From positions 1 to 64,000 of the forward strand of contig CAMHQD010000009.1 in the NCBI GenBank assembly GCA_946187345.1: a stretch of DNA of 64,000 nt. The letters run 5' to 3'. Every line of letters starts with the position of its first letter. The stretch's first letter is position 1. The stretch is from an uncultured Porphyromonadaceae bacterium. GTDB lineage: Bacteria > Bacteroidota > Bacteroidia > Bacteroidales > Muribaculaceae. The notes under the pieces are model-generated. The model saw only the letters and a program-made list of their open reading frames with translations. It was not told the origin of the DNA and searched no databases. Made by a program: the position numbers and the translations under genes. This document shows positions 1 to 64,000 of this stretch, in pieces.

Positions 1-67
1 AGTGAACCACCGAGTGAACCACCGAGTGAACCACCGAGTGAACCACCGAGTGAACCACCGAGTGAAC
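1..67 (+). repeat. 12-bp tandem repeat (AGTGAACCACCG), five copies plus a partial sixth
   Basis: Five perfect head-to-tail copies of a 12-bp unit run from the first base of the window, followed by AGTGAAC. In frame they encode Ser-Glu-Pro-Pro repeats inside the replication protein gene. The true copy number is unknown because the array is cut by the window edge. Confidence 0.97.
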
Positions 68-126
68 TCATCCAACAAATTAACAATATAACAAGTCAAC
101 AAGATATAATATATAATATATCTACT
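1..126 (+). other. candidate phage replication origin (iterons plus AT-rich stretch)
   Basis: The tandem 12-bp repeats are followed directly by about 55 bp (70-126) made almost only of A and T with some C, including alternating TATAATATATAATATAT. Iterons followed by an AT-rich unwinding region inside the initiator gene is the layout of the lambda origin inside gene O. Function as an origin is inferred from layout and from the host gene; no binding data are visible. Confidence 0.4.
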
Positions 127-615
127 CCCTCTGACGAGGGAGTGTCGGTTGACACCGACCCACCTGCACCCCCTGACGTGGATTTGAAGCTGATTGTTGA
201 TTTTTTCAATAAGTCGGTCATTCAGGCAAATTCAGTCATGCCGAAAATCAAGGGTGCGACCGGCAAGCGTGTGGGTTACATCAAAGCCCGCATCCGTGAG
301 TTTGGTATCGAGGCTGTCTATGAGGTCATCACCAAAGCAACGCAGAGTGATTTCCTGAACGGCAGAAACCAGCGAGGATGGACTGCGAGCTTTGACTGGA
401 TATTTCTCCCGACGAACTTCCCGAAAGTGTTAGAGGGCAATTATGACAATCGACCACAAACAATGATGCAGAATGGAACCAACACAAATCGGCCGCCTGG
501 ACTTAACCAAGACCGACAGGCGGAACGCCAACAGCTTGCCAGCGGCTATGCGGCAACTGTCGCCAGACTTGCAGCGGAAGACGATGCTCGTGCAGAGACG
601 GTATGGCAGCCGTGA
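1..615 (+). CDS. phage replication initiator / DnaD-like protein, 5' partial
   Basis: The reading frame is open from base 1 to the TGA at 613-615, so the gene starts before the window; a GTG at 142 is only an internal codon. The visible part is a Ser-Glu-Pro-Pro linker, then an Asn/Gln-rich stretch, then a C-terminal domain of about 110 residues with FLNGRNQRGWTASFDWIF and NFPKVLEGNYDN. That motif pair is typical of the C-terminal domain of phage replication initiation proteins in Bacteroides phages, thought to recruit the replicative helicase. The linker DNA doubles as an iteron array. The next gene overlaps its 3' end. The family assignment rests on the C-terminal motifs only. Confidence 0.75.
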   Translation, partial: SEPPSEPPSEPPSEPPSEPPSELIQQINNITSQQDIIYNISTPSDEGVSVDTDPPAPPDVDLKLIVDFFNKSVIQANSVMPKIKGATGKRVGYIKARIREFGIEAVYEVITKATQSDFLNGRNQRGWTASFDWIFLPTNFPKVLEGNYDNRPQTMMQNGTNTNRPPGLNQDRQAERQQLASGYAATVARLAAEDDARAETVWQP

Positions 616-1219
616 GCAATGTATGGCCAAGCTCAACCCGGATGCACAACTCTACGCAGGGCGCAATTCGGAACGCGCCATTTTGGGCGATGCGCCGACG
701 CTTGGACTGTTACGAGTAACCTATGGCGAGAATTTCCCGACGATGTGGCTGCTGCCGCAAATATTCGATCTCGTTGTGTATTCCAACAGCCGAGGCACGC
801 TCAACGAACAGCAGGCAACTTTTCTCGCCACCGCAATAGCGCAGGAATACGGCTACCTCAAGGTGTCCGAATTGTTACTGTTTTTTTACCAATTCAAACT
901 CGGTAAGTACGGACACTTCTACGGCGTTGTTGACCCGATGCGCATCACTGAGGCTTTGGGTGACTTCATTGATGAGCGCAATAAGGTTATCGACAAACAC
1001 CGCAAGGAGCAGGAAGAGGCAGAGTTGTTACGGGATGAGCAAAACAGTCATGGAATCACCGGCGAGGAATGGTGCAGGATGAATGGCATGCCCCAATTCA
1101 CAGACGCCCTCGACCTTGCAATGTACTCATGGAAGTGTGAAGATTTTATTAGTTTCATCGTCAAGTTTATCAATTCACTAAACCAAGCTGTGCAAATATG
1201 GCAACGACAAGATGCGTAG
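473..1219 (+). CDS. DUF6633 family phage protein
   Basis: The 248-residue product has the DUF6633 hallmarks: AKLNPDAQLYAGRNSERAIL, a GDAPTL motif, then EYGYLKVSELLLFFYQFKLG and KYGHFYG. This family sits next to replication initiators in Bacteroides phages; its role is not established, and a helicase-loader or replication accessory function is only a guess from position. The first ATG (473) lies 143 bp inside the upstream gene; ATGs at 548 or 584 would give shorter products that still hold the conserved core, so the start is uncertain. It overlaps the next gene by 22 bp. Confidence 0.75.
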   Translation: MEPTQIGRLDLTKTDRRNANSLPAAMRQLSPDLQRKTMLVQRRYGSREQCMAKLNPDAQLYAGRNSERAILGDAPTLGLLRVTYGENFPTMWLLPQIFDLVVYSNSRGTLNEQQATFLATAIAQEYGYLKVSELLLFFYQFKLGKYGHFYGVVDPMRITEALGDFIDERNKVIDKHRKEQEEAELLRDEQNSHGITGEEWCRMNGMPQFTDALDLAMYSWKCEDFISFIVKFINSLNQAVQIWQRQDA

Positions 1220-1425
1220 TCTATTGGCACAATCGCGTGTCGCCCGAGGCGATAGAGGCCATCCGCAACAAGTTCGGCATACCTCACTACACCACCGTCA
1301 ACGGCGAGAGTCCCTGTGAGGTGGACGATGAGCAGATGGCACTTTTGAGAGAGTGCGAGCGGCGCGGTTTCCTGGCCATAAGGCAGAAAAAATGGTGTAA
1401 AAATGGCGACCAATTTATTTGGTAA
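1198..1425 (+). CDS. small hypothetical phage protein
   Basis: This 75-residue protein starts inside the previous gene and ends inside the promoter cassette of the parB-like gene. It contains two Cys and a basic, Trp-rich C-terminus (RQKKWCKNGDQFIW). No family is recognised. Overlapping starts support it as a translated member of the replication operon. Confidence 0.6.
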   Translation: MATTRCVVYWHNRVSPEAIEAIRNKFGIPHYTTVNGESPCEVDDEQMALLRECERRGFLAIRQKKWCKNGDQFIW

Positions 1426-1493
1426 TCTCGTAAATTATCGCTAACTTTACAGATGTAAATCATTACAAGTCAAACCAATAAATTAACAAAAGT
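1385..1493 (+). promoter_or_regulatory. repeated early promoter cassette, copy A
   Basis: TTTG (1418-1421) and TAACTTTA (1442-1449) are 20 nt apart, fitting a Bacteroidetes -33/-7 pair except for the last base of the -7 box. A shared leader CAAGTCAAACCAATA (1466-1480) follows, ending just before the ATG of the parB-like gene. Similar cassettes precede the genes at 7336, 8615, 11832 and 34291. Confidence 0.7.
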
Positions 1494-3140
1494 ATGGAAG
1501 TACAGCAAATTCCAATCGGTGACATCAAACCGTCACCGTTGAACCCTCGCAAAACATTTGACGAGGGAGCGCTGCAAGAACTTGCCGACAACATCCGCCA
1601 GCAGGGATTGTTGCAGCCCATTACCGTGCGACCCATCACCGATGACACCGACCCGCTATTTATCGGCGGCTATGAGATTGTCTGCGGTGAGCGTCGCTAC
1701 CGTGCATTAACCATCATCGCCGACGGCAACAAGAACTACAAAGTGCCGTGCATCATCCGCACGCTGAACGATGCCGAGGCATTCGACGCGATGATTACCG
1801 AGAACCTGCAAAGAGAGGACGTTGACCCGGTGGAGGAGGCATTCGCCTTTGGGCAACTCATAAGCAGAGGATCGTCAACCGAGGACATCGCCCTACGCTT
1901 CGGCAAGTCCACGCGCTTTGTCAATGAGCGTATCAAACTGAACAACCTCATTCCGGAATTGCTGCTCAAACTCAAAGACGAGCACATGGCAATCAGCGCG
2001 GCAATGCTCATCGCCAAGCTCAGCGAGGAATTGCAGCGCAAATTCTTTGACCGCTACACCAACTGGGAGAATATCACAAAGGATTTGGCGGTGCGTTACT
2101 GCAATGAGGTGTTCCAGTACATCGGGCATTCCGCATGGTCACATGATGAGCGTGACGATTTCGACGGCGGCTGCGGTGTCAGATGCGCCGACTGCCCATT
2201 CAACACCATCAACACCGGCTGCCTGTTCTACGAGATGAAAGCCGACGAGAGCACGGCACGCTGCACCAACCGAGACAAGTTCCTCGAGAAGAAACTCGCC
2301 TACATGATGAGTAAAATTGAGGCCCATGCCGACAAACTCGTTAAAATCGGCGAGCCGTTGGAGTTCGGGAAAATTGCCGTGGTGAGTGACATTGCCAGTT
2401 ACTGCAACGACAAAGCCGAGGCGGAGAAATTCATCAATCAAGTAAAGGCAAGAGGCTATGAGGTGTTCAAACGCGATGATGTGTTTGACCGTTACAGCCA
2501 CTATGATGCCGACGACGAGAGACTGCAAGCCAAACTCGCCAACCATGAAGTGTATCATTGTCTCAACATTCAATCCTACTATTCGGGTGTAGATGTCGAG
2601 GAGCGCTACTACGAGTTCAAAAAAGACATGGAGGGCGTGGATAACGCGACCATTCAGGAAAGTGCCACAGCCGCCAGCCTCGCCGAGAAATACAAGAAAG
2701 CTGCCGATAAATGCAAAGAAGACCATGCTATTGAAATCTCAAAGCTGTTCAGTTTTGACACAAAAGGTATCCGTAACGATGAGTTGAGCGAGGAAGAAAC
2801 AGACGCTATGGTTGCTTATATGCTCCGAGATACAGATTGGCAATTCCGTTCTGAGTTGATGAGCGTAGGTGCCAGCCTGGCGATGGATGCTTACTATGAG
2901 TATGTGACCAAACACCCAGATGACCGCAACAAAATCATGCGTGAATGGCTACGCAGTCAGCTTAATCGCTTCACAAGCATTTACGGTTGCAAAGCGCAAG
3001 TATCAGTAGCTTCTCAATGGCAAGGTAAAAAGTTGGAAAAACTTAATGAGGCTTACATTGCCAACTTTGAGAAAAAGACCGCCAAGATAGCCAAGCAGCT
3101 TGACGAAATGGGCTACACCACCGACGGCAAGAAAAAGTAA
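1494..3140 (+). CDS. ParB/RepB/Spo0J-like partition-fold protein
   Basis: The 548-residue protein begins with a ParB/Srx-fold domain: NPRKTFDEGALQELADNI at about 18-34, GERRYRA at 65-71 (the phosphate-binding GERR patch), and ENLQREDVDPVEEA. A helix-turn-helix region follows near 120-150 (RGSSTEDIALRFGKSTRFV). A Cys-rich segment (GCGVRCADCPFNTINTGCLF) may bind a metal. The C-terminal half is of unknown type and much longer than in chromosomal ParB. No ParA is visible, so plasmid-like partition is doubtful; such proteins in phages often sit with DNA-modification genes, as here. The gene has its own promoter cassette. Confidence 0.85.
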   Translation: MEVQQIPIGDIKPSPLNPRKTFDEGALQELADNIRQQGLLQPITVRPITDDTDPLFIGGYEIVCGERRYRALTIIADGNKNYKVPCIIRTLNDAEAFDAMITENLQREDVDPVEEAFAFGQLISRGSSTEDIALRFGKSTRFVNERIKLNNLIPELLLKLKDEHMAISAAMLIAKLSEELQRKFFDRYTNWENITKDLAVRYCNEVFQYIGHSAWSHDERDDFDGGCGVRCADCPFNTINTGCLFYEMKADESTARCTNRDKFLEKKLAYMMSKIEAHADKLVKIGEPLEFGKIAVVSDIASYCNDKAEAEKFINQVKARGYEVFKRDDVFDRYSHYDADDERLQAKLANHEVYHCLNIQSYYSGVDVEERYYEFKKDMEGVDNATIQESATAASLAEKYKKAADKCKEDHAIEISKLFSFDTKGIRNDELSEEETDAMVAYMLRDTDWQFRSELMSVGASLAMDAYYEYVTKHPDDRNKIMREWLRSQLNRFTSIYGCKAQVSVASQWQGKKLEKLNEAYIANFEKKTAKIAKQLDEMGYTTDGKKK

Positions 3141-3163
3141 CAACGCAAACATCATCACAAACG

Positions 3164-3191
3164 AGAGTACCGGCATCCGTGTCGGTACTCT
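3164..3191 (+). terminator. intergenic hairpin after the parB-like gene
   Basis: A perfect 9-bp stem (AGAGTACCG / CGGTACTCT) encloses a 10-nt loop, starting 24 nt after the stop codon. There is no T-run, so it may be an attenuator or RNA-processing site rather than a full terminator. Confidence 0.45.
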
Positions 3192-3213
3192 GCTATCATA
3201 TAACCAATGGACA

Positions 3214-5418
3214 ATGGAATACGATAAATATCTTGAGTTTCTTGAAACAAAGAAACAATCAATAGAGCCCAGTGGCTTTGACGTGAGCGACGATCAACTC
3301 AACGAGAAATTGTTCCTATTCCAAAAGTACTGCGTCAAGCGTGCATTGAAAGCCGGACGGTTTGCGCTGTTTGAGGATTGCGGATTGGGCAAGACGTTCC
3401 AGCAGCTTGAATGGGCGCAGAAAGTTATGGAGCACACCAATGCCCCGGTGCTGATACTCGCGCCGCTTGGCGTGATTGGCCAGACCGTCAAGGAGGGCGA
3501 GCGTTTCGGCTACGTTGTAACCGAAATCCGCGCCACAGAGCCTGACATGACCGCCGGCATCTACATCACCAACTATGACAACATCGACAATATCGACCCC
3601 TCAATCTTCAGCGGCATCGTGCTTGATGAGAGTTCAATCCTCAAGAACTTCAACGGCAAGATGCGCACGCAGTTGATTGAGGATTACCAGTTCACCCGGT
3701 ACAAACTATGTTGCACCGCCACGCCGTCGCCCAATGATACCACTGAGCTCTGCAATCATGCCGAGTTCCTGAACATTATGACGCGGACCGAGATGCTTGC
3801 CATGTATTTCGTCCACGATGGCGGCAGCACAAGCGCATGGCGGCTGAAAGGCCACGCAAAGCAGCGGTTTTGGGATTATGTCTCGACGTGGGCGGTGATG
3901 CTCAACAAGCCCAGCGATATAGGTTTCAGCGATGACGGTTACGACCTGCCGCCGCTGAACCTCATTGAGGAAACCGTCATCATGCCCAAGCGTGATAACG
4001 GACTGCTCTTTAACGATACCGCAGTGAACGCCACGGACTATCACAAAGAGCTGCGTCTTTCCTACACCGAGCGACTGGAACGAGCCGCTCAGATAGTAAA
4101 TGACCACCCCGATGAGAACTTCATCGTGTGGATTGGTCAGGACGCTGAGGGCAAGATGATACGCCAACTCATTCCTGATGCCGTCGAAGTCAAGGGCAGC
4201 GACACCAAAGAGTACAAGCAAGACAAGTTGCTCGGCTTTGCCAAGGGCGATTTCAGGGTGCTTGTGACGAAGCTGAAGATTGCCCAGTTCGGTTTGAACT
4301 ACCAGAACTGCCACAATCAGATATTCGCCTCGCTGGATTTCTCCTTTGAGGCCACCTATCAGGGCATACGCCGTTCGTATCGTTTCGGTCAGACAGAGGC
4401 TGTGAACATATACCTCATCACAACCGACACGATGCAGAATGTGCGCGACAGCATCGAGCAAAAACAAAAGGCATTCAAAGAAATGCAATCGTTAATGACC
4501 GTGGCTATGAGCCGCAACATCAAAAACCAAATCTCACTGCAAAAAATGGAAGTTTCAAAAGAATACAAGAGCGACTACTGCCACATTCGCCTCGGTGATT
4601 GTGTGAAGTTGGTCAAGGACATACCTGATGAGAGCATCGGATTCAGCGTTTTCTCCCCCCCCTTCGCGGAGTTATACACCTACAGCGACAAATTAGAGGA
4701 TATGGGCAACAGCAAGGACTATCAGGAGTTTTTCACGGCATTCAAGTTCATTGTCGCCGAACTCTACCGCATCATGTGGAGCGGACGCAACGTCGCCGTT
4801 CACTGCATGGACTTGCCGGTGCACAAGGGCAAGGAGGGCTACATTGGCATCCGTGATTTCAGCGGCTTGATTTTGCAGGCTTTTCAGGAAGTCGGCTTTA
4901 TCTACCATAGCCGTGTGACGATATGGAAAAACCCCGTGACCGCCATGCAACGCACCAAAGCCATCGGGTTGCTGCACAAGCAAGTCAAGAAAGACAGTGC
5001 CATGAGCCGTGTCGGCTTGCCTGATTACTTGATGGTGTTCCGCAAGCCTGGCAACCATGACCACCCAGTGAAGTGTGACATCAGCGTGGACACATGGCAG
5101 CAGTGGGCATCGCCAGTGTGGATGGACATCAACCCCACCAACACGCTCAACGCCGCCAGCGGACGCGGCGAGAACGATGAGAAACACATCTGCCCATTGC
5201 AACTTGATGTGATTGACCGCGCCGTTCACCTGTGGAGCAACGAGGGCGACACGGTATTCACTCCGTTCCTGGGCATTGGCAGCGAGGTGTATCAGTCCAT
5301 CCTTGCCGGACGCAAGGGCATCGGGTTTGAGCTTAAAGAGAGTTATTTCAACGAGGCTATCAAGAACGTGAAGAGAGCCGAGCAACAGATTAACGTACCT
5401 ACACTATTTGACTTGTAA
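3214..5418 (+). CDS. SNF2-type helicase fused to a beta-class DNA methyltransferase
   Basis: The 734-residue protein has two halves. The N-terminal half is an SF2/SNF2 helicase: Walker A GLGKT (57-61), DESS box (138), TATPSPND, and motif VI QGIRRSYRFGQ. The C-terminal half is a methyltransferase with SPPF (481-484) before FLGIGS (685-690), the motif IV to motif I order of beta-class N4-cytosine/N6-adenine enzymes. It should move on DNA and methylate it, protecting phage DNA from restriction; P1 DarB is a functional parallel, not a close relative. The start is the ATG after the hairpin; an upstream ATG at 3100 lies inside parB. The SPPF codons sit in a run of eight C. It ends in VPTLFDL, resembling a clamp-binding tail. 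Confidence 0.88.
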   Translation: MEYDKYLEFLETKKQSIEPSGFDVSDDQLNEKLFLFQKYCVKRALKAGRFALFEDCGLGKTFQQLEWAQKVMEHTNAPVLILAPLGVIGQTVKEGERFGYVVTEIRATEPDMTAGIYITNYDNIDNIDPSIFSGIVLDESSILKNFNGKMRTQLIEDYQFTRYKLCCTATPSPNDTTELCNHAEFLNIMTRTEMLAMYFVHDGGSTSAWRLKGHAKQRFWDYVSTWAVMLNKPSDIGFSDDGYDLPPLNLIEETVIMPKRDNGLLFNDTAVNATDYHKELRLSYTERLERAAQIVNDHPDENFIVWIGQDAEGKMIRQLIPDAVEVKGSDTKEYKQDKLLGFAKGDFRVLVTKLKIAQFGLNYQNCHNQIFASLDFSFEATYQGIRRSYRFGQTEAVNIYLITTDTMQNVRDSIEQKQKAFKEMQSLMTVAMSRNIKNQISLQKMEVSKEYKSDYCHIRLGDCVKLVKDIPDESIGFSVFSPPFAELYTYSDKLEDMGNSKDYQEFFTAFKFIVAELYRIMWSGRNVAVHCMDLPVHKGKEGYIGIRDFSGLILQAFQEVGFIYHSRVTIWKNPVTAMQRTKAIGLLHKQVKKDSAMSRVGLPDYLMVFRKPGNHDHPVKCDISVDTWQQWASPVWMDINPTNTLNAASGRGENDEKHICPLQLDVIDRAVHLWSNEGDTVFTPFLGIGSEVYQSILAGRKGIGFELKESYFNEAIKNVKRAEQQINVPTLFDL

Positions 5419-5520
5419 GATGTATAACTACTGGAACCACTACCGGTCACCCCCTGCGGCGGCCGTGACCACCGACCGAGAGAATTAACAAATAAAACCA
5501 CCCCCACTAACATAGTCACG

Positions 5521-5823
5521 ATGATAAAGTTGAACATATACGCCATGAAAGCGCATGGCCAGGCGATAGCACGAGGCGACTACAAAGAAAACTCGTCGCC
5601 GATGATGCCCATCTGCCTGTCGAGCGTGAAATTGCGGCAACTGCACCAAACGCAGATGGACGTCCGCACGTCCGGCGACCCACCGTCACGGATTGAGGGC
5701 TATACGATGCGTGAGGAACTTGCCGGACTCCAGATAGTACGATTGTGCGAGTTCTTGCAGCATATAGAGTGCAAGGACATCGAGACGCTAATCAGGAAGA
5801 TAGTCGATAGCAATTTGAAGTAG
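5521..5823 (+). CDS. hypothetical phage protein
   Basis: The product is 100 residues, basic in the first half and with an amphipathic helical C-terminus (LVRLCEFLQHIE-like segment). No family is recognised. It lies in line with the methyltransferase and the second ParB-fold gene, after a 100-bp gap that holds a GGTCAC...GTGACC hairpin. Confidence 0.6.
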   Translation: MIKLNIYAMKAHGQAIARGDYKENSSPMMPICLSSVKLRQLHQTQMDVRTSGDPPSRIEGYTMREELAGLQIVRLCEFLQHIECKDIETLIRKIVDSNLK

Positions 5824-5862
5824 TGGCCGTGTTTGGTGATGATGACAAAGTGATGATGACAA

Positions 5863-6519
5863 ATGACACAAAACATTCCTATCGCATTGCTGGACTATAA
5901 CAGAGGCCAGTTGAAAGGGTTGCCAAAGAACCCCCGATTTTTCAGGGACTACCGCTTTGAGGCGATGAAGAAGAGCATCGAGGAAAGCCCCGAGATGCTT
6001 GAACTCCGTGAGCTGATAGTGTTTCCTTATGACGATGGCAGGTTTGTCGTGGTGTGCGGCAATCTGCGTCTGCGTGCCTGCCGAGAGTTGGGCTATGCCG
6101 AACTGCCGTGCAAGGTGCTCGACGCAAAGACCAAGCCCAAGAAACTGCGTGAGTACGCCACAAAGGATAACGTCAGCTTCGGCGAGAATGACATGGACAT
6201 ATTGCAGAACGAGTGGGACAAAAGCGAGCTGCAAGACTGGGGCATCGAGTTCGCCCCCGAAAAGGAGACGGACGAGTTCAAGGAGCGGTTTGACGCGATT
6301 ACCGACGACACCGCCCTCTATCCTCTAATCCCGAAGTATGACGAAAAGCATGAGCTGTTCATTATCCAGTCGGCAAACGAAGTCGATAGCAATTGGCTGC
6401 GTGAGCGGCTGGGTATGCAGCGCATGAGGTCATACAAGACCGGGAAAGTGAGCAAATCGAATGTTATCGACATTAAGGACGTTCGCCATGCCCTTGAGAA
6501 TAGTAATCCCCAGCCATAA
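5863..6519 (+). CDS. ParB-like nuclease-fold protein (IbrB-like)
   Basis: The 218-residue protein has a ParB/Srx-fold core: NPRFFRDYRFEAMKKSIEES, then CGNLRLRACRELGYAELPC, where GNLRLRA replaces GERRYRA, and KDNVSFGENDMD. Such small phage ParB-fold proteins occur with PAPS-reductase-like partners (the IbrA/IbrB pairing); a PAPS-reductase-like gene lies at 14495. The C-terminus (about 130-218) is unique. The following glycosyltransferase gene starts inside its 3' end. The catalytic role is unknown. Confidence 0.72.
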   Translation: MTQNIPIALLDYNRGQLKGLPKNPRFFRDYRFEAMKKSIEESPEMLELRELIVFPYDDGRFVVVCGNLRLRACRELGYAELPCKVLDAKTKPKKLREYATKDNVSFGENDMDILQNEWDKSELQDWGIEFAPEKETDEFKERFDAITDDTALYPLIPKYDEKHELFIIQSANEVDSNWLRERLGMQRMRSYKTGKVSKSNVIDIKDVRHALENSNPQP

Positions 6520-7240
6520 GCGTCATGACAAGGTGCTGTCAAAGCGGCTTGTCGTTGACCCGATAATCTGCGTGGAGGAAAGCCAGGCGGATATTTACCG
6601 TGAGTTCAATCCCGAGTGCGAGATTGTCACCCACCCCGACAGCGTGAAGGGGCTAATCCCCAAGCGCAACTGGATGGCAAAGCATTTCGGGGAGTTGTTC
6701 ATGCTGGATGACGATGTTCACGTCGTCAAGTGCCTCACCGCCGAAAAGGGCGAGACTGGCGTAGTCCGTGACCCCGAAAAAATCACCCACATCATTGAGA
6801 GCCTGTACGAGCTGGCCTGTATGCTGGACGTTCATCTGTTCGGCTTTACCAGCCGGATAAGCCCGGTGATGTATGATGAGAGCGGTTACTACTCGCTGAG
6901 TAAGATGATTACCGGCTGCGCCTATGGCGTGCGTTACAACAAGAATACTTGGTGGAACGAGGAAATCAAGCTCAAGGAGGATTTTTGGATAAGCTGCTAT
7001 ATCAAGTACAAAGAGCGCCGCATACTGACCGACCTGCGCTACAATTTCTCCCAAAAGGGCACTTTTGTAAACGCCGGCGGTTTGGCGGCATTCCGCAATC
7101 AGGAAGAGGAACGCCGATCGATACTTTTCATCAAAAAGCATTTCGGCGACAGTATCGCACTAAAGGGACCGACCAACAACGGCAAAGACAAAACGCGTTC
7201 GATGGTGCAGTACAACATCTCCTGCAAGTTCAAGTATTAA
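6488..7240 (+). CDS. TET-associated-type glycosyltransferase (TAGT-like)
   Basis: The 250-residue protein starts MPLRIVIPSHKRHDKVLSKR, followed by CVEESQADIYREFNP, KRNWMAKHFGELFMLDDDVH (an Asp-rich nucleotide-sugar site) and KEDFWISCYIKY. This pattern matches phage TET/JBP-associated glycosyltransferases, which add sugar to hydroxymethylated bases in DNA. A C5-cytosine methyltransferase lies 3 kb downstream; no TET/JBP oxygenase is visible here. The ATG at 6488 fits the conserved N-terminus; the one at 6461 adds nine residues without similarity. It overlaps the previous gene by 32 bp. The acceptor (DNA or other) is inferred. Confidence 0.7.
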   Translation: MPLRIVIPSHKRHDKVLSKRLVVDPIICVEESQADIYREFNPECEIVTHPDSVKGLIPKRNWMAKHFGELFMLDDDVHVVKCLTAEKGETGVVRDPEKITHIIESLYELACMLDVHLFGFTSRISPVMYDESGYYSLSKMITGCAYGVRYNKNTWWNEEIKLKEDFWISCYIKYKERRILTDLRYNFSQKGTFVNAGGLAAFRNQEEERRSILFIKKHFGDSIALKGPTNNGKDKTRSMVQYNISCKFKY

Positions 7241-7335
7241 ATGTTAGCAAGAGTTAAGGCGTTAAAATGGCGGCAGTTCTGTTGCCTGTCATCCGCCAAT
7301 TATGGCTAACTTTAATTGTTCAAAAACAGATAACT
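7241..7335 (+). promoter_or_regulatory. repeated early promoter cassette, copy B
   Basis: An upstream element (GTTAAGGCGTTAAAATGGCGG, 7253-7273) is followed by CTGTTGCCTGT and TAACTTTA (7306-7313). It lacks the CAAGTCAAACCA leader seen in the other copies. Its position shows that the ATG at 7336, not the one at 7267 inside the cassette, is the start of the next gene. Confidence 0.65.
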
Positions 7336-7866
7336 ATGATAATTAGAACCAAAGGAGGATATGACTTTTTCGAGTGCTCGTCGGCGATGCAGAAGGCTAT
7401 ACGCCGCGCCGATGTGCGGGTTGCGGGTTTCTTTGCGCTGGAGTTGTGGTCCAGCGGCTATCGTGACTATGTGTGGAAGCGACTGTTCACCATCAGTGCC
7501 GAGGACTGCTACGGCCTCATCACCCATGAGATTGAGGCATTGTGGCAGGGGCATGAACTGGTGAACAGGTCAGCCAAAGAGCCGAAAGGGCGCATTTTTG
7601 TGAGCAAGGCTGTGCTGCTGCTTTGCGATTGCCGCAAATGCAGAGATGCCGACCACCTGCAAAACCTCATCTACGACCGTAACGACGTTGATGTGGAACG
7701 GTGGATTGACGATGTGAGGGCAGAGCCATTGCCGGTACCCGAGTACACTTTTGACGTGCATACCCGAAAGGGGAAGAAGATGGGCAGGACAAAGGAGGAG
7801 TTTTTCAGGGATGAGCTTGACGCGCTCCGACCACGCCAGCCCGGACTATTTGACGATTTAGTATAA
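7336..7866 (+). CDS. RarA/MgsA C-terminal-domain protein without AAA+ domain
   Basis: The 176-residue protein matches the C-terminal tetramerisation part of RarA/MgsA AAA+ clamp-loader-like ATPases: RRADVRVAGFFALELWSSGY, VWKRLFTISAEDCYGLIT, EIEALW, then KGRIFVSKAVLLLC and RDADHLQNL. No Walker motifs are present, so it cannot hydrolyse ATP alone; it may bind host RarA or SSB/DNA at forks. It ends in RQPGLFDDLV, resembling a beta-clamp-binding pentapeptide. Standalone versions are known in phages. A strong terminator follows. Confidence 0.72.
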   Translation: MIIRTKGGYDFFECSSAMQKAIRRADVRVAGFFALELWSSGYRDYVWKRLFTISAEDCYGLITHEIEALWQGHELVNRSAKEPKGRIFVSKAVLLLCDCRKCRDADHLQNLIYDRNDVDVERWIDDVRAEPLPVPEYTFDVHTRKGKKMGRTKEEFFRDELDALRPRQPGLFDDLV

Positions 7867-7870
7867 CCGA

Positions 7871-7908
7871 GATACCGCCGCGAGCAACCGTCCGGCGGTA
7901 TCTTTTTC
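7871..7908 (+). terminator. rho-independent terminator
   Basis: A perfect 10-bp stem (GATACCGCCG / CGGCGGTATC) with a 12-nt loop runs into TTTTT directly after the RarA-tail gene. Confidence 0.85.
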
Positions 7909-7918
7909 AATCATCACA

Positions 7919-8233
7919 ATGAAACGCAAGAAAGTTTATATCAGCGGGCGTATGACTGGTGTAACCCCCGAGGAGTCACAGGCACAGTTCCAGGCTGCTG
8001 AGGATTATTTGAGAGAGCAAGGATATGAGCCGGTCAATCCGTGGAAACTGGCACAGATCAGGAGTTACATAGGATGGGGACGGCACATCATCGATGACCT
8101 ATGCGAGCTGCAACGTTGCGACAGCATCTATTTGCTGAAAGGGTGGAATTACAGCAACGGAGCGAATATTGAGTGGCTTTTCGCCAAAGGCGAGGGCATT
8201 CCCGAGTACCCACTAATGCGCAAGCGGCAATGA
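7919..8233 (+). CDS. DUF4406 / nucleoside deoxyribosyltransferase-like protein
   Basis: The 104-residue product carries KVYISGRMTG at the N-terminus, a GYEPVNPW segment, and DDLCELQRCDSIYLLKGWNYSNGA, the pattern of DUF4406 proteins related to nucleoside 2-deoxyribosyltransferases. The fold binds nucleoside-like ligands; phage copies are thought to act in nucleotide salvage or signalling, unproven. The next gene starts at its stop codon. Confidence 0.8.
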   Translation: MKRKKVYISGRMTGVTPEESQAQFQAAEDYLREQGYEPVNPWKLAQIRSYIGWGRHIIDDLCELQRCDSIYLLKGWNYSNGANIEWLFAKGEGIPEYPLMRKRQ

Positions 8234-8514
8234 AACGACTTGAACTGAAACGGCACAATGCCGACCACCAACGCTCCTACTCATTGGAGCGAGCGTACCT
8301 GCAAGGGTGGAACGATGCCGACGGCTCGCATTGGCGAGAACCGAGCGAGGAACCTGAAGACAATGCCGCGTGCCTTTGCCTGACCGACCGAGGCTATATC
8401 CCCGGCGTGTACTTGAAAGAATACCACTACTGGGAGGGATTTGGGCTGTGCTGGAACAAAGATGACCTCAAATGCTGGATGGCCATTCCACCCACAAACG
8501 TCAGTAAAAGTTAA
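8230..8514 (+). CDS. DUF551-like small phage protein
   Basis: The 94-residue product overlaps the DUF4406 stop by 4 bp (ATGA). A HWREPSEEPED segment, a beta-rich middle and a WMAIPP end resemble the DUF551 domain of phage proteins (W..P..P....WMPLP). Function is unknown. The ATG at 8173 would run deep into the upstream gene, so 8230 is chosen. Confidence 0.65.
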   Translation: MKRLELKRHNADHQRSYSLERAYLQGWNDADGSHWREPSEEPEDNAACLCLTDRGYIPGVYLKEYHYWEGFGLCWNKDDLKCWMAIPPTNVSKS

Positions 8515-8614
8515 GGTGCTAAAATGGTGGCCATTCTGTTTGCACAACTTGCTATTATACGCTAACTTTACAGTAACAAAAACTACAAGTCAAACCACTA
8601 AATAACTGAAAGTT
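8500..8614 (+). promoter_or_regulatory. repeated early promoter cassette, copy C
   Basis: The upstream element GTTAAGGTGCTAAAATGGTGG overlaps the previous stop codon. TTTG (8539-8542), 20 nt, then TAACTTTA (8563-8570) form the promoter. The leader CAAGTCAAACCA (8586-8597) and TAACTGAAAGTT lead into the ATG at 8615. Confidence 0.72.
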
Positions 8615-9175
8615 ATGAAAGCGACAGCAACCACCCCCAACACCTTACCGAGAGAGATTTATGATGAGTTGTACGATTACATCTGCGACAGCCTCGCCGA
8701 GCATGGCGAGTGCGACGAGGATGGGCGTTGCAAAGACTACTTCGAGTTTGAGAGCGAGGACGGCAAGTATTCTATCAGCGGCGAGGTTGAGGCTTACTTC
8801 GAGTATGAGGATGACAGTTTCAGCCACGAATTCGGCATTGAAGAATGCGGCCACTGGGAGTTTGACAAACTCGACAGCATCAGCGTCGATTACTGCGGCA
8901 CCCTTGACGATGATGACAACGAGATAGAGTTGCCATTCGACATGGAGATATTCAATCACCTGCACGACAAGACCACCATCAAGATTAACGGCATTACCAT
9001 CAACGCCGGTGACGAGATTGTGGTCAAGCCTCTATTCGGCAAGTGGCTGCTTGGCACTTTCAAGTATTATGACTCCATCGATGATGTCTATTACTACGAC
9101 GGCGATTGCTGGTCATACAGCCACAAGATACTACCGGCCACCGAGCAGAACCGCCAACTCATCGGAAAATATTAA
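8615..9175 (+). CDS. acidic hypothetical phage protein
   Basis: The 186-residue protein is strongly acidic (runs such as YDYICDSLAEHGECDEDGRC and FEYEDDSFSHEF) with a C-terminal beta-rich part (KTTIKINGITINAGDEIVVK). Acidic early phage proteins are often DNA mimics that block host nucleases, but nothing here proves that role. It has its own promoter cassette. Confidence 0.6.
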   Translation: MKATATTPNTLPREIYDELYDYICDSLAEHGECDEDGRCKDYFEFESEDGKYSISGEVEAYFEYEDDSFSHEFGIEECGHWEFDKLDSISVDYCGTLDDDDNEIELPFDMEIFNHLHDKTTIKINGITINAGDEIVVKPLFGKWLLGTFKYYDSIDDVYYYDGDCWSYSHKILPATEQNRQLIGKY

Positions 9176-9200
9176 GTCAAACCAATAACCGAGACTGAAA
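9176..9200 (+). promoter_or_regulatory. shared leader motif without promoter
   Basis: AAGTCAAACCAATAA followed by GACTGAAAATG repeats the leader motif of the promoter cassettes, but no TTTG/TAnnTTTG pair precedes it. It may be a translation-initiation or RNA-pairing element within the operon. Confidence 0.55.
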
Positions 9201-9572
9201 ATGCTTAACGGATTTGAAAAGCAGACAGAGCCCCTGAACGATTATGAGAGAAACGTCCTACTGCCTCTCATCGTTCAGGGGCTTCAAGTTCGGGTGGGCG
9301 AAAAACGGGCCATCACGAACAAGAAGATGACGGTTGCTTTGCGAAACAAAGGCTACGAAATCAGCGAGACCCGAGTGCGCAAGATTATCAACCATATCAG
9401 GAACCATGCCCTTGTGAAACGGCTTATCGCCACAAGCAAGGGCTACTACATCGCCAGCACCGTTGAGGAACTGGGCGAGTACATTGAGTGCGTGATTGGG
9501 CGTGAGTGTGCCATCCGCGCCATGCGTGAGAGTATGGAGAGACAACTCGCCGAATGGAAAGGAGGGATTTGA
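9201..9572 (+). CDS. winged-helix DNA-binding-like protein
   Basis: The 123-residue protein has a predicted HTH/winged-helix core: NKKMTVALRNKGYEISETRV then RKIINHIRNHALVKRLIATS with a YYIAST wing. Similar proteins appear in early regions of Bacteroides phages. Whether it regulates or takes part in replication is unknown. It is preceded by the shared leader motif. Confidence 0.65.
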   Translation: MLNGFEKQTEPLNDYERNVLLPLIVQGLQVRVGEKRAITNKKMTVALRNKGYEISETRVRKIINHIRNHALVKRLIATSKGYYIASTVEELGEYIECVIGRECAIRAMRESMERQLAEWKGGI

Positions 9573-9575
9573 GCG

Positions 9576-9935
9576 ATGGATTTTGATTTTTATGATACGG
9601 AAGCTGCGCACTTGGCAGAGATTTATGATGGTGATGATGCCTATTTTGAGGAGTATTCCACTTACGAAAAGCGTGAATATATCGCAGATAAAGAAAACAG
9701 GTTTAATCGTCAGGATGTTGGCAAATATGTAGTAGTACAAACACCAAGAAAAAACAAAAAGGTTATGCGTAGGTTATACTTGGTTGACCGAAACAAGACA
9801 AAGAGATTTTGGTGGTCGCATGATGCTCTTTATGCAATGGTGTTCAATGATAAATCAGCAGCAGAGCTTCAAGCGAAGAGATATAAGTATAACAACACAA
9901 GGGTTGTCGAAATAAAATCATATATGACATCATGA
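9576..9935 (+). CDS. hypothetical phage protein
   Basis: The 119-residue protein has an acidic N-terminus (MDFDFYDTEAAHLAEIYDGD) and a basic, Lys-rich C-terminal half with VVQTPRKNKKVMRRLYLVDR. No family is recognised. Its DNA is more A/T-rich than its neighbours, suggesting a separate origin. It overlaps the next gene by 4 bp. Confidence 0.55.
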   Translation: MDFDFYDTEAAHLAEIYDGDDAYFEEYSTYEKREYIADKENRFNRQDVGKYVVVQTPRKNKKVMRRLYLVDRNKTKRFWWSHDALYAMVFNDKSAAELQAKRYKYNNTRVVEIKSYMTS

Positions 9936-10117
9936 AAAGTATGTACACAAATAGTACGATAATCGGTCGCAAGTGCAGGACATGTGTCTACTATGACCAC
10001 CATAATCTTTATGGTAAAGGCATTGGCTGGTGCTATTGGCTCGGGAAGAAACGCTTCGGCAATCAAGATGAATGTGAAGATGGGTACAAACTAAAAGAAA
10101 GAGGAGGAAAGCAATGA
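9932..10117 (+). CDS. small Cys-containing phage protein
   Basis: The 61-residue protein has CRTCVYYDHHN, GWCYWLG and DECEDGYK, four Cys spaced like a small metal-binding domain. It overlaps both neighbours by 4 bp, so it is translationally coupled to the C5-methyltransferase gene. Confidence 0.6.
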   Translation: MKSMYTNSTIIGRKCRTCVYYDHHNLYGKGIGWCYWLGKKRFGNQDECEDGYKLKERGGKQ

Positions 10118-11721
10118 TAAAGTTACTCTATATTGACCTCTTTTGCGGGGCAGGAGGCACATCTACTGGTGTAGAACACGCCACCATAGACGGAGAGAAA
10201 TGCGCCAAGGTGATTGCGTGTGTCAATCATGATGCTAATGCAATTGCCTCACACGCGGCCAACCACCCCGATGCGCTCCACTTCACCGAGGACATACGCA
10301 CATTGGAATTGTCACCGCTTGTTAACCAAGTCGAACGTATGCGAGGACACTATCCTGATGCGCGTCTGGTACTATGGGCTTCGCTGGAATGTACAAATTT
10401 CAGCAAAGCAAAGGGAGGGATGCCTCGTGACGCTGACAGCCGCACACTTGCGGAACATCTGTTTCGATATATCGAGGCTCTGCGTCCCGACCACATTCAG
10501 ATTGAGAATGTGGAAGAATTTATGTCATGGGGCGACTTGAACGAGAATGGCAAGCCAATCAGTCGTGACAAAGGCAGACTATATCTCAAATGGGTGAATA
10601 AAGTCAAGTCCTACGGCTATGATTTCGATTGGCGCATCCTCAACGCTGCCGACTTCGGCGCATACACCTCCAGAAAACGCTATTTCGGACAATTCGCCAT
10701 AAAGGGCTTGCCTATCGTATTTCCTGAGGCGACACACTCGAAGTGTCCGGAAAAGGACGAGAATAATCTGTTCCCAGACCACTCACTACAACAATGGAAG
10801 CCTGTTCGCGAAGTACTCAACCTCGACGACGAGGGAGAAAGCATCTTCACTCGCAAAAAGCCACTCGTTGAGAAAACACTGCAGCGCATCTATGCCGGAC
10901 TAATCAAGTTCGTGGCTGGTGGTAAAGATACGTTCATGGTGAAATGGAATAGCGTCAACGGTAAGACTGGTAAGTATGTGCCACCGAGCATTGACGAACC
11001 GAGCCCTACCGTTGCGACACAGAACCGCCTCGGTGTGGCAAAGGCGTACTTCCTCTCCAAGCAGTTCTCGGGAGACCCTGCCGGAAAGAACATCAGCATT
11101 GAAGAACCTGCAGGCACACTGACCTGTATAGACCATCATGCTCTCGTTGATACGGAATTTCTCACTGCCTTTTTTGGTAACGGCTTTAATACTTCCATAG
11201 AGGCTCCTGCGCCAACACTAAAATGTAAAGAGCACCTGGGATTGGTAACAAGCCAATTCTTGGCCAACGAGTATAGCGGTGGCGGTCAGATCTCCAGCAT
11301 TGAACAGCCAAACCCCGCCGTGCTCACTACGCCCAAGCAGAAGATTGTGTCGGCGCAATACCTCATGAACCCATATTCATTCAAGAGTGATGGCTGCAGC
11401 ATCGACAAACCTTGCTTCACTCTGATTGCCAGGATGGATAAGATGCCGCCGTATCTTGTCAGCACAAACGAGGGGCTTGCCATTGAGGTTTACGAGACTG
11501 ACAGCCCCATGACCAGGCGCATAAAAGAGTTTATGGCCCTTTACTGCATCGCTGACATTCGTATGCGTATGCTCCGTATTCCCGAACTCAAACGCATCAT
11601 GGGATTTCCAAGCGACTACACCCTCATCGGTACTCAGGCAGAACAAAAGAAATACATCGGCAACGCCGTCGAGGTCAACATGGCACGTGTTCTTTGCGAG
11701 GCATTGTGCAAATGTAAGTAA
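10114..11721 (+). CDS. DNA (cytosine-5) methyltransferase with internal repeats
   Basis: The 535-residue protein has motif I DLFCGAGGTSTG (8-19), a motif IV-type ECTNFS with the putative catalytic Cys93 (usual form is PPC), motif VI IENVEEF, motif VIII TSRKRYFGQF and motif X YIGNAVEVNMARVL. Between VIII and IX/X lie four related segments built on S-I-(E/D)-x-P-x-x-T (around 11000-11440), each followed by a YF/FL-rich stretch; they occupy the place of a target-recognition region. It should methylate cytosines in phage DNA and could feed a TET-type modification pathway with the glycosyltransferase at 6488. Confidence 0.9.
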   Translation: MIKLLYIDLFCGAGGTSTGVEHATIDGEKCAKVIACVNHDANAIASHAANHPDALHFTEDIRTLELSPLVNQVERMRGHYPDARLVLWASLECTNFSKAKGGMPRDADSRTLAEHLFRYIEALRPDHIQIENVEEFMSWGDLNENGKPISRDKGRLYLKWVNKVKSYGYDFDWRILNAADFGAYTSRKRYFGQFAIKGLPIVFPEATHSKCPEKDENNLFPDHSLQQWKPVREVLNLDDEGESIFTRKKPLVEKTLQRIYAGLIKFVAGGKDTFMVKWNSVNGKTGKYVPPSIDEPSPTVATQNRLGVAKAYFLSKQFSGDPAGKNISIEEPAGTLTCIDHHALVDTEFLTAFFGNGFNTSIEAPAPTLKCKEHLGLVTSQFLANEYSGGGQISSIEQPNPAVLTTPKQKIVSAQYLMNPYSFKSDGCSIDKPCFTLIARMDKMPPYLVSTNEGLAIEVYETDSPMTRRIKEFMALYCIADIRMRMLRIPELKRIMGFPSDYTLIGTQAEQKKYIGNAVEVNMARVLCEALCKCK

Positions 11722-11831
11722 GAGTTAAGGCGCTAAAAAGGTGGTCATTCTGTTGCCTGTAATCCGCTCAAAATGACTACCTTTATAGTAGATAATTCAA
11801 TAAGTCAAACCAATAAAAAAACTGATAAGTT
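11714..11831 (+). promoter_or_regulatory. repeated early promoter cassette, copy D
   Basis: The upstream element GTTAAGGCGCTAAAAAGGTGG overlaps the end of the methyltransferase gene. CTGTTGCCTGTAATCCGC matches copy B. TACCTTTA (11778-11785) is the -7-like box. AAGTCAAACCAATAA and ACTGATAAGTT lead to the ATG at 11832. Confidence 0.68.
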
Positions 11832-12065
11832 ATGAAGTTTGAAGTATCAAGAACAAGCAATTTTCACAATGGCGATAAGCCATGTGAAAATGCGACTATT
11901 CTCTGTAAAAACGAATGGGAAGAGACTCTTTGGCAAATCGAGATTAACAGCCTCGAGGAACTGTGCGAGTTCATCAACGAGAATGGCAGTATCGTCTTGT
12001 CGCCCCGACACAGCAGCGCTGGCGACCTGTATGAGATTGAGATTTACGACGATTACCGTGAGTAA
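11832..12065 (+). CDS. small hypothetical phage protein
   Basis: This 77-residue protein follows a promoter cassette directly and begins an operon of small genes reaching the terminase region. Its middle (WEETLWQIEINSLEELCEFI) suggests an alpha/beta fold. No family is recognised. Confidence 0.6.
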   Translation: MKFEVSRTSNFHNGDKPCENATILCKNEWEETLWQIEINSLEELCEFINENGSIVLSPRHSSAGDLYEIEIYDDYRE

Positions 12066-12067
12066 CT

Positions 12068-12307
12068 ATGACAGAGCTTGAATTACAGGAGCGTTTCTGC
12101 GCAAACTGCGAGAACCCCGACTGCATGAGGTGTGCGGCTTTCGCCGCTCACTACGAGAGTGAGAACGGCGGCGATGAAATCGACCCTGCTGCTTGCGACT
12201 ACTACGAAGATGATGACATCGAAGTGCCGTCGCTCACCGACAGAGAGAAATATGATTTGCAGTGCGAAATCAATGAGACCGCTGCGGACGTTTATATGAA
12301 CTTCTAA
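12068..12307 (+). CDS. small Cys-rich acidic protein
   Basis: The 79-residue protein starts with FCANCENPDCMRC, a likely zinc-binding Cys cluster, followed by an acidic tail. It sits 2 bp after the previous gene. Function is unknown. Confidence 0.6.
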   Translation: MTELELQERFCANCENPDCMRCAAFAAHYESENGGDEIDPAACDYYEDDDIEVPSLTDREKYDLQCEINETAADVYMNF

Positions 12308-12317
12308 ATTTGACACG

Positions 12318-12575
12318 ATGACTAAAGCACAAGAGAACAAAGCAAAAGCTTTCATTGATTATTCAGCCAGACAGGACACCACTGGCGAAATGTGTAAAGG
12401 GTTTTCTGCCGGATGGGATGCGGCTCACTTGGCAACAGTCAATAGTGCGTGTGAGTCTTTCCGAACCTCAATGCAACAGGCTGCAAACCTGTTAAACCAC
12501 ATCAAGCGTGGTGCTGGCGAGATTATTGACATTGAAAAGTCCGTCGAGGCTTTCCGCAAATCTCTGATGCCATGA
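12318..12575 (+). CDS. small hypothetical phage protein
   Basis: The 85-residue product is helical, with FSAGWDAAHLA near residue 30, a pattern seen in many small phage proteins, and a coiled C-terminus. It overlaps the next start by 4 bp. Confidence 0.55.
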   Translation: MTKAQENKAKAFIDYSARQDTTGEMCKGFSAGWDAAHLATVNSACESFRTSMQQAANLLNHIKRGAGEIIDIEKSVEAFRKSLMP

Positions 12576-12856
12576 GAGCGTGGATTGACAATCAAAAGGG
12601 AATAGGCTATGTGGTCATGTGGACGGAGGGATACAACCACATGCCGATACGCTGTTTCGGGCAAAACCAATCGGCTGCGATGGAGTTCCGCAACTGGCTC
12701 AACAACTGCACCGATGAGAGACTGCCACGATGGATTAAGACCTACGCATCCACCTATGAACCAACAGTCAAATACACCTACCCTGAGTTTAATGACAATA
12801 ACCGTCCGACACTACGCCGGCAAAAAACTAACGAATATGACCAACATCGAACATGA
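12572..12856 (+). CDS. small hypothetical phage protein
   Basis: The 94-residue basic protein (WIDNQKGIGYVVMWTEGY at the N-terminus) is coupled to the upstream gene by an ATGA overlap and overlaps the next gene by 20 bp. No family is recognised. Confidence 0.5.
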   Translation: MRAWIDNQKGIGYVVMWTEGYNHMPIRCFGQNQSAAMEFRNWLNNCTDERLPRWIKTYASTYEPTVKYTYPEFNDNNRPTLRRQKTNEYDQHRT

Positions 12857-13253
12857 AACGCTTGCCATGCTCAAGCAAGCGGCAAAGACCTACATCGCCC
12901 AATCGGAGCGAGAGGAAGAAAGAGCGAACCGCAGTGAACTGCGCGACATTGGACGCGCTTCTGTAGAGAAACGCATGGCGGAAATTTGCGAGGCAGTGTC
13001 CGCAACGAGAAAAGTACCCGAGGAAGTCGTATGGGAACATCGCCGCTATGAGATTGCAAGAGCGGTGCTGCCTACGATGATCGAGAATTATGAATGCTTC
13101 CGTCATTGGGATTGGTGCAAAGTCAACGCACCCGCAGCAGCGATTGAGATTGCCGACGAACTCATCAAGCAACTGCGTGGCGGTGGCAGTTCGGAAATCC
13201 CGAACAACCAATCCGACACCCGAGGCTACGACAAGGAGGGAGGTGAGCGATGA
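12837..13253 (+). CDS. hypothetical helical phage protein
   Basis: The 138-residue product begins MTNIEHETLAMLKQAAKTYI and is largely charged helix, then has a Trp-rich patch (HWDWCKVN). ATG 12837 is chosen because the longer frame back to 12609 only covers the upstream gene. It overlaps the acetyltransferase gene by 4 bp. Function is unknown. Confidence 0.55.
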   Translation: MTNIEHETLAMLKQAAKTYIAQSEREEERANRSELRDIGRASVEKRMAEICEAVSATRKVPEEVVWEHRRYEIARAVLPTMIENYECFRHWDWCKVNAPAAAIEIADELIKQLRGGGSSEIPNNQSDTRGYDKEGGER

Positions 13254-13630
13254 TAACACTTTCACAGTTCACTACGAAGTGGAAAGACAACGACCGTGAT
13301 ACCATAGTAGTCATTTATGACGGACAAATCGTCGGCACAGTGCTTGTTGATTACGGAGGCAAGGAAAAGAGAGAGGCATTACTGTGGAACCTGCAAGTAA
13401 GCGAAAAACACCGGCATCAAGGAATTGGCAAGAGCCTCTTCAATGCAGCCGTCAACAATGCGAGGGCGCGCCGGTGCTTTGAGATAACGCTTGAATGGAG
13501 CGCCTACGATACTGACGGCTGGACGCTTGACTGGTACAAACGCAAAGGATTTAATGTTAGTGGCGGCTATCGTGAGGCCACGGTCAAACTAACTAAACGA
13601 CTAAATGCGAAAGGAGGCTGGAATGACTGA
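13250..13630 (+). CDS. GNAT-family N-acetyltransferase
   Basis: The 126-residue protein has the acetyl-CoA-binding signature RHQGIG (55-60) in SEKHRHQGIGKSLF and the C-terminal WYKRKGF element, both typical of GNAT enzymes. The substrate cannot be told. Phage GNATs can modify host proteins or DNA-related substrates. It is coupled to genes on both sides. Confidence 0.85.
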   Translation: MITLSQFTTKWKDNDRDTIVVIYDGQIVGTVLVDYGGKEKREALLWNLQVSEKHRHQGIGKSLFNAAVNNARARRCFEITLEWSAYDTDGWTLDWYKRKGFNVSGGYREATVKLTKRLNAKGGWND

Positions 13631-13742
13631 TGAGATAATCATGCTCTTTGAGCAAGGATGGAACATTGAAGACATTGCAGATGAGCTTGGCGTGTGTGAC
13701 ACCTATGTTAGTGATGTCCTGGAGGAGGCTGGAGTACTATGA
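13623..13742 (+). CDS. 39-residue HTH mini-protein
   Basis: A short frame starts 8 bp inside the acetyltransferase gene and overlaps the next start by 4 bp. The product (MTDEIIMLFEQGWNIEDIAD, then ELGVCDTYVSDVLEEAGVL) reads as one helix-turn-helix unit similar to Trp-repressor/sigma-type HTHs. Tight coupling on both sides supports translation. It could bind DNA only as an oligomer. Confidence 0.55.
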   Translation: MTDEIIMLFEQGWNIEDIADELGVCDTYVSDVLEEAGVL

Positions 13743-13999
13743 GCTGGGCTGAGGAGCAAGACTGGTTTGGCATGGAGGACGCTTTGGCGTTGAGAGGCTT
13801 CGATGACCCGGAAGATGCCATCGAACAAGGCTACTGGATACAGAGCGACTGGGAGCCCATCGCGCTGACCGCGATGACCTACCGCCACCTGTGTAACTGT
13901 ATCAACATGATTGAGAGCGGCAGGCTCAACCGACCGTGGGCGCTGCCATACCTCAAAGCGGAACAACAAAAAAGACTGAAGCTATGTTCAAGCAAGTAA
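13739..13999 (+). CDS. small hypothetical phage protein
   Basis: The 86-residue acidic protein (MSWAEEQDWFGMEDALALRG) has a central helix MTYRHLCNCINMIESG and a basic end. It overlaps both neighbours. No family is recognised. Confidence 0.55.
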   Translation: MSWAEEQDWFGMEDALALRGFDDPEDAIEQGYWIQSDWEPIALTAMTYRHLCNCINMIESGRLNRPWALPYLKAEQQKRLKLCSSK

Positions 14000-14205
14000 A
14001 GATGTGGCAAGTCCAGTGTGACCGTTGCGGCCGTGGCTGCATCGATGACTATATGGGCATTGTCGCATGGACTGACAAAGACAGCGCGGAGCAAGTCGCC
14101 CTCGACAGCGAATGGCGCAAAATCGACGGCAAGCTCTATTGTCCGGACTGTTACGAGATTGACGATGACACGGACGAGTACCGACCAAAACCGCCGATAC
14201 GATGA
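13984..14205 (+). CDS. small zinc-ribbon-like protein
   Basis: The 73-residue product has CDRCGRGC near the N-terminus and YCPDCYEIDD near the C-terminus, two CxxC knuckles that fit a zinc ribbon. Start 13984 gives MFKQVKMWQVQCDRCG; the longer frame covers only the upstream gene. Function is unknown. Confidence 0.65.
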   Translation: MFKQVKMWQVQCDRCGRGCIDDYMGIVAWTDKDSAEQVALDSEWRKIDGKLYCPDCYEIDDDTDEYRPKPPIR

Positions 14206-14498
14206 GCGAACTGAATGATAAAGTCATCGGTGAAGTCGCCATGCACTACATGACAGTGCCAGATGACTTACACCGACCGACGAGAGAACGGCACGTTGCA
14301 GATGCACGCGCCGTTGTTTTTTACCTGTTGCACCGCCGCATGGGGATGAGCAGCACGCAAGTTGGCAAACTATTCAACCGCAACCACGCCACGGTACTTG
14401 CCGCCGTGCGACGCTGCGAGGAATGGCTGACCATGCCGATGCTCAACCCCAAAGCGGTGAACCTGATAAGATACATAGTAAACGAGTACAACCTATGA
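14202..14498 (+). CDS. DnaA domain IV-like HTH protein
   Basis: The 98-residue protein resembles the DnaA-box-binding domain IV: ARAVVFYLLHRRMGMSSTQV, then GKLFNRNHATVLAAVRRC, where NHATV corresponds to the DHSTV signature. The AAA+ part of DnaA is absent. It may bind DnaA boxes on host or phage DNA, either to start phage replication or to titrate host initiation. A remote analogue lies at 63603 in the second element. Confidence 0.75.
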   Translation: MSELNDKVIGEVAMHYMTVPDDLHRPTRERHVADARAVVFYLLHRRMGMSSTQVGKLFNRNHATVLAAVRRCEEWLTMPMLNPKAVNLIRYIVNEYNL

Positions 14499-15181
14499 AC
14501 GAGCAATTACAACGCAAAGTGGAGCAGTCCGTCAAGTTTCTGCAATCCGCCTGCAGAGGCAAACAAGTCGAGTTGTGCTATTCAGGCGGCAAAGATAGCG
14601 ACGTGATACTTGAGCTGGCAAAGATGGCTGGCATTGATTTCGTACCTATCTACAAAGATACGACCATTGACCCACCAGGCACAAAAGCGCATTGCCGTGA
14701 GAAAGGCGTGGAGATACGCAAACCGCCAGTGACATTCATGCAGTGCATCGAGCGTAGCGGTTTCCCATCTCGTTTTCGCCGGCACTGTTGCGACCACCTG
14801 AAAGAGTACAAAATCATGGACCATGCCATTCAGGGCATACGCCGCAGCGAGAGCACTGCCCGCGCCGCACGTTACACAGAGCCGACCATGTGCCGTTTCT
14901 ATGGCTCAAAGAAAAACCACGTCGAAGTATTCATGCCGATCCTGGAATGGAGTGCCGATGACGTGGCAGACTTCATTACCGAGTACAACGTCAAGTGCCA
15001 CCCCCTCTACTATGACGATGACGGCACGTTCCACGTTGAGCGACGACTGGGCTGCCTATGTTGCCCGCTGGCAAGCAGAAAGAAACGCATTGAAGAGTTC
15101 AAAAAGTACCCTAATATGTTGAAATACTACATTTTAGGGGGGGTAAATTCTTTGCGAAACACCCGAATAGCAAGATTTTGA
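14495..15181 (+). CDS. PAPS-reductase-family (IbrA-like) protein, frame broken near the C-terminus
   Basis: The 228-residue frame has the PP-loop SGGKDS (30-35), CREKGVEIRKPP, RRHCCDHLKEYK and the Cys-rich RRLGCLCCPLASRKKRIEEF, typical of the PAPS reductase/IbrA family. PP-loop enzymes activate a substrate with ATP; the phage function is unknown. The last residues (from VNSLRNTRIARF) are out of family. A -1 shift at a run of seven G (15137-15143) restores a C-terminus of the expected kind in the next frame up to 15324. An IbrB-like partner is encoded at 5863. Start 14495 overlaps the upstream stop. Confidence 0.78.
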   Translation: MNEQLQRKVEQSVKFLQSACRGKQVELCYSGGKDSDVILELAKMAGIDFVPIYKDTTIDPPGTKAHCREKGVEIRKPPVTFMQCIERSGFPSRFRRHCCDHLKEYKIMDHAIQGIRRSESTARAARYTEPTMCRFYGSKKNHVEVFMPILEWSADDVADFITEYNVKCHPLYYDDDGTFHVERRLGCLCCPLASRKKRIEEFKKYPNMLKYYILGGVNSLRNTRIARF

Positions 15182-15324
15182 CCTACTTCAATGACCCTTA
15201 CGAGTGGCTGTTGTTCACGCTCACCTGCGACAAACTGCAAGAGTTTGACTACAAGTTTGGAGTGCATGGTGCGCGTGCCGACTGCAAGTCCATTCTTGAA
15301 CGAATGTTTAACACCAAACTATAA
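15137..15324 (+). other. displaced C-terminal part of the PAPS-reductase-like gene
   Basis: In the -1 frame, from the G7 run, the sequence encodes GGGKFFAKHPNSKILTYF and continues to a stop at 15322-15324, followed by the next gene 4 bp later. This gives a natural gene length and spacing, so it is read as the true end of the upstream protein, reached by frameshifting, or separated by a one-base loss. Confidence 0.7.
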
Positions 15325-15328
15325 CGAC

Positions 15329-15685
15329 ATGACAATAGAACTATCAGGACTTTATGGATGGGTTGTACTCGCCTTGTGTGCCATCGCCCTCATTGCCGGG
15401 CTGGTGGCAATCATCGTCAATCTGTTTTTGCACATCGAGCGACAGAGCAAGCGTCGCAAGATACTGGGCAAGGGAGAGCAGATAACCGCCGACGCTGACG
15501 CGAAACTCGTTTACCTGCTCGAAGATGTCTTTTCGGTTGACGTTGCCGCCGAGCTGGAGCAGGCAATCGTTGACCCTTTCACCTCTTACGAGTGCATGGA
15601 ACTAATCTACGAGAACATCAAATTCAAAATGAACAATGAACGAGAGAAACAAACCGACCAGCGAAACGCTGAACGCGATGCGTGA
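15329..15685 (+). CDS. small single-pass membrane protein
   Basis: The 118-residue protein has an N-terminal membrane segment (YGWVVLALCAIALIAGLVAI) followed by a basic stop-transfer RQSKRRKILG and a soluble acidic domain. The topology suggests N-out, C-in. ATG 15329 is 4 bp after the displaced PAPS-reductase end. Function is unknown; superinfection exclusion is only one option. Confidence 0.6.
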   Translation: MTIELSGLYGWVVLALCAIALIAGLVAIIVNLFLHIERQSKRRKILGKGEQITADADAKLVYLLEDVFSVDVAAELEQAIVDPFTSYECMELIYENIKFKMNNEREKQTDQRNAERDA

Positions 15686-16193
15686 TGAGGCGTACAGCCA
15701 TGCCGTCGCCGCAGGATTTCATGCAGACGGCCACACGCAAGACCACTATTTTTGCCTCGTCATCACCGAACTCATGGAGGCTGTCGAGGCTGACCGCAAA
15801 GATAGACGCTGTACATTCAACCTGGACCAAATCTACGATGTGGAGGATGATGCAGCGTTTTACACCATTTTCCAAGCGAAAGTAAAGGACACCGTAGAGG
15901 ACGAACTCGCCGACACGGCCATCCGACTGCTTGACTATGCCGGGTATGTCGGAACGAGAATAGACACGCTCGGCTCGAAAGTTTACACCGAGCGTCCATT
16001 TACCGATATGGCATACGCCGTGGCTAACATTCTATTCAGCATTGACGATGTACCCATCGACACTGTTATAACTGTCGCCATTGGCGCACTATTCCAATGG
16101 GCAGACCGCCTCGACTTCGACCTGACCAAGCACATCGAGATGAAGATGCGCTACAACCGCAACCGCCCACGGCTGCACGGAAAGAAATACTAA
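15636..16193 (+). CDS. MazG-like nucleotide pyrophosphohydrolase
   Basis: The 185-residue protein has the metal-binding all-alpha NTP pyrophosphatase pattern: VITELMEAVEADRK (ExxE), then VEDELADTAIRLLDYAG (ExxD), ending in KMRYNRNRPRLHGKKY, a common MazG-like tail. Enzymes of this type hydrolyse dNTPs or (p)ppGpp-related nucleotides; phage copies are proposed to adjust nucleotide pools. It starts inside the membrane-protein gene. Confidence 0.8.
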   Translation: MNERNKPTSETLNAMRDEAYSHAVAAGFHADGHTQDHYFCLVITELMEAVEADRKDRRCTFNLDQIYDVEDDAAFYTIFQAKVKDTVEDELADTAIRLLDYAGYVGTRIDTLGSKVYTERPFTDMAYAVANILFSIDDVPIDTVITVAIGALFQWADRLDFDLTKHIEMKMRYNRNRPRLHGKKY

Positions 16194-16213
16194 CCAATCA
16201 AAATAACATCAAC

Positions 16214-16417
16214 ATGAAAGTATTAGCAATCATCGCGTCGGTGATAATGATAGTTTTCCCGACGGTATCGTTCATCCTCGCCCTCGTTGCGGCGAAGAAA
16301 AAGACCTACACGCGCCGAGGGTATATCCTGTTAGAGGTAATCCCCAGCACGCTCATGTGGCTCGCCACACTTGCCGTTTACTATTTTGCCGGTGTATTCA
16401 AGAATTTCGGATTATGA
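16214..16417 (+). CDS. small two-helix membrane protein
   Basis: The 67-residue product has two hydrophobic segments (VLAIIASVIMIVFPTVSFIL and LLEVIPSTLMWLATLAVYYF) joined by a basic AKKKTYTRRG loop. It overlaps the epimerase gene start by 4 bp. Function is unknown. Confidence 0.6.
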   Translation: MKVLAIIASVIMIVFPTVSFILALVAAKKKTYTRRGYILLEVIPSTLMWLATLAVYYFAGVFKNFGL

Positions 16418-17208
16418 GCAGGGCAAAGTTTATCGTCACAGGCAGCGAGGGTTTCATCGGCAAAGCCCTCGTTGCTTTTTTGCGCCACCGAGGCGCGTCT
16501 GTCGTGTGCGTCGATCGTGCCACCGGTACGGAAGTCAGCGACATCGAGAGCGTGATAATGTCCGAACTCGAAAACAAAGAGGACGGTGAGCTGCGGTGCG
16601 TGTTCCACCTCGCGGCGCAAACGTCAGTGTTCAACCGAGACACACGCCAAATCCTGAACGACAACATCGCGGCGTTCATCGCCGTGTGCGACAGTTGCGC
16701 CCGCCATAATGTCCGGCTGGTGTACGCCTCATCGTCCACGGCGGCTGACGGCAACACCACATCCATGTACGGCATCAGCAAGCGTTTCAACGAGGAATAC
16801 GCACGGTGCCACCACCCACTCGCCTGCGGCATCCGGTTTCACAATGTCTATGGTCCCGAACCGCGTCAAGGAACTCTACTTTGGTATCTCATGCACGATG
16901 AAGTCGTGACGCTGTACAACGGCGGCGACAACATCAGGCATTTCACATACATTGACGATGCCGTCGAGGGGCTGTGGTACGCTTACACCAACTTCGTGCA
17001 CGGCGTGGTGAACGTTGCCAATCCCGAACTATACAAAATATGGGAGTTCGCCCGTGCCGTCAGCGAGTACAACGGCGTTAAGATAGTGTTTGAGCGCACA
17101 ATCCGCGACCGCGACAATTCAACGCAATCGCTTGACAATTCAAAAGTTTTATTACCTTTGCAGTATCGTACCGTGCAGGAGGGATTAGGCGCCATATTCG
17201 GTGAGTAG
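16414..17208 (+). CDS. NAD-dependent epimerase/dehydratase (extended SDR)
   Basis: The 264-residue protein has the Rossmann motif GSEGFIG (10-16), FHLAAQTSV, the catalytic pair in YGISK (Tyr119, Lys123) after SSTAADG, and RFHNVYGP. This is the UDP-sugar epimerase/dehydratase group, somewhat short of the usual 310 residues. It could change host surface sugars or supply the sugar for a DNA glycosyltransferase; neither is shown. It is the last gene before a 330-bp gap and the packaging genes. Confidence 0.85.
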   Translation: MSRAKFIVTGSEGFIGKALVAFLRHRGASVVCVDRATGTEVSDIESVIMSELENKEDGELRCVFHLAAQTSVFNRDTRQILNDNIAAFIAVCDSCARHNVRLVYASSSTAADGNTTSMYGISKRFNEEYARCHHPLACGIRFHNVYGPEPRQGTLLWYLMHDEVVTLYNGGDNIRHFTYIDDAVEGLWYAYTNFVHGVVNVANPELYKIWEFARAVSEYNGVKIVFERTIRDRDNSTQSLDNSKVLLPLQYRTVQEGLGAIFGE

Positions 17209-17538
17209 GCGGAACAAGCGAGAAAACCGACATGGCAGACCATTCCGACATATACACTTCCTTTCATTGCGACGCAAGCACCGGGCCGCTCAACTCATGG
17301 GCGGCTCATCGTGCTTGTGGTCACTTCAAAGTCGGGAGAAACCGCCTGAAATCGAAAATAAAAATCGGGAGAAAGCCAAACCAAGCTAAACAAAGGCTAC
17401 AATGTGATTTCACAGCTTTTCTATCTGCCCTTTCAATCGCCACCACTCTAACGTATTGTGCCACCTTTCACGCAATCTATGCGCCCTTTTATTTGCCCTT
17501 CCGCAATAGCGACACAATAAACATAACAATATACAACC
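17209..17538 (+). other. 330-bp spacer between early genes and terminase
   Basis: No convincing gene is seen. A frame from 17232 to 17546 would encode a low-quality 104-residue product that runs over the terminase start. TTTTATTTGCCC near 17487 is a weak -7-like sequence. A TGTGATTTCACA near 17403 resembles the late-promoter dyad, but no TAnnTTTG sits at the expected distance. Confidence 0.5.
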
Positions 17539-18093
17539 ATGGCTAACAACAAAAACAAAAAAGATAAGCTCACGCCAAAGCAGGAATTGTTCTGCCAGCA
17601 CTACGTTGACATCGGCAATGCAAGCGAGGCATACCGGCTCGCATACAACTGCGAGAATATGAAACAAGCGACTGTGTGGCGGAATGCGAGCGCAATGCTG
17701 GATAACAACAAGGTTGCAGCAAGGATTAAAGAGCTTGAGGATGAGCGTGCTGAGATGTTTCGCGTTGACCGCAAAAAAGTAGAGGCGGTGCTGATGGGCA
17801 TCGTGGAACTCGACCCATCTGACATGTACTACATCGACGAGAAGACCGGCAAACCGCGCCTCAAGGCACCCAGCCAGATGCCCAAGCGCATGCGTCTCGC
17901 GTTGAAGTCCATCAAGAACAAGCGCGGCGAAGTGTCGTATGAGTTCAACGGCAAGACGGAGGCGGCGCGCCTGCTCGCATCGCTGAACGGATGGGAGGCG
18001 CCCAAGAAAATTGACGTGCAAGGCGGCATGTCAGTCGATGGCGCGAAGATTATGGACTTCGGTTTTAACGATGATGACAAAGACAAAGACTGA
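17539..18093 (+). CDS. terminase small subunit
   Basis: The 184-residue protein begins with the Terminase_2 pattern LTPKQELFCQHYVDIGNASE, AYRLAYN, then NASAMLDNNKVAARIKEL, a helix-turn-helix DNA-recognition domain. It binds the packaging site and hands DNA to the large subunit. The C-terminal part has basic and acidic patches, with a DDDKDKD tail. It is followed by the large subunit after 59 bp. Confidence 0.9.
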   Translation: MANNKNKKDKLTPKQELFCQHYVDIGNASEAYRLAYNCENMKQATVWRNASAMLDNNKVAARIKELEDERAEMFRVDRKKVEAVLMGIVELDPSDMYYIDEKTGKPRLKAPSQMPKRMRLALKSIKNKRGEVSYEFNGKTEAARLLASLNGWEAPKKIDVQGGMSVDGAKIMDFGFNDDDKDKD

Positions 18094-18152
18094 CAATTTG
18101 CTATTTGTTGCCCCAAAAATGAGCAAAGTGTAAAATAAGGGTTGCTAACAAA

Positions 18153-20192
18153 ATGACAGAAAACGCACTGATATATCGCTTTGACTACCGTCAATTCAAT
18201 CCCAACGGGTGGCAGCTCATCAAGTACCTGCGCACGCCGTCGGTGCGTTTCATCGTGTTGTATGGCGGCTCATCATCGGCAAAGAGCTACAGCACGGCAC
18301 AGGCCACACTGATAATGACGCTGTTCGATGGCGAGAACACGCTCATCTTCCGCAAAGTCGGCGCGAGCATAGAGAAGTCAATCTATGAGGATTTCAGGGT
18401 ATCATGCCGCCAGCTGCACATGGAGGATTATTTCAAGTTCACGAGAAACACCATCCGTTGCACGTACAACGGAGCGAGGATAGATTTCACTGGGCTTGAT
18501 GACAGCGAGAAAATCAAGGGTATCAGCAACTACAAGCGTGTGCAGCTGGAGGAGTTCAGCGAGTTCGAGGAAAGCGACTTCAAGCAGATCCGCAAGCGTC
18601 TGCGCGGTAAGCACGGACAACAGATTATCGCCACATTCAACCCCATCAAGGACACGCACTGGATTAAAAAGAGCTGGATTGACGGCGAGAAATGGCACGA
18701 TGTCCCGATGGATGTGGTGATTGACGGCAACCGCATACCGGCAGAACTGACGCAAGTCAAGAGCCTGCGCATGAACGAACCCAAGTCCATCATGAACCCA
18801 CGCACGGGCGAGATAACCGACCATGCCCCCGATACGGTCCTGATACAATCGACCTACCTCAACAACTTCTGGGTTGTTGGCAGTCCCAATGGCGACTATG
18901 GCTACTATGATGAGCAATGCGTCGCGGACTTCGAGAAAGACCGCCTCACCGACCCCGACTATTACCAGGTCTATGCCCTCGGAGAATGGGGTGTGATACG
19001 CACAGGCAGCGAGTTTTTCGGCTCGTTCAATGTTGGCCAGCACACGGCAACCGCCGAATACAATCCCGAATACCCCATACATATCAGTGTCGACAACAAC
19101 GTGCTGCCATATATTTCAGTCACCTTTTGGCAGTGTGTAAGCACGGATGATATTCAGCAAGTTACGCAAATCCATGAGATATGCGCCGAGACCCCTAACA
19201 ACACCGTCAAGCGTGCCGCCAAATTGGTAGCCGACCACCTCAAACGACTGCGCTATTGTGACAAGCTCTATCTGCATGGCGACGCCAGCACGAGAGCCGC
19301 CAACACCATCGATGACGAGAAACGGTCATGGCTCGACCTGTTCACGTTCACGCTGGAGGGCGAGGGCATGGAGATTGTGGATTGCGTGGGCAACAAGAAC
19401 CCCAGCGTGGCGATGACAGGCGAGTTCATCAATGCGATATTTGAGGGTCATGTGCCTGGCATCAACATTACCATAGGCAGTGACTGCACGGTGTCCATCG
19501 AGGATTATCTGAGCGTGCAGAAAGACATGAACGGCGCAATCCTCAAAACGAAGATTAAGAACCCGACCACCAAGCAGTCATACGAGGAGCATGGCCACCT
19601 GAGCGACACATTCCGCTACCTCATCGCTGACGTGCTTGCAGACCAATACACGCTATTCAGCAACCGCCGCAAGCGCAACCTGTATGCCCGCGACGGCTTG
19701 CTGCATTTCTACAATCCGGCGACCGACGAGACGGCGGCAATCGCTCGCAAGGTGCTCTATGTGCTGCCGAATTACAACGGCAAGTTGTGTATGTTGCAGG
19801 GCTGCAAAGTGGGTGACATTTGGCGCGTCGTGGATGTGGTGTACCGCGAAAACACCTCGACCAATGAGATAGAGACGGCAATAAGGGAGCATGAGAGCGA
19901 TATGTGCATCATCGAGTGCGGTGATGCCTACTATCAGTTCGTGCGCTCGTTGCGTCAGTCTGTCGGCATGTCTGTGCGAGTGTGTGACGAGGAACACGAC
20001 CCTGCACGGCGCATCGCCGCAACCAGTGACTATGTGCGTGACCATGTGCAGTTCAATGAGACAGCCACCAACGAGAACGGCGACTATTCTGCATTCGTGT
20101 CCGCGCTGCTTGACTACAACGCCGACAAGAGCCGCGACATCGAGGCGAGCGTGCTATTGAGCGGTTTTGTTTCGTATGTTGTGAAAATTTAG
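18153..20192 (+). CDS. terminase large subunit (PBSX-like)
   Basis: The 679-residue protein has an ATPase domain with Walker A-type GGSSSAKS (38-45), Walker B RVQLEEFSEF, and coupling motif FNP, then a nuclease domain with SVDNN, LHGDAST and HLSDTFRYLIAD acidic sites. It cuts concatemers and drives packaging. At 679 residues it is longer than typical TerL (450-600); the extra C-terminal part after about residue 480 (NPATDETAAIARKVLYVLPN) looks like a further RNase H-like segment. Start is the ATG at 18153. Confidence 0.92.
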   Translation: MTENALIYRFDYRQFNPNGWQLIKYLRTPSVRFIVLYGGSSSAKSYSTAQATLIMTLFDGENTLIFRKVGASIEKSIYEDFRVSCRQLHMEDYFKFTRNTIRCTYNGARIDFTGLDDSEKIKGISNYKRVQLEEFSEFEESDFKQIRKRLRGKHGQQIIATFNPIKDTHWIKKSWIDGEKWHDVPMDVVIDGNRIPAELTQVKSLRMNEPKSIMNPRTGEITDHAPDTVLIQSTYLNNFWVVGSPNGDYGYYDEQCVADFEKDRLTDPDYYQVYALGEWGVIRTGSEFFGSFNVGQHTATAEYNPEYPIHISVDNNVLPYISVTFWQCVSTDDIQQVTQIHEICAETPNNTVKRAAKLVADHLKRLRYCDKLYLHGDASTRAANTIDDEKRSWLDLFTFTLEGEGMEIVDCVGNKNPSVAMTGEFINAIFEGHVPGINITIGSDCTVSIEDYLSVQKDMNGAILKTKIKNPTTKQSYEEHGHLSDTFRYLIADVLADQYTLFSNRRKRNLYARDGLLHFYNPATDETAAIARKVLYVLPNYNGKLCMLQGCKVGDIWRVVDVVYRENTSTNEIETAIREHESDMCIIECGDAYYQFVRSLRQSVGMSVRVCDEEHDPARRIAATSDYVRDHVQFNETATNENGDYSAFVSALLDYNADKSRDIEASVLLSGFVSYVVKI

Positions 20193-20264
20193 TTGTGTCG
20201 CCACATAACGGCATAATACCTACAATTCCAACAAGTTAAACCTCATTTTTGGCCCTTGTGCGAT

Positions 20265-20315
20265 TTTGAGATTTCAAAAAAAACGAACAACCGAAAAAAA
20301 TACATTCTACATTTG
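20265..20315 (+). promoter_or_regulatory. late promoter P1 (portal/head operon)
   Basis: The dyad TTTTGA-GATT-TCAAAA (20264-20279) is followed, 31 nt after GATTTCA, by TACATTTG (20308-20315), a -7 box. No TTTG -33 box is present. The ATG of the portal gene is 18 bp further on, which excludes an upstream TTG at 20256 as start. Confidence 0.75.
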
Positions 20316-20333
20316 CGCAAAAGAGAACGCGAT

Positions 20334-21821
20334 ATGGATTTAATTCAAAAGTTATTCGGTGTGTCGTTTGACATCAAGAGTGGCGATGAGCAGGCAGCCA
20401 CCGCTACTCCTGTGACAAATGCGCCTGTTGCCAAGGCCAATGTAATCACCGAAGAAGAGTTGAACGGCATCCTGCACCCAAAATACGCCAGCAACAATTT
20501 TCTTGAGCTGTTCAGGAGTGTGCCGGAGGTTTTCTGGCCGATAGACTTCATCGCCAGCCGCATCGCTGGTGCAAACTTTGTTGTAAAGCGTTCAACTGAC
20601 GACAGCGTAGTGTGGCGTTTCTCTCATCCTGTAAACGGCATTCTCAACAATCCCAACTGCCTGATGGGATGGTATGAGTTCATCTATAACCATTTTGTGT
20701 ATAAGTTGACAACCGGCAATGCTTTCGTGCGTGCCGCGATGGGCGACCACCTCACCCCCGACGCTTTGAAGTGGAAGTATTGCGACACATACTGGAACCT
20801 GCCGAGCGACAAAGTAGTGATTGTGCGCACGCAGAGTAACACCATTCCATTGTTCGGCTGCACCCCCGATGGACTTGATGAGCTGATTGCCGGGTACAAG
20901 CTGAACTATGGCGGGAACAACGACCTGATACCGTCATGGCAGATATGGCATGACCGCGACGGACTGCCGAGCTATTCCGGCGTGCATGGCTTCTTGAAAT
21001 CCATGAGCCGACTCGCGCCGTTACGCAAGCCCATCGGCAACCTGATAGCCGTGTATGAGGCACGAAACATCATCTACAAGAAGCGTGGCGGCGTCGGCTA
21101 CATCATCTCTAACGTGCAGGACAAGACCGGCACAGTGGCACTCACCAAAGATGAGAAAAAGGAACTGGTTAAAGAGCTTACAGACACATACGGACTTGGC
21201 GAGGGGCAGTATCCATTCGGCGTGTCATCGTTTCCGTTGGGGTTTGTCAGGACAAACCTCTCGATTACCGAATTACAGCCGTTTGACGAGACGCTTGCCG
21301 ACGCGATAGCCATTGCCGGTGCTTTCGGCATCCCCAGCGTGCTTGTGCCTCGCAAAGACCAGTCCACTTTCAGCAACCAAGCCACGGCTGAAAAGGCAGT
21401 ATATAGTTCGGTTGTCATTCCGCTTGCCAAGCGTTTCTGCAAGGACTTCACGACATTCCTTTGCATGGAGCAAGGCGGCACGAAATACTACCTCGACTGC
21501 GATTTCAGTGATGTCGATTGTCTGCAAGAGGGGTTGAAAGAGGCCGAGGAGGTGAAGAAACTAATCAACAGCCGTTGCAGCGAGCAGTTCAACAAGGGAC
21601 TGATAACCCTTAACGACTGGCGCGCCCAGATTGGCGAGGCTATGATAGAGGAAACCGAACTGCCGCTGGCAAGCAAGCTCAAATGGCAGATGACCGATGC
21701 AGAGTTGATGGAAATCAACCGCGTATTCAATTCTACGATTTTAAGTAATACTAACAATAATAACCAACAGGAAGATGGAAAAGACCAACAACCAGCAAAA
21801 GACGATGATGTACAAAAGTAA
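20334..21821 (+). CDS. phage portal protein (HK97 type)
   Basis: The 495-residue protein sits between terminase and protease and has portal-family features: VPEVFWPIDFIASRIAGANF, NHFVYKLTTGNAFVRAAMGD and FGIPSVLVPRKDQSTFSNQA, TAEKAVYSSVVIPLAKRF. Twelve copies should form the ring at the capsid vertex. The C-terminal tail is Asn/Gln/Asp-rich. The protease gene starts inside its 3' end. Confidence 0.9.
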   Translation: MDLIQKLFGVSFDIKSGDEQAATATPVTNAPVAKANVITEEELNGILHPKYASNNFLELFRSVPEVFWPIDFIASRIAGANFVVKRSTDDSVVWRFSHPVNGILNNPNCLMGWYEFIYNHFVYKLTTGNAFVRAAMGDHLTPDALKWKYCDTYWNLPSDKVVIVRTQSNTIPLFGCTPDGLDELIAGYKLNYGGNNDLIPSWQIWHDRDGLPSYSGVHGFLKSMSRLAPLRKPIGNLIAVYEARNIIYKKRGGVGYIISNVQDKTGTVALTKDEKKELVKELTDTYGLGEGQYPFGVSSFPLGFVRTNLSITELQPFDETLADAIAIAGAFGIPSVLVPRKDQSTFSNQATAEKAVYSSVVIPLAKRFCKDFTTFLCMEQGGTKYYLDCDFSDVDCLQEGLKEAEEVKKLINSRCSEQFNKGLITLNDWRAQIGEAMIEETELPLASKLKWQMTDAELMEINRVFNSTILSNTNNNNQQEDGKDQQPAKDDDVQK

Positions 21822-22851
21822 GTGGTACGACATCAAGGCGACGGATGTTGACGAGCAGGAAGGACTTGTAACTGTTGCGGTCAACGGATTAGGCATCATG
21901 GACGCCCAGGGCGATATATCGATGCCCGGCAGTTTCACCAAGACCCTCAAAGAGGGGCTGAAACGCATGAAGTGGTTTTTGGACCACGATGTTACCAAGC
22001 AGATAGGCGTGCCTATCAGCGGAGCGGAGATTGACAACCATCTCGTTATGACCGGCAAGATTGCCAAGAACACGGCGCTCGGTCACGATGTGCTTGAACT
22101 CTACAAACTCAACGCCGAGTGCGGCCACACGATGGAGCACTCCATCGGCGTGCAGGCGATCAAGCGTGACGAGCAAGACCCAGCAAAGGTTTTGGAGTGG
22201 CGCATGTTCGAGTATTCCACCCTCATGGGTTGGGGCGCGAACCCCTCGACATTCCTTGTGAGCATCAAGAGCGCGACCGAGGAACAAGTGCGCCATGCCG
22301 TCGAGTACCTGCAACAGGCACTGACCAAATGCGACCTGTCAGAACAACTTTATAAGCAATTCGATATGAACTTCACATTAATGCTCAAAGCCCTCAATGG
22401 GGCAAACATAGTCACCTGCCCGCATTGCGGCAAGCAGTTCGACTATGACAGCGGCGAGTTGCACACATTCCAGCAGCGCATCCTCGATGCCGCTAACGGA
22501 TATATCGGCTGGCTCGCTGACGATGTTGTGTATGAGCGCGTGCAGGAGCTTGAGCCTGAGATACGCGCCGAAGTCCTCTCGCTCATCGACGCTATCGCCT
22601 CAAAGGAGGGCGGAGTGTCGGGCATAACGACAAAGAGCATTGAGGATTTCATGAACTATGTGCGTTGTCCCCATTGCTGGGGCAAGGTGTACCAGGCAAA
22701 CAAACTTATTCAGGACACCCCCGACGAGGGAGGCGCGACCGAGGAGCCGTCCGGCGACACTCCGAAGAGCGACCAGCCCGAGTTCGAGAACAAAGGAGCC
22801 GCCACAGATGGCACTCAGTCGTTTTGGGAAAGCCTTAATAGTAAGATTTAA
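21775..22851 (+). CDS. HK97-family prohead protease with C-terminal zinc-knuckle extension
   Basis: The 358-residue protein has the U35 protease core: GLGIMDAQGDISMPGSF, FLDHDVTKQIGVPI (candidate catalytic His), MEHSIGVQAI (Ser) and WRMFEYSTLMGWGANP. It matures the capsid. The usual family length is about 180-230 residues; after about residue 190 this one adds a domain with CPHCGKQFDY and CPHCWGKVY, two CxxC pairs, and an acidic linker, perhaps serving as scaffold or delta-domain. It overlaps portal by 47 bp; a second ATG pair at 21805-21808 is possible. Confidence 0.88.
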   Translation: MEKTNNQQKTMMYKSKWYDIKATDVDEQEGLVTVAVNGLGIMDAQGDISMPGSFTKTLKEGLKRMKWFLDHDVTKQIGVPISGAEIDNHLVMTGKIAKNTALGHDVLELYKLNAECGHTMEHSIGVQAIKRDEQDPAKVLEWRMFEYSTLMGWGANPSTFLVSIKSATEEQVRHAVEYLQQALTKCDLSEQLYKQFDMNFTLMLKALNGANIVTCPHCGKQFDYDSGELHTFQQRILDAANGYIGWLADDVVYERVQELEPEIRAEVLSLIDAIASKEGGVSGITTKSIEDFMNYVRCPHCWGKVYQANKLIQDTPDEGGATEEPSGDTPKSDQPEFENKGAATDGTQSFWESLNSKI

Positions 22852-22875
22852 TAACTACTTTAACTTGTTTTCACA

Positions 22876-24420
22876 ATGAACGAAGAATTAAAGAAACAGC
22901 AAGAGGAGTTCCTCGCGAAGATGGAGACCAAGATGCAGTCCATTGTTGACAACGCCATCAAGGGCGTTATCACCAAAGAAGAAGTGATTGCCCAGGTCAA
23001 TGAGGCCATCAAGAATTTCGAGAGCGAGTTCAAGACCAAGGCCAGCGAGGATGTCAACGAACTGGCAAAGCAGGTCAAGACCCTCGGCGAGAACATCGCC
23101 AAGATGAAGTCGATGGGTATCTCCAACGATAACCTGTCACAGTTCGCCGCCAAGATTGACGAGATGATGGACAGCGAGCAGTACAAGGACTTCGTGGCCA
23201 ACCGCTGCAAGTCCACCGGCCGCTTCACCAACCTCACCATGAAGGACGTGAGCATGACCAACGACTATCAGGGCAGCACGCTCATTGCCCAGCAGAGCGA
23301 CCGCATCGTGTCTAACGTGGGGCATGCGAAGCAGCACATGAAGGACATCATCACCACGCTTGACATCGAGCCAGAACACTTGAGCATCGCCTACACGCAG
23401 ATTTACCACGTTGACCGCAACGCACGCTACGTTGCAGAGAACGGCACGCTGCCCGAAAGCTCGTTCAAGGTTAAGGAAGTGACCGCCGGCATCAACCGCA
23501 TCGGCCACCACATCCGTATCAGCAAGCGCATGATGAAGAGCCGCGCCTATGTCCGCTCGTTCATCCTCAACCTCATGCCCGAGGCTGTGTACAACGCAAT
23601 GGACGCTCAAATCCTCTTCGGAGACGGCACCGGCGAGAACCCCACAGGCATCACTCGCTATGAGGGTGTGCTGCCTGTCGAGACCATCATCACCCAGGCC
23701 ATCCACACTGGAGCGGCTGGCAGCGTTGCCTCGATTGAGGCCCGCGCCAACAACACCGGCATCGTGGTTGTGCTGAATGAGCCCGTGGACATCATGCGTG
23801 ACGGCATGCAGATCACGTTTGGCGCGAGCGACAACTCAATCACCTACAAGACCGCCCTCAACGGCAACACTTTCGAGGTGATTAAGGAGACTGACACCCG
23901 ACTCATCATCGACGGTGTGGCGTACAGTGGCGCGGAGGCTCACCCCGAGCTGATTTCGTTCACCCTCAACCACGGAGCGTTCAAGAGCGTTGAGACCCCC
24001 AACAGTCAGGACGCGCTTGAGGCTGCTGTGGCCGTGATGACCTACGGCGAGTTCGTGCCCACTGCCATCGCCATGAACCCCATCACGCTGTTCCAGATGC
24101 AGACCGAAAAGGACACCACTGGCCGCCGCCTTGATTTTGTCAAGGACGCATTCGGCAATTTGGTTGTTGGCGGCGTTCCTGTCATCAGCACCAACGCCAT
24201 CCCCACCGGCAAGTATCTGCTCGGCGATTTCCGCAACGGCGTGAACATCGTGACCTACACGCAGCTCAACGTTGAGTTTGCCGAGGGCGTGACCGAAATC
24301 CTCAAGAACCAGACCGTGTGCATTGCACAGATGGAGCTCATGTTGCCCGTGTACTGCCCCTGGGCGTTCGCCTATGGCAGCGTGAGCGCGTTGAAGACTG
24401 CAATCACCAAGCCCGCGTAA
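22876..24420 (+). CDS. major capsid protein (HK97 fold)
   Basis: The 514-residue protein opens with a charged coiled-coil of about 100 residues (delta/scaffold domain cut off in maturation), then the HK97 core: IAQQSDRIVSNV, RISKRMMKSRAYVRSFILNL, AMDAQILFGDGTGENPTGI and, near the end, FQMQTEKDTTGRRLDFVKDA with IPTGKYLLGDFRNGVNI. Between about 270 and 370 there is an inserted domain (NNTGIVVVLNEPVDIMRDGM and following) not needed for the core fold, possibly a surface decoration domain. Confidence 0.93.
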   Translation: MNEELKKQQEEFLAKMETKMQSIVDNAIKGVITKEEVIAQVNEAIKNFESEFKTKASEDVNELAKQVKTLGENIAKMKSMGISNDNLSQFAAKIDEMMDSEQYKDFVANRCKSTGRFTNLTMKDVSMTNDYQGSTLIAQQSDRIVSNVGHAKQHMKDIITTLDIEPEHLSIAYTQIYHVDRNARYVAENGTLPESSFKVKEVTAGINRIGHHIRISKRMMKSRAYVRSFILNLMPEAVYNAMDAQILFGDGTGENPTGITRYEGVLPVETIITQAIHTGAAGSVASIEARANNTGIVVVLNEPVDIMRDGMQITFGASDNSITYKTALNGNTFEVIKETDTRLIIDGVAYSGAEAHPELISFTLNHGAFKSVETPNSQDALEAAVAVMTYGEFVPTAIAMNPITLFQMQTEKDTTGRRLDFVKDAFGNLVVGGVPVISTNAIPTGKYLLGDFRNGVNIVTYTQLNVEFAEGVTEILKNQTVCIAQMELMLPVYCPWAFAYGSVSALKTAITKPA

Positions 24421-24425
24421 TCGCC

Positions 24426-24740
24426 ATGATTTATATTCTGAGCGGTAACGCTATAGAGTTGGAGCGTGTGGTGCGAGAGCAGCGCATCCGCGTTGAAAGA
24501 GGGTTGATTAAATTGACCCCTCTCGACACCACGCTCGCCAAACTCACTAATGCGGTGAATGACCTCGCCGACGGCGCAAGATACCCTGACACCGACAGCA
24601 AGGGAACGGTACCGGGCGACAGCAAAGACGCAGCAATCACCGACACTAAAGATGTGACAGCCGATGACAGCAAGGAAGTTAGCGCAGTTGACGAGAAAGA
24701 GAAAAAAAGCGACTGCAAAGGAGTCGGCGCGAACTGCTAA
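24426..24740 (+). CDS. small head-region protein with charged repeat tail
   Basis: The 104-residue protein has an ordered N-terminus (MIYILSGNAIELERVVREQR) and a low-complexity Asp/Lys/Ser/Thr tail with recurring DSKD/DTKD motifs. It lies directly after the capsid gene. Function is unknown. Start 24426 is preferred over 24318, which lies inside the capsid gene. Confidence 0.6.
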   Translation: MIYILSGNAIELERVVREQRIRVERGLIKLTPLDTTLAKLTNAVNDLADGARYPDTDSKGTVPGDSKDAAITDTKDVTADDSKEVSAVDEKEKKSDCKGVGANC

Positions 24741-24755
24741 AAAGTAGGATAAATC

Positions 24756-25268
24756 ATGCTTATAGATGTTTCATATTTCACCGGCGGGCCACGGCATATC
24801 ATGAACGCTACGGCTGCTACTATGCCTCAACAGAACTCGTTGAGCGTTAACGCGGCGATAGTGGGCTACATCAAGCACTATCAGCTCGCGTTCCTTTGCG
24901 AGTTGCTGGGCGATAGTATGGCTGTGGCCATAGATGACTACCTCACCGAGAAAGACCAGGCACTGAAAGACGGCACGGAGTTCGAGACAGTCGAGCAATA
25001 CGAGTTGTTGTGCGGCAAAATCCGTGAGTCTTTCGCCGATTATGTGTTTTTCTACATTCTCCGTGATGCCAACACGCAGGCTACCGACCGTGGACTTGTG
25101 ATTTGGAAGAACGATAATGAGGTGGTGTCGCCTTTACACCGGCAAGTGTCGATTTGGAATGAGATGGTGAAAAGAAACATCCGCTTTAAGTCATGGGCAG
25201 CGGCAAATGCTCTGTCCGTGGAGGTATCAAAGAACATGACCACCCCAATCAACCAGTTCAACCTATGA
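24756..25268 (+). CDS. DUF6712-like head-tail connector protein
   Basis: The 170-residue protein matches DUF6712: KIRESFADYVFFYILRDANT, QATDRGLVIWKNDNEVVSPL, HRQVSIWNEMVKRN. Position between capsid and tail genes fits a head-completion or adaptor role. It overlaps the next start by 4 bp. Confidence 0.75.
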   Translation: MLIDVSYFTGGPRHIMNATAATMPQQNSLSVNAAIVGYIKHYQLAFLCELLGDSMAVAIDDYLTEKDQALKDGTEFETVEQYELLCGKIRESFADYVFFYILRDANTQATDRGLVIWKNDNEVVSPLHRQVSIWNEMVKRNIRFKSWAAANALSVEVSKNMTTPINQFNL

Positions 25269-25858
25269 GCAGCGAGATAGTAGACATATTCGCCGACGTG
25301 GTGGCACAGGTCAGTGACGGCCTACACATCACTGTCCCCGACGGCTACAATCCAGACACTTTCACCGAGATTGACTGTCCTGCCGTGTCCTATGTGTTCG
25401 GCAACGCCAAATACTTCAAGGACGATTTGGATGACAAGACAAAGGCGGAAGTGACCAGCGTGAGCAAGTTCCCCGTGGTGTGCCTATTTGCGCCGATCAA
25501 GGAGAAGCGCAATCAGGAAGATGCCACCAAGCGGCAGTATTTCACCACTGCGAGGGTGAACTTGCTTATTGCCTGCTCAAGTGTAAAGGAATGGAGCAAC
25601 GAGCAGCGCAAAGTCTATTCTTTCGAGAACATCCTGCGCCCGATATACAGGCGGCTCATGGAGGTGCTGGAGAGTGACAAGCGCCTCGACTGGGGCTATG
25701 GCCACAAGATACCGCATGAGTATTCCGAGAACTATTCCTATGGCAGGTACGGCGCATACGTTGACAACGAGGGACACCTCATCAGCGAGCCCATCGATGC
25801 CATCAACATTGTTAACTTACAATTAAAAATCAAACCACTTAATAACTGTTCAAGATGA
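25265..25858 (+). CDS. putative head-closure / tail-completion protein
   Basis: The 197-residue protein starts MSSEIVDIFADVVAQVSDGL; it has TARVNLLIACSSVKEWSNEQ and RPIYRRLMEVLESDKRL, of the mixed alpha/beta type seen in tail-completion proteins. Assignment rests on position between the connector and tube genes. It overlaps both neighbours by 4 bp. Confidence 0.6.
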   Translation: MSSEIVDIFADVVAQVSDGLHITVPDGYNPDTFTEIDCPAVSYVFGNAKYFKDDLDDKTKAEVTSVSKFPVVCLFAPIKEKRNQEDATKRQYFTTARVNLLIACSSVKEWSNEQRKVYSFENILRPIYRRLMEVLESDKRLDWGYGHKIPHEYSENYSYGRYGAYVDNEGHLISEPIDAINIVNLQLKIKPLNNCSR

Positions 25859-26694
25859 GAAATATCAGAAATTGTACAGGCGGCAATCTCGATACCGGCG
25901 TATCGAAATGCCCCATCGACCTCGCCAACATCATCGGCGCGATTGTCGTTGAACCCGGCATGAGTTTCCCTGCGGATGCGACCGCCGCGTCCATCAAGCA
26001 GGCCTGCCATGCCGACCGCCCCAACCGCCTCATGCCCATCATGTCTTTCGTCGAGTACGCGAAGGACGGCGGAGAGCCCAATGTCAGCTCCGTCGGCTAC
26101 GGCGGCAACCAAGTGACCAACATCGGCGCACGCACCGACACGTTCACGCTCGACAAGTGCTACACCGACCTTGCCGCACAGTTGAACAAGGCCGTGAACA
26201 AGAAGTTCGAGGTGTTCTACTTTGACGAGAACAACGTAGTCTATGGCTTGCAGGACGGTGACAACCTGCGCGGCTTCCCCCTGACCACGCTCTATCCGAC
26301 CGTGACACCTCACCCCACCAGCTCGAACCCAGCGACGCTCACCGTCTCGTTCGCTTTCGTGAACGCCCGCGACGCCATCGAGAACTTCGACTATCTGGAG
26401 CTTGACTTCAACCTGAAGAACTCGCTTGTGGGGCTGACGGCCGTCAAGCTCGTTGCTACCGGCGCAGCCAACAAGTACAAGATTATCGAGGCACAGGGCG
26501 GCTATGACTTGACTTCTAAGTTCGGCTCAACCATCGCCTCCAACGCCCAAGCAGTCCTCAACAACGTGACCGCCGCAACCTATGACAGCGAGACCGAGAC
26601 GCTGACCCTGACCACCAGCGAGGGCAACACGCCGTCGCTCAAGGCACCGTCGGCACTCTACACCGCCGAGATTGAGGGCATCGTATCGGCATGA
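25855..26694 (+). CDS. putative major tail tube protein
   Basis: The 279-residue protein lies upstream of the tape-measure gene as tail tube proteins do. It has a beta-rich middle (TFTLDKCYTDLAAQLNKAVN, EVFYFDENNVVYGLQDGDN) and a C-terminal Thr/Ser-rich part (ETLTLTTSEGNTPS) resembling an Ig-like extension. The leader AATCAAACCACTTAATAACTG just upstream is a degenerate copy of the early leader motif. Confidence 0.65.
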   Translation: MRNIRNCTGGNLDTGVSKCPIDLANIIGAIVVEPGMSFPADATAASIKQACHADRPNRLMPIMSFVEYAKDGGEPNVSSVGYGGNQVTNIGARTDTFTLDKCYTDLAAQLNKAVNKKFEVFYFDENNVVYGLQDGDNLRGFPLTTLYPTVTPHPTSSNPATLTVSFAFVNARDAIENFDYLELDFNLKNSLVGLTAVKLVATGAANKYKIIEAQGGYDLTSKFGSTIASNAQAVLNNVTAATYDSETETLTLTTSEGNTPSLKAPSALYTAEIEGIVSA

Positions 26695-26867
26695 TAATCG
26701 AGGGAGTATTTTTCGTTGTCGAGGCTTGCAGGGCCATGAGCAAAGATGAGTTTGTTGCGGCATTCATCGAAGTGTTCTGGCAGGACAGGCCTCGCAAGGA
26801 ACGCAAGAAGATTTTGACTGACGCTTACGCCCTGATTAATCCGCCCGAGAAGTCAGACAAGAAGTGA
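26691..26867 (+). CDS. 58-residue tail-region protein
   Basis: A short frame overlaps the tube gene stop by 4 bp and encodes MIIEGVFFVVEACRAMSKDE then FVAAFIEVFW and a basic, Lys-rich end. Position between tube and tape measure is where tail assembly chaperones are found, but it is far shorter than known ones. A terminator follows it directly. Confidence 0.6.
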   Translation: MIIEGVFFVVEACRAMSKDEFVAAFIEVFWQDRPRKERKKILTDAYALINPPEKSDKK

Positions 26868-26875
26868 AACCCGAT

Positions 26876-26909
26876 GGGCGGTGTTATCGATGGTGACACC
26901 GCCCTTTTT
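26876..26909 (+). terminator. rho-independent terminator after tail tube genes
   Basis: A perfect 9-bp stem (GGGCGGTGT / ACACCGCCC) with an 11-nt loop runs into TTTTT. It would cut the abundant tube transcript from the following genes. Confidence 0.85.
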
Positions 26910-26921
26910 AATCAAATTACT

Positions 26922-27440
26922 ATGGCGACATTTGATGAAGTATTTGATGCGGTCAAGAAATGGACTGACAATTTCGAGGAGAAGTGTTTCGAGTGCATGG
27001 ACAGCAACCAGTCCGTGTTTGTCCGCGCCATCCGTGAGCAGATGTACAGCGGTCTGAAAGGTGACGGCACGCACATAACGCCCTCGTATGACGATGACCC
27101 ATTCTTTGAAGAGCCTGGAATGTGGCACCACGGCAGCGACCGTTACAAGGCGTGGAAAGGTGAGATAACGCCTCCCGAGCCGGGTGATATGCTCGGACTG
27201 CCACCGCGTCCATACGACACGCCGAACCTGTTCATCAACGGCAAGTTCCATAGCGAGGTGTATTCACAAAAGGGCGACAGGCAGATAGAGGTCAAAGTCG
27301 AAGAGAGCGGTGACGGCCCCGACATCGTGGGCAAGTACGGCGAGGAGTTGCTTGACATCGGCGGACGCGCCACAGAGTACTTCAACGAGACCTATTTAGA
27401 GCCGCATTTACAGGACTTTTTCAATGATTGTGGATTATGA
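26922..27440 (+). CDS. hypothetical tail protein
   Basis: The 172-residue protein starts MATFDEVFDAVKKWTDNF at the ATG after the terminator; the ATG at 26874 is inside the terminator stem and is rejected. Its C-terminal part (IGGRATEYFNETYLEPHLQD) is helical. Position before the tape measure fits a tail-assembly role; no family is recognised. Confidence 0.6.
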   Translation: MATFDEVFDAVKKWTDNFEEKCFECMDSNQSVFVRAIREQMYSGLKGDGTHITPSYDDDPFFEEPGMWHHGSDRYKAWKGEITPPEPGDMLGLPPRPYDTPNLFINGKFHSEVYSQKGDRQIEVKVEESGDGPDIVGKYGEELLDIGGRATEYFNETYLEPHLQDFFNDCGL

Positions 27441-27625
27441 GTTGCGGTTGCGAGAACAAGAAGAAATCGAGCGAGTACGAGCGTATGTATCGCCTCGCGA
27501 AAGCGTGCGCGAAGATGGAGGGCGCAATCATGGAGTTGCGCCAGAGTGATGATGGCACATATTCCTTCAACCGCGTAGGCGTTGAGGGCAAAGGCAAGTT
27601 AATTGAGTATATTCACTATTTGTAA
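27437..27625 (+). CDS. small Cys-containing protein
   Basis: The 62-residue protein begins MSCGCENKKKSSEYERMYRL and overlaps the previous stop by 4 bp. CGC at the N-terminus and a helical middle are seen. Function is unknown. Confidence 0.55.
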   Translation: MSCGCENKKKSSEYERMYRLAKACAKMEGAIMELRQSDDGTYSFNRVGVEGKGKLIEYIHYL

Positions 27626-27635
27626 ACAACACATC

Positions 27636-30600
27636 ATGGCAATAAAGATAACAGATTTGGTTGACCAGCAGGCGATGCAGCAGCTCACCGACCTTGCTAC
27701 GAAGTTTGACGAGATTAAGGCGAAGTATGTGCAGATCGCCACGGAACTCATCGCCGGCATCAACATCAAAGTTACCGTTGTGGGTGACTTGGAGAGGCTG
27801 GACACGCTCGTTCGCACCACGTCGCGGCAGCTGATTGACACGTCCAAGCAGATGACCGCCGCAGTCGAGGAACAGCAGCAAGCATTAAAACGCACGACTG
27901 CCACCATTGCCGAACAACTGCAAAAGAACGCCCAATATAACGCAGGCATACGAGAAACAATCAAGATTGATGAGCAAGCGTTAGACATTGCCCGCAGTCT
28001 GCTTGGCTCATACGATGAACGGTTGAGCGCATATTCTAAACTTGTGAAAGATGAAAAGGAATATCGCGCATCGCTATCCGACTTGAACAAGCAACTCAAG
28101 GACGGCAAAGTGACCAATCAGGACTACACAGACAAACTCGAAACATTGCAAAGGAAACTGCGTCAAGTGTCGGCCGACAAAAAAGAGTTGTCAAAAACTC
28201 TATCAGCCGAAGAGCGAATGAACGCATCGGTGGCTGGCTCTTACGATGAATTGCGAAATCGCCTTGAACTCTACAAATACGCCCTGAAACAAGTGCCGAA
28301 AGACGAGGCCGAATGGGGCGACATGTCCACGGAACAAAAGCAGAAAATTCAGCAACTCCGTGCCGCCGTCAGTGAGCTTGTGAATGAGTTGAAATATCAG
28401 GGCGAGTTGATGGGTGAGCATCAGATGAATGTCGGTAACTACTCGTCTGCAATGGACGGTGCTGCCGTCAATGTGAAAGAAGTCAGCAGATACCTCGAGG
28501 AGTACCGGGTAGCCACCGATAACGGCATTGCCTCGACCGATGACATTACGAGGGTGTTGGGTATTGAGGCAACGACCACCGAGCAACTGATTGCGCAAAA
28601 CAAAGCACTCACCACTGCCATCGGTCAAGTTGACCAGACGCAAGCCGGGGCAAAGGAGACCATAGACGCGATGAACGCCAAAATTGTTGAAAACAAGATG
28701 AAGATTTTGGACGTTGATGGCGTAATGGCTTCCCATGCAACTACCATTGAAGAAGCTAAGGCACAGAATAAAGCACTCATTGAGGCGCAGAAGTTGCTCA
28801 ACCTCAACACCGATGAGGGCAAGGCAAAATACACCGAGTATGGCCAGCGCATAGCCGAGAATAAACAGTTCCTCGCAGAGCATACTCAGGGCGTTGTTGC
28901 CGATGATGATGCCAGCAAGAAGTACCTGGTGACAATGGAGAATGTCGCCGCAGCCCTCGCCCACCAAGCAACATCCATTGCCGAGGCTAAAGAGCAGAAC
29001 AAACTGCTTGATGCCGCTATTCAGCAAATTGACTTTACTGCCGACGATGCTCAAAGTCGGCTGGAGCAATACCGCGCCAAAATTGAGGAAAACAAAATCG
29101 CCATCGCCAATTTCACCGGCGAAGTCCGTGACAATAGCGGCGCAACCAATGAGCAACAAAGTGCCATCGATGCGGCAAACGCCGCCCTCTCTACACAAGT
29201 AACATCTATCGCCGAGGCAGAGGCGCAGAATAAGATACTCGCCGCCGCGATTAAAGAAGTCAATATAACCGAGGACGATGCTATTGAGAAGATTACCCAG
29301 TATCGTGCCAAGATTGAGGAGAACGAGGCTACAATCTCGAAGTTCAATGGCAAACTCATAGAGAATGAGCAATTGTTTCGCAGTGCAGAAAACGCCTTGC
29401 AGACCGATGCACAAAGTGCCAGCGAGGCGGCAAAGCAAAACGAGATACTTGCCGAGGCCATAAACAAAGTAAACAAACATGCCGACGGCGCAAAAGAAAA
29501 GATTAATCAATATAACGCGAAAATCAAAGAGAATGAGCGAGTAATCCAATCCAACCAAAAGGCAAGTGAGGGCATGGTTAGCACGATGGCTCAAATGCTG
29601 GGCATTAACACTCGTTTCGGCACATCGATGCAGTCCTTGGCTACCAGTGCGGCGAATGGCGGCAATGTAATAACAGGACTCACTACGAAAGTAAAGGCAT
29701 TTGGCACAACACTCACTGGACTGCTTGCTAATCCTTACGTCCTCGCTTTTTTGGGCATTGCCGGAGTTGTGGCTGGTTTCAAGTGGTGGTATGATTATAA
29801 CAAAGGACTTGTAGAGGCCAGTCGATTGACGAAGTACTTCACCGGACTGACAGGTGACAGTATGAAGTCGGTACGAGACCACGTGCAAGCTGTGGCTGAC
29901 ACTTTCGGCAAAGAATTTACTCCCACTCTAAAAGCCGCAAACGCTATAGCCAAAAACATGGGCGTCAGCGTCGATCACGCTGTTGATTTGATTGCCAAAG
30001 GTTTAGCAGCCGGCGGAAATAACAGTGAGCAATACCTGTCCAATCTGGAGCGGTATGCGCCGACATTCCAAAAGATGGGCATGAGTGCAGAAGAAGCGGT
30101 AGCCGAAATGGCGCGCCTGGACAGTGCAGGAGTAAACTCATCGAGGGCTCTGACCGCTATGAGCAAAGCGTCACTGCAACTGCGAACTATGAATTTGGGC
30201 ACAAGTGACAGTCTCAAAGCGATTGGCATCAATGCAACGCAGATGACCAAAGACATTCAGACTGGCTCAAAGACCACCACACAGGCACTAAGTGAGATTG
30301 CCGAAAAAGTCAAAGAGACTGGCAGTCACAGCCGTGAAGCTGCCGCAGTTATGAAAAATTTATTCGGCGCACGCGGTGAGAGTGCTATTGGTGAGGGATT
30401 CCTTGACTTCCTTGCGAATGCCAACACAAGCATGGAGGAACTTCTCGGCAAAGAGGACAGTTTCCAGCGATTAAAGCTCCAAGAGGTAGAGGTGAATAAA
30501 GAACTTGAGGACGTTGTCGCATCTTTGTTTGACATGACAGGAGGCGGATTTGAGAGTGCTACAACCAAATGCAAAATATGGATTAAGCAAGGCCTGATTG

Positions 30601-32831
30601 TCGCTATTAAGTGGATTGTCGATATTATTAACTACTTTATAGACCTGTACAATGAGAGTACTATGTTTAGGGGTGCTATAGAGAGTCTTATAGCCTATTG
30701 GAAATTACTCTGGCAGGTCATCAAACTTGCGTGCAATCTAATTATAGATGCCGTTAAAGCTGTAGGCCGGAGTTTTAAGGGATTAGGAACAATCATGGAG
30801 GGTGTGATGACGTTCAGTCCAGAGTTAATCAAAAAAGGACTGAATGAAATGCTTGATAATTTCAAGGCGACATGGGGAGAGATTGGAGCTGACATTGCTC
30901 AATTCGGCCGTGATACCGCTCAGGGATATGTAGATGCGTTCAACAATACCGTTAAGCGAAACCACATCAATAGAATTGATGTCAATAGCATCAGTGGTGC
31001 AGATGTTGGCGCAGATGGCGGTGGAGTGTCAACAACTCCAGTTGATGACCCTACAACGCCAAAGGCCAAAGGAGGTAAAACAAAGAAGGACAATTCAGCC
31101 GAAAAGCAGCGTCAGGCGGAACTCAAAGCTGAGGAGGCAACACTGGAGGCTATGCTCGAACTGGAAACGAACTACCACAAGAAAGAACTAATTAAAATTG
31201 AACTCCAGTACACGAAAAAAATTAACGCTATCAAGGGCAACAGCGAGAAAGAGCAACAAGCACGTCAGGCATTACTTAATGCTATGAACCATGCACTATC
31301 AGAGTGCGAATATAACTATCAGGTAAAACTCTATGAGACCAACACAGCCAACCGACTTGCAATCGCAAAAGAGGGCAGCCTTGAAGAATACCGCATCAAA
31401 CAGGAGCAACTTGACAAACAGCATGAGGCGGAATTGCGAGAGGCTGAACGCACCGATGCCGATGTAAACCTGATTAACGCCAAATACATCAAGCAGAGTG
31501 CTGAGTTGCTTGAAGAATACGAGAAAAAGCGACTTGCCAAAATGGCAGAGACCGCCGCAACAGAGCAGGTTATCCGTGACAACTCCCTAAAAATGGAGCT
31601 TGACAACCTGCGAGAGTTGGAGGCAAAAGAGTTACAGATGGCCGGCAGCAATGAGGAAAAGATTGCTGACATCAAAGAGAAATATGCCAACCTTACTGCC
31701 GAAACGCAGGAACGTTATGCCATCGAGAGTGCGAAAAAACAGCTTGAGGCATACAAGCAGCAGATAAACGCACTTTTCAAGAGTGAGACTGCATTCGACT
31801 CTTTTTTTGATGATTTGCAGGACATCGATGCAAGTACCATCCTGCTTGAGGGCATAGGATTGGCTCACGATGACGCGCTCAACCTCGCCAAGTCGCTCGC
31901 ATCGGCAGAACTCGACATCGACAATGCCGTGACCGATGCCAAGCTGGCCAACATCGGGCGCGTCACTGACGCAAGCAAGAAAGCGAGCGAGAAACGCATT
32001 GCCAACGCCGAGAAATGGCTGGATGCCGCTGCAGATGCGTGCAGCAACATTACCGACCTCGTATCAACACTTTTCGACGGCCAAATCCAAAAGATAGAGG
32101 AGGAAGAAGAAGCCAACCAGCAAAAGTATGATGCCGAAATCGCCGCCATTGACATGATGGCTGAAAAGGGGCAGATTACCGAGGACGAGGCGGCTATCCG
32201 CAAACGCGCCATCGAGGAAGAGAACGCCAAGAAAGAGGAGGAACTTGCCAAGCGCAAGGCAAAACTCCAGTACAAGCAGGCAGTAGCCGAGAAAGCCAAC
32301 TCAATCGCCCAAATCGGCATCGCCACCGCGTTAGGCATCATGAAAGCCGCGCCCAACTGGGTAAACATGGCCCTCGTCGCCGCCATGGGTGCTATCCAGC
32401 TTGCCACGGCGATAGCACAGCCCATCAAGGCTTATAAGGAGGGTACAGACTACCACCCCGGCGGACTGGCCGTTGTGGGTGACGGCGGAAAGCGTGAAGT
32501 TGTCGAGAGCAAGGGCAAATACTGGATAACGCCCAAAGTGCCTACGCTTGTGAATATGCCCGAGGGGTCAAAGGTGTTCCCCGACTTCCTCGAGTTTATC
32601 GCCAACGAGCCGCGCCCGAACTACGGCGACATCCTCGCCGCGCTGCCGTTGCCCGACATCACCCCACTGCTATATGCCTCGACACAGCCACAAGTCATCG
32701 TGAACAATGACTACAGAGCCCTGCAACGCGACATCAGGGAACAAAGCCAAATACTCAAGGCGATGATCAAGCAAGACCGCAGGCTGGCAGCAAAGGCGAA
32801 ATATGACCGTTACAGAGCCGAGAGGATATGA
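27636..32831 (+). CDS. tail tape measure protein
   Basis: The 1731-residue protein is the longest single frame apart from the fibre and sits where the tape measure belongs. It begins with helical coiled coil, then five tandem repeats of roughly 65-80 residues, then a hydrophobic hinge (NPYVLAFLGIAGVVAGFKWW), a TP901-like domain (AANAIAKNMGVSVDHAVDLI; GMSAEEAVAEMARLDSAGVN), more membrane-like segments, a long charged coiled coil (about 1180-1620), and a C-terminal part ending in a basic tail. It should set tail length and help DNA passage through the envelope. ATG 27636 fits MAIKITDLVDQQAM; the earlier ATG runs over the previous gene. Confidence 0.9.
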   Translation: MAIKITDLVDQQAMQQLTDLATKFDEIKAKYVQIATELIAGINIKVTVVGDLERLDTLVRTTSRQLIDTSKQMTAAVEEQQQALKRTTATIAEQLQKNAQYNAGIRETIKIDEQALDIARSLLGSYDERLSAYSKLVKDEKEYRASLSDLNKQLKDGKVTNQDYTDKLETLQRKLRQVSADKKELSKTLSAEERMNASVAGSYDELRNRLELYKYALKQVPKDEAEWGDMSTEQKQKIQQLRAAVSELVNELKYQGELMGEHQMNVGNYSSAMDGAAVNVKEVSRYLEEYRVATDNGIASTDDITRVLGIEATTTEQLIAQNKALTTAIGQVDQTQAGAKETIDAMNAKIVENKMKILDVDGVMASHATTIEEAKAQNKALIEAQKLLNLNTDEGKAKYTEYGQRIAENKQFLAEHTQGVVADDDASKKYLVTMENVAAALAHQATSIAEAKEQNKLLDAAIQQIDFTADDAQSRLEQYRAKIEENKIAIANFTGEVRDNSGATNEQQSAIDAANAALSTQVTSIAEAEAQNKILAAAIKEVNITEDDAIEKITQYRAKIEENEATISKFNGKLIENEQLFRSAENALQTDAQSASEAAKQNEILAEAINKVNKHADGAKEKINQYNAKIKENERVIQSNQKASEGMVSTMAQMLGINTRFGTSMQSLATSAANGGNVITGLTTKVKAFGTTLTGLLANPYVLAFLGIAGVVAGFKWWYDYNKGLVEASRLTKYFTGLTGDSMKSVRDHVQAVADTFGKEFTPTLKAANAIAKNMGVSVDHAVDLIAKGLAAGGNNSEQYLSNLERYAPTFQKMGMSAEEAVAEMARLDSAGVNSSRALTAMSKASLQLRTMNLGTSDSLKAIGINATQMTKDIQTGSKTTTQALSEIAEKVKETGSHSREAAAVMKNLFGARGESAIGEGFLDFLANANTSMEELLGKEDSFQRLKLQEVEVNKELEDVVASLFDMTGGGFESATTKCKIWIKQGLIVAIKWIVDIINYFIDLYNESTMFRGAIESLIAYWKLLWQVIKLACNLIIDAVKAVGRSFKGLGTIMEGVMTFSPELIKKGLNEMLDNFKATWGEIGADIAQFGRDTAQGYVDAFNNTVKRNHINRIDVNSISGADVGADGGGVSTTPVDDPTTPKAKGGKTKKDNSAEKQRQAELKAEEATLEAMLELETNYHKKELIKIELQYTKKINAIKGNSEKEQQARQALLNAMNHALSECEYNYQVKLYETNTANRLAIAKEGSLEEYRIKQEQLDKQHEAELREAERTDADVNLINAKYIKQSAELLEEYEKKRLAKMAETAATEQVIRDNSLKMELDNLRELEAKELQMAGSNEEKIADIKEKYANLTAETQERYAIESAKKQLEAYKQQINALFKSETAFDSFFDDLQDIDASTILLEGIGLAHDDALNLAKSLASAELDIDNAVTDAKLANIGRVTDASKKASEKRIANAEKWLDAAADACSNITDLVSTLFDGQIQKIEEEEEANQQKYDAEIAAIDMMAEKGQITEDEAAIRKRAIEEENAKKEEELAKRKAKLQYKQAVAEKANSIAQIGIATALGIMKAAPNWVNMALVAAMGAIQLATAIAQPIKAYKEGTDYHPGGLAVVGDGGKREVVESKGKYWITPKVPTLVNMPEGSKVFPDFLEFIANEPRPNYGDILAALPLPDITPLLYASTQPQVIVNNDYRALQRDIREQSQILKAMIKQDRRLAAKAKYDRYRAERI
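28540..29550 (+). repeat. five tandem protein repeats inside the tape measure gene
   Basis: Five units share the pattern A-T-(S/T)-I-x-E-A-x-x-Q-N-K-x-L, a helical stretch, then Y-x-x-K-I-x-E-N-x-x-x-I. Examples are ATTIEEAKAQNKALIEAQK, ATSIAEAKEQNKLLDAAIQ and VTSIAEAEAQNKILAAAIK. The DNA copies are diverged, so the duplication is old. Confidence 0.75.
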
Positions 32832-33412
32832 AAGAGAAACTGAGTGACCTGACCCTCGCCGAGTTCATAGACATGGAGTGCGGCGACCTCGACGTGCTGA
32901 AAGGCAGTCATGAGATAGTGAAACCTGCAAAGCTGCTTGAATGCCGTGAGCGGCTGTCGCACGAGTTCCAGTCCATCGCCAGCCCCGCTTTGTTCAAGTC
33001 GATGATTTACGACCGTGAGCGCAAAGGCAAGATGCGTGCAAAGGCAATGCTTTTCAACACACTCAAATCGATGATAGAGATTGAGGCATTTGACGATGTA
33101 CGCAAACTGTTGAGCTTGTACGGCCACGACCCGGGCGGCCGTGACGATGAATGGGTGGCGCGCCATGTGACCAGCCAACTGAACGCGGCGACCTTTGAGT
33201 TAAAGCGCATGGGGATTGAGGTTCCGAAAACCGAGGATGCCACCCCCGATGAGATACGCAAGGGCTACGAGGGCATGGTGGCCGACCTAATGATTGCCAA
33301 CAAGATGAGCATAGACATCTACACCATCCGTGCAAGTGTTTTCGCCTCGATGGTGTACAAGGCAAACGAGATGGCGAGAGCCATGAACAGCAAGATAAAG
33401 TCCCGCAAATAA
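32828..33412 (+). CDS. hypothetical tail-region protein
   Basis: The 194-residue helical protein overlaps the tape measure stop by 4 bp. It has DLTLAEFIDMECGDLDVL at the N-terminus and a long central helix pair. Position suggests a tail assembly function. It is closed by a terminator. Confidence 0.6.
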   Translation: MKEKLSDLTLAEFIDMECGDLDVLKGSHEIVKPAKLLECRERLSHEFQSIASPALFKSMIYDRERKGKMRAKAMLFNTLKSMIEIEAFDDVRKLLSLYGHDPGGRDDEWVARHVTSQLNAATFELKRMGIEVPKTEDATPDEIRKGYEGMVADLMIANKMSIDIYTIRASVFASMVYKANEMARAMNSKIKSRK

Positions 33413-33432
33413 TGCAATGTACTCTGATGATT

Positions 33433-33465
33433 GGGCTGTAAGGTGCGATACCTTGCAGCCCTTTT
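33433..33465 (+). terminator. rho-independent terminator
   Basis: A 12-bp stem with one G-T pair (GGGCTGTAAGGT / ACCTTGCAGCCC) and a 5-nt loop is followed by TTTT. Confidence 0.8.
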
Positions 33466-33527
33466 CGTCGCTCAATATGAACATTTTACTTTGTTGTTTA
33501 GTAATAATTTCGGTAAACAATGAAATT

Positions 33528-33701
33528 ATGAGCATCAACAAAGAGATAGACCGCCTGACTGCGAGGGTGGCGGTCATTGAGCAAAAATGTGACCTGATAC
33601 TGGCACGCATTAAGACCCTCCAAACAAGTAGAGACATTGACGGACAGATTGAGCGGATGCACCGCCAAGCGAGAGCGATGCGCAAGCACCTACGGCGATG
33701 A
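33528..33701 (+). CDS. small coiled-coil protein
   Basis: The 57-residue product starts MSINKEIDRLTARVAVIEQK and is one heptad-like helix with a basic end. The frame back to 33417 crosses the terminator, so 33528 is chosen. It is coupled by a 4-bp overlap to the sigma-factor gene and could bind it or its product. Confidence 0.5.
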   Translation: MSINKEIDRLTARVAVIEQKCDLILARIKTLQTSRDIDGQIERMHRQARAMRKHLRR

Positions 33702-34171
33702 ACGGAGTGGGCGAAATGATTGCCGACCTCTATCCGTGGATTAGGGGTGTGGCATGCCGCATCTCGTTGAACGAGATGGACGGCGAAGATTTGGCGCATG
33801 ACACGATAGTTAAGGCATTGCTAAACCGCCGTAGATTTGACCGTTCAAAGGACATCAAGCCATGGCTGATGACCATCATGATGAATACGCTAAAGAGCGA
33901 CACACGGCACCGGCATTGCATTGAGTTCTGCCCCCTGCAAGATGATTGGGCAGGTGCGACCCTTGACATGGCACGGCGATATGAGTTGCAGTCAATCTTG
34001 GAGACGATAAGCGGCGTGGCAGAGCGTGACATCAGGATGCGGTCATTATGGCTATACGCTCATGGCTACGACTATGGTGAGATAGCCGTAATCACCAATG
34101 CGAGCATCGGCACCGTCAAGAGCCGTTTGCACTACTCACGCAAGCGGCTGAAAATGTTGCTAAACCTCTAA
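33698..34171 (+). CDS. ECF-type RNA polymerase sigma factor-like protein
   Basis: The 157-residue protein has both conserved sigma regions. Region 2 is LNEMDGEDLAHDTIVKALLN, RSKDIKPWLMTIMMNTLKSD, TRHRH. Region 4 is YDYGEIAVITNASIGTVKSR, LHYSRKRLK. It should direct RNA polymerase to special promoters or act as a sigma-like activator. Its place between tape measure and baseplate genes is unusual for a regulator. The late promoter family with a dyad and no -33 box is a possible target, unproven. Confidence 0.82.
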   Translation: MNGVGEMIADLYPWIRGVACRISLNEMDGEDLAHDTIVKALLNRRRFDRSKDIKPWLMTIMMNTLKSDTRHRHCIEFCPLQDDWAGATLDMARRYELQSILETISGVAERDIRMRSLWLYAHGYDYGEIAVITNASIGTVKSRLHYSRKRLKMLLNL

Positions 34172-34172
34172 A

Positions 34173-34290
34173 TGTCAGTAAAAGTTAAGGCGCTAAAATG
34201 GCGGGCAAAAAATTTGCGTCTATTGTAAATATACGCTAACTTTACAGTACAATAATAAACTACAAGTCAAACCATTAAACTGTAAAAGTT
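34173..34290 (+). promoter_or_regulatory. repeated early promoter cassette, copy E
   Basis: The upstream element GTTAAGGCGCTAAAATGGCGG follows the sigma gene stop. TTTG (34213-34216), 20 nt, TAACTTTA (34237-34244), then the leader CAAGTCAAACCA (34263-34274) and AAAAGTT just before the ATG. It is the same cassette as in the replication module, here within the tail module. Confidence 0.72.
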
Positions 34291-34626
34291 ATGCAGACAA
34301 AAACAAATTTCCGCGTGAGAGTTATGAACTATGCTCATCACATCTTCGAGACCCAGAACTACACATGGAGTGCCGCATTGAAAAAGGCATGGACGCTTTA
34401 CCGACTCGTCAAGGCCATGCGCAAAGGTGTGGTTAAGTTCTACTATGAGAAAGTCGATGGCAGTGCCCGAGTTGCCTACGGCACACTGTGCAATCTTCCT
34501 GCCGGAGTGACTTTCCGCAAGAAAAGCGGCAAGACTCCGAGCTTCAGCACAATGTGCTACTGGGACACCAAAAAGCAGGCATTCCGCTCATTCCGGGTTG
34601 AGAACTTCATCGCCGTAGCCGTATGA
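34291..34626 (+). CDS. WYL_2/DUF2693-like SH3-fold protein
   Basis: The 111-residue protein has GVVKFYYEKVDGSARVAYGT, then YWDTKKQAFRSFRVENFIAV, matching the Sm/SH3-barrel pattern of the DUF2693/WYL_2 family common in Bacteroidetes mobile elements. A nucleic-acid or ligand-sensing role is plausible. It is expressed from the early cassette, not the tail operon. Confidence 0.7.
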   Translation: MQTKTNFRVRVMNYAHHIFETQNYTWSAALKKAWTLYRLVKAMRKGVVKFYYEKVDGSARVAYGTLCNLPAGVTFRKKSGKTPSFSTMCYWDTKKQAFRSFRVENFIAVAV

Positions 34627-34901
34627 ATGGTTTACTTATCACCCCCGAGGCGAGCGTGACCGAGTTAGTCCCTGCGAATGGCAGGGACTTCACGCTCGAA
34701 GAGTTGCAGAGAAGCGTTGGCGGGTGCATCGAAATCCTCGACCTCACGCCAAAGACCATCATGATTGTGAATGAGGATGGCAAAGGCAGACTGTACCCGA
34801 ATATGATGGCGACTGTTATCGCCAAAGGATGCCGAGCAATATTCCCTCGTGACTACATCGCCGGCAATGCCGTGATGTGTCCGAGCTGCATGGTTAAGTG
34901 A
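34623..34901 (+). CDS. DUF3846-like protein
   Basis: The 92-residue protein has VPANGRDFTLEELQRSVGGC, IEIL and MIVNEDGKGRLYPNMMATVI, DYIAGNAV, the DUF3846 pattern. The family occurs in phages and conjugative elements with unknown function. It is coupled to the gene before it by a 4-bp overlap. Confidence 0.75.
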   Translation: MNGLLITPEASVTELVPANGRDFTLEELQRSVGGCIEILDLTPKTIMIVNEDGKGRLYPNMMATVIAKGCRAIFPRDYIAGNAVMCPSCMVK

Positions 34902-34925
34902 GCCATCCTTTTAATTGAAAAAGAT

Positions 34926-34961
34926 GGCCGATTTCGTGCCCCAAAATTGCCGAAATCGGCC
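34926..34961 (+). terminator. hairpin closing the early-type cassette
   Basis: A perfect 11-bp stem (GGCCGATTTCG / CGAAATCGGCC) with a 14-nt loop follows the DUF3846 gene by 24 bp. An A-rich stretch rather than a T-run comes next, so termination is likely only partial or works on the other strand. Confidence 0.6.
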
Positions 34962-35008
34962 GTTTGAAGAAAAAAAACGCACTTTTTTTGAAAAAAGTTG
35001 CCAAAAAA

Positions 35009-35040
35009 TTTGCACAATCAACAAATGTTGATTACCTTTG
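35009..35040 (+). promoter_or_regulatory. Bacteroidetes-type promoter
   Basis: TTTG (35009-35012), 20 nt, then TACCTTTG (35033-35040): a full match to the -33/-7 consensus. It precedes a 46-residue gene and is the best vegetative promoter in the window. Confidence 0.85.
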
Positions 35041-35100
35041 TAGTGTTCTAAGGAACAAGAGTTCATTCACCGATTGTTTAACCCCTAAAAGATTTCCAAA

Positions 35101-35241
35101 ATGAACGATGACAAATTCAAGAAAGAAATCACCGAGGTTGTTGCCCTGCTGCTCAAGTTCAGGCAAATGGCTGACAAGAGTGACAAGCGCATTCTCAGAG
35201 ACATCATCAGAGCGATAGTTAAGGAGCTCACGAGAGTTTAA
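35101..35241 (+). CDS. 46-residue hypothetical protein
   Basis: A short frame between a consensus promoter and a terminator encodes a charged helical product (MNDDKFKKEITEVVALLLKF ... IVKELTRV). Its isolated, well-defined transcription unit supports it as real; it would be expressed from the lysogen. It could be an antitoxin-like or lysogenic-conversion peptide; nothing proves this. Confidence 0.6.
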   Translation: MNDDKFKKEITEVVALLLKFRQMADKSDKRILRDIIRAIVKELTRV

Positions 35242-35250
35242 CCTCCAAAA

Positions 35251-35283
35251 AAGAACCCTCCCCGAAAGGGGAGCGGTTCTTTC
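35251..35283 (+). terminator. hairpin terminator with GAAA tetraloop
   Basis: CTCCCC-GAAA-GGGGAG is extended by AAGAACC / GGTTCTT around a one-base bulge. Only three T follow on this strand. Confidence 0.72.
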
Positions 35284-35299
35284 AAAAAAAACATTTGAT

Positions 35300-35989
35300 A
35301 TGGACATACCAAACATAACAATCGAAGGCAAAAACTACAGATGGAGCGATGGTTTCTTTGCTACCGACACAGGCGATATATTACAGGCCGATGCACTGGT
35401 TTATATATCGCCGAAAGGTAATTTTATCGTTGCAGAGGATACACCACAGGCGATAAGGATGTGCAATGATGGCGAATGGATTTATCGTTTTGAGGACATG
35501 CAGTGCACTGGCAGGGAGATTAACGAAATTATTGCCGAACGTATCGTAGCGCATGGTATTGATGTTCCGCAAAATTTCTGTTATCGAGAGTGTACAAGCA
35601 TGATGCAGCTTTGGGATTTCAACAGGAAATTAAACAATCACAATAATAAAAAATCTATGGAAGATAGAGAATTGATTAACGAGATTATGGAACGTGCCCA
35701 ATCGGAGGAGGGCCAGCGGCTCGCCGATGAGGCAATAGCTCGTTACAGGAATGCGCCCTCAGATAAGCGGGTGTTTGACCTCAAGGAGCAAGACATCATG
35801 AAAGTGCTCAAAGTTTCGTATATAGCAGAGCGTTTCTTTGGGCGTTCTCGGTCATGGCTGTGTCATAAACTCAACCACGACATGAGAAACGGCAAGCCCG
35901 ATGACTTCACAGATGAGGAACGCAAGAAACTAAAGGATGCGCTTGACACGATAGCCTACGAAATTCAAATCCTGTCGGATAATATGTAG
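35300..35989 (+). CDS. two-part protein with C-terminal DUF5053-like domain
   Basis: The 229-residue frame has an unrecognised N-terminal domain (1-110, MDIPNITIEGKNYRWSDGFF), an Asn/Lys linker (NNHNNKKS), and from Met120 (35657) a DUF5053-like domain: SYIAERFFGRSRSWLCHKLN, DEERKKLKDALDTIAYEIQ. The linker DNA looks like an intergenic leader, so this may be two genes joined by loss of a stop, or Met120 may be used as a second start. DUF5053 is found in Bacteroides phages with unknown function. Confidence 0.65.
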   Translation: MDIPNITIEGKNYRWSDGFFATDTGDILQADALVYISPKGNFIVAEDTPQAIRMCNDGEWIYRFEDMQCTGREINEIIAERIVAHGIDVPQNFCYRECTSMMQLWDFNRKLNNHNNKKSMEDRELINEIMERAQSEEGQRLADEAIARYRNAPSDKRVFDLKEQDIMKVLKVSYIAERFFGRSRSWLCHKLNHDMRNGKPDDFTDEERKKLKDALDTIAYEIQILSDNM

Positions 35990-36023
35990 TTAATTAGTCA
36001 TCGTTCATCTACATTACCGACAC

Positions 36024-36057
36024 GGGCGTACCTGATTGCAGGTGCGCCCTTTTTTTG
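36024..36057 (+). terminator. strong rho-independent terminator
   Basis: An 11-bp stem with one G-T pair (GGGCGTACCTG / CAGGTGCGCCC) and a 4-nt loop is followed by eight T. The 200 bp after it, up to the baseplate gene, hold no gene, only a GGCCAT/ATGGCC inverted repeat and the late promoter. Confidence 0.9.
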
Positions 36058-36187
36058 GCAACATCACTGGCCATAATATTCCTCATTTCGGCAACAATGG
36101 CCGTTAAAATATTCCCATGAGAGCGTAATTGGCATTTAACACACAAGAACACAAACAATTAACCGACTATTTTGTCACGTCCGCAAT

Positions 36188-36238
36188 TTTGAGATTTCAG
36201 AAAATTGCGCCTATCGGTTGCTTTTATCTTTATATTTG
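36188..36238 (+). promoter_or_regulatory. late promoter P2 (baseplate and fibre operon)
   Basis: TTTGAGATTTCA (36188-36199) lies inside an 8-bp inverted repeat GCAATTTT / AAAATTGC. TATATTTG (36231-36238) starts 31 nt after the box, exactly as in P1. The sequence after the -7 box (GCGCCAAAGAGAA) also resembles P1 (GCGCAAAAGAGAA). Confidence 0.78.
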
Positions 36239-36262
36239 CGCCAAAGAGAAAGAGCAACGGCA

Positions 36263-38368
36263 ATGCGCACGAAATTCCACATCATCATAGGCAATGACAG
36301 CCACGAGGTAGCCCCGACCGACATCAAGAATTGGAGCGAGGTGAAATTCACCCTGGAGCGCAAGGACTTCAGCGGCGTGATGCGTTCATTCTCGTCAGAC
36401 TTCGAGTTTGTCGGCGATGCCTTTATCTTGTTGCGTGACCTCTATCTTGCTGATGGATTTCTTGCCTCTGCCGAGGTGGCCGTCTCGACCAAGAATAACG
36501 ACTGGACTTATACCGAGCAATTCCGCTGCCCGCTGGATTTCTCCACCATAGAGATTGAGAATAGTGTGCTGTCCATCAAATCAATCGACAACACGCTATC
36601 GGGATTGCTCAAAGCGCAGAAATCGACAAAGTACGAATTTCCGATGGATAATTTCGACACAGAGACAATCGAAGTCAAGCGCATGGCGATAAGCAACAGT
36701 CAAAAGTGGGCATTCGAGAATAGCAACCTTTCAAAACTCGATTTTGTCAACCTCACAATGACGCAGGATGCCATTGTGACTACTGAGTACATCGAGCCAC
36801 GAAACGAGCAGCACGCAGAGCCGTTAAATTCTTTTTTTGCGAAAGTAAATGAGATTGGGGCCACCTTGAGCGTGTATGTCAAAGGGCTTGTAAGATGCTA
36901 TTTTAGTCCGACAAAGAAAGGGCTTGGATATAGAACAGAAACATCATGGATTGACATTCCGATAGCCCAATTACAAGTCAGGACTATCGAGTCGGACGAG
37001 AGCGATTATAGTCATTATACTAATCTTTGTGATGATGACCTTTTGCACAAGCGCGTAAATGGCACGTTGTATAATATGCTTGTCGGAGGCAGCAAAGATA
37101 TAGTTTTCGGCAATCTCAATGAGCTAAAAGCGGCGAGGACTTTCTTTATTGATGGTATGTTTGGTGTCGTTCGTGGTGAGAATGGAAGCTCTGACCCTGG
37201 CTATAGTCCGTATTGGCAAAACAACATCATCTATGAGTATCAGAACGGACGATGGCTTAACAAGGGATGTCCCGAGGATTATTATCAGGATAGGAATATA
37301 GGCATAGGCTACGGCAACGGCACTGCCGGCATAGACAGCACAAGATTGACGAAGGGGTGTTTCGTCCAGCTGTGGTGTACGGAGCAGATGATGTTGCAAT
37401 ATGCCACCTTTGAGGCAAAGTGGAATGACCCGATACCAAATTCGCTATTTTGCCGATCGATAACGCCGACTGCCCTCGCGACACAGATAGTACAAGCCAT
37501 ATCGCCAACGGCGACAGTCACAATAGACAACAATGCCACATTGGCCAACACTCGTATTGTTCCCGGCGAGGAATTGCGTCAGATTTCAGCCGCAAAGATT
37601 TACTCCACATTCCAGCAATTCGCTGATTGGATTGAGGCTGTGTTTGGATATACTTACCGCGTCGAGGGCAATGTTGTGCACTTTGCTCGCCGCTCTGATA
37701 TATTCGGTAATGAAGTTGTCAAAGTGATTGATTTTGCCAATGATGTTAAATACAGCATCAACAACGAGCTTATCTATGCCGAAGTCCAGGCTGGTTACAG
37801 CAAAAAAGAGTATGGTGAAATCAATGGCCGGTATGAGACGAATTTCACCAACTACTACACCACCGGCTATAATGTGACTGACAAGAAATTGCAGCTGATA
37901 AGTAAGTATCGCGCCGACAGCTACGGCATTGAGTACACGGCGCGAAAAAGCGAGAGCGAAAGCAAGGACGATAAAGCCGATGAGGATGTTTTCATAGTTT
38001 ATGTCAGTTCAGGGGTATATAACACAACCGGCAACTCTGTTTACAATCCCTCCGTATGCATTGCCAACAACAGTGCATTTATCGCCGCTCTCGGCAATGG
38101 CAAGTCAATAACCCTCACCATGACATCAAGCGATGGCAATAATGGCCTGAGCAATGTTGTGATTGATGCAGGTAGCGCATTGTTTTCAGCCGGCGAGCTG
38201 GAGTTTACGACAGATGACATGGTATTGCCTGAGGACTGGGACGGACTCGTGCAAGTTGATTATGATGGTTACCGTTATCGCGGTTACATCAGCAAAGCAG
38301 AAGCAAGCTATGGACACACAGCAGGCATTGAGTACACACTAATCGTAAAAGACATCACAGAACTATGA
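36263..38368 (+). CDS. baseplate / distal tail-type protein
   Basis: The 701-residue protein is the first gene after the late promoter and directly follows the tape-measure region. Its N-terminus (MRTKFHIIIGNDSHEVAPTD) and a Dit/Tal-like middle (FQQFADWIEAVFGYTYRVEG, NVVHFARRSD) fit a tail-tip hub that connects tube and fibre. The family name cannot be settled by eye. It overlaps the next gene by 4 bp. ATG 36263 follows the promoter. Confidence 0.65.
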   Translation: MRTKFHIIIGNDSHEVAPTDIKNWSEVKFTLERKDFSGVMRSFSSDFEFVGDAFILLRDLYLADGFLASAEVAVSTKNNDWTYTEQFRCPLDFSTIEIENSVLSIKSIDNTLSGLLKAQKSTKYEFPMDNFDTETIEVKRMAISNSQKWAFENSNLSKLDFVNLTMTQDAIVTTEYIEPRNEQHAEPLNSFFAKVNEIGATLSVYVKGLVRCYFSPTKKGLGYRTETSWIDIPIAQLQVRTIESDESDYSHYTNLCDDDLLHKRVNGTLYNMLVGGSKDIVFGNLNELKAARTFFIDGMFGVVRGENGSSDPGYSPYWQNNIIYEYQNGRWLNKGCPEDYYQDRNIGIGYGNGTAGIDSTRLTKGCFVQLWCTEQMMLQYATFEAKWNDPIPNSLFCRSITPTALATQIVQAISPTATVTIDNNATLANTRIVPGEELRQISAAKIYSTFQQFADWIEAVFGYTYRVEGNVVHFARRSDIFGNEVVKVIDFANDVKYSINNELIYAEVQAGYSKKEYGEINGRYETNFTNYYTTGYNVTDKKLQLISKYRADSYGIEYTARKSESESKDDKADEDVFIVYVSSGVYNTTGNSVYNPSVCIANNSAFIAALGNGKSITLTMTSSDGNNGLSNVVIDAGSALFSAGELEFTTDDMVLPEDWDGLVQVDYDGYRYRGYISKAEASYGHTAGIEYTLIVKDITEL

Positions 38369-39234
38369 TATTATCGCCTTTCACCCCTATATTCTTCCAG
38401 CCGCGCAAAGGTAGCAACGGAGTGCCAAGCAGGTACATTCAGACTTTTGCGCCGACCGACCACATAGAGTTGCAGCTCATCGGTGTGGTGGGTGACACCC
38501 CTCCAACGACAAAACTCTATGACGCATACGATGACAGCGAAATTTACACTATCGTTTGGAGTTCATGGCAGATGAACACCACCGACCTGTTATATTTCGC
38601 CACCATTACAGGTTTGAGCAACGGCCACTATTACATCGTTATGGACGGTATCGGCACCAGTGAGCCGTTCAAGGTGACTGACTATGAGCTTGAGCTCAAT
38701 CAGACCACGCTCATACAGTATGCGATGAAAGACAACAAGCAGCGCGATGATGCCGTGTTTCTTATTGACAGAATGCCGATGTTTTTTGATTTCAGGGTGC
38801 CGGGCGGTTTCAAGGACGGCGGCTGGGCGTTCGGCGTGGAGAATGAGCAGTTTGTCACCGATGATGCCAACATCGTTGAATTATATGGCATGGAGAGCAC
38901 GCAAAAGACATTCACCATGGGCGAGGGTGACGGTGTGCCTATATGGTTTGGCGAGCTGCTGAACCGACTGCTTACCTGTCACTATGTCTATTTTGACGGC
39001 GTGCGCTATGCAAGGAAAGAGAGCAACGTGCCTGAAGTGAACATCCAGGACGATTTGCTCAACTCATTCGTGATAACCCAAGTCGTGCAGAAAGTCACTT
39101 TGCTCAATCCTGCCGTCGAGCAAAGCAACCATGTAGCAATCCGCCGCACCGGCGAGGATGGTGTCGATAACGACTATCGCGGCACTGACCAAGTAATAAG
39201 TCTTGAAGATAATATAAACAGATTAATCAATTAA
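38365..39234 (+). CDS. tail-tip / baseplate protein
   Basis: The 289-residue protein lies between the putative hub and the fibre. It is beta-rich with GLSNGHYYIVMDGIGTSEPF and a middle segment MFFDFRVPGGFKDGGWAFGV. It likely joins the fibre to the tail. No known family is recognised by eye. Confidence 0.6.
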   Translation: MILSPFTPIFFQPRKGSNGVPSRYIQTFAPTDHIELQLIGVVGDTPPTTKLYDAYDDSEIYTIVWSSWQMNTTDLLYFATITGLSNGHYYIVMDGIGTSEPFKVTDYELELNQTTLIQYAMKDNKQRDDAVFLIDRMPMFFDFRVPGGFKDGGWAFGVENEQFVTDDANIVELYGMESTQKTFTMGEGDGVPIWFGELLNRLLTCHYVYFDGVRYARKESNVPEVNIQDDLLNSFVITQVVQKVTLLNPAVEQSNHVAIRRTGEDGVDNDYRGTDQVISLEDNINRLIN

Positions 39235-39237
39235 GAT

Positions 39238-41949
39238 ATGACACAAGAGGAATTTCAGAGCATTGTTAATGCCGTCCTTTCAGCCATAAGGACAAACAGC
39301 CGGACTATCGCACAGTTAACCGCCGTGCCGTCGCTGTCAGACAGTGACAGTTTCGAGGTGAGTGGCGGCAAGCGAGTCACCTATGGCGTGTTAAAGAGCC
39401 TCATTGCGTCGTTTTCGTCAGCCGACACTGACACGCTCCTTGCTCAGATTAACCGAAAGGAGTTGCAGTCTGCGTCGATCACGACCACCGAGACCACCGC
39501 CACAATCACCATTAGAAATGTCGGCGGCACATCAATCTCATGCAGTGTGCCTGTGGCCACCGACAACCAAGCGGGCATTATCACCGCCACGCAAAAGGTA
39601 AAGATAGACAGTGCCTACAGCAATGCCCAAAGCGCACTCACGCAAGCGGGCGAGGCAAAGAGTGCCGTGCAGACACTGAACAACAAACTCGGAACGGCAA
39701 GCGGTATCGCCACGCTGGATGCCAATGGCAAGCTGAATAGCAATCAAGTGCCGAGCAATGTAGTCACTAATACAAAACTTGAGGCTGTCGAAGATAAGGC
39801 TGATGCGGCGCAGAGTGCGGCTGATGCGGCTCAAGAGGCAGCGGACGGCGCACAAGCTGCTGCCGAGGCGGTGGCCGCCACCGTGGAGGCGATGAAGAAA
39901 TACGGCTACAAGTTCATGGGCGTGGCAACGCCGACCACGGACCCCGGCACACCGAGCGAGAACGTGTTCTACCTCGCCACCACCGAGGGCGACTACACCC
40001 ACTTCCCGACCAATGCGTCAACCGATGAAGGGCCACTCTATTTCCACCTCGGAGCCGACGATGTCGCCATCCTGCGCTACACCAAGCCGACCGATGACTC
40101 GCCTATCATCTCCAACTGGAGCAAGGTGACGCTGAACCTGGCCAAAGGCACAGCGATTACCGCTATAAGAACCGCCATTGAGAACATAGCAGCCGATATA
40201 ACCGACCTTGAAGACAGCATCGCTCCGCGTCTGTTCTTCAACGGCAACGTGCTCACGGGTACAGAGGGAGAGAACCTCACCCTGGCGCAGTTCGTGGCAC
40301 TGACCGCCGGCACGGCATTCGCCTTTGCCCGGAAGAAAGGCGTAGTTGTGACTCTCTCCACGGCTGACGGCTTGAAGAACTACCAGTGGAAAGGCACGAC
40401 ATGGAACAACACCGATGACTGGCGCAACTTCGGCGGCTCGGCTGCCGTGGGTAACTGCTACAACGTCACCAACGAGGCGAGCGACCTGCTGCCTGCCGGT
40501 ACGGGCTATTTCACCCTCACCACCGCCATCGCGGCCGTGAAGACCAAAGGCGTGCAGGGTGTGGGTATGCAGATAACCTTTGCCGTTGGAGAGTCCACTT
40601 GGAAGACTTACCAGTATGTGGGTGCCGACGTGACCGACACCAACTTTGACCTCGAGACCAACTGGGTTGACATGGCGGGTATCACCGCAGGCAACGAGGC
40701 AGTAATCAACATTCTCGACCTTTGCGGCCCTTGCACGGTTGCCCCTTACTACAACCTGCAATATGCCATCGCCGCGCTTGTTGACAAGCAGAATGCGACA
40801 GGTATCACCTACGCAAAGAGTGGCCTTGTCATCACCTACCCGATAGGCGAGAACCTTTGGGAGGCCAAGCAGTTCAACGGCATCGTCGAGAACTTCGGCG
40901 AGACCGGCCTGTGGAAAGACTTCGGCGGTGGCGGCAGTGGAGAGGTAGAGACCAGCGACACCCCTGTCAGCGGTGGCGAGGACGCGTTCAGCACAGGCGG
41001 CGCTTATACCCACCTCGCAAAGGGTGTGGAGATGCTGGAGGATAGCGAGGCACAGCAGCGTGAGGATTACGTTGAGGGCTACAACTACTTCTATCTCATC
41101 AACGAGAATGGAGACCGCATCGGCAACGTGTGGCGCATACCCAAAGGCGGTGGCGGCTCATCGACGACCAAAGTGTTCAGCGTGAACTTCCAACAATCGC
41201 CGTTCTATGCCGCCGTTGGTGGTAATTTTACCTTGCGTGCGTCTATCCGCAGCGCGACCGAGGAAGGTGGCGTGACGACTACCGACAGCATCGAGTCTAT
41301 CCAAATCGTTGACCGCGACACCGCCCAGGTTCTGTTCAGTGACAGCACCACCCACGCGTCGAGCGAGAGCCGCACCGACTACTCGTTCACCTTTGACCTG
41401 TCCTCGTTCTTCACCTCGGCAAGCACCCGTCGCCTGCAACTGATTGCTGTGGACGGTGCCGGCGATAGGGCATCACGCACTATCAACGTGGTGGCCGTGG
41501 ACGTGACTTGTCAGTGTGTGCAGGTGCTCAACTACACCAATGCGAGTGTGGTTTTCACCACCGACACCGTCAAGTCGTTGCAGATGTACCAGTTCCCGAA
41601 CAACCAGGGCACGATTACCGCCGTGGTTGACATATTTGTGAACGGCGAGTGGGTGAACATCGGCACGGCGCAGGTCACCGACAGTTATGCGCACAACATC
41701 ACCGTCAACCCGACCGCTTTGGGCCTGACGCACGGCGCATACCCCATCCGTATGTACGGCACCGACAACGCCAGCAGCGTGCGGGGCAACACCGTCTATT
41801 CGACGATTATGGTCGTTGACACGGCGAGTTCACTGCCCATCGTCGCCATGCGCTACAACGATGCCAACAATGGACAAGTGCGGCTCTATGACACCGTGGC
41901 CCTTGAAGTCACCGCCTACACGCCCGACGCACAGGAGGGCGAGGTGTAG
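39238..41949 (+). CDS. giant tail fibre protein, N-terminal part
   Basis: The 903-residue frame begins with a tail-attachment region, then a fibre shaft: QAGIITATQKVKIDSAY, LGTASGIATLDANGKLNSNQ and an Ala-rich coiled coil (AADAAQEAADGAQAAAEAVA). Repeated modules of about 80 residues follow (FNGNVLTGTEGENLTLAQFV, NVTNEASDLLPAGTGYFTLT), then Ig-like domains. It stops at TAG 41947-41949 in the middle of an Ig-like domain. A -1 shift (GTG TAG read as GTA GTT) continues the domain into the next frame, so this is probably the N-terminal part of one protein of about 2,740 residues. Confidence 0.85.
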   Translation: MTQEEFQSIVNAVLSAIRTNSRTIAQLTAVPSLSDSDSFEVSGGKRVTYGVLKSLIASFSSADTDTLLAQINRKELQSASITTTETTATITIRNVGGTSISCSVPVATDNQAGIITATQKVKIDSAYSNAQSALTQAGEAKSAVQTLNNKLGTASGIATLDANGKLNSNQVPSNVVTNTKLEAVEDKADAAQSAADAAQEAADGAQAAAEAVAATVEAMKKYGYKFMGVATPTTDPGTPSENVFYLATTEGDYTHFPTNASTDEGPLYFHLGADDVAILRYTKPTDDSPIISNWSKVTLNLAKGTAITAIRTAIENIAADITDLEDSIAPRLFFNGNVLTGTEGENLTLAQFVALTAGTAFAFARKKGVVVTLSTADGLKNYQWKGTTWNNTDDWRNFGGSAAVGNCYNVTNEASDLLPAGTGYFTLTTAIAAVKTKGVQGVGMQITFAVGESTWKTYQYVGADVTDTNFDLETNWVDMAGITAGNEAVINILDLCGPCTVAPYYNLQYAIAALVDKQNATGITYAKSGLVITYPIGENLWEAKQFNGIVENFGETGLWKDFGGGGSGEVETSDTPVSGGEDAFSTGGAYTHLAKGVEMLEDSEAQQREDYVEGYNYFYLINENGDRIGNVWRIPKGGGGSSTTKVFSVNFQQSPFYAAVGGNFTLRASIRSATEEGGVTTTDSIESIQIVDRDTAQVLFSDSTTHASSESRTDYSFTFDLSSFFTSASTRRLQLIAVDGAGDRASRTINVVAVDVTCQCVQVLNYTNASVVFTTDTVKSLQMYQFPNNQGTITAVVDIFVNGEWVNIGTAQVTDSYAHNITVNPTALGLTHGAYPIRMYGTDNASSVRGNTVYSTIMVVDTASSLPIVAMRYNDANNGQVRLYDTVALEVTAYTPDAQEGEV

Positions 41950-41984
41950 TTACCGAGAATGGGGCCACCATCGCCACGCTGAAT

Positions 41985-44900
41985 GTGAACCGCAGTTCCG
42001 TGGAGACCGTGAACCGCCAAATTAGCGGTGTGGAGCAAGGCACGACACTTGCCTACCAAGCCACGAGTGGAGCCAGCGCGAGCGGCACAATCAGCCTCAC
42101 CGTCAACGGCAGCGTGATTGATGCGGCACTGACCACCGGCGCGATATGTGCATTCGACTTCGCCAACCGCACCAATAGCGAGGCAGGAAACCACGAAATC
42201 GTGGACGGCAACTACGAGATAGCCGTGAAAGGCTCTAACTGGTCGTCCAACGGCTTTAAGAACTATCTCGGCGGCAACGCCCTTGCCGTGAAAGAGAACG
42301 TGACGGCAGAGTTGAACCTCGCTCCGTTCGCCACTGTAGATGTCGCCAGCACAGGTTTCGCCCTGCTGTTCCAGTTTGCCTCGAACAACATCGCCGACAA
42401 CGATGCCCACCTCATGGAGTGCTACGACGAGAACAACGGAGCGGGCTTCTACATCACCGGTCAGGCTATCGGCATCAAGTGCGGCAGCAAGGTCGAGGAG
42501 AGAACCTACCCCAACGGCGAGCGCATCACCGTTGGCATCCTCGTTGAGCCATCGAGCAAGTATGTGGAGTTCAAAGGCACGCGTTACTCGCTAATCAAGT
42601 TGTTCATCAACGGCGAGGAGAGTGCCTGTGTCGAATACACCTCCAATAACGACCTATTGCAGGACAGTACCATCAAGTTCAGAGGCACCGAGGGTGACTT
42701 CTACCTCTACTACCTGATTGCGTGGATGCAGTACATCGCCTGGATGCTGCAGTTCTTCAACTACCTCGTCAAGTTGACCGACACCTCGGCGATGGTGACG
42801 GAGAACACTTTCGAGGACGTGTGGAGCGGCAACACCTCCAACGGCCCCACGGCAGCGAAACTCGCCGCAAAGGGTATGCCGTACTTGATTGAGGCACCGT
42901 TCAACGGCAGTGACATCACCGCCCTGGACAACACCACCTCGACGAGCCGCAACAACTACATCACGCTGACCTACCGCGACCCGAGCCGTCCGTGGCGCAA
43001 CTTCGTCGCTACCGATGTGCGCCGGCGCAACCAGGGTACGACCTCGGCGAAGCGTCCCATCAAGAACGCCCGTTACTACCTCGCCAAGAAGAACGGCTCG
43101 ACCTACGACAAGTCCACCAAGACCGGCGGCACAGTGGTAACGCCCGAGCTGTCGAGAACCGAGTTCATTGCCGCCTACGGCACCGAGCACATCGCGCTAT
43201 ACGACGAGGCTGTGGCACTGTTCGCCAAGAACAAGGTGCGTGTGAGAGAGGACAGCATTCCCGTTGACCTCATCACCGTCAAGGTGGACTACTCGGACAG
43301 CACCAACGCCAACGACTGCGGCGCGTGCAACATGATGAACACCGTCTATCGCCGTCTGGGAGCGCAGTACATGACGCCTGCGCAACGCTACTACGACGGC
43401 ACCTACGACAACGGCGATGTCCATTTGACTGGGTTGCAGTTGAACCACTCGACGGCAAACCACCCGATTGCCATGTACCGCGACTTCAGCGGCACCGGGA
43501 CGAGCCTCAAGTTCTACGCCAAAGGTAACTGGAAGGAGGACAAGAACGAGCAGATGGCTCTCGGCTTCAAGGACACGCCGGGCTACAACAAGGGCTGCCT
43601 CAACTACGGCGACTTCGTTGAGTTCTTCGGCACGTCGAGCGAGACGCTGGCGCAAGCCGTGACCCGCTTCCTCTCGGCAAGCGTCACGAAGGACACGAGC
43701 AAAGTGTACCTTATCTCGCAGTACTGCGGCTCGTCCTACAAGTTCTACCGCTATCGCAATGGCGCGTGGACCGACACCACCGGCACAATGCGGCAGGTGA
43801 ATGGCGCATGGGTCATCACTGGCGACGTACTGAACCCAGTGGATGGTTTCGAGTTGCTTGCCTACCAGGGAATGTGCTGGTGGCAGGGCGTTGCGAGCGT
43901 GAGCGACTTCATGGCTCCCAGCACCAACATCTCCTCATGGGTGCAGAAACTCATCGATAAGGAGGGTAGCGGTGTGTCCGGCACCACGTTCCCCGCGTGG
44001 ACCAACTACTACGAATGCATGATTGACGATGACCAGCTGCAGGCCGACCTCGCCATGGGGCGCAAGGCTCCCTACTGGCTCTACCGCCTGCTCAAGTTCT
44101 GCAACGACTGCGACTACTCGCAGGGTGCGGACCTCAGCGGCGACTGGCACGACAATCTCCACAAGTACGTCAACCCCTATGCGCTATATGTTTACAACGC
44201 ATTCACCGACTATCTCGCCGCCGTTGACCAGCAGGCCAAGAATATGCAGCCCATGTTCTTCCTCGACGAGGGCGGTTCGGTAGAGGGAGGCGTGTACAAG
44301 TACAACGGCGTGGCCACCGAGGATTGTGCCGTGCGCATGTACCCCAACAAGGTGTACGATGCCGACACCCTGCTCGGCAAGGACAACGCCGGTGGCGCGA
44401 CCGTCGATCCCGAAGTTGACCCCAACAAGCCGAGTGACCCGACCACTGGCTACAACAACCCCTATGCCGGTTGGGGCTCCGTGTTGTGGAACAACATCTA
44501 CCGCCAGCCAACCGTCAAGGTCGATGCGAACAACGAGACCGACATGAACACCATCGTAGCGGCCATGCGCAACCTGCAAGCCACTGTCGATGGGGTCACT
44601 CTGTCGCCGTTCTCGCCTGAGGGCTGCAAGCACTTCTTCCTCGACAACATCTGCAAGCGTTGGCAGAAGACTGTCAGCTCGTTTGACGGCGAGAGCAAGT
44701 ACATCGACAGCACCGAGAACATCGACACAACGGTTGAAGACAACACCACCTACTTCTACGCGCTGCACGGCTTGCGCCTCACCTCGCTGCCGTCGTTCAT
44801 CGACCGCCGTTTCCGCGTCCGTGACGGCTTCTACCGCACTGGGTTATTCTTCAGCGGTGTGTGGTCGGCGCGTATCAACGGCAACGTGAGCACGTCAGGC

Positions 44901-47474
44901 ATCACTATCAAGGCCGCCAAGACGGGTTACTTCGGTGTCGGTAGCGACAACTCGGGCAACCTCCGTGAGAGTGTGTACCTTGAGGCCGGACAGAGCCACC
45001 GCTTCACGCTGTTCGACCACACCGAGGGCTCATTGCTCTACATCTACCAGGCGAACCGCATCAAGGAGATAGACCTCAGCGAGATTTCCATTTCGCAGAG
45101 CGAGATTGTGTCGTTCGGTGCTTTCACCCTCGCAGAGAAGATAATCCTCGGTGGTGCTGACCACGTCAACATGGGCATCGGCTCTTACGCCCCCATGACC
45201 GAGCCGCCGCTGGGCTCGCTGCCGTTCCTCAAGGAGTTGAACATCGTCAGCACCCTTGCCACGGCCATAGACGCGTCGCAGTGTCCTCGTCTGGAGACTT
45301 TGGACGCGACCGGTTCACCGCTTGCGAGCCTCGCCCTTGCCGAGACTTCGCCTGTGAGTGTGCTGACCCTGCCTGCGACTATCTCGCGCCTCACGCTCGT
45401 CAACCTGCCCAACCTGTCGTATGAGAGCGGTTGCCTCACTTTCGAGGGCATGAGCGCGTTGACGCAGATACGCATCGACGGCTGTCCGCTGCTTGATGGT
45501 GCGAAACTGCTCAACGATGCAGTGACCGCAGGCGCATCGCTGACCCGCATCCGTCTTGCGGGCATTGACGTAACCGGAAAGAGCGACATCCTCGTTGCCC
45601 TGCGCAACATGGGTGTGCGTGGACTTGACGCAAACGGCGATGCCATTGCTGAGAGCAACCAATGTTCCGGCTTGGCTGGTGTGTGGACGTGCAGCGATGT
45701 GATAGAGGCCACCTTGCTCGCCAGCCTGCAAGCCTACTTCCCGTTGCTGACCATCTACAACGCCCAGTACACGGTCGTGCAGTTGGATGACACCAAGACC
45801 GCGCCTGCCGAGGACAGCGTCATCAACCTTGACAACGGCACTTATGCCAACGACGGCAAGATGGGCTACGTCGCCAGCGGCCATATAACCAAGATTAAGG
45901 CAATGATGCACGTCTATAAGTCTGTGTACGACGAGAGTGCACAGAAGATGAAGTGCTACCAACTTGACGATGACGACATCGAACTGCTTGCCAATGGCGA
46001 GTCCTTTGACAGGACCGATGCAGGTGGCGAGGGCTACGATGTGATGCTCGGCCTGCCTCATTTTTGGTACAAAGGAGTGAACGACGCGCTCAACAGGAAG
46101 AAATACCTCGTCCTGTCGAGCGAGACCGGCACACCCCGAAGTACGGCATCCGCCATCAGCCGTGTGTCGCTTGCTGCAACCATTGACGGGGCGGCCAACC
46201 CTGCTTTGGTCGCCGAGTACGTGGCCGTGTATATGTCGGCGTTCAATGTCGGTGACGTGTTCTCTTCCGCCAACCTGGGCCAGTCGTCCACCACGAAAGT
46301 CTATCAGATGAGCGTGGAGGGCATGAAGCAGGTGCGCTGGCCGACCATGAGCAGTTCGACCACCGGCATCCTGTTCCTCGACAAGGACGGCAAAGTCATC
46401 AGCAAGTTCGCGCCGTCGATCGCCGACAGCATGACCGACTTCCTCGCCGGTGACTACGTGTTCATAGACGTGCCTGCCAACGCCGTGATGTTCGTGTTCA
46501 CCGTGCCCATCACGTTCGGCAACACCACCACACTCGACGAGAGCGAGGCTATCGCCGTCAGCAGTACGGCGATTGAGGCTATCGAGCCCGACTGGGTGGA
46601 GCATGACTTTGAGCTCATCGGCACCTACAAGGCTTACAAAGACGCGCTGCAACGTCTGCGCAGTGTGAGCGGTGTGGCACCCACCCGAGGCTCGGGAACA
46701 TCGACCACGAGCAGCTACTGGCAATACGACGCCAACGGCAATGTCGTTTCGGCCTTGCCCGACAGCAGCCGCACGTTCAACATGACGTACCTCGACTTCC
46801 GAAACCTCTCGCGCTGCCGTGGCGCGGGCTACCAGCTTGTGGACTACGAGATGCACAAGTGCGTTGACCTGCTGTTCCTCGCCTGCTTCGGCACCCGCAA
46901 CAGCCAGTCGCTGTTCGGCAACGGACAGGGCAACGGCACGCAGACCGGCGGCAGCGACATCTACACGACCAACATCGAGCGTGACGCGTCGCCGCTGCGT
47001 GAGGCCTCGCGGCCCCGTTTCTTCGGCTTGGAGGACTGGTGGGGCAACTGCTGGGAGTTTATGGACTTCGTGGCCATCAATGTCAAGAGTTACGCCGAGT
47101 ACTACAAGAACAAGTGCGAGGTTCCTGCCGGCAGCGATACGGACAGGGTTTGGCACATCCGCATGCCCGACGGCACCGAGCGCGCCGTCAAGGGCGACCC
47201 GAACAGCAACTCAGGCGAGATTGTCCGCTTGCGCTGGGGGCGCTTCTGCGATGTAGTGCCGAGCAAGTTGCACACTAACACCAGCTACAACCAGTACTAC
47301 TGCGACATGATGGAAATGAACAATTCTACTGGTCGCGTCGTGGCGCGGTCCGGGTACAGCGTCAGTGCGTACTACGGCTTCGTCTGCGTGGTCGCGAGCT
47401 TCGCTTCCTCGTACTCGAGCGGCAGCTTCGGCGCGCGGCTTGCCTTCAGGGGCGCAATCGAAATCGTCGAGTAG
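41985..47474 (+). CDS. giant tail fibre / receptor-binding protein, C-terminal part; DGR target
   Basis: The frame is open from 41907; GTG 41985 is a formal start, but -1 frameshifted continuation from the gene before is more likely. Domains in order: rest of an Ig-like domain; a ConA/LamG-like domain (about 42130-42760); a large unrecognised part; a Leu-rich region (about 45180-45750); and a C-terminal FGE/C-type-lectin-like domain with CVDLLFLACFGTRN, FFGLEDWWGNCWEFMDFVAI and a GARLAFRGAIE end. The variable repeat encodes its last third (Tyr, Ser, Val, Phe at mutable sites). This fold is the usual display scaffold of DGR targets, so the protein should bind host receptors. Confidence 0.87.
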   Translation: MNRSSVETVNRQISGVEQGTTLAYQATSGASASGTISLTVNGSVIDAALTTGAICAFDFANRTNSEAGNHEIVDGNYEIAVKGSNWSSNGFKNYLGGNALAVKENVTAELNLAPFATVDVASTGFALLFQFASNNIADNDAHLMECYDENNGAGFYITGQAIGIKCGSKVEERTYPNGERITVGILVEPSSKYVEFKGTRYSLIKLFINGEESACVEYTSNNDLLQDSTIKFRGTEGDFYLYYLIAWMQYIAWMLQFFNYLVKLTDTSAMVTENTFEDVWSGNTSNGPTAAKLAAKGMPYLIEAPFNGSDITALDNTTSTSRNNYITLTYRDPSRPWRNFVATDVRRRNQGTTSAKRPIKNARYYLAKKNGSTYDKSTKTGGTVVTPELSRTEFIAAYGTEHIALYDEAVALFAKNKVRVREDSIPVDLITVKVDYSDSTNANDCGACNMMNTVYRRLGAQYMTPAQRYYDGTYDNGDVHLTGLQLNHSTANHPIAMYRDFSGTGTSLKFYAKGNWKEDKNEQMALGFKDTPGYNKGCLNYGDFVEFFGTSSETLAQAVTRFLSASVTKDTSKVYLISQYCGSSYKFYRYRNGAWTDTTGTMRQVNGAWVITGDVLNPVDGFELLAYQGMCWWQGVASVSDFMAPSTNISSWVQKLIDKEGSGVSGTTFPAWTNYYECMIDDDQLQADLAMGRKAPYWLYRLLKFCNDCDYSQGADLSGDWHDNLHKYVNPYALYVYNAFTDYLAAVDQQAKNMQPMFFLDEGGSVEGGVYKYNGVATEDCAVRMYPNKVYDADTLLGKDNAGGATVDPEVDPNKPSDPTTGYNNPYAGWGSVLWNNIYRQPTVKVDANNETDMNTIVAAMRNLQATVDGVTLSPFSPEGCKHFFLDNICKRWQKTVSSFDGESKYIDSTENIDTTVEDNTTYFYALHGLRLTSLPSFIDRRFRVRDGFYRTGLFFSGVWSARINGNVSTSGITIKAAKTGYFGVGSDNSGNLRESVYLEAGQSHRFTLFDHTEGSLLYIYQANRIKEIDLSEISISQSEIVSFGAFTLAEKIILGGADHVNMGIGSYAPMTEPPLGSLPFLKELNIVSTLATAIDASQCPRLETLDATGSPLASLALAETSPVSVLTLPATISRLTLVNLPNLSYESGCLTFEGMSALTQIRIDGCPLLDGAKLLNDAVTAGASLTRIRLAGIDVTGKSDILVALRNMGVRGLDANGDAIAESNQCSGLAGVWTCSDVIEATLLASLQAYFPLLTIYNAQYTVVQLDDTKTAPAEDSVINLDNGTYANDGKMGYVASGHITKIKAMMHVYKSVYDESAQKMKCYQLDDDDIELLANGESFDRTDAGGEGYDVMLGLPHFWYKGVNDALNRKKYLVLSSETGTPRSTASAISRVSLAATIDGAANPALVAEYVAVYMSAFNVGDVFSSANLGQSSTTKVYQMSVEGMKQVRWPTMSSSTTGILFLDKDGKVISKFAPSIADSMTDFLAGDYVFIDVPANAVMFVFTVPITFGNTTTLDESEAIAVSSTAIEAIEPDWVEHDFELIGTYKAYKDALQRLRSVSGVAPTRGSGTSTTSSYWQYDANGNVVSALPDSSRTFNMTYLDFRNLSRCRGAGYQLVDYEMHKCVDLLFLACFGTRNSQSLFGNGQGNGTQTGGSDIYTTNIERDASPLREASRPRFFGLEDWWGNCWEFMDFVAINVKSYAEYYKNKCEVPAGSDTDRVWHIRMPDGTERAVKGDPNSNSGEIVRLRWGRFCDVVPSKLHTNTSYNQYYCDMMEMNNSTGRVVARSGYSVSAYYGFVCVVASFASSYSSGSFGARLAFRGAIEIVE
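47330..47441 (+). repeat. DGR variable repeat (VR)
   Basis: These 112 bp match the template repeat at 47656-47767 except at 18 positions, and every one is an A in the template. All 85 non-A positions are identical. Twelve AAY codons of the template are all changed: in order Y, S, V, S, Y, V, S, F, Y, S, S, F. The GC-rich end (GGCGCGCGGCTT) is the likely initiation-of-homology site. Homology falls off after it with non-A changes. Confidence 0.97.
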
Positions 47475-47510
47475 CGAGCGTGAGCGTCGGCGAAAAAATC
47501 GGCAAAGCGT

Positions 47511-47566
47511 AGAGTGAGAGTCGCCGTAAGGCGGCTGCTCACTCTCCCTTTAGCCGCGAAGCGGCT
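47511..47566 (+). terminator. two hairpins downstream of the variable repeat
   Basis: Hairpin 1 (47511-47545): AGAGTGAG and AGTCGCC pair with GGCGGCT and CTCACTCT around a GTAA loop. Hairpin 2 (47552-47566): AGCCGC-GAA-GCGGCT, followed by an AT-rich stretch ending in TTTTTTG. They may end the fibre transcript; a DGR target-site cruciform is an alternative because such structures follow VRs in other phages. Confidence 0.65.
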
Positions 47567-47617
47567 TCGATTTTGAAAATTTTTTGTTCCAGGTGGCACA
47601 AATCGCAAAAAATGCCG

Positions 47618-47625
47618 TACCTTTG
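47618..47625 (+). promoter_or_regulatory. -7 box for the template RNA
   Basis: TACCTTTG fits the Bacteroidetes -7 box. It lies 30 bp before the template repeat. A TTTGAAAATTTTTTG stretch upstream is A/T-rich, but no TTTG stands at the usual 20-nt spacing. Confidence 0.55.
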
Positions 47626-47632
47626 TCGCCGA

Positions 47633-47910
47633 AATCAAGGCGGACGACCTCTTTGTGGTCGCGTCGTGGCGCGGTCCGGGAACAACAACAATGCGAACTA
47701 CGGCTTCGTCTACGTGAACGCGAACAACGCTTCCTCGAACTCGAACAGCAACAACGGCGCGCGGCTTAATTTCAAGGTACACCGCCCATGTTTCAGCGTG
47801 GGCAGGTCGCAAATCGTTCCTCTACGTCGGCGACGTGTCGCCATGACGCACGGGCGAGGGGTCTGAGCCTCGGCAATCCTTTGTGGAGGAAGTTAATTTC
47901 CTCCACGAGA
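47633..47910 (+). ncRNA. DGR template RNA (TR plus structured spacer)
   Basis: The expected RNA starts after TACCTTTG, carries the template repeat (47656-47767) and a spacer with hairpins at 47784-47803 (GCCCATG / CGTGGGC) and 47883-47906 (perfect 9-bp GTGGAGGAA / TTCCTCCAC). In the Bordetella phage DGR the spacer after TR is needed to prime cDNA synthesis; the same place is filled here. The ends are estimates. Confidence 0.75.
47656..47767 (+). repeat. DGR template repeat (TR)
   Basis: A 112-bp copy of the 3' end of the fibre gene, in which the first 25 bp have no A and the rest is rich in AAC codons (27 A in all). AAY codons mutate at A without giving stop codons, a known DGR design. The repeat lies between VR and reverse transcriptase on the same strand. 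Confidence 0.97.
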
Positions 47911-47929
47911 AGACCGAAACAAAAGAAAC

Positions 47930-49285
47930 GTGGCAGAATTGCCGGTAGCGGAAGCGACAGTGACGAGCCACATCACCCTGAAGGCAATGAAACGATATGG
48001 GCACTTGATACCGTTAATCATCGAGCAGGGAAACATGAGCACCAGCTTTGATGATGTGCTCGGCGACTTGAAGAACGAGAGCCGCAAGGCCACTCTGCGG
48101 GCAAGGAAACAGGACATCATCGACCGATTAGCAGCCGCCATCCGTGACGGCTCTTTTCGTATCACCACCGTCCATGAGATGGAAGTCACCGACGGCCCGA
48201 AGCGGCGTGTCGTGCAGGCACCGCCCGTCATCCAGCGCATAGGCTGCCACGCCGTCATGAACATCGTTGACCAAGTGTGCTACAAGTCCATGATATCCAC
48301 CAGCGCGGCGAGCATCAAGGGGCGAGGTATGCACTACCTGCACAAGATTGTGAGCGATGACCTGCGGCTTTACCCCGACGAGACCACCTACTTCTACAAG
48401 TGCGACATCAAGAAGTTCTACGAGAGCATTGACCAGGACATCATGTTCGAGTGTGTGTGCCGGTACATCAAAGACAAGACGCTGCTGCCAATACTCGAGA
48501 ACTTTGTGCGTGTCATGCCGTCGGGTTTGGCAATAGGTCTGCGCTCGTCGCAGTGCTTCGGCAACATACTGCTCGACCGCGTTGACCACTTCATGAAAGA
48601 AGTGGTGAAAGTGCGTTATTACTACCGCTACTGCGACGACATCGTGATGCTGCACAGCGACAAGAAGACTCTTTGGCTGTGGCGCGACATCCTCGTTGAC
48701 CAACTCGCGTTGCTCGGCTTGTCAATCAAAGACAACGAGGTTGTGCGTCCTGTCGCCGATGGGCTGGACTTTCTCGGCTTCGTCCACTACGGCACGCACT
48801 CGCTGTTGCGCAAGCGAGTGAAGAAGCGGTTCGCCCGGCACATGGCGAAAGTCAAGTCACGAAAGCGGCGTGTCGCCCTCATGGGCTCGTTCAAGGGCAT
48901 GGCGGTGCACGGAGATTGCAATCATTTATATTACACAATAACAGGTTACCAAATGAAGAAATTCAGCGAAATGGGCGTGACGTACACGCCAGCCGATGGG
49001 AAAAAGCGTTTTCCTGGCAAAACTGTCCGACTGGGCAATATCAGCAACAAAGTGATTGAAATTCACGACTACGAGACTGGCATCAAGACGAGTCAGGGCG
49101 AAGACAGGTATGTGGTGAGTTTCTATGACCCACAGAAGAAAGAGTGGGGCAAGTTCTTCACAGCGTCCGAGGAGATGAAAAACATTCTCGATCAAATCAG
49201 CGACATCGAGGATGGTTTTCCCTTTGAGACAATTATTGAAAGCGAATTGTTCGACGGCAACAAGGTCAAATACAAGTTCAGTTGA
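47930..49285 (+). CDS. DGR reverse transcriptase
   Basis: The 451-residue protein has RT domains with YKCDIKKFYESIDQDI, the DGR-clade motif IGLRSSQ (IGxxxSQ, 202-208) and catalytic YCDD (234-237), then GLDFLGFVHYG. The GTG at 47930 gives 19 extra residues; ATG 47987 gives MKRYGHLIPLII, the usual DGR-RT start, and is a good alternative. After about residue 330 there is an extension of roughly 115 residues (KKRFPGKTVRLGNISNKVIE, GEDRYVVSFYDPQKKEWGKF) that may be an OB-like nucleic-acid-binding domain. No Avd gene is seen nearby. The enzyme copies TR RNA with errors at A. Confidence 0.93.
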   Translation: MAELPVAEATVTSHITLKAMKRYGHLIPLIIEQGNMSTSFDDVLGDLKNESRKATLRARKQDIIDRLAAAIRDGSFRITTVHEMEVTDGPKRRVVQAPPVIQRIGCHAVMNIVDQVCYKSMISTSAASIKGRGMHYLHKIVSDDLRLYPDETTYFYKCDIKKFYESIDQDIMFECVCRYIKDKTLLPILENFVRVMPSGLAIGLRSSQCFGNILLDRVDHFMKEVVKVRYYYRYCDDIVMLHSDKKTLWLWRDILVDQLALLGLSIKDNEVVRPVADGLDFLGFVHYGTHSLLRKRVKKRFARHMAKVKSRKRRVALMGSFKGMAVHGDCNHLYYTITGYQMKKFSEMGVTYTPADGKKRFPGKTVRLGNISNKVIEIHDYETGIKTSQGEDRYVVSFYDPQKKEWGKFFTASEEMKNILDQISDIEDGFPFETIIESELFDGNKVKYKFS

Positions 49286-49331
49286 GATTTCAGAAATTTG
49301 AACCGTCGTATCTATTTTTGACTTACCTTTG
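49281..49331 (+). promoter_or_regulatory. late promoter P3
   Basis: GTTGA-GATT-TCAGAA overlaps the stop codon of the reverse transcriptase; 31 nt after GATTTCA comes TACCTTTG (49324-49331). Spacing is the same as in P1, P2 and P4. Confidence 0.76.
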
Positions 49332-49361
49332 CGGTGAACAATCAATTAAAACCGCAACGAT

Positions 49362-49847
49362 ATGGAGAAAATGTACGGCGCCGTTGAGCGTTTCGACGGC
49401 ATTCAGCAGATAGGTCGCACCACCTTTGAGGTGTTCTACGGCTTCGGTGAGGACGAGAACGGCAAGTTCCAGTATCGGCAGACGCTGCCGTACAAGCCGC
49501 CGTTTGATTTCGTCAAGGACATGGTGTTGACGCAAATCAATGCCAACACACAGGAGAAAATCACGTCGGGGTTCAAATGGAACGATTTGCTTGTGTGGCT
49601 CAGCGAGGCGAACCAACTGAACTACTCCCGCGACTTCCTCGTCGCCTCGCACCTGCATGAGCGCGGCGAGCAGTTGGAGTTGCCCACCTACAAGTTCGGC
49701 ACCGACGATGCCCCCATTTACTACACTTTCGAGACCTTCGAGGAGTTCAAGTCATTCAGTGCGGCATGGGCGAAGCACATCAGCGACACCGTGCGCGACG
49801 GCTGGCACGAGAAGGCGAATGTTGACTGGTCGGGCTACGAGATTTGA
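49362..49847 (+). CDS. hypothetical phage protein between DGR and lysis genes
   Basis: The 161-residue protein (MEKMYGAVERFDGIQQIGRT) has VKDMVLTQINANTQEKITSG and ends VDWSGYEI. It follows its own late promoter and is closed by a terminator. It may be a fibre assembly factor or a virion protein; it does not resemble Avd, which is a small basic helical protein. Unrecognised. Confidence 0.6.
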   Translation: MEKMYGAVERFDGIQQIGRTTFEVFYGFGEDENGKFQYRQTLPYKPPFDFVKDMVLTQINANTQEKITSGFKWNDLLVWLSEANQLNYSRDFLVASHLHERGEQLELPTYKFGTDDAPIYYTFETFEEFKSFSAAWAKHISDTVRDGWHEKANVDWSGYEI

Positions 49848-49858
49848 CATCCAACTAC

Positions 49859-49894
49859 AATTAAGCGCATCATAATTTGGTGCGCTTAATTTCT
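49859..49894 (+). terminator. rho-independent terminator
   Basis: An 11-bp perfect stem AATTAAGCGCA / TGCGCTTAATT with an 11-nt loop, followed by TTCT. The U-tract is inside the stem, so it could work in both directions. Confidence 0.75.
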
Positions 49895-49955
49895 ACACCT
49901 TAAAATAGCATTTTCCGCAAAACCTTAAATAATACCACATTACACGATTTCCGAA

Positions 49956-50006
49956 TTTGAGATTTCAAAAATTTGACTGAATGTGTTGTTTAAGTCCTTA
50001 TTTTTG
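49956..50006 (+). promoter_or_regulatory. late promoter P4 (lysis operon)
   Basis: ATTTGA-GATT-TCAAAA with TATTTTTG (49999-50006) starting 31 nt after GATTTCA. The holin ATG lies 19 bp downstream. Confidence 0.76.
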
Positions 50007-50024
50007 ACGAAAAAATAAAGGACT

Positions 50025-50507
50025 ATGAACACTGAATATCTTAACCGGCTATTTTTCTCGGTGATTGGAGCGGTAACCACCGCGTTATCGCCGACATTAC
50101 CCTACATTTTGCTTTGCACGGTGGCAGTCCTTGCTGACTGTTACACCGCATGGCGGCTTGGCAAGCGCGTCAAAGCGGCGCACCCTGATAAGACTACCAG
50201 TAACACAGGCAAGTTCAACAGCCGCCATTTCCGTTCCGTGCTCGTCACATTGGCAGAGGTTTATGCCCTGCTCGTATTCGCGCACTTCACCCACATCTAC
50301 ATCACCGGCGAGTTACCGTTTAACGCATTGAAGTTGGCGGCTGGTTTGGTCATCGGATGGCAGGTGTGGAGCTGCCTTGAAAATCTGTCAAGCTGCAATG
50401 GTGCCAAATGGGCAAAGATGCTGCAAAACGTGATGATTGACAAAACCGAGCGGCACTTCGATGTGAATTTGAACGACCTAAAAGAGAGCGACGATGATAA
50501 CGATTAA
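50025..50507 (+). CDS. phage holin-family protein
   Basis: The 160-residue protein has membrane segments near 8-35 (SPTLPYILLCTVAVLADCYT), 68-85 and 98-118 (LKLAAGLVIGWQVWSCLENL) and a charged, acidic tail (ESDDDND). Position directly before the amidase gene, with 14 bp overlap, and the topology support a holin of the type found in Bacteroides phages. It should open the inner membrane for the endolysin. Confidence 0.82.
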   Translation: MNTEYLNRLFFSVIGAVTTALSPTLPYILLCTVAVLADCYTAWRLGKRVKAAHPDKTTSNTGKFNSRHFRSVLVTLAEVYALLVFAHFTHIYITGELPFNALKLAAGLVIGWQVWSCLENLSSCNGAKWAKMLQNVMIDKTERHFDVNLNDLKESDDDND

Positions 50508-51279
50508 GCGTGGCAGCAAGGGCGATGATGTCGTGACCTTGCAGAAAGCATTAGGTATCACGGCCGATGGTGATTTCGGTCCCATGACAGAGTCCGCAGT
50601 CAAGTCGTACCAGTCGGCTCACGGATTGACCGCTGACGGCATCGTCGGTGCAAAGACGTGGGCGGCACTGGGAGTTAAAGACACATCCAAGTGCGTTGAT
50701 CCTTCGGTGGTGTATCTGCCGTTGAGTGTCCATGTGAGCAAGTTGCCCGGGCGCAGCATCAAGTACCTCGCCATCCACTTCACGGCAGGCAGCAGTTCGG
50801 CACCTGGTAGGGCAAGGAGCATCAAGCACGTTTTTGAACAACGAAAAGCAAGCGCAGATTTCGCCGTGGACGATGCCGAGATGGTGCAGTTCAATCCCGA
50901 CTTGCGCAATTACTACTGCTGGGCGGTGGGCGACAAGAAGGCAGCCGTGGTAAATTGTCCGATTGCCAACAACCGCAACACTATCTCAATCGAGATTTGC
51001 AGCACGCTGCGCAAAGGCACGAGCGTAGCAGTACCAAACCATGATGGCTGGGAGTTCACCGAGGCGGCACTCAACAACGCTGTGAAACTCGCGAAAATCC
51101 TCATGGCGAAGTTTGATATACCCATCGAGCGGGTTGTGCGCCACTTCGACATATCGGGCAAGTTGTGTCCGGGCATTGTCGGATGGAATACCTGCTTCAT
51201 CTACACCGCCGACGGGCGAAAGACGAGTAAGCGCAACAATAGCGACAAGTGGGAGGACTTCAAAAAGCGACTGGTATGA
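50494..51279 (+). CDS. endolysin: peptidoglycan-binding domain plus N-acetylmuramoyl-L-alanine amidase
   Basis: The 261-residue protein has an N-terminal PG_binding_1 domain (GSKGDDVVTLQKALGITADG, 7-60) and an Amidase_2 domain with the zinc His in YLAIHFTAGSSS (His95), a central IANNRNTISIEIC and VVRHFDISGKLCPG (second His and Cys). It cleaves the amide bond between muramic acid and stem peptide. No signal peptide is present, so it depends on the holin. Confidence 0.92.
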   Translation: MITIKRGSKGDDVVTLQKALGITADGDFGPMTESAVKSYQSAHGLTADGIVGAKTWAALGVKDTSKCVDPSVVYLPLSVHVSKLPGRSIKYLAIHFTAGSSSAPGRARSIKHVFEQRKASADFAVDDAEMVQFNPDLRNYYCWAVGDKKAAVVNCPIANNRNTISIEICSTLRKGTSVAVPNHDGWEFTEAALNNAVKLAKILMAKFDIPIERVVRHFDISGKLCPGIVGWNTCFIYTADGRKTSKRNNSDKWEDFKKRLV

Positions 51280-51398
51280 AAGAGCGCAAATATTTGACCC
51301 ATGAAGAAAAGGCCGAGACGATGGCCATCCTGATAACCGCCGGCTTTGTCATTGCCGCATTAGTGGTTGCCGTGGTTGCAACCGTCGCACTGTTATGA
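51276..51398 (+). CDS. 40-residue small membrane protein of the lysis cassette
   Basis: A short frame overlaps the endolysin by 4 bp and the next gene by 4 bp. It has a charged start (MKERKYLTHEEKAETM) and one membrane segment (ILITAGFVIAALVVAVVATV). It may be a holin partner or antiholin. Coupling on both sides supports translation. Confidence 0.7.
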   Translation: MKERKYLTHEEKAETMAILITAGFVIAALVVAVVATVALL

Positions 51399-51877
51399 AG
51401 TGGATTATCGCCATATTGCCCATTATGTTGCTGTGCGGATGCCGTACAAAGTACATCGCAACCGAATACCACACCACCGACACGCTCACAGTGACCGACA
51501 CGATTTATTTGGAGCGCACTGTCGAGGTTTCGGCGGCACGGATGGACAGCAATACAACCAACGAGATTAAAGCCGCGAAAATCAAAATTACGGACTTCGA
51601 TAGCGTTGGCAATGTGTCGCGTGTGACCGACATCGACCTGACCAGCGAAAAGCAGAGCAAGTCCGGCGGCATCGCTGTTGAGTCATCCATGGCCTCCGAA
51701 GTCGAGCAAGCGGGCCACACCGAGCATTCGGCAAGCACGACCGACTATAAAAAAAACGAGATAAAAGTGCCGTATGTGCCGTGGTGGGTCACGGCAGCTG
51801 GCATTGCCATGATACTCATAGTAACTTGTTTTTTCATAAGGTTTTCATTAAGGTTAATAAAAAGGTTGAAACATTAG
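51395..51877 (+). CDS. probable unimolecular spanin (lipoprotein with C-terminal TM)
   Basis: The 160-residue protein has a lipoprotein signal (MKWIIAILPIMLLCGC; lipid site Cys16), a soluble Thr/Ser/Glu-rich beta/helical linker, and a C-terminal membrane helix (WWVTAAGIAMILIVTCFFIR, about 129-149) with a basic tail. An outer-membrane lipid anchor plus an inner-membrane helix in one chain is the u-spanin layout (T1 gp11). It should fuse inner and outer membrane at lysis. It follows the endolysin, where spanins lie. Confidence 0.8.
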   Translation: MKWIIAILPIMLLCGCRTKYIATEYHTTDTLTVTDTIYLERTVEVSAARMDSNTTNEIKAAKIKITDFDSVGNVSRVTDIDLTSEKQSKSGGIAVESSMASEVEQAGHTEHSASTTDYKKNEIKVPYVPWWVTAAGIAMILIVTCFFIRFSLRLIKRLKH

Positions 51878-51882
51878 TTGTT

Positions 51883-51910
51883 AGGTGCAGTCGTGAGATT
51901 GCACCTTTTC
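51883..51910 (+). terminator. rho-independent terminator of the lysis operon
   Basis: A 10-bp stem with one G-T pair (AGGTGCAGTC / GATTGCACCT) and GTGA tetraloop is followed by TTTTC. Confidence 0.85.
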
Positions 51911-51986
51911 TTTGAACAATCATCGCCCATCGTGAGTAATAAAAGTGAGCGTCCTGTGATGAGATTGTGATGATGTAAGACGCTTG

Positions 51987-52016
51987 AAGGGGCGCACCGG
52001 CAACGGCACGCCCCTT
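51987..52016. terminator. hairpin in the lysis-integrase spacer
   Basis: A perfect 8-bp stem AAGGGGCG / CGCCCCTT with a 14-nt loop and no T-run on either strand. It may be a second barrier between converging transcripts. Confidence 0.5.
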
Positions 52017-52021
52017 GTATC

Positions 52022-52095
52022 AAAAAAGGCGCGGGGAACCACCCACCGCGCCATCAAGTCAAACCAATGTTGTTAACTGAAAGTAACAGACATTG
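52022..52095 (-). ncRNA. candidate small regulatory RNA antisense to early leaders
   Basis: On the minus strand TACCTTTG (52109-52102) is followed by about 40 nt, then a 7-bp GC hairpin (GGCGCGG / CCGCGCC, 52052-52028) and six T (52027-52022). The unpaired part contains ATTGGTTTGACTTG, the exact complement of the leader CAAGTCAAACCAAT before the parB-like gene (14 of 14) and of 12-13 bases of the leaders at 8586, 9178, 11802 and 34263. A second block (ACTTTCAGTTA) complements the leader before 8615. No + strand promoter or gene goes with the leader copy here. Existence of the RNA is inferred. Confidence 0.5.
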
Positions 52096-52101
52096 ATACT
52101 G

Positions 52102-52131
52102 CAAAGGTAGTCATAATTTTTGTATCGCCAA
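52102..52131 (-). promoter_or_regulatory. minus-strand promoter of the candidate small RNA
   Basis: TACCTTTG at 52109-52102 (minus) has the full -7 box. ATTG about 19 nt upstream is a three-of-four match to the -33 TTTG. Confidence 0.5.
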
Positions 52132-52149
52132 TAGGTTACTTGAAAAAAA

Positions 52150-53334
52150 TCACTTCAAACCGTCAAGAACCAGTCTAATTGCATCCGTTGCCTGTTGCGG
52201 TGTGACTGAGATATAGCTGTATAGTGCCGTAGTGACCTTATCGACGCGATGCCCGAGAATGTAATCCACCACGCTCTCGCTGACCCCTGCCTGAAAAGCG
52301 TGCTGGGCAAACGACTTGCGAGCCGAGTAGTAAATAATTTTCTTGACACCTGCGAGCTGTGCGAGTTTAGGCATAGACCGTGTGAACGCGTCGTGCATCA
52401 GCGATTTTCGCGACGATCTGCCAAACTGCAAAATGCCGTCACTCGCTTTGTATCTGCCAATGATGCCCAATGCCTCATCGGGAATGTCAAATTCGACAAA
52501 CTTATTCATTTTGGGTTTGTTCTTCGTTTTTTCTCTGACATAGTGGATGGTTTTGCGGCACTCATTAAAGTTGATGTTAAGCAAATCCACCATGTTAATG
52601 CCACCGAGATAGTAACTCAACATAAAAGCGTCTCGGGCACAGCCGACTGTCGTGCCGCACTCCACGTCACGGATGCGCTTAACCTCATCAACCGACAACC
52701 ACGACTGGCGGACTTCCTGCGCCGGCAAGTCATACCCGATGAATGGATTGTAAGCAGGAACAGCATAGCGGCACCGTTCAGCGAAATTGAGCAGCACCAT
52801 GATGAACACGAGTTTGTCGCGGCGTGTGTTGGCCGTATAGCCGCGTTCCAGCATGAACTTATTGAACCCTGCGAGTGTGAGGTGGCTGATACGCTCAAAG
52901 AGCATATTCTCGTCGATGAACGCAGTGATGCAGCGGTAGTGTGCGTTGTACCCTTTGCGTGTGCCGTCAGCGATGTTGGCCACTTCCATATATTTCTCAT
53001 AGACTTCCTTGAAAGTCTTGTGCCGGTTAAACTCCGAGTGGGTGATTGAATAGACCAGCTCGGGGCAAGTCAGGCCGTCAATGTAGCCCAGTTCGTCAAT
53101 GGCGTCCTGGTAGTGCTGCACCATCTTGCGGAGTTTTGTGTTCAGGAAAGCGGCATCGCCACGATTGACCACAATGCCGTTCTTGAACTCGCGTGCGTTG
53201 TCTATAATAATAGATGTTGGGATGTAGCGTGTCTCGCCGTTGTGTGCGACCGACACCCTCACTTTGTGCCGTCCGCCCTTGAGTGCCTTTGTCGGCACGA
53301 TGACTGTTCTGATAGTTGCCATGATTTTCGACAA
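52150..53334 (-). CDS. tyrosine-type integrase
   Basis: The 394-residue recombinase has an arm-binding N-terminal region, a SAM-like core-binding domain (KTFKEVYEKYMEVANIADGT) and a catalytic domain with MLSYYLGGINMVDL, YYSARKSFAQHAF (box II Arg, His replaced by Ser) and ILGHRVDKVTTALYSYI (His and nucleophile Tyr). In box I the usual TGLR Arg is replaced (GGIN), as in many Bacteroidales integrases. It should insert the phage at an att site near the right end. Met1 (53334) or Met5 (53322) is the start. The converging early/late transcripts end before it. Confidence 0.92.
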   Translation of the reverse strand: MSKIMATIRTVIVPTKALKGGRHKVRVSVAHNGETRYIPTSIIIDNAREFKNGIVVNRGDAAFLNTKLRKMVQHYQDAIDELGYIDGLTCPELVYSITHSEFNRHKTFKEVYEKYMEVANIADGTRKGYNAHYRCITAFIDENMLFERISHLTLAGFNKFMLERGYTANTRRDKLVFIMVLLNFAERCRYAVPAYNPFIGYDLPAQEVRQSWLSVDEVKRIRDVECGTTVGCARDAFMLSYYLGGINMVDLLNINFNECRKTIHYVREKTKNKPKMNKFVEFDIPDEALGIIGRYKASDGILQFGRSSRKSLMHDAFTRSMPKLAQLAGVKKIIYYSARKSFAQHAFQAGVSESVVDYILGHRVDKVTTALYSYISVTPQQATDAIRLVLDGLK

Positions 53335-53518
53335 TTTTTCGGTAATAAAAAAGGAGATGTTCGATGTTTTTTCGACATTACCAGTGTTTCACCACTGGAC
53401 GATTTCTCATTGATTATTACGCCCAAACTCCCGAATAGTTCGACATTTAGCGGTTTTAGCGAGGAAAATGCCACTTACTTAAGTAAAATTAACGGCAATT
53501 CCAAAAAACGGTTAATTT
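53335..53518. other. presumed prophage-host junction with repeated TTCGACA motifs
   Basis: No gene is seen in these 184 bp. TTCGACA occurs at 53327, 53371 and 53439, and a CCAGTG / CACTGG inverted repeat at 53381-53398. These may be arm-type integrase sites or operator sites. The host transporter gene ends at 53519, so the right att site should lie here; its core cannot be named without the left end. Confidence 0.5.
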
Positions 53519-54526
53519 TTAATCCACTTCTCTGTCGTATCTGGATTTTATGGCATGAGCACGCGCTGATTCTTGGGAATAGTGATGCAACTCGTAACTG
53601 TTCACGATGTTCTGCCATAGCACATAAAATCCGGGGCACACACTGGCTATGGGATTTAAATAGATATACGAAATCCAGATTGCGAACGATGTGTTTTTCT
53701 GCCCCAGCGCCTGCGCGCCCTCAATGGGGAATCGCTCGTGAACGCCTATGTAGTGCCCGGCCGCGTACTGCACAAAACAGACCACCGCCACCACCGCGGC
53801 CATCGCTATCAGGAACCACACACCCACTTCGGCGTGGGCAATGTTCTTCACCGTGATGCCGGTGGTAATCATCAGCGAAAATGCCCACAGATAGAACGAG
53901 AGGTCGGTGATGGATATGATGCGCTTGTGCAGGCGGTGGAAGTAGTGCTTTATCACGTAGGCCACTGCCATTGGGAGCACCAGTATCTCGCACACTCGCT
54001 CCAATATCAGCAGAAACGACTGTAGCACGGTGTATTCCGATTTCAGTTCGATGAGTGGAAATAGAAGTGGAATCGTCAGGGCTGCGAGAAAATTGGAGAT
54101 GAACGTGTAGGTGGTCATGCTCGCGAGGTTGCCGCCAAGTTTCTCGGTCACAACGGCAGCCGCTGTGGCCCCGGGGCCAATAATGCAGATAAGCACGCCC
54201 TCGGCCAGAATCAGGCTACGCCCATGCAAGTCAAAGCCCTTAATCAGACCAAACACCATCGCCACGGTAATTATCTGAAAGGCGCACACCATCCAGTGCC
54301 ACCGCGTGGGGCGCATCTTGTGGAAATTCACTTTGCAGAATGTCACCAGTAGCACCAGAAACAGCACCACCGGCATGAGTGTGTCCATTATAGGGCTGAA
54401 AAAGTCGGCGGCATCGCTAAGCCCGGGTATTAGTGCGAAGATGAGGTAGATTGTGGCACCGGCCGCAATGGCGCATGGCAGTGTCCACTCTTTTATGAAG
54501 TTAATCACTTGTTTCATCATAGCCAT
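53519..54526 (-). CDS. bile acid:sodium symporter (BASS)-family transporter
   Basis: The 335-residue protein has about nine or ten hydrophobic segments and the BASS-type motif GVLICIIGPGATAAAVVTEK with the later EGAQALGQKNTSFAIWISY. It should carry an organic acid with sodium across the inner membrane; the substrate is unknown. It overlaps the upstream helicase gene by 26 bp and is the last gene of a host operon. The prophage lies directly after its 3' end. Confidence 0.82.
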   Translation of the reverse strand: MAMMKQVINFIKEWTLPCAIAAGATIYLIFALIPGLSDAADFFSPIMDTLMPVVLFLVLLVTFCKVNFHKMRPTRWHWMVCAFQIITVAMVFGLIKGFDLHGRSLILAEGVLICIIGPGATAAAVVTEKLGGNLASMTTYTFISNFLAALTIPLLFPLIELKSEYTVLQSFLLILERVCEILVLPMAVAYVIKHYFHRLHKRIISITDLSFYLWAFSLMITTGITVKNIAHAEVGVWFLIAMAAVVAVVCFVQYAAGHYIGVHERFPIEGAQALGQKNTSFAIWISYIYLNPIASVCPGFYVLWQNIVNSYELHHYSQESARAHAIKSRYDREVD

Positions 54527-56390
54527 TGAGTTTGCGGATATAGTGGTAGAGTTTGTTATAGAACGGATGCCGGGTCATGGTGGTGGCGTCGCCCAGTACA
54601 AATAGTTTCATTCTGGCCCGGGTCATGGCCACGTTCATGCGGCGCAGGTCGCGCAAGAATCCTATTTGGCCGTCGTCGTTAGAGCGAACCAAGCTAATCA
54701 TAATCACGTCGCGCTCCTGTCCCTGAAATCCATCCACGGTGTTCACCGAAATCTGGCGCCGTAGCGGCTTGAAGTATTCGCTTTTCTTGAGCAGTCGGCG
54801 CAAGTATTGAACCTGAGCGCGATAAGGCGATATGATGCCCACGTCTATTCGCTCGTCAACTATTCGCTCGCGCCCTATTCGCTCAAAGTAACTCTGCAGT
54901 GTGGCCAGTGTGAGGGCGGCTTCGTCACGATTGATGCGCCCGAAACTCTCTCCCACAAACTCCTCGCGGTACTCACCGGCAGTGTCAATCCATGTGATGG
55001 CTGTATCCAGGTCCAGTATGCTGCGACTGTGCACCTCGGGGGCGCACTGAACGCGCCCATCATAGAACCAGTTGCTCGAAAATCGCATAATATCTTCATT
55101 CATGCGATATTGTACCTGTAATAGGGTGACGGTTTGCGGCTGATTCTCCACAATTTTCTCCATCAGTGTTTTGCCCAGACCGCCGTTGACGGCTTCGATG
55201 CTCTTCACAGTGGGTGGCAACTGGCAGTGGTCGCCGGCCAGAATCACGCGGTCGGCCTTGCGAATCGCAATCCAGCATGCCGCTTCCAGGGCTTGGGCCG
55301 CCTCGTCGATAAACAGGGTGCCGAAGCGGTAGCCATCCAGAGTGCGGCTGGCACTTCCGGCAAGGGTACACGCTATAACTCGGGCTTGCCCCATTAGGGC
55401 ATTATGGATACGGATTTCCAGTTCCGTGATGCGGCTCTTGAGGCGGTCCACCTTCTGGTGGTAGTTGTTGTCGCCGCGTTTTCGCGAGCCTTGAACCTCG
55501 CGCAAGGCCTTGCGCAAAGCCCACAGCTGAGGATAGTCGGCGTGTGCTTCATAGCGACGCTCGTAGGTGAGCGCAAGCATTTTGTCGGTTACACGTGCCG
55601 GATTTCCTATCCGCAACACGTCTATGCCTCGGTTGCCCAGCTGCTCGCTAATCCAGTCCACGGCCATGTTGCTCTGCGCGCACACCAGCACCTGGTTTTC
55701 GCGCCGCAGGGTTTCGTAGATGGCTTCAACCAGAGTCGTGGTCTTACCGGTCCCCGGTGGGCCGTGAACCACAGCCACGTCTTTGGCGGTAAGCACGCTG
55801 TTCACGGCCTTCTGCTGACTTGCGTTGAGCCAGGGAAACTGAATGGGCTGCAGTTGCAGCGTGGCCGTGGGTAGCAGGCCGTAGAACGTGTCGCGCAACT
55901 CGGCCAGGCGATTGCCTTTGGCATTGATTGCGCGTTCCAGTGCCTCGGTCATGAGGCGGTAAGTGGTTTCGTCGAACGACAGTTGCACGCCCAGCCGCTC
56001 AGTGCTCTGCAGATGGCTCACGGTGGCCGGATCGCTCACGCTCACCACCATGCGGTTCTCCTCGGCGTAACTCACGGTGCCGCCAAACTTCAGGTAGTGC
56101 AGACTGTCGCTACCGTCAACGCTGAAGAACATTACCTGCTTGCCGGGCTCGAAATTGTGCTCGATTTCGGTGTCGTCATCGCGGAAAATCTCAATCACCA
56201 GCGAATTGAGCGAGTTGTAGTAGGAACGCCCTGTGCGTGCGGGATACCAGCAGTCGCCTCGCTTCACTTTGCGTGCCACGCCCCACGTCTCGGTGAGCCG
56301 CTGAAATTCCTCTTTCTCGGCTGTGTATTCCAGTTTCAGCAGTTCGCGTTGACGGAGCAGTGATTGTATGGCGTTAGGTTTCGTACTCAC
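54501..56390 (-). CDS. Upf1/IGHMBP2-like SF1 DNA/RNA helicase
   Basis: The 629-residue protein has the SF1 motifs: Walker A GPPGTGKT, CAQSNMAVDWI (Ia), DEAAQA (II), GDHCQLPPT (III), QYRMNEDIM (IV), VDGFQGQERDVI (V) and NVAMTRARMKL (VI). The N-terminal part (about 1-170) matches the beta-barrel region of this family. It acts on nucleic acid in the cytoplasm. It is coupled to the DUF4294 gene (4 bp overlap) and to the transporter gene. Confidence 0.92.
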   Translation of the reverse strand: MSTKPNAIQSLLRQRELLKLEYTAEKEEFQRLTETWGVARKVKRGDCWYPARTGRSYYNSLNSLVIEIFRDDDTEIEHNFEPGKQVMFFSVDGSDSLHYLKFGGTVSYAEENRMVVSVSDPATVSHLQSTERLGVQLSFDETTYRLMTEALERAINAKGNRLAELRDTFYGLLPTATLQLQPIQFPWLNASQQKAVNSVLTAKDVAVVHGPPGTGKTTTLVEAIYETLRRENQVLVCAQSNMAVDWISEQLGNRGIDVLRIGNPARVTDKMLALTYERRYEAHADYPQLWALRKALREVQGSRKRGDNNYHQKVDRLKSRITELEIRIHNALMGQARVIACTLAGSASRTLDGYRFGTLFIDEAAQALEAACWIAIRKADRVILAGDHCQLPPTVKSIEAVNGGLGKTLMEKIVENQPQTVTLLQVQYRMNEDIMRFSSNWFYDGRVQCAPEVHSRSILDLDTAITWIDTAGEYREEFVGESFGRINRDEAALTLATLQSYFERIGRERIVDERIDVGIISPYRAQVQYLRRLLKKSEYFKPLRRQISVNTVDGFQGQERDVIMISLVRSNDDGQIGFLRDLRRMNVAMTRARMKLFVLGDATTMTRHPFYNKLYHYIRKLNGYDETSD

Positions 56391-57034
56391 AACGTGCCTT
56401 GTTCCACCCTTACGCAGATACGTTCTATCATGGCGTCGTTCTTGTCCTTGTCGGGGTGGTAGCCGGCTTTCATGTTCACCCCGAAGAAGCGCCCGAATGT
56501 TTGCCAGAATCCGGCCCGGAACGTGCCCAAAAATGCCTTAACGATGCTATATGAGTTCTGGTTGGTCTCGCGATTGATGAGCTTTATCAGCATTTTACCC
56601 TGCGACTTGGTCATCTTTTTCATCTCGGGCTTGTATTGCCTGAAGATTTCTTTCTCAAACCGCTTCAGGTATTCTTCTTTCTCTTTCTTGGTCTTGTAGG
56701 TCTCCAGATACTCGTAGGTCTCGAGCAGCGTTACGCTGATCACTTTGGCGTAGGGTAGGGTGCGCTTCACGTCACGCACCGTTTTCCAGTAAAACTCTTC
56801 TTCTTTCTTGTTGCGAAATCGCTCGCGGGGGTAGATGATGATGGGGTTGAACACAAGCATCATCAGCGTGTCGCCGGTTTCTTCCTCCACAAAGTGATAC
56901 ATGCCGGCCCACACTTTTCGCGTCAGGCCGGGCAACTGCTCCAAGTCGGGCATCTCAGGCTCGTTCTGGGCAAGGGCCGGTACAGTCGCGAAAGCGGCAC
57001 CTATGAGCGTCAATATCATTAAGAGTCGTTTCAT
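56387..57034 (-). CDS. DUF4294 protein, exported
   Basis: The 215-residue protein has a signal peptide (MKRLLMILTLIGAAFATVPA-LA), then the DUF4294 core: RERFRNKKEEEFYWKTVRDV, KRTLPYAKVISVTLLETYEY, MTKSQGKMLIKLINRETNQN and TFRAGFWQTFGRFFGVNMKA. The family is common in Bacteroidales with unknown function. It is the first gene of the operon with the helicase and transporter. Confidence 0.88.
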   Translation of the reverse strand: MKRLLMILTLIGAAFATVPALAQNEPEMPDLEQLPGLTRKVWAGMYHFVEEETGDTLMMLVFNPIIIYPRERFRNKKEEEFYWKTVRDVKRTLPYAKVISVTLLETYEYLETYKTKKEKEEYLKRFEKEIFRQYKPEMKKMTKSQGKMLIKLINRETNQNSYSIVKAFLGTFRAGFWQTFGRFFGVNMKAGYHPDKDKNDAMIERICVRVEQGTL

Positions 57035-57042
57035 TACGCCGG

Positions 57043-57076
57043 CAAAGGTAAATATTTCTTGCTAAATGGTGGCAAA
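57043..57076 (-). promoter_or_regulatory. host promoter of the DUF4294 operon
   Basis: TACCTTTG (57050-57043, minus) with TTTG (57076-57073) 22 nt upstream fits the Bacteroidetes promoter. The start codon follows within 9 bp, so the message would be almost leaderless. Confidence 0.7.
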
Positions 57077-57120
57077 GTTGGATGGTTAAACTTTGTTGTA
57101 CAAGCAATTTCGGGTGTGCG

Positions 57121-58539
57121 TCAGTCGCGGACAAGGCGTTTCTTGCCGTTGCTGATGACGATGCCCCTGCTGTCGGGGCCCACCGGCTGGCCCAGCAGGT
57201 TGTAGCGCTGACCATCGGGGGTGGAGATGTCTCGAACAACACTTTCCACGCCGGCTCCGTCGCTTGCCGGGATAAAAATCACTTCTCCCAGCGAGGGATT
57301 GTCGGCCTTGTGATACACACATGTTTCGATTAGTTCGGGTGTCTGTTGGGCCACGCTCCAAGTGTTGCCCTGGGCATAGAGCGTGGCTGTGCCGTTGTTT
57401 GCCAAGTCGCACCGGGCATACTCGGCATCTCCGTTTCCGTTGTTGCTGAATGTGTTGTTCCCGGGGTTGTAGTCGGCTGCCAGCGGGTCGGCGGTTTTGC
57501 CGCAGTTTACTTCGTTGGCACCTATCACGGTGATTCCCCAGTAGTGGCCGGTGATGGTGTTGCCACTCACCACGGCCGTGGTGGTGCCGTATGGGTTAGT
57601 GATGTTGATGCCGCTACCGCCACTCATCGGGTTGGCAATGAAGTGATTGTCGCTAATCTCGTTGTCGCAGACGCTCACGTTGCCGCCGCCGGTAATGGTG
57701 ATGCCGTAGGAGTTGTCTTTCACCACGTTGCGGCTCACCGTGCAGGTGTTAGTGAAGTCCATGCTGAGTAGGTTGCTCAACGCGATGCCACCGGCGCGCG
57801 TCACCACTGCTCGTCCTATCACGCTATTGTCGGTGATGACGATGTCGTTATCGCCACTGCAGGTTAGATTAATAGCCGGCAACAGCCGCTCCGACGTGCC
57901 ATTACCGGTGAACTCGCAGTGGCTGATGGTGATGCCTACCGGCGTGTTGGCTCCTGAGGCCACGCATCCGCCATAGCTTCCGGTAAATAAGCACTCGGTG
58001 ATGGCATTGCCGCTGCCTACTGCCGTGAAGTTCACCGCATTACTGCTCAGCCGGCCGTTGTGGTTCTTAAACTGACAGTTGTCGAGCGTCAAACTACCTT
58101 GTGGCGAGCCAAACGAAATCCCTACGAACTCAAAAGTAACATTGCTGAAGCGGCACTGTGCCTTGTCGCAAAACACTCTGATGCCTTGCGCCGTCTGCGC
58201 CGCGTCATCGTCGGTGGCGGTGAGGGTGGCGCCGTTCTCTACCTCAGCCATGATGTCGCCGTTGACGCACAATCGCGCGTCGGCGGCAAACTTGACCACA
58301 TCGCCGTCGGCGATTCTTAGCGTGTTGCCGTCGGCAATAGTGAGCTCACTGCCGCTTACCGTAAGACCGCCGCCGTCGAGCGTTATTTCCTCGTCACTTG
58401 TGGGCCCGAAAACGTATTCACCGTCCTTGATAGTTACTCCACTACCGCTGATTGCGGCCAGAGAAGCGAAAGTGTATTCCTTGGCTACCGCACTGGCGGA
58501 GAGTGCTATAAAAATGCAAAATGCGTAAAATTTCCTCAT
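57121..58539 (-). CDS. secreted right-handed parallel beta-helix protein
   Basis: The 472-residue protein has a signal peptide (MRKFYAFCIFIALSASAVAK), then many beta-helix coils (NVTFEFVGISFGSPQGSLTL; ISHCEFTGNG; ISDNHFIANPMSGGSGINIT), typical of pectate-lyase-like folds, and a C-terminal motif YNLLGQP ... IVISNGKKRLV like the sorting tails of Bacteroidales secreted proteins. It is likely surface-bound or secreted and may bind or cut polysaccharide; no catalytic site is clear. Confidence 0.8.
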   Translation of the reverse strand: MRKFYAFCIFIALSASAVAKEYTFASLAAISGSGVTIKDGEYVFGPTSDEEITLDGGGLTVSGSELTIADGNTLRIADGDVVKFAADARLCVNGDIMAEVENGATLTATDDDAAQTAQGIRVFCDKAQCRFSNVTFEFVGISFGSPQGSLTLDNCQFKNHNGRLSSNAVNFTAVGSGNAITECLFTGSYGGCVASGANTPVGITISHCEFTGNGTSERLLPAINLTCSGDNDIVITDNSVIGRAVVTRAGGIALSNLLSMDFTNTCTVSRNVVKDNSYGITITGGGNVSVCDNEISDNHFIANPMSGGSGINITNPYGTTTAVVSGNTITGHYWGITVIGANEVNCGKTADPLAADYNPGNNTFSNNGNGDAEYARCDLANNGTATLYAQGNTWSVAQQTPELIETCVYHKADNPSLGEVIFIPASDGAGVESVVRDISTPDGQRYNLLGQPVGPDSRGIVISNGKKRLVRD

Positions 58540-58870
58540 AATCCCTTTATGTGGTTACAAAAAACTGTGCAAAGTTACACTAAATCTTGCTCTTTTCACC
58601 GCATTTGGCTCGGTTTCCCCCTAAAAAAATACCTTTACGATGTCGCACAGCTATAAAACACGCTATTAAACATAGATTCGGCCGGTAGTAGCCGGCTTTT
58701 CAAGACATGAAATGAGCCTATGTGCGGAATTGGAGAGGGGTAAAATGCAACGATGATGCCAAAGAATTGACATCACCGCTGTTTCAAAATCTTGTCGGGG
58801 TGAGAGGATTTCTTCAGTAACATTATGAGTTTCCATGACGATAATTCATAAATAGTTTCGGTCTTAAAAC
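58540..58870. other. 330-bp intergenic region between host gene and second element
   Basis: CAAAGTTA (58570-58577) is a minus-strand TAACTTTG box for the beta-helix gene. A GCCGG-TAGTAG-CCGGC hairpin followed by TTTT (58681-58700) is a weak + strand terminator. The rest shows no gene and may hold the boundary of the second element. Confidence 0.55.
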
Positions 58871-59239
58871 TCATTGATGTTGTCCCAATGTTGTCCCGGT
58901 TTGAGCTAGTAAAATCTGGATTGTACGCTCCTTTTCCTTAAGAAGTTCCTTGAGTGCCGCCACTTCATTCGCAGTGATTGTCACCGCCGCGTTGGCGTTG
59001 CCGATTACTGTAGTCGCCTGCACGTTTGACACGCTAACCTGCGCCTCATCGTCAAAGAAATACGACGGTGACACACCGATTAAACCACAGATGCGGTCAA
59101 GGAGTGAGCAGTCGATGCTCTCCTTGCGCATAATAGCCGACAGGTAGGTGGGCGTGATGCCCAGCTCGGCGGCGAGATCTTTCTTGACGAGTCGCTTCTC
59201 CTCAATCAATCTCTTTAGTTCGTTTCCAATATTTTTCAT
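58871..59239 (-). CDS. XRE-family repressor (second element)
   Basis: The 122-residue protein starts MKNIGNELKRLIEEKRLVKK with an XRE HTH (DLAAELGITPTYLSAIMRKE) followed by an Asn/Val-rich linker and a C-terminal coiled coil (AALKELLKEKERTIQILLAQ). This is a common lysogeny-repressor layout in Bacteroides phages. Start 59239 is chosen; the longer frame runs through the shared operator. It is divergent from the Cro-like gene. Confidence 0.82.
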   Translation of the reverse strand: MKNIGNELKRLIEEKRLVKKDLAAELGITPTYLSAIMRKESIDCSLLDRICGLIGVSPSYFFDDEAQVSVSNVQATTVIGNANAAVTITANEVAALKELLKEKERTIQILLAQTGTTLGQHQ

Positions 59240-59361
59240 AAAACAAAATGTTAAATTATCTAAAACTTTTAGTTTGAAGTTGAACAAATAGTTTGAGTTT
59301 ATAAAAATAGACGTATATTTGCGGCAGTAAAAGTACAACAATTATTGCAAATACAATCATT
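59240..59361. promoter_or_regulatory. divergent promoter/operator region of the second element
   Basis: TTTG (59292-59295), 18 nt, TATATTTG (59314-59321) form the rightward promoter. TAGTTTGA occurs twice, near 59269 and 59290, as candidate operator repeats for the repressor or Cro-like protein. Confidence 0.65.
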
Positions 59362-59604
59362 ATGGACTCAAAAAACAACGAAATTCGCAAAGATTCGATT
59401 GCGCTGCGCGACTTCCTGGCCCGCTATGCCAACCACAGCAAAACGTATGTCATTGACAAGATATGCGAAGGCTGCCTTGTGCCGCGTTACACCGTCTTCA
59501 ACTGGTGCAGAGGTTTGGCTCGTATCCCTGAACTTCACAAGCGCAAAATTGAGGAAATTTTTTCAGAGCGCATCTTTGATTCTCTAACTATTTGTGAAAA
59601 ATGA
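59362..59604 (+). CDS. Cro-like small DNA-binding protein
   Basis: The 80-residue basic protein (MDSKNNEIRKDSIALRDFLA) has a helix-turn-helix-like core SKTYVIDKICEGCLVPRYTV, FNWCRGLARIP. It is divergent from the repressor gene and first in the rightward operon, the place of Cro or an early activator. Confidence 0.68.
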   Translation: MDSKNNEIRKDSIALRDFLARYANHSKTYVIDKICEGCLVPRYTVFNWCRGLARIPELHKRKIEEIFSERIFDSLTICEK

Positions 59605-59605
59605 C

Positions 59606-60163
59606 ATGGGCATGCCATTGAGAACCGAGTTTTACACCTATGAGGATGAGTTGTGGTATCGCACGCCCGATGGCCACACCGAGCGTCTGACTGAGCGCCA
59701 TCACGATGTTATCAATGATGTGCTCGACAAGATTGAGACGCTCTACCCGAAAGCATTCGTTGCGCTGAGCAAAGAGTATGAGCGTTGTTTGCCCAACGTG
59801 TCGCTTTACCGCTATCGCATGGTGCTTCGCTTCTGCAAGTGCAATTTCGGCAACATCGACAACATTGCCGACATCGACCACTATGGCCGGTTCCATCTGG
59901 AGTGTGTGCCGTGTCCGCTTCGCGGCGAGTGTCGGCAGGAAGGTGTGATTTGTCACCCGGAGTTCGACAGTCGCTTGAGTGAAGCCGAGAAACGTGTGCT
60001 GCGTCTCTGGTATGATGGAATGTGCAAGGAAGCGATTGCCGAGCAGTTATATTTATCAATCCATACAGTAAACAACCATATCCGCAACGCTTTTGCCCGG
60101 CTTGGCATCCACGAGAAAGCCGAGTTTTTCAGGTATGCGGAATCAAACCATTTGTTTGAATGA
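59606..60163 (+). CDS. LuxR-type HTH regulator with Cys cluster
   Basis: The 185-residue protein has a middle with CKCNFGN, CVPCPLRGECRQEGVIC, a likely metal site, and a C-terminal LuxR/GerE-type HTH: LSEAEKRVLRLWYDGMCKEA, IAEQLYLSIHTVNNHIRNAF, ARLGIHEKAEFF. GTG 59594 is an alternative start overlapping the previous gene by 11 bp. Such regulators precede primase genes in Bacteroides phages and may switch on early genes. It overlaps the primase start by 4 bp. Confidence 0.78.
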   Translation: MGMPLRTEFYTYEDELWYRTPDGHTERLTERHHDVINDVLDKIETLYPKAFVALSKEYERCLPNVSLYRYRMVLRFCKCNFGNIDNIADIDHYGRFHLECVPCPLRGECRQEGVICHPEFDSRLSEAEKRVLRLWYDGMCKEAIAEQLYLSIHTVNNHIRNAFARLGIHEKAEFFRYAESNHLFE

Positions 60164-63100
60164 GCGCTTATTATTCTGACCAAACAATACGCAATGTGCG
60201 TGACAGCGCCGACATTAGGTACTGTGTGCCCGGTGCATCGGTAAATCGCGCCACATCATACGTGCCGTGTCCGAAGTGCGGTGCCTCGGGCAAGAATAAA
60301 GGGCTTTGCGTGACACACAAGAGCGGCAAGAACCTCGCGAAATGTTTTTCATGCGGTTTCTCGCTGGCCGACGCTATCGCCGCCGCTCTTTACTATACTT
60401 GCAACGACGATCGCAGCCGTTTTGCCGAGGCCGTCAAGAGCGCCGCCGACGCAAACGGCATCTACATCATGAGCGAGCAGGAGCAACGCAAGCAGATTGT
60501 GTCACAGCACCGCAAGGCGATGGCCAAGAGTTTCTGCGAAACACAACTTGAAGCCTCTGGGCTGACGGTCGATGACGTGATGGTGCGTGTGCAAGACACG
60601 GTGAACGGCGAGACAGTAGAACGCCTTGAACCGGCAATGCGTAAAGGCGGCATCGACCGCATGGGCAACCTCCGCCCGGGTGATGATGAAATGCTCATCT
60701 ACTACTACTACCGCCTTGACGGCACCATGGAAATGTACCCCACAAGGGGGATCCGCGGCGCGCTGCGGCCATATATCAGAGTACGATGGAGCAACCCGTC
60801 TCTGCACACGCCGGAGGGCAGCACGCGCGAGAATAAGTATATGACCCCTGCCGGTGCTCCGACAAAGTTCTATATACCACAGCGCATTCGAGACCTTTAT
60901 CTGCGAGAGGAGCACATCGAAACTCTGGTAATCCAAGAGGGCGAGAAGAAGGCCGAGAAGGCTTGCAAGCACGGTGTGCCGAGTATCGCTATTCAGGGCA
61001 TATTCAACATCGGCAACAAGGAGACGGGCTTGCCTCAAGACTTGCAATACTTGATTCAGCGCTGCGGTGTGCGCAATGTGGTGCTGATGATGGACGCTGA
61101 CTGGGACCACCTGTCGAAGAACCTGCAGCCCGACGAGGCCGTGGACTACCGTCCGCGCATGTTTGCCGCCGCTGCCATCAAGTTCAAAAAATATGTCGGC
61201 AGTCTCCACAACATCGGCGTGAATGTGGACATCTACTTTGGCCATGTGAATGTGAATGAGCGCGACGATAAGGGCGTGGATGATTTACTCGTAGGTACGC
61301 TGAAAGGAAAAGAGGATGAATTTGCTAAAGACATTGACTTCGCTCTCCATGCTCATGACGGTGTGGGCACCTACTGCTCGATCCACAACATCTCGACATT
61401 GAGCAACCAGCAGATCCAGGACTACTGGCTGCTGAACGACTGTGAGGCGTTCTTTGAAAAGTACGAGTCGAGGCTGAAGCCGTTGGTGTCGTTCAAGTTC
61501 AATCGCTTCCTGTATCGTGTGGGCGAGAGCGGCAAGGTGGTGCTGGCCTCGAAAGTGGCCGCTGACAAGGAGTTCTGGAGTGTGACAGTGAACGAGAACA
61601 CGCAGAAGGTGAGTGTGAGTCTTGACACCTACGAGGCTTTGAAATTTATCGAGGCAGCCGGCTTTTACCGCATCCACACGGCCGACCTCGAGCCGGGTGT
61701 GTTCAACTTCGTGCGCATTGAGGACGGTGTGGTGTACCCGAGCAGCGCGGTAGAGATACGCGAATTCGTGTGGGCCTACATCCTGATGAGCACGAAGGAC
61801 ACGAATGTGCGCAACCACTTCAGCGCAAGGTTGACGAGCGACCTGAGCAACGACAAGCTGGAGCGTTTGGAACGCATCGAGGACAACTTTGATAACTTCC
61901 AGCCCTATCTGCAGAACCTATACTTCCGCAACGGAATGTTGACAATCACCGCCCAGGGAATCAAATGGGATAAGGTGATTATGGGGCAAGTTTGGAACGA
62001 CAAGGTGATAAAGCATAAGTTCGAGCGCGTGCCAATTATCGACCATGTGGACTGGGATGAGAACACCGGCTTCAGCATATATTCTACTGAGGCTGGCAAC
62101 CGGTGCGACTTCTTGCAATTCCTGATGATGACCAGCAACTTTTGGCATGAGAAGGCCGGTGAGTTGAGCGTGCTGGAGCAACAGGAGTTCTCGCAGCACC
62201 TGATGAATAAACTCACCGCCATTGGCTACCTGCTGTGCGACTACAAATACCAGACCGAACTGAAGGCGGTGATCGCTATGGACGGCGAACTGAGCGACGT
62301 GGGGCAGAGCAATGGACGCACGGGCAAGTCGCTTATCGGCAAAGCCCTTTCGTATATGCTCGAGCAGACAAGTATCGACGGCCGCAATACAAAGAATGAC
62401 GATGATTTCATTTACACGTTGGTAACGCTGCGCACGCGCAACGTGTTTATGGACGATGTGAACGTCAACTTCAACTTTGAACGGTTTTATTTCGCCATCA
62501 CCGGCGACTTGAATGTGAATGTGAAGGGCGGCGGGCGCTTCACTATCGCGAGCGAGCACAGCCCGAAATTCTATATTACGACCAATCACGCCATTAACGG
62601 CAGCCAAAGTCGAAGTTCGCAGGAACGCATCATCTACATGAGCTTCTCGAACTTCTTCAACGACACCCGTCACCCCATTGACGTGTTCGGCCACCAGTTC
62701 TTTGCTGACTGGGATGCGGAGCAATGGAACTTATTCTACAACCTGATGGCAGAATGTGTGCTGCTATATTTCGAGAGTATGCAGCGCGGCTGGAGCCGTC
62801 CGGGACAGGGTGCGGTGCTGCCGCCCATGCACGACATCATGCTGCGCACATTGCGACAGCAGATGAGCGAGAGCATCTACCAGTGGGCGGAGGTGTACTT
62901 CGATGCTACCGGACACAACCTCAACAACAAAGTGCCGCGTGGCGATATGTTCCGTGACTTCAAGGAACATTTCCCGGACGCGCGCAGCGGCATCAGCCAG
63001 GCTAATTTCAAGACAAAATTGACTTTCTACTGCCAGTTCAAGGGCTACCACCTGAACCCGAATAAACTCAACAAGGAGGGCAAGAGCTTCCGCTACTGGA

Positions 63101-63207
63101 TTGCCGACCATCCCGGTGAGAGCTTCATCGGCGGTGCGGACAAGAGCGGCGGTGTGGAGTATTTCTCGATTTATGATACCGCCGGAGCGATGAAAGAACC
63201 ATTGTAA
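60160..63207 (+). CDS. CHC2 zinc-finger primase fused to SF3/D5-like helicase
   Basis: The 1015-residue protein has an N-terminal CHC2-type zinc finger (Cys37, Cys40, Cys62, Cys65), a TOPRIM-like segment (VIQEGEKKAEKACKHGVPSI ... VVLMMDADWD), and a C-terminal SF3-type helicase with Walker A GQSNGRTGKS (715-724), Walker B VFMDDVN and FYITTNH. Such primase-helicases start and drive replication of phages and satellites. It lies in the early operon of the second element. Confidence 0.9.
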   Translation: MSAYYSDQTIRNVRDSADIRYCVPGASVNRATSYVPCPKCGASGKNKGLCVTHKSGKNLAKCFSCGFSLADAIAAALYYTCNDDRSRFAEAVKSAADANGIYIMSEQEQRKQIVSQHRKAMAKSFCETQLEASGLTVDDVMVRVQDTVNGETVERLEPAMRKGGIDRMGNLRPGDDEMLIYYYYRLDGTMEMYPTRGIRGALRPYIRVRWSNPSLHTPEGSTRENKYMTPAGAPTKFYIPQRIRDLYLREEHIETLVIQEGEKKAEKACKHGVPSIAIQGIFNIGNKETGLPQDLQYLIQRCGVRNVVLMMDADWDHLSKNLQPDEAVDYRPRMFAAAAIKFKKYVGSLHNIGVNVDIYFGHVNVNERDDKGVDDLLVGTLKGKEDEFAKDIDFALHAHDGVGTYCSIHNISTLSNQQIQDYWLLNDCEAFFEKYESRLKPLVSFKFNRFLYRVGESGKVVLASKVAADKEFWSVTVNENTQKVSVSLDTYEALKFIEAAGFYRIHTADLEPGVFNFVRIEDGVVYPSSAVEIREFVWAYILMSTKDTNVRNHFSARLTSDLSNDKLERLERIEDNFDNFQPYLQNLYFRNGMLTITAQGIKWDKVIMGQVWNDKVIKHKFERVPIIDHVDWDENTGFSIYSTEAGNRCDFLQFLMMTSNFWHEKAGELSVLEQQEFSQHLMNKLTAIGYLLCDYKYQTELKAVIAMDGELSDVGQSNGRTGKSLIGKALSYMLEQTSIDGRNTKNDDDFIYTLVTLRTRNVFMDDVNVNFNFERFYFAITGDLNVNVKGGGRFTIASEHSPKFYITTNHAINGSQSRSSQERIIYMSFSNFFNDTRHPIDVFGHQFFADWDAEQWNLFYNLMAECVLLYFESMQRGWSRPGQGAVLPPMHDIMLRTLRQQMSESIYQWAEVYFDATGHNLNNKVPRGDMFRDFKEHFPDARSGISQANFKTKLTFYCQFKGYHLNPNKLNKEGKSFRYWIADHPGESFIGGADKSGGVEYFSIYDTAGAMKEPL

Positions 63208-63239
63208 TATTCATTTTACTTCATTCAGATATTAAAAAT

Positions 63240-63599
63240 ATGGCATACGAAGCAACAATCACAAAGTCTGACGGCACCCAGATTAAATATGACTTGAAAT
63301 CGCGAAGCAATTTGGCTGATGTTGACCCTGCAAAGATAGTGGTCCTGTTTTTTGACAATGGAAAGGTCTTCAAAGGCTACACCGATGGCTCGGTGGATGG
63401 AGACTATGACTTTGGTCTTAAGGCGTGTTTAAACGACAAATTCACGGCTGCACTTCCTTTTGACAGACTGCTTGGCTGGGCTTATGAAAGTGATGGCCGA
63501 CAAAAGCAATCGAAATGGCGGAGATTGCGGACAGAATGGAGCAAATATTGGTGGTTCTGGATATTTTGGAGTTTGTTGTTAATCGCCTGTGTTTTTTAG
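63240..63599 (+). CDS. small protein with C-terminal membrane segment
   Basis: The 119-residue product (MAYEATITKSDGTQIKYDLK) ends in a Trp-rich hydrophobic helix (YWWFWIFWSLLLIACVF). No family is recognised. It follows the primase gene by 32 bp. Confidence 0.6.
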   Translation: MAYEATITKSDGTQIKYDLKSRSNLADVDPAKIVVLFFDNGKVFKGYTDGSVDGDYDFGLKACLNDKFTAALPFDRLLGWAYESDGRQKQSKWRRLRTEWSKYWWFWIFWSLLLIACVF

Positions 63600-63602
63600 G
63601 TT

Positions 63603-63893
63603 ATGTGTAACTATGAAGTTTTTAGGTTGCTGGACGTGTGCTGCCGCGCTTCAGGCTGCAGCCGCAAGGCGTTGCTTGGCAGTTGCCGCAAATGGCCGCT
63701 GATGGCGGCGCGCTACGCGTTCTTTGTGCTGGCTATGGAGCACGGTCTGAGGCAATATGAGGCCGCTTGGTGGCTGAACAGAAGCAAAAACGTTAGTTTT
63801 CATTACCGGAAGACGGCGGCTGCGTTGCTCGAGAGCGACGCGGGCTTCCGCGGTCTGGTGGCTAAAGTGAGGGAGCGATATGAGAATGGATAA
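63603..63893 (+). CDS. DnaA domain IV-like HTH protein (second element)
   Basis: The 96-residue protein has KWPLMAARYAFFVLAMEHGL, RQYEAAWWLNRSKNVSFHYR, a pattern like DnaA domain IV with SKNVSFHY in place of DHSTV. It is remotely similar in kind to the protein at 14202. It may bind an origin. It overlaps the next gene by 8 bp. Confidence 0.55.
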   Translation: MCNYEVFRLLDVCCRASGCSRKALLGSCRKWPLMAARYAFFVLAMEHGLRQYEAAWWLNRSKNVSFHYRKTAAALLESDAGFRGLVAKVRERYENG

Positions 63894-64000
63894 TGAGTTT
63901 GACAGCCTGCTGTGCCGTGATGAGTTGAAGGACGTGGCGGCGAAGCGTTGGCGCACGCATGTGGTGCATGACGATGGCCATGAGATTGTTCGGTTGCTGA
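63886..64000 (+). CDS. hypothetical protein, 3' partial
   Basis: The frame starts MDNEFDSLLCRDELKDVAAK and is open to the window end. It overlaps the previous gene by 8 bp. Too little is visible to assign it. Confidence 0.5.
   Translation, partial: MDNEFDSLLCRDELKDVAAKRWRTHVVHDDGHEIVRLL

Follow-up and report, generated by a model that had tools for sequence, protein, structure and literature searches.

Sequence evidence for a hankyphage-type diversity-generating retroelement in an integrated Muribaculaceae prophage

The window, a stretch of 64,000 nucleotides from an uncultured Muribaculaceae bacterium, very probably carries the core of a hankyphage-type diversity-generating retroelement (DGR) in an integrated prophage. 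We assign the cassette to the DGRs because the differences between its template repeat (TR) and variable repeat (VR) are confined to template A, its reverse transcriptase (RT) has DGR-type motifs, and in two relatives the TR is fixed and the VR variable. This type of cassette is known; the window represents a clean added hankyphage-type case, in a Muribaculaceae prophage, with a direct test of TR and VR between isolates.

The VR (47330-47441, + strand) encodes near-C-terminal residues of the fibre; 33 nt, stop codon included, separate it from the end of the ORF. Pairwise comparison with the TR (47656-47767, + strand) bore out two 112-bp repeats, 326 apart from start to start, with mismatches at 18 sites. 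As first noted, all 18 fall on the 27 template A and all 85 non-A positions are identical, an arrangement with a chance probability of 1.7e-14. The changes comprise nine A>T and nine A>G with no A>C, and in the VR frame all 12 AAY codons are altered as originally claimed, along with TAC>TGC and AGC>GGC. A repeat finder stretched the TR/VR match to 122 bp at 82%; past 47441 there are two further A changes and then T>C at 47444. The earlier placing of the VR 3' boundary is nonetheless correct, since the C-terminal RLAFRG of the fibre stands at this boundary in 7/7 aligned fibres though the TR codes other residues there, so the part past it seems unrewritten. We infer that the VR 3' end, GGCGCGCGGCTT, is an IMH-like boundary. 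A DNA search of the assembly (131 contigs) with the TR matched this TR/VR pair, the corresponding pair of one other DGR, located on contig C116, and nothing else.

The RT ORF (47930..49285, + strand, 451 aa) follows the TR and contains both motifs noted earlier, IGLRSSQ and YCDD. Its GTG start at 47930 is probably too early, because in two family loci (L002 and L106) the matching frame has a stop there; GTG 47960 or ATG 47987 is likelier. G193, R195, S197, Q198, C225, D226 and D227 were invariant in a 35-row alignment. The best solved chain for the RT was 8ub7, which we take to be the BPP-1 RT. Models of group II intron, retron, Drt3a and UG-RT enzymes also matched at a low level, as they might if this were a retron or defence RT beside a chance repeat; yet all of these scores were far below the NCBIfam curated cut-offs, and an A-only repeat recurs in 51 of 71 family loci, leaving that explanation a negligible chance. 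Furthermore, IGLRSSQ fits the definition of the DGR RT motif, (I/V/L)GxxxSQ, given in PMC3521204.

The proposed check, that the VR should vary at template A while the TR stays fixed, held between isolates (three phages): two relatives have a TR identical to that of the window, and their VRs differ only at template-A sites, apart from one codon lost in one VR. The family yielded 48 distinct TR/VR pairs, drawn from 51 of its 71 loci; in 16 loci no pair was called. Across these pairs, with the 3' end trimmed, template A was changed at 538/1295 positions versus 9/4032 for non-A.

A giant tail fibre had been named as the target, and both parts of the gene do form one open frame in four relatives (L105, L003, L106 and L004). 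In the window, this frame is broken near 41.95 kb into a 5' part of 903 aa (39238..41949, + strand; residues 473-902 match phrog_14959 338-770) and, in a different frame, a 3' part of 1829 aa with the VR (41985..47474, + strand; matching phrog_14959 793-2494 and phrog_5302, 'tail protein'). With respect to the CLec fold, the variable domain had no Pfam match; the phrog_5302 tail protein covers the region. Unless the break is an assembly error, this prophage may not produce a whole fibre. The broken fibre would also suit a relic DGR, in which the A-only pattern is a fossil of past work and the cassette no longer serves the phage, and two non-A changes are already present in L002, the other DGR of this assembly. 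However, the RT ORF of the window is open, the lack of any difference at the 85 non-A positions means that no decay is visible after the last rewriting, and an assembly error may account for a lone break of this kind in a MAG contig. Compared with L105, there are no differences in the TR (0/112) or the VR-TR spacer (0/181) and a single one in the TR-RT stretch, against 18/112 in the VR and 114/1356 in the RT. We consider a relic improbable.

Between VR and RT, a -7-box-like TAccTTTG (47618..47625, + strand) is present too in L002, L105 and L003; it presumably resembles the Bacteroidetes -7 box and would be a candidate promoter for the TR RNA. Downstream of the TR, the structured TR-RT spacer matches the Rfam RNA RT-3 (RF03068; 47812..47971, + strand) with 45.2 bits against a gathering score of 40.5. 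RT-3 was present in 18/18 family members scanned, 5-73 nt 3' of the TR, and in 0/24 other sources scanned. Covariation was observed in that 17/18 pairs had changed on both sides, and 86.5% of cells were paired, compared with 29.5-44.4% when the structure was slid. The best stem in the 130 bp past the VR is an inverted repeat of 8+7 bp with loop GTAA (47511..47545, + strand), which is as likely a terminator as a DGR hairpin. Its distance of ~70 bp from the VR and its loop do not suit a hairpin of the BPP-1 type, since phage DGR hairpins are described at 4-34 bp after the VR with loop GRNA (PMC3240598).

The logic of the Bordetella phage BPP-1 had been invoked for this cassette. It is indeed a DGR and shares with BPP-1 the TR/VR/RT logic, adenine-only mutagenesis and a structured RNA between TR and RT, but among described systems it is closest to those of Bacteroides phages (BS-TP4 and hankyphage). 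The RNA of BPP-1 is Phage_DGR (RF03022) rather than RT-3, BPP-1 has bAvd between VR and TR whereas the window contig has none, and the first 6 kb of BPP-1 (cassette included) gave no match to the C-terminal domain of the window RT. In hankyphage p00 (BK010646, Bacteroides dorei; PMC6199706, PMC12135933), a huge fibre ORF likewise has the VR at its 3' end, followed by the TR, an RT-3 RNA 3' of it (146.6 bits) and the RT. The two RTs are 47.9% identical over 96% and have the C-terminal domain in common; the aligned C-terminal part of the fibre is 32% identical, and the p00 records listed reach 27% over 87% of the fibre. p00 is a Mu-like transposable phage, unlike the integrase prophage of the window. 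According to published reads, a related hankyphage DGR is active in culture (PMC12135933). The best annotated relative, Bacteroides phage BS-TP4 (PQ571277; 64-kb genome), has a fibre 45.1% identical over the 1829-aa part, an RT 50.8% identical and, like the window, an RT-3 RNA; its TR-VR offset is 1012, with two small genes in between, compared with 326 in the window.

The last ~110 residues of the RT (48953..49282, + strand) form a C-terminal domain matching phrog_19665, which we tentatively read from its sequence distribution as an accessory factor. The domain was found in 69/69 family loci searched (many near-identical copies; L031 is a partial RT), inside a frame of at least 300 aa in 67. 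Among 38 more distant RT loci, it occurred as a separate ORF 3' of the RT in 12, in four of which the RT stop and the ATG of the ORF share a 4-base overlap, and 6/10 separate proteins, searched individually, matched phrog_19665 at E 0.01 or better. In a genus survey of 101 genomes, 9/10 domain matches lay inside frames of at least 435 aa; the tenth was a 69-aa frame near a contig start. The domain could instead be no more than a structural extension of the RT, or a passenger, given that Pfam gave no family at cut-off and the PDB no relative at E 0.01 or better (best E 0.27), and that the search did not find it in 22/38 distant RT loci, two of which (L050, L051) have hardly any DNA past the RT. 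The separate ORFs behind the RT with their overlapping start and stop, and the long frames of the genus survey, speak against this, and we regard a tail or passenger as unlikely. The pI of the domain, 5.5, counts against the accessory-factor reading, as Avd is a basic protein. Also against it, the domain occurs where RT-3 does not reach its gathering score: within the RT frame in L045, in a frame that overlaps the end of the RT in L055 and L058, and in a frame behind the RT in LoVEphage. Wu 2018 is said to list CH1/CH2 as conserved hypothetical accessory genes, and the protein described here may be among them.

In a profile search of its own assembly, bAvd (PF22296) was not found on the window contig (C9), and two matches on other contigs were below the cut-off; the same model gave 123 bits on BPP-1. 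It found none in p00, BS-TP4 and LoVEphage, and none in a set of 38 records, many of them fragments, of which 30 were distant and 8 from the family, though a diverged Avd may have been missed by the model. An 'Avd' drawn in a hankyphage paper was not recovered with PF22296; Benler et al. relied on pI and mass to select a small ORF. Neither bAvd nor the C-terminal domain was found in 15/30 distant records; a missing bAvd is thus no special mark of the hankyphage type, and the reading of the domain as an Avd replacement is weakened. The original description of a 'complete' DGR is therefore upheld for TR, VR and RT but otherwise needs a caveat, as the contig gave no bAvd match, the fibre frame is broken and the hairpin is off the published distance.

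The second A of AAC was rarely changed to C (3/390 sites) in loci with the hankyphage-type RT. Substitutions in DGRs are called essentially random in PMC3521204, while strong context effects were measured in BPP-1, with 26.8% G misincorporation by its RT in NAC (PMC12875486). At 531 isolated AA sites of the family, the outcomes at the two A were dependent (MI 0.304 vs 0.015 in within-VR shuffles, 0/1000), the rare outcomes being AT (2), TG (1) and CG (0), and the dependence persisted when each TR cluster was reduced to a single VR (24 pairs, 261 sites). In 36 distant DGR pairs, the AA pattern was weaker and different (0.158 vs 0.025), and 3'A>C at AA occurred at 43/269 sites compared with 4/531 in the family. 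A neighbour rule at AA as a property of the RT was rejected, as amino-acid selection (few Ile, Cys, Arg, Thr) is inseparable from RT bias in natural VRs; we claim only the A>C contrast between the family and the others. Together with the above, these data could suggest an Avd-free type of DGR, in which RT-3 and an accessory protein of ~100 residues, fused or as a coupled gene, replace Avd and the Phage_DGR RNA, and whose RT hardly ever turns the second A of AAC into C. We put this at somewhat below an even chance, a probability lowered by the 15 distant records with neither bAvd nor the domain.

For the cassette of the window, we propose that the TR would be transcribed jointly with the downstream RT-3 RNA, which the RT would recognise, priming near the TR 3' end and making errors opposite A as it copies the TR. 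The resulting cDNA would then replace the VR, starting at the GC-rich GGCTT boundary and running upstream, altering the C-terminal face of the fibre such that the phage could try new receptors. In the least certain step, whose chances we see as evenly balanced, the ~110-residue C-terminal domain would act as the accessory factor in RNA handling or cDNA integration, perhaps replacing Avd. Such a candidate protein may help to explain Bacteroidales DGRs without a recognisable Avd, and hankyphage lysogens that grow in culture offer a way to test it. The analysis also ties the orphan Rfam RNA RT-3, and RT-17 by position, to DGRs; we make no claim of priority for the RNA link or for the accessory protein.

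The RT-17 RNA (RF03020), from another Rfam family than RT-3, adjoins the RT at seven DGR loci (L046, L047, L066, L068, L070, L071 and L077), and A-only TR/VR pairs were called in all but L068, some of them (L067-type) with 0 to 2 non-A differences. In L046 and L068, the domain has its own gene at the end of the RT, in contrast to the fused form of the window; it was not found in the other five.

As for the prophage setting, a tyrosine integrase (52150..53334, - strand) is followed by host-like genes, and we infer that it sits close to the right-hand prophage boundary. The source habitat is probably the rumen, as the records of L106 and L107 are titled buffalo rumen. Closer to the cassette, a 161-aa ORF (49362..49847, + strand; phrog_19239, pI 4.8, no Pfam match) stands behind the RT, as one of the same length does in L003.

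The repeats of the diversity-generating retroelement (DGR) lie where the original prediction had placed them, with the variable repeat (VR) at 47330-47441 and the template repeat (TR) at 47656-47767, spaced 326 bp. The two differ at 18 of 112 sites, all 18 being A in the TR (9 A>T, 9 A>G), the 85 non-A sites are identical, and all 12 AAY template codons are altered in the VR. The probability that 18 mismatches would all fall by chance on the 27 A of the TR is 1.7e-14. The predicted 112-bp boundary also holds. Beyond 47441 the VR reads GCCTTCAG and the TR AATTTCAA, and the stretch 3' of 47441 seems not to be rewritten, judging from the T>C at 47444 and the RLAFRG kept by all seven aligned fibres; members further removed have fixed tails of other kinds. 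The observation is real and its interpretation as a DGR was right in substance. The element is a hankyphage-type DGR, and its RNA and putative accessory domain are the parts deserving specialist attention.

The expectation of a fixed TR and a variable VR was examined between isolates using two loci, L105 (uncultured Bacteroidales RUG12310 by record title) and L003 (IMG/VR 3300026549), which represent nearly the same phage as that of the window (94% over 10.1 kb and 13.1 kb). The TR bore it out, with 0/112 differences across the three phages. The VR differed from that of the window at 18/112 sites in L105 and 18/109 in L003. Each of the three VRs departs by substitution from the common TR at A sites only, and hence they differ from one another only at template-A sites. 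The VR-TR spacer showed 0/181 substitutions against L105 and 0/180 plus a one-base gap against L003, and the stretch from the TR to the reverse transcriptase (RT) gene 1/162 differences, compared with 114/1356 (L105) and 116/1356 (L003) in the RT gene. Thus, the non-coding DNA between the fibre stop codon and the RT (47475-47929), nearly invariant in the three phages, is far better kept than the RT gene, which in the window is 8% off the other two. At 8400-8546 of L003, the VR is one codon short in the AAC run relative to its TR, an in-frame 3-nt loss that is perhaps due to slippage during cDNA synthesis.

The DGR sits in an integrated prophage whose right end is probably near 53.3-53.5 kb, because terminase, portal, major head protein and tape measure genes lie 5' of it, and an amidase endolysin (50494-51279) and a tyrosine integrase (52150-53331, minus strand) are followed by host-like genes (SBF transporter, DUF4294). 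A helicase-like host-side ORF beyond the integrase (54501-56387, minus strand) partially matches PADLOC MkoA models. The host is probably a member of the Muribaculaceae, the family given for the close RT relatives L106 and L107. The fibre is encoded by two ORFs in different reading frames, 39238-41949 (phrog_14959 positions 338-770) and the VR-carrying 41985-47474 (positions 793-2494). Relatives encode it as a single stop-to-stop frame of 2704 aa (L105), 2745 aa (L003), 2776 aa (L106) or 2500 aa (L004, truncated by the locus end). The fibre gene is thus broken near 41.95 kb in the window contig, be this real or an assembly artefact. Among annotated phages, relatives of the window RT occur in the Bacteroides phages BS-TP4 (50.8% identical), BKO1-TP3 (48.6%) and hankyphage p00 (~48%); the window fibre is 45% identical to that of BS-TP4 over the whole length and 27% to the listed hankyphage records.

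Across 71 RT loci, a same-strand TR/VR pair of at least 80 bp was found in 51 (48 distinct), a shorter or opposite-strand pair only in four, and no pair was called in 16. In the 48 distinct pairs, trimmed at the 3' end, template A was changed at 538/1295 sites (264 T, 238 G, 36 C) versus 9/4032 other sites. One TR serves two VRs in L015, L017 and L112, where the second, opposite-strand VR (18, 18 and 20 A-only differences, respectively) marks a second target gene. The window's own assembly holds a second DGR on a contig of 3629 bases (C116, locus L002), with an 86% identical RT, a separate TR/VR pair that differs at 13 A and two non-A (C>T) sites, an RT-3 RNA and a target gene truncated by the contig end.

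When AAC sites are changed, the first A mostly becomes T and the second mostly G, the second becoming C in 3/390. At isolated AA sites, 3' A>C amounted to 4/531 in the window's RT family versus 43/269 in distant DGRs; for the RT of the Bordetella phage BPP-1, 26.8% G misincorporation in NAC, i.e. A>C, is reported (PMC12875486). The scarcity of A>C at the second A may be a property of the enzyme or may reflect selection on the fibre. In the 48 family pairs, the fates of the two A in an AA site depended strongly on each other, AT, TG and CG being almost missing.

Between TR and RT lies an RT-3 RNA (Rfam RF03068, 47812-47971; 45.2 bits, gathering 40.5), and its position suggests that it is the spacer part of the DGR TR transcript. 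RT-3 reached gathering in 18/18 scanned members of the window's RT family, 5-73 nt after the called TR end, and in 0/24 other scanned sources, 23 distant RT loci among them. RT-17 (RF03020) was found in 7/23 scanned distant loci (L046, L047, L066, L068, L070, L071, L077), 21-31 nt after the TR in L046, L066 and L070. In BPP-1 this TR-RT position is occupied by Phage_DGR (RF03022). Taken with RT-3 and Phage_DGR, the RT-17 matches suggest that each clade of DGR RTs has an RNA type of its own. Our own alignment of 32 spacers supports the fold: 17 of 18 pairs were changed on both sides and 86.5% of cells could pair, versus 62.5% when shuffled and at most 44.4% when slid. This comparison leans towards the fold, since the alignment scored is also the one from which the fold was taken.

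A search for the BPP-1-type accessory protein bAvd gave no match in 38 records, and none in p00, BS-TP4 or LoVEphage, the BPP-1 control being positive. Relatives of bAvd include ribosomal intervening-sequence proteins, and two bAvd-like ORFs below the cut-off of 40 bits lie elsewhere in the assembly (G000:C45:950-1252 and G000:C14:8923-9243; 24.9 and 20.8 bits). In the 451-aa RT ORF of the window, residues 58-334 align with the solved chain 8ub7 (328 aa), the RT of BPP-1, and residues 342-450 match phrog_19665, a profile of unassigned function, with no Pfam family at cut-off. A simple swap of this C-terminal domain for Avd is counted against by the 15/30 distant records tested that hold neither, and by the domain's presence without RT-3 at gathering in L045, L055, L058 and LoVEphage. 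Nor is the domain simply a basic Avd under another name, since its pI is 5.5.

The domain profile matched 69/69 loci in the two family sets searched, which include many nearly identical copies. In 67 the match fell in a frame of at least 300 aa; the frame is shorter in L019 and L113, where a stop interrupts the RT frame. The more distant set comprised 38 RT loci (a TR/VR pair was called in 35/37 tested, none for L055 and L068, L079 left out). Here the domain formed an ORF of its own 3' of the RT in 12 loci; L045 has it together with the RT in one frame of 418 aa, and L055, L057 and L058 have it in a frame of 207 aa that overlaps the end of the RT. It was not found in 22 loci, two of which, L050 and L051, have almost no sequence past the RT. 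First-round matches were weak (five loci besides LoVEphage, E 2e-5 to 4e-4, 13099 ORFs) but lie behind the RT on its strand; later rounds took in members found by earlier ones, and 6/10 separate proteins matched phrog_19665 unaided (E 1.4e-5 to 0.0076). The ATG of the domain gene overlaps the RT stop by four bases in L046, L067, L072 and L073; in L068 the aligned part starts 7 bases before the RT frame end, without an ATG there, and the remaining seven separate-ORF loci have gaps of 221-515 bases. Being fused in one case and separate but coupled in another is a usual mark of proteins acting together. The 101 genomes of the genus gave ten domain matches, nine in frames of 435-535 aa and one in a frame of only 69 aa close to the start of a contig.
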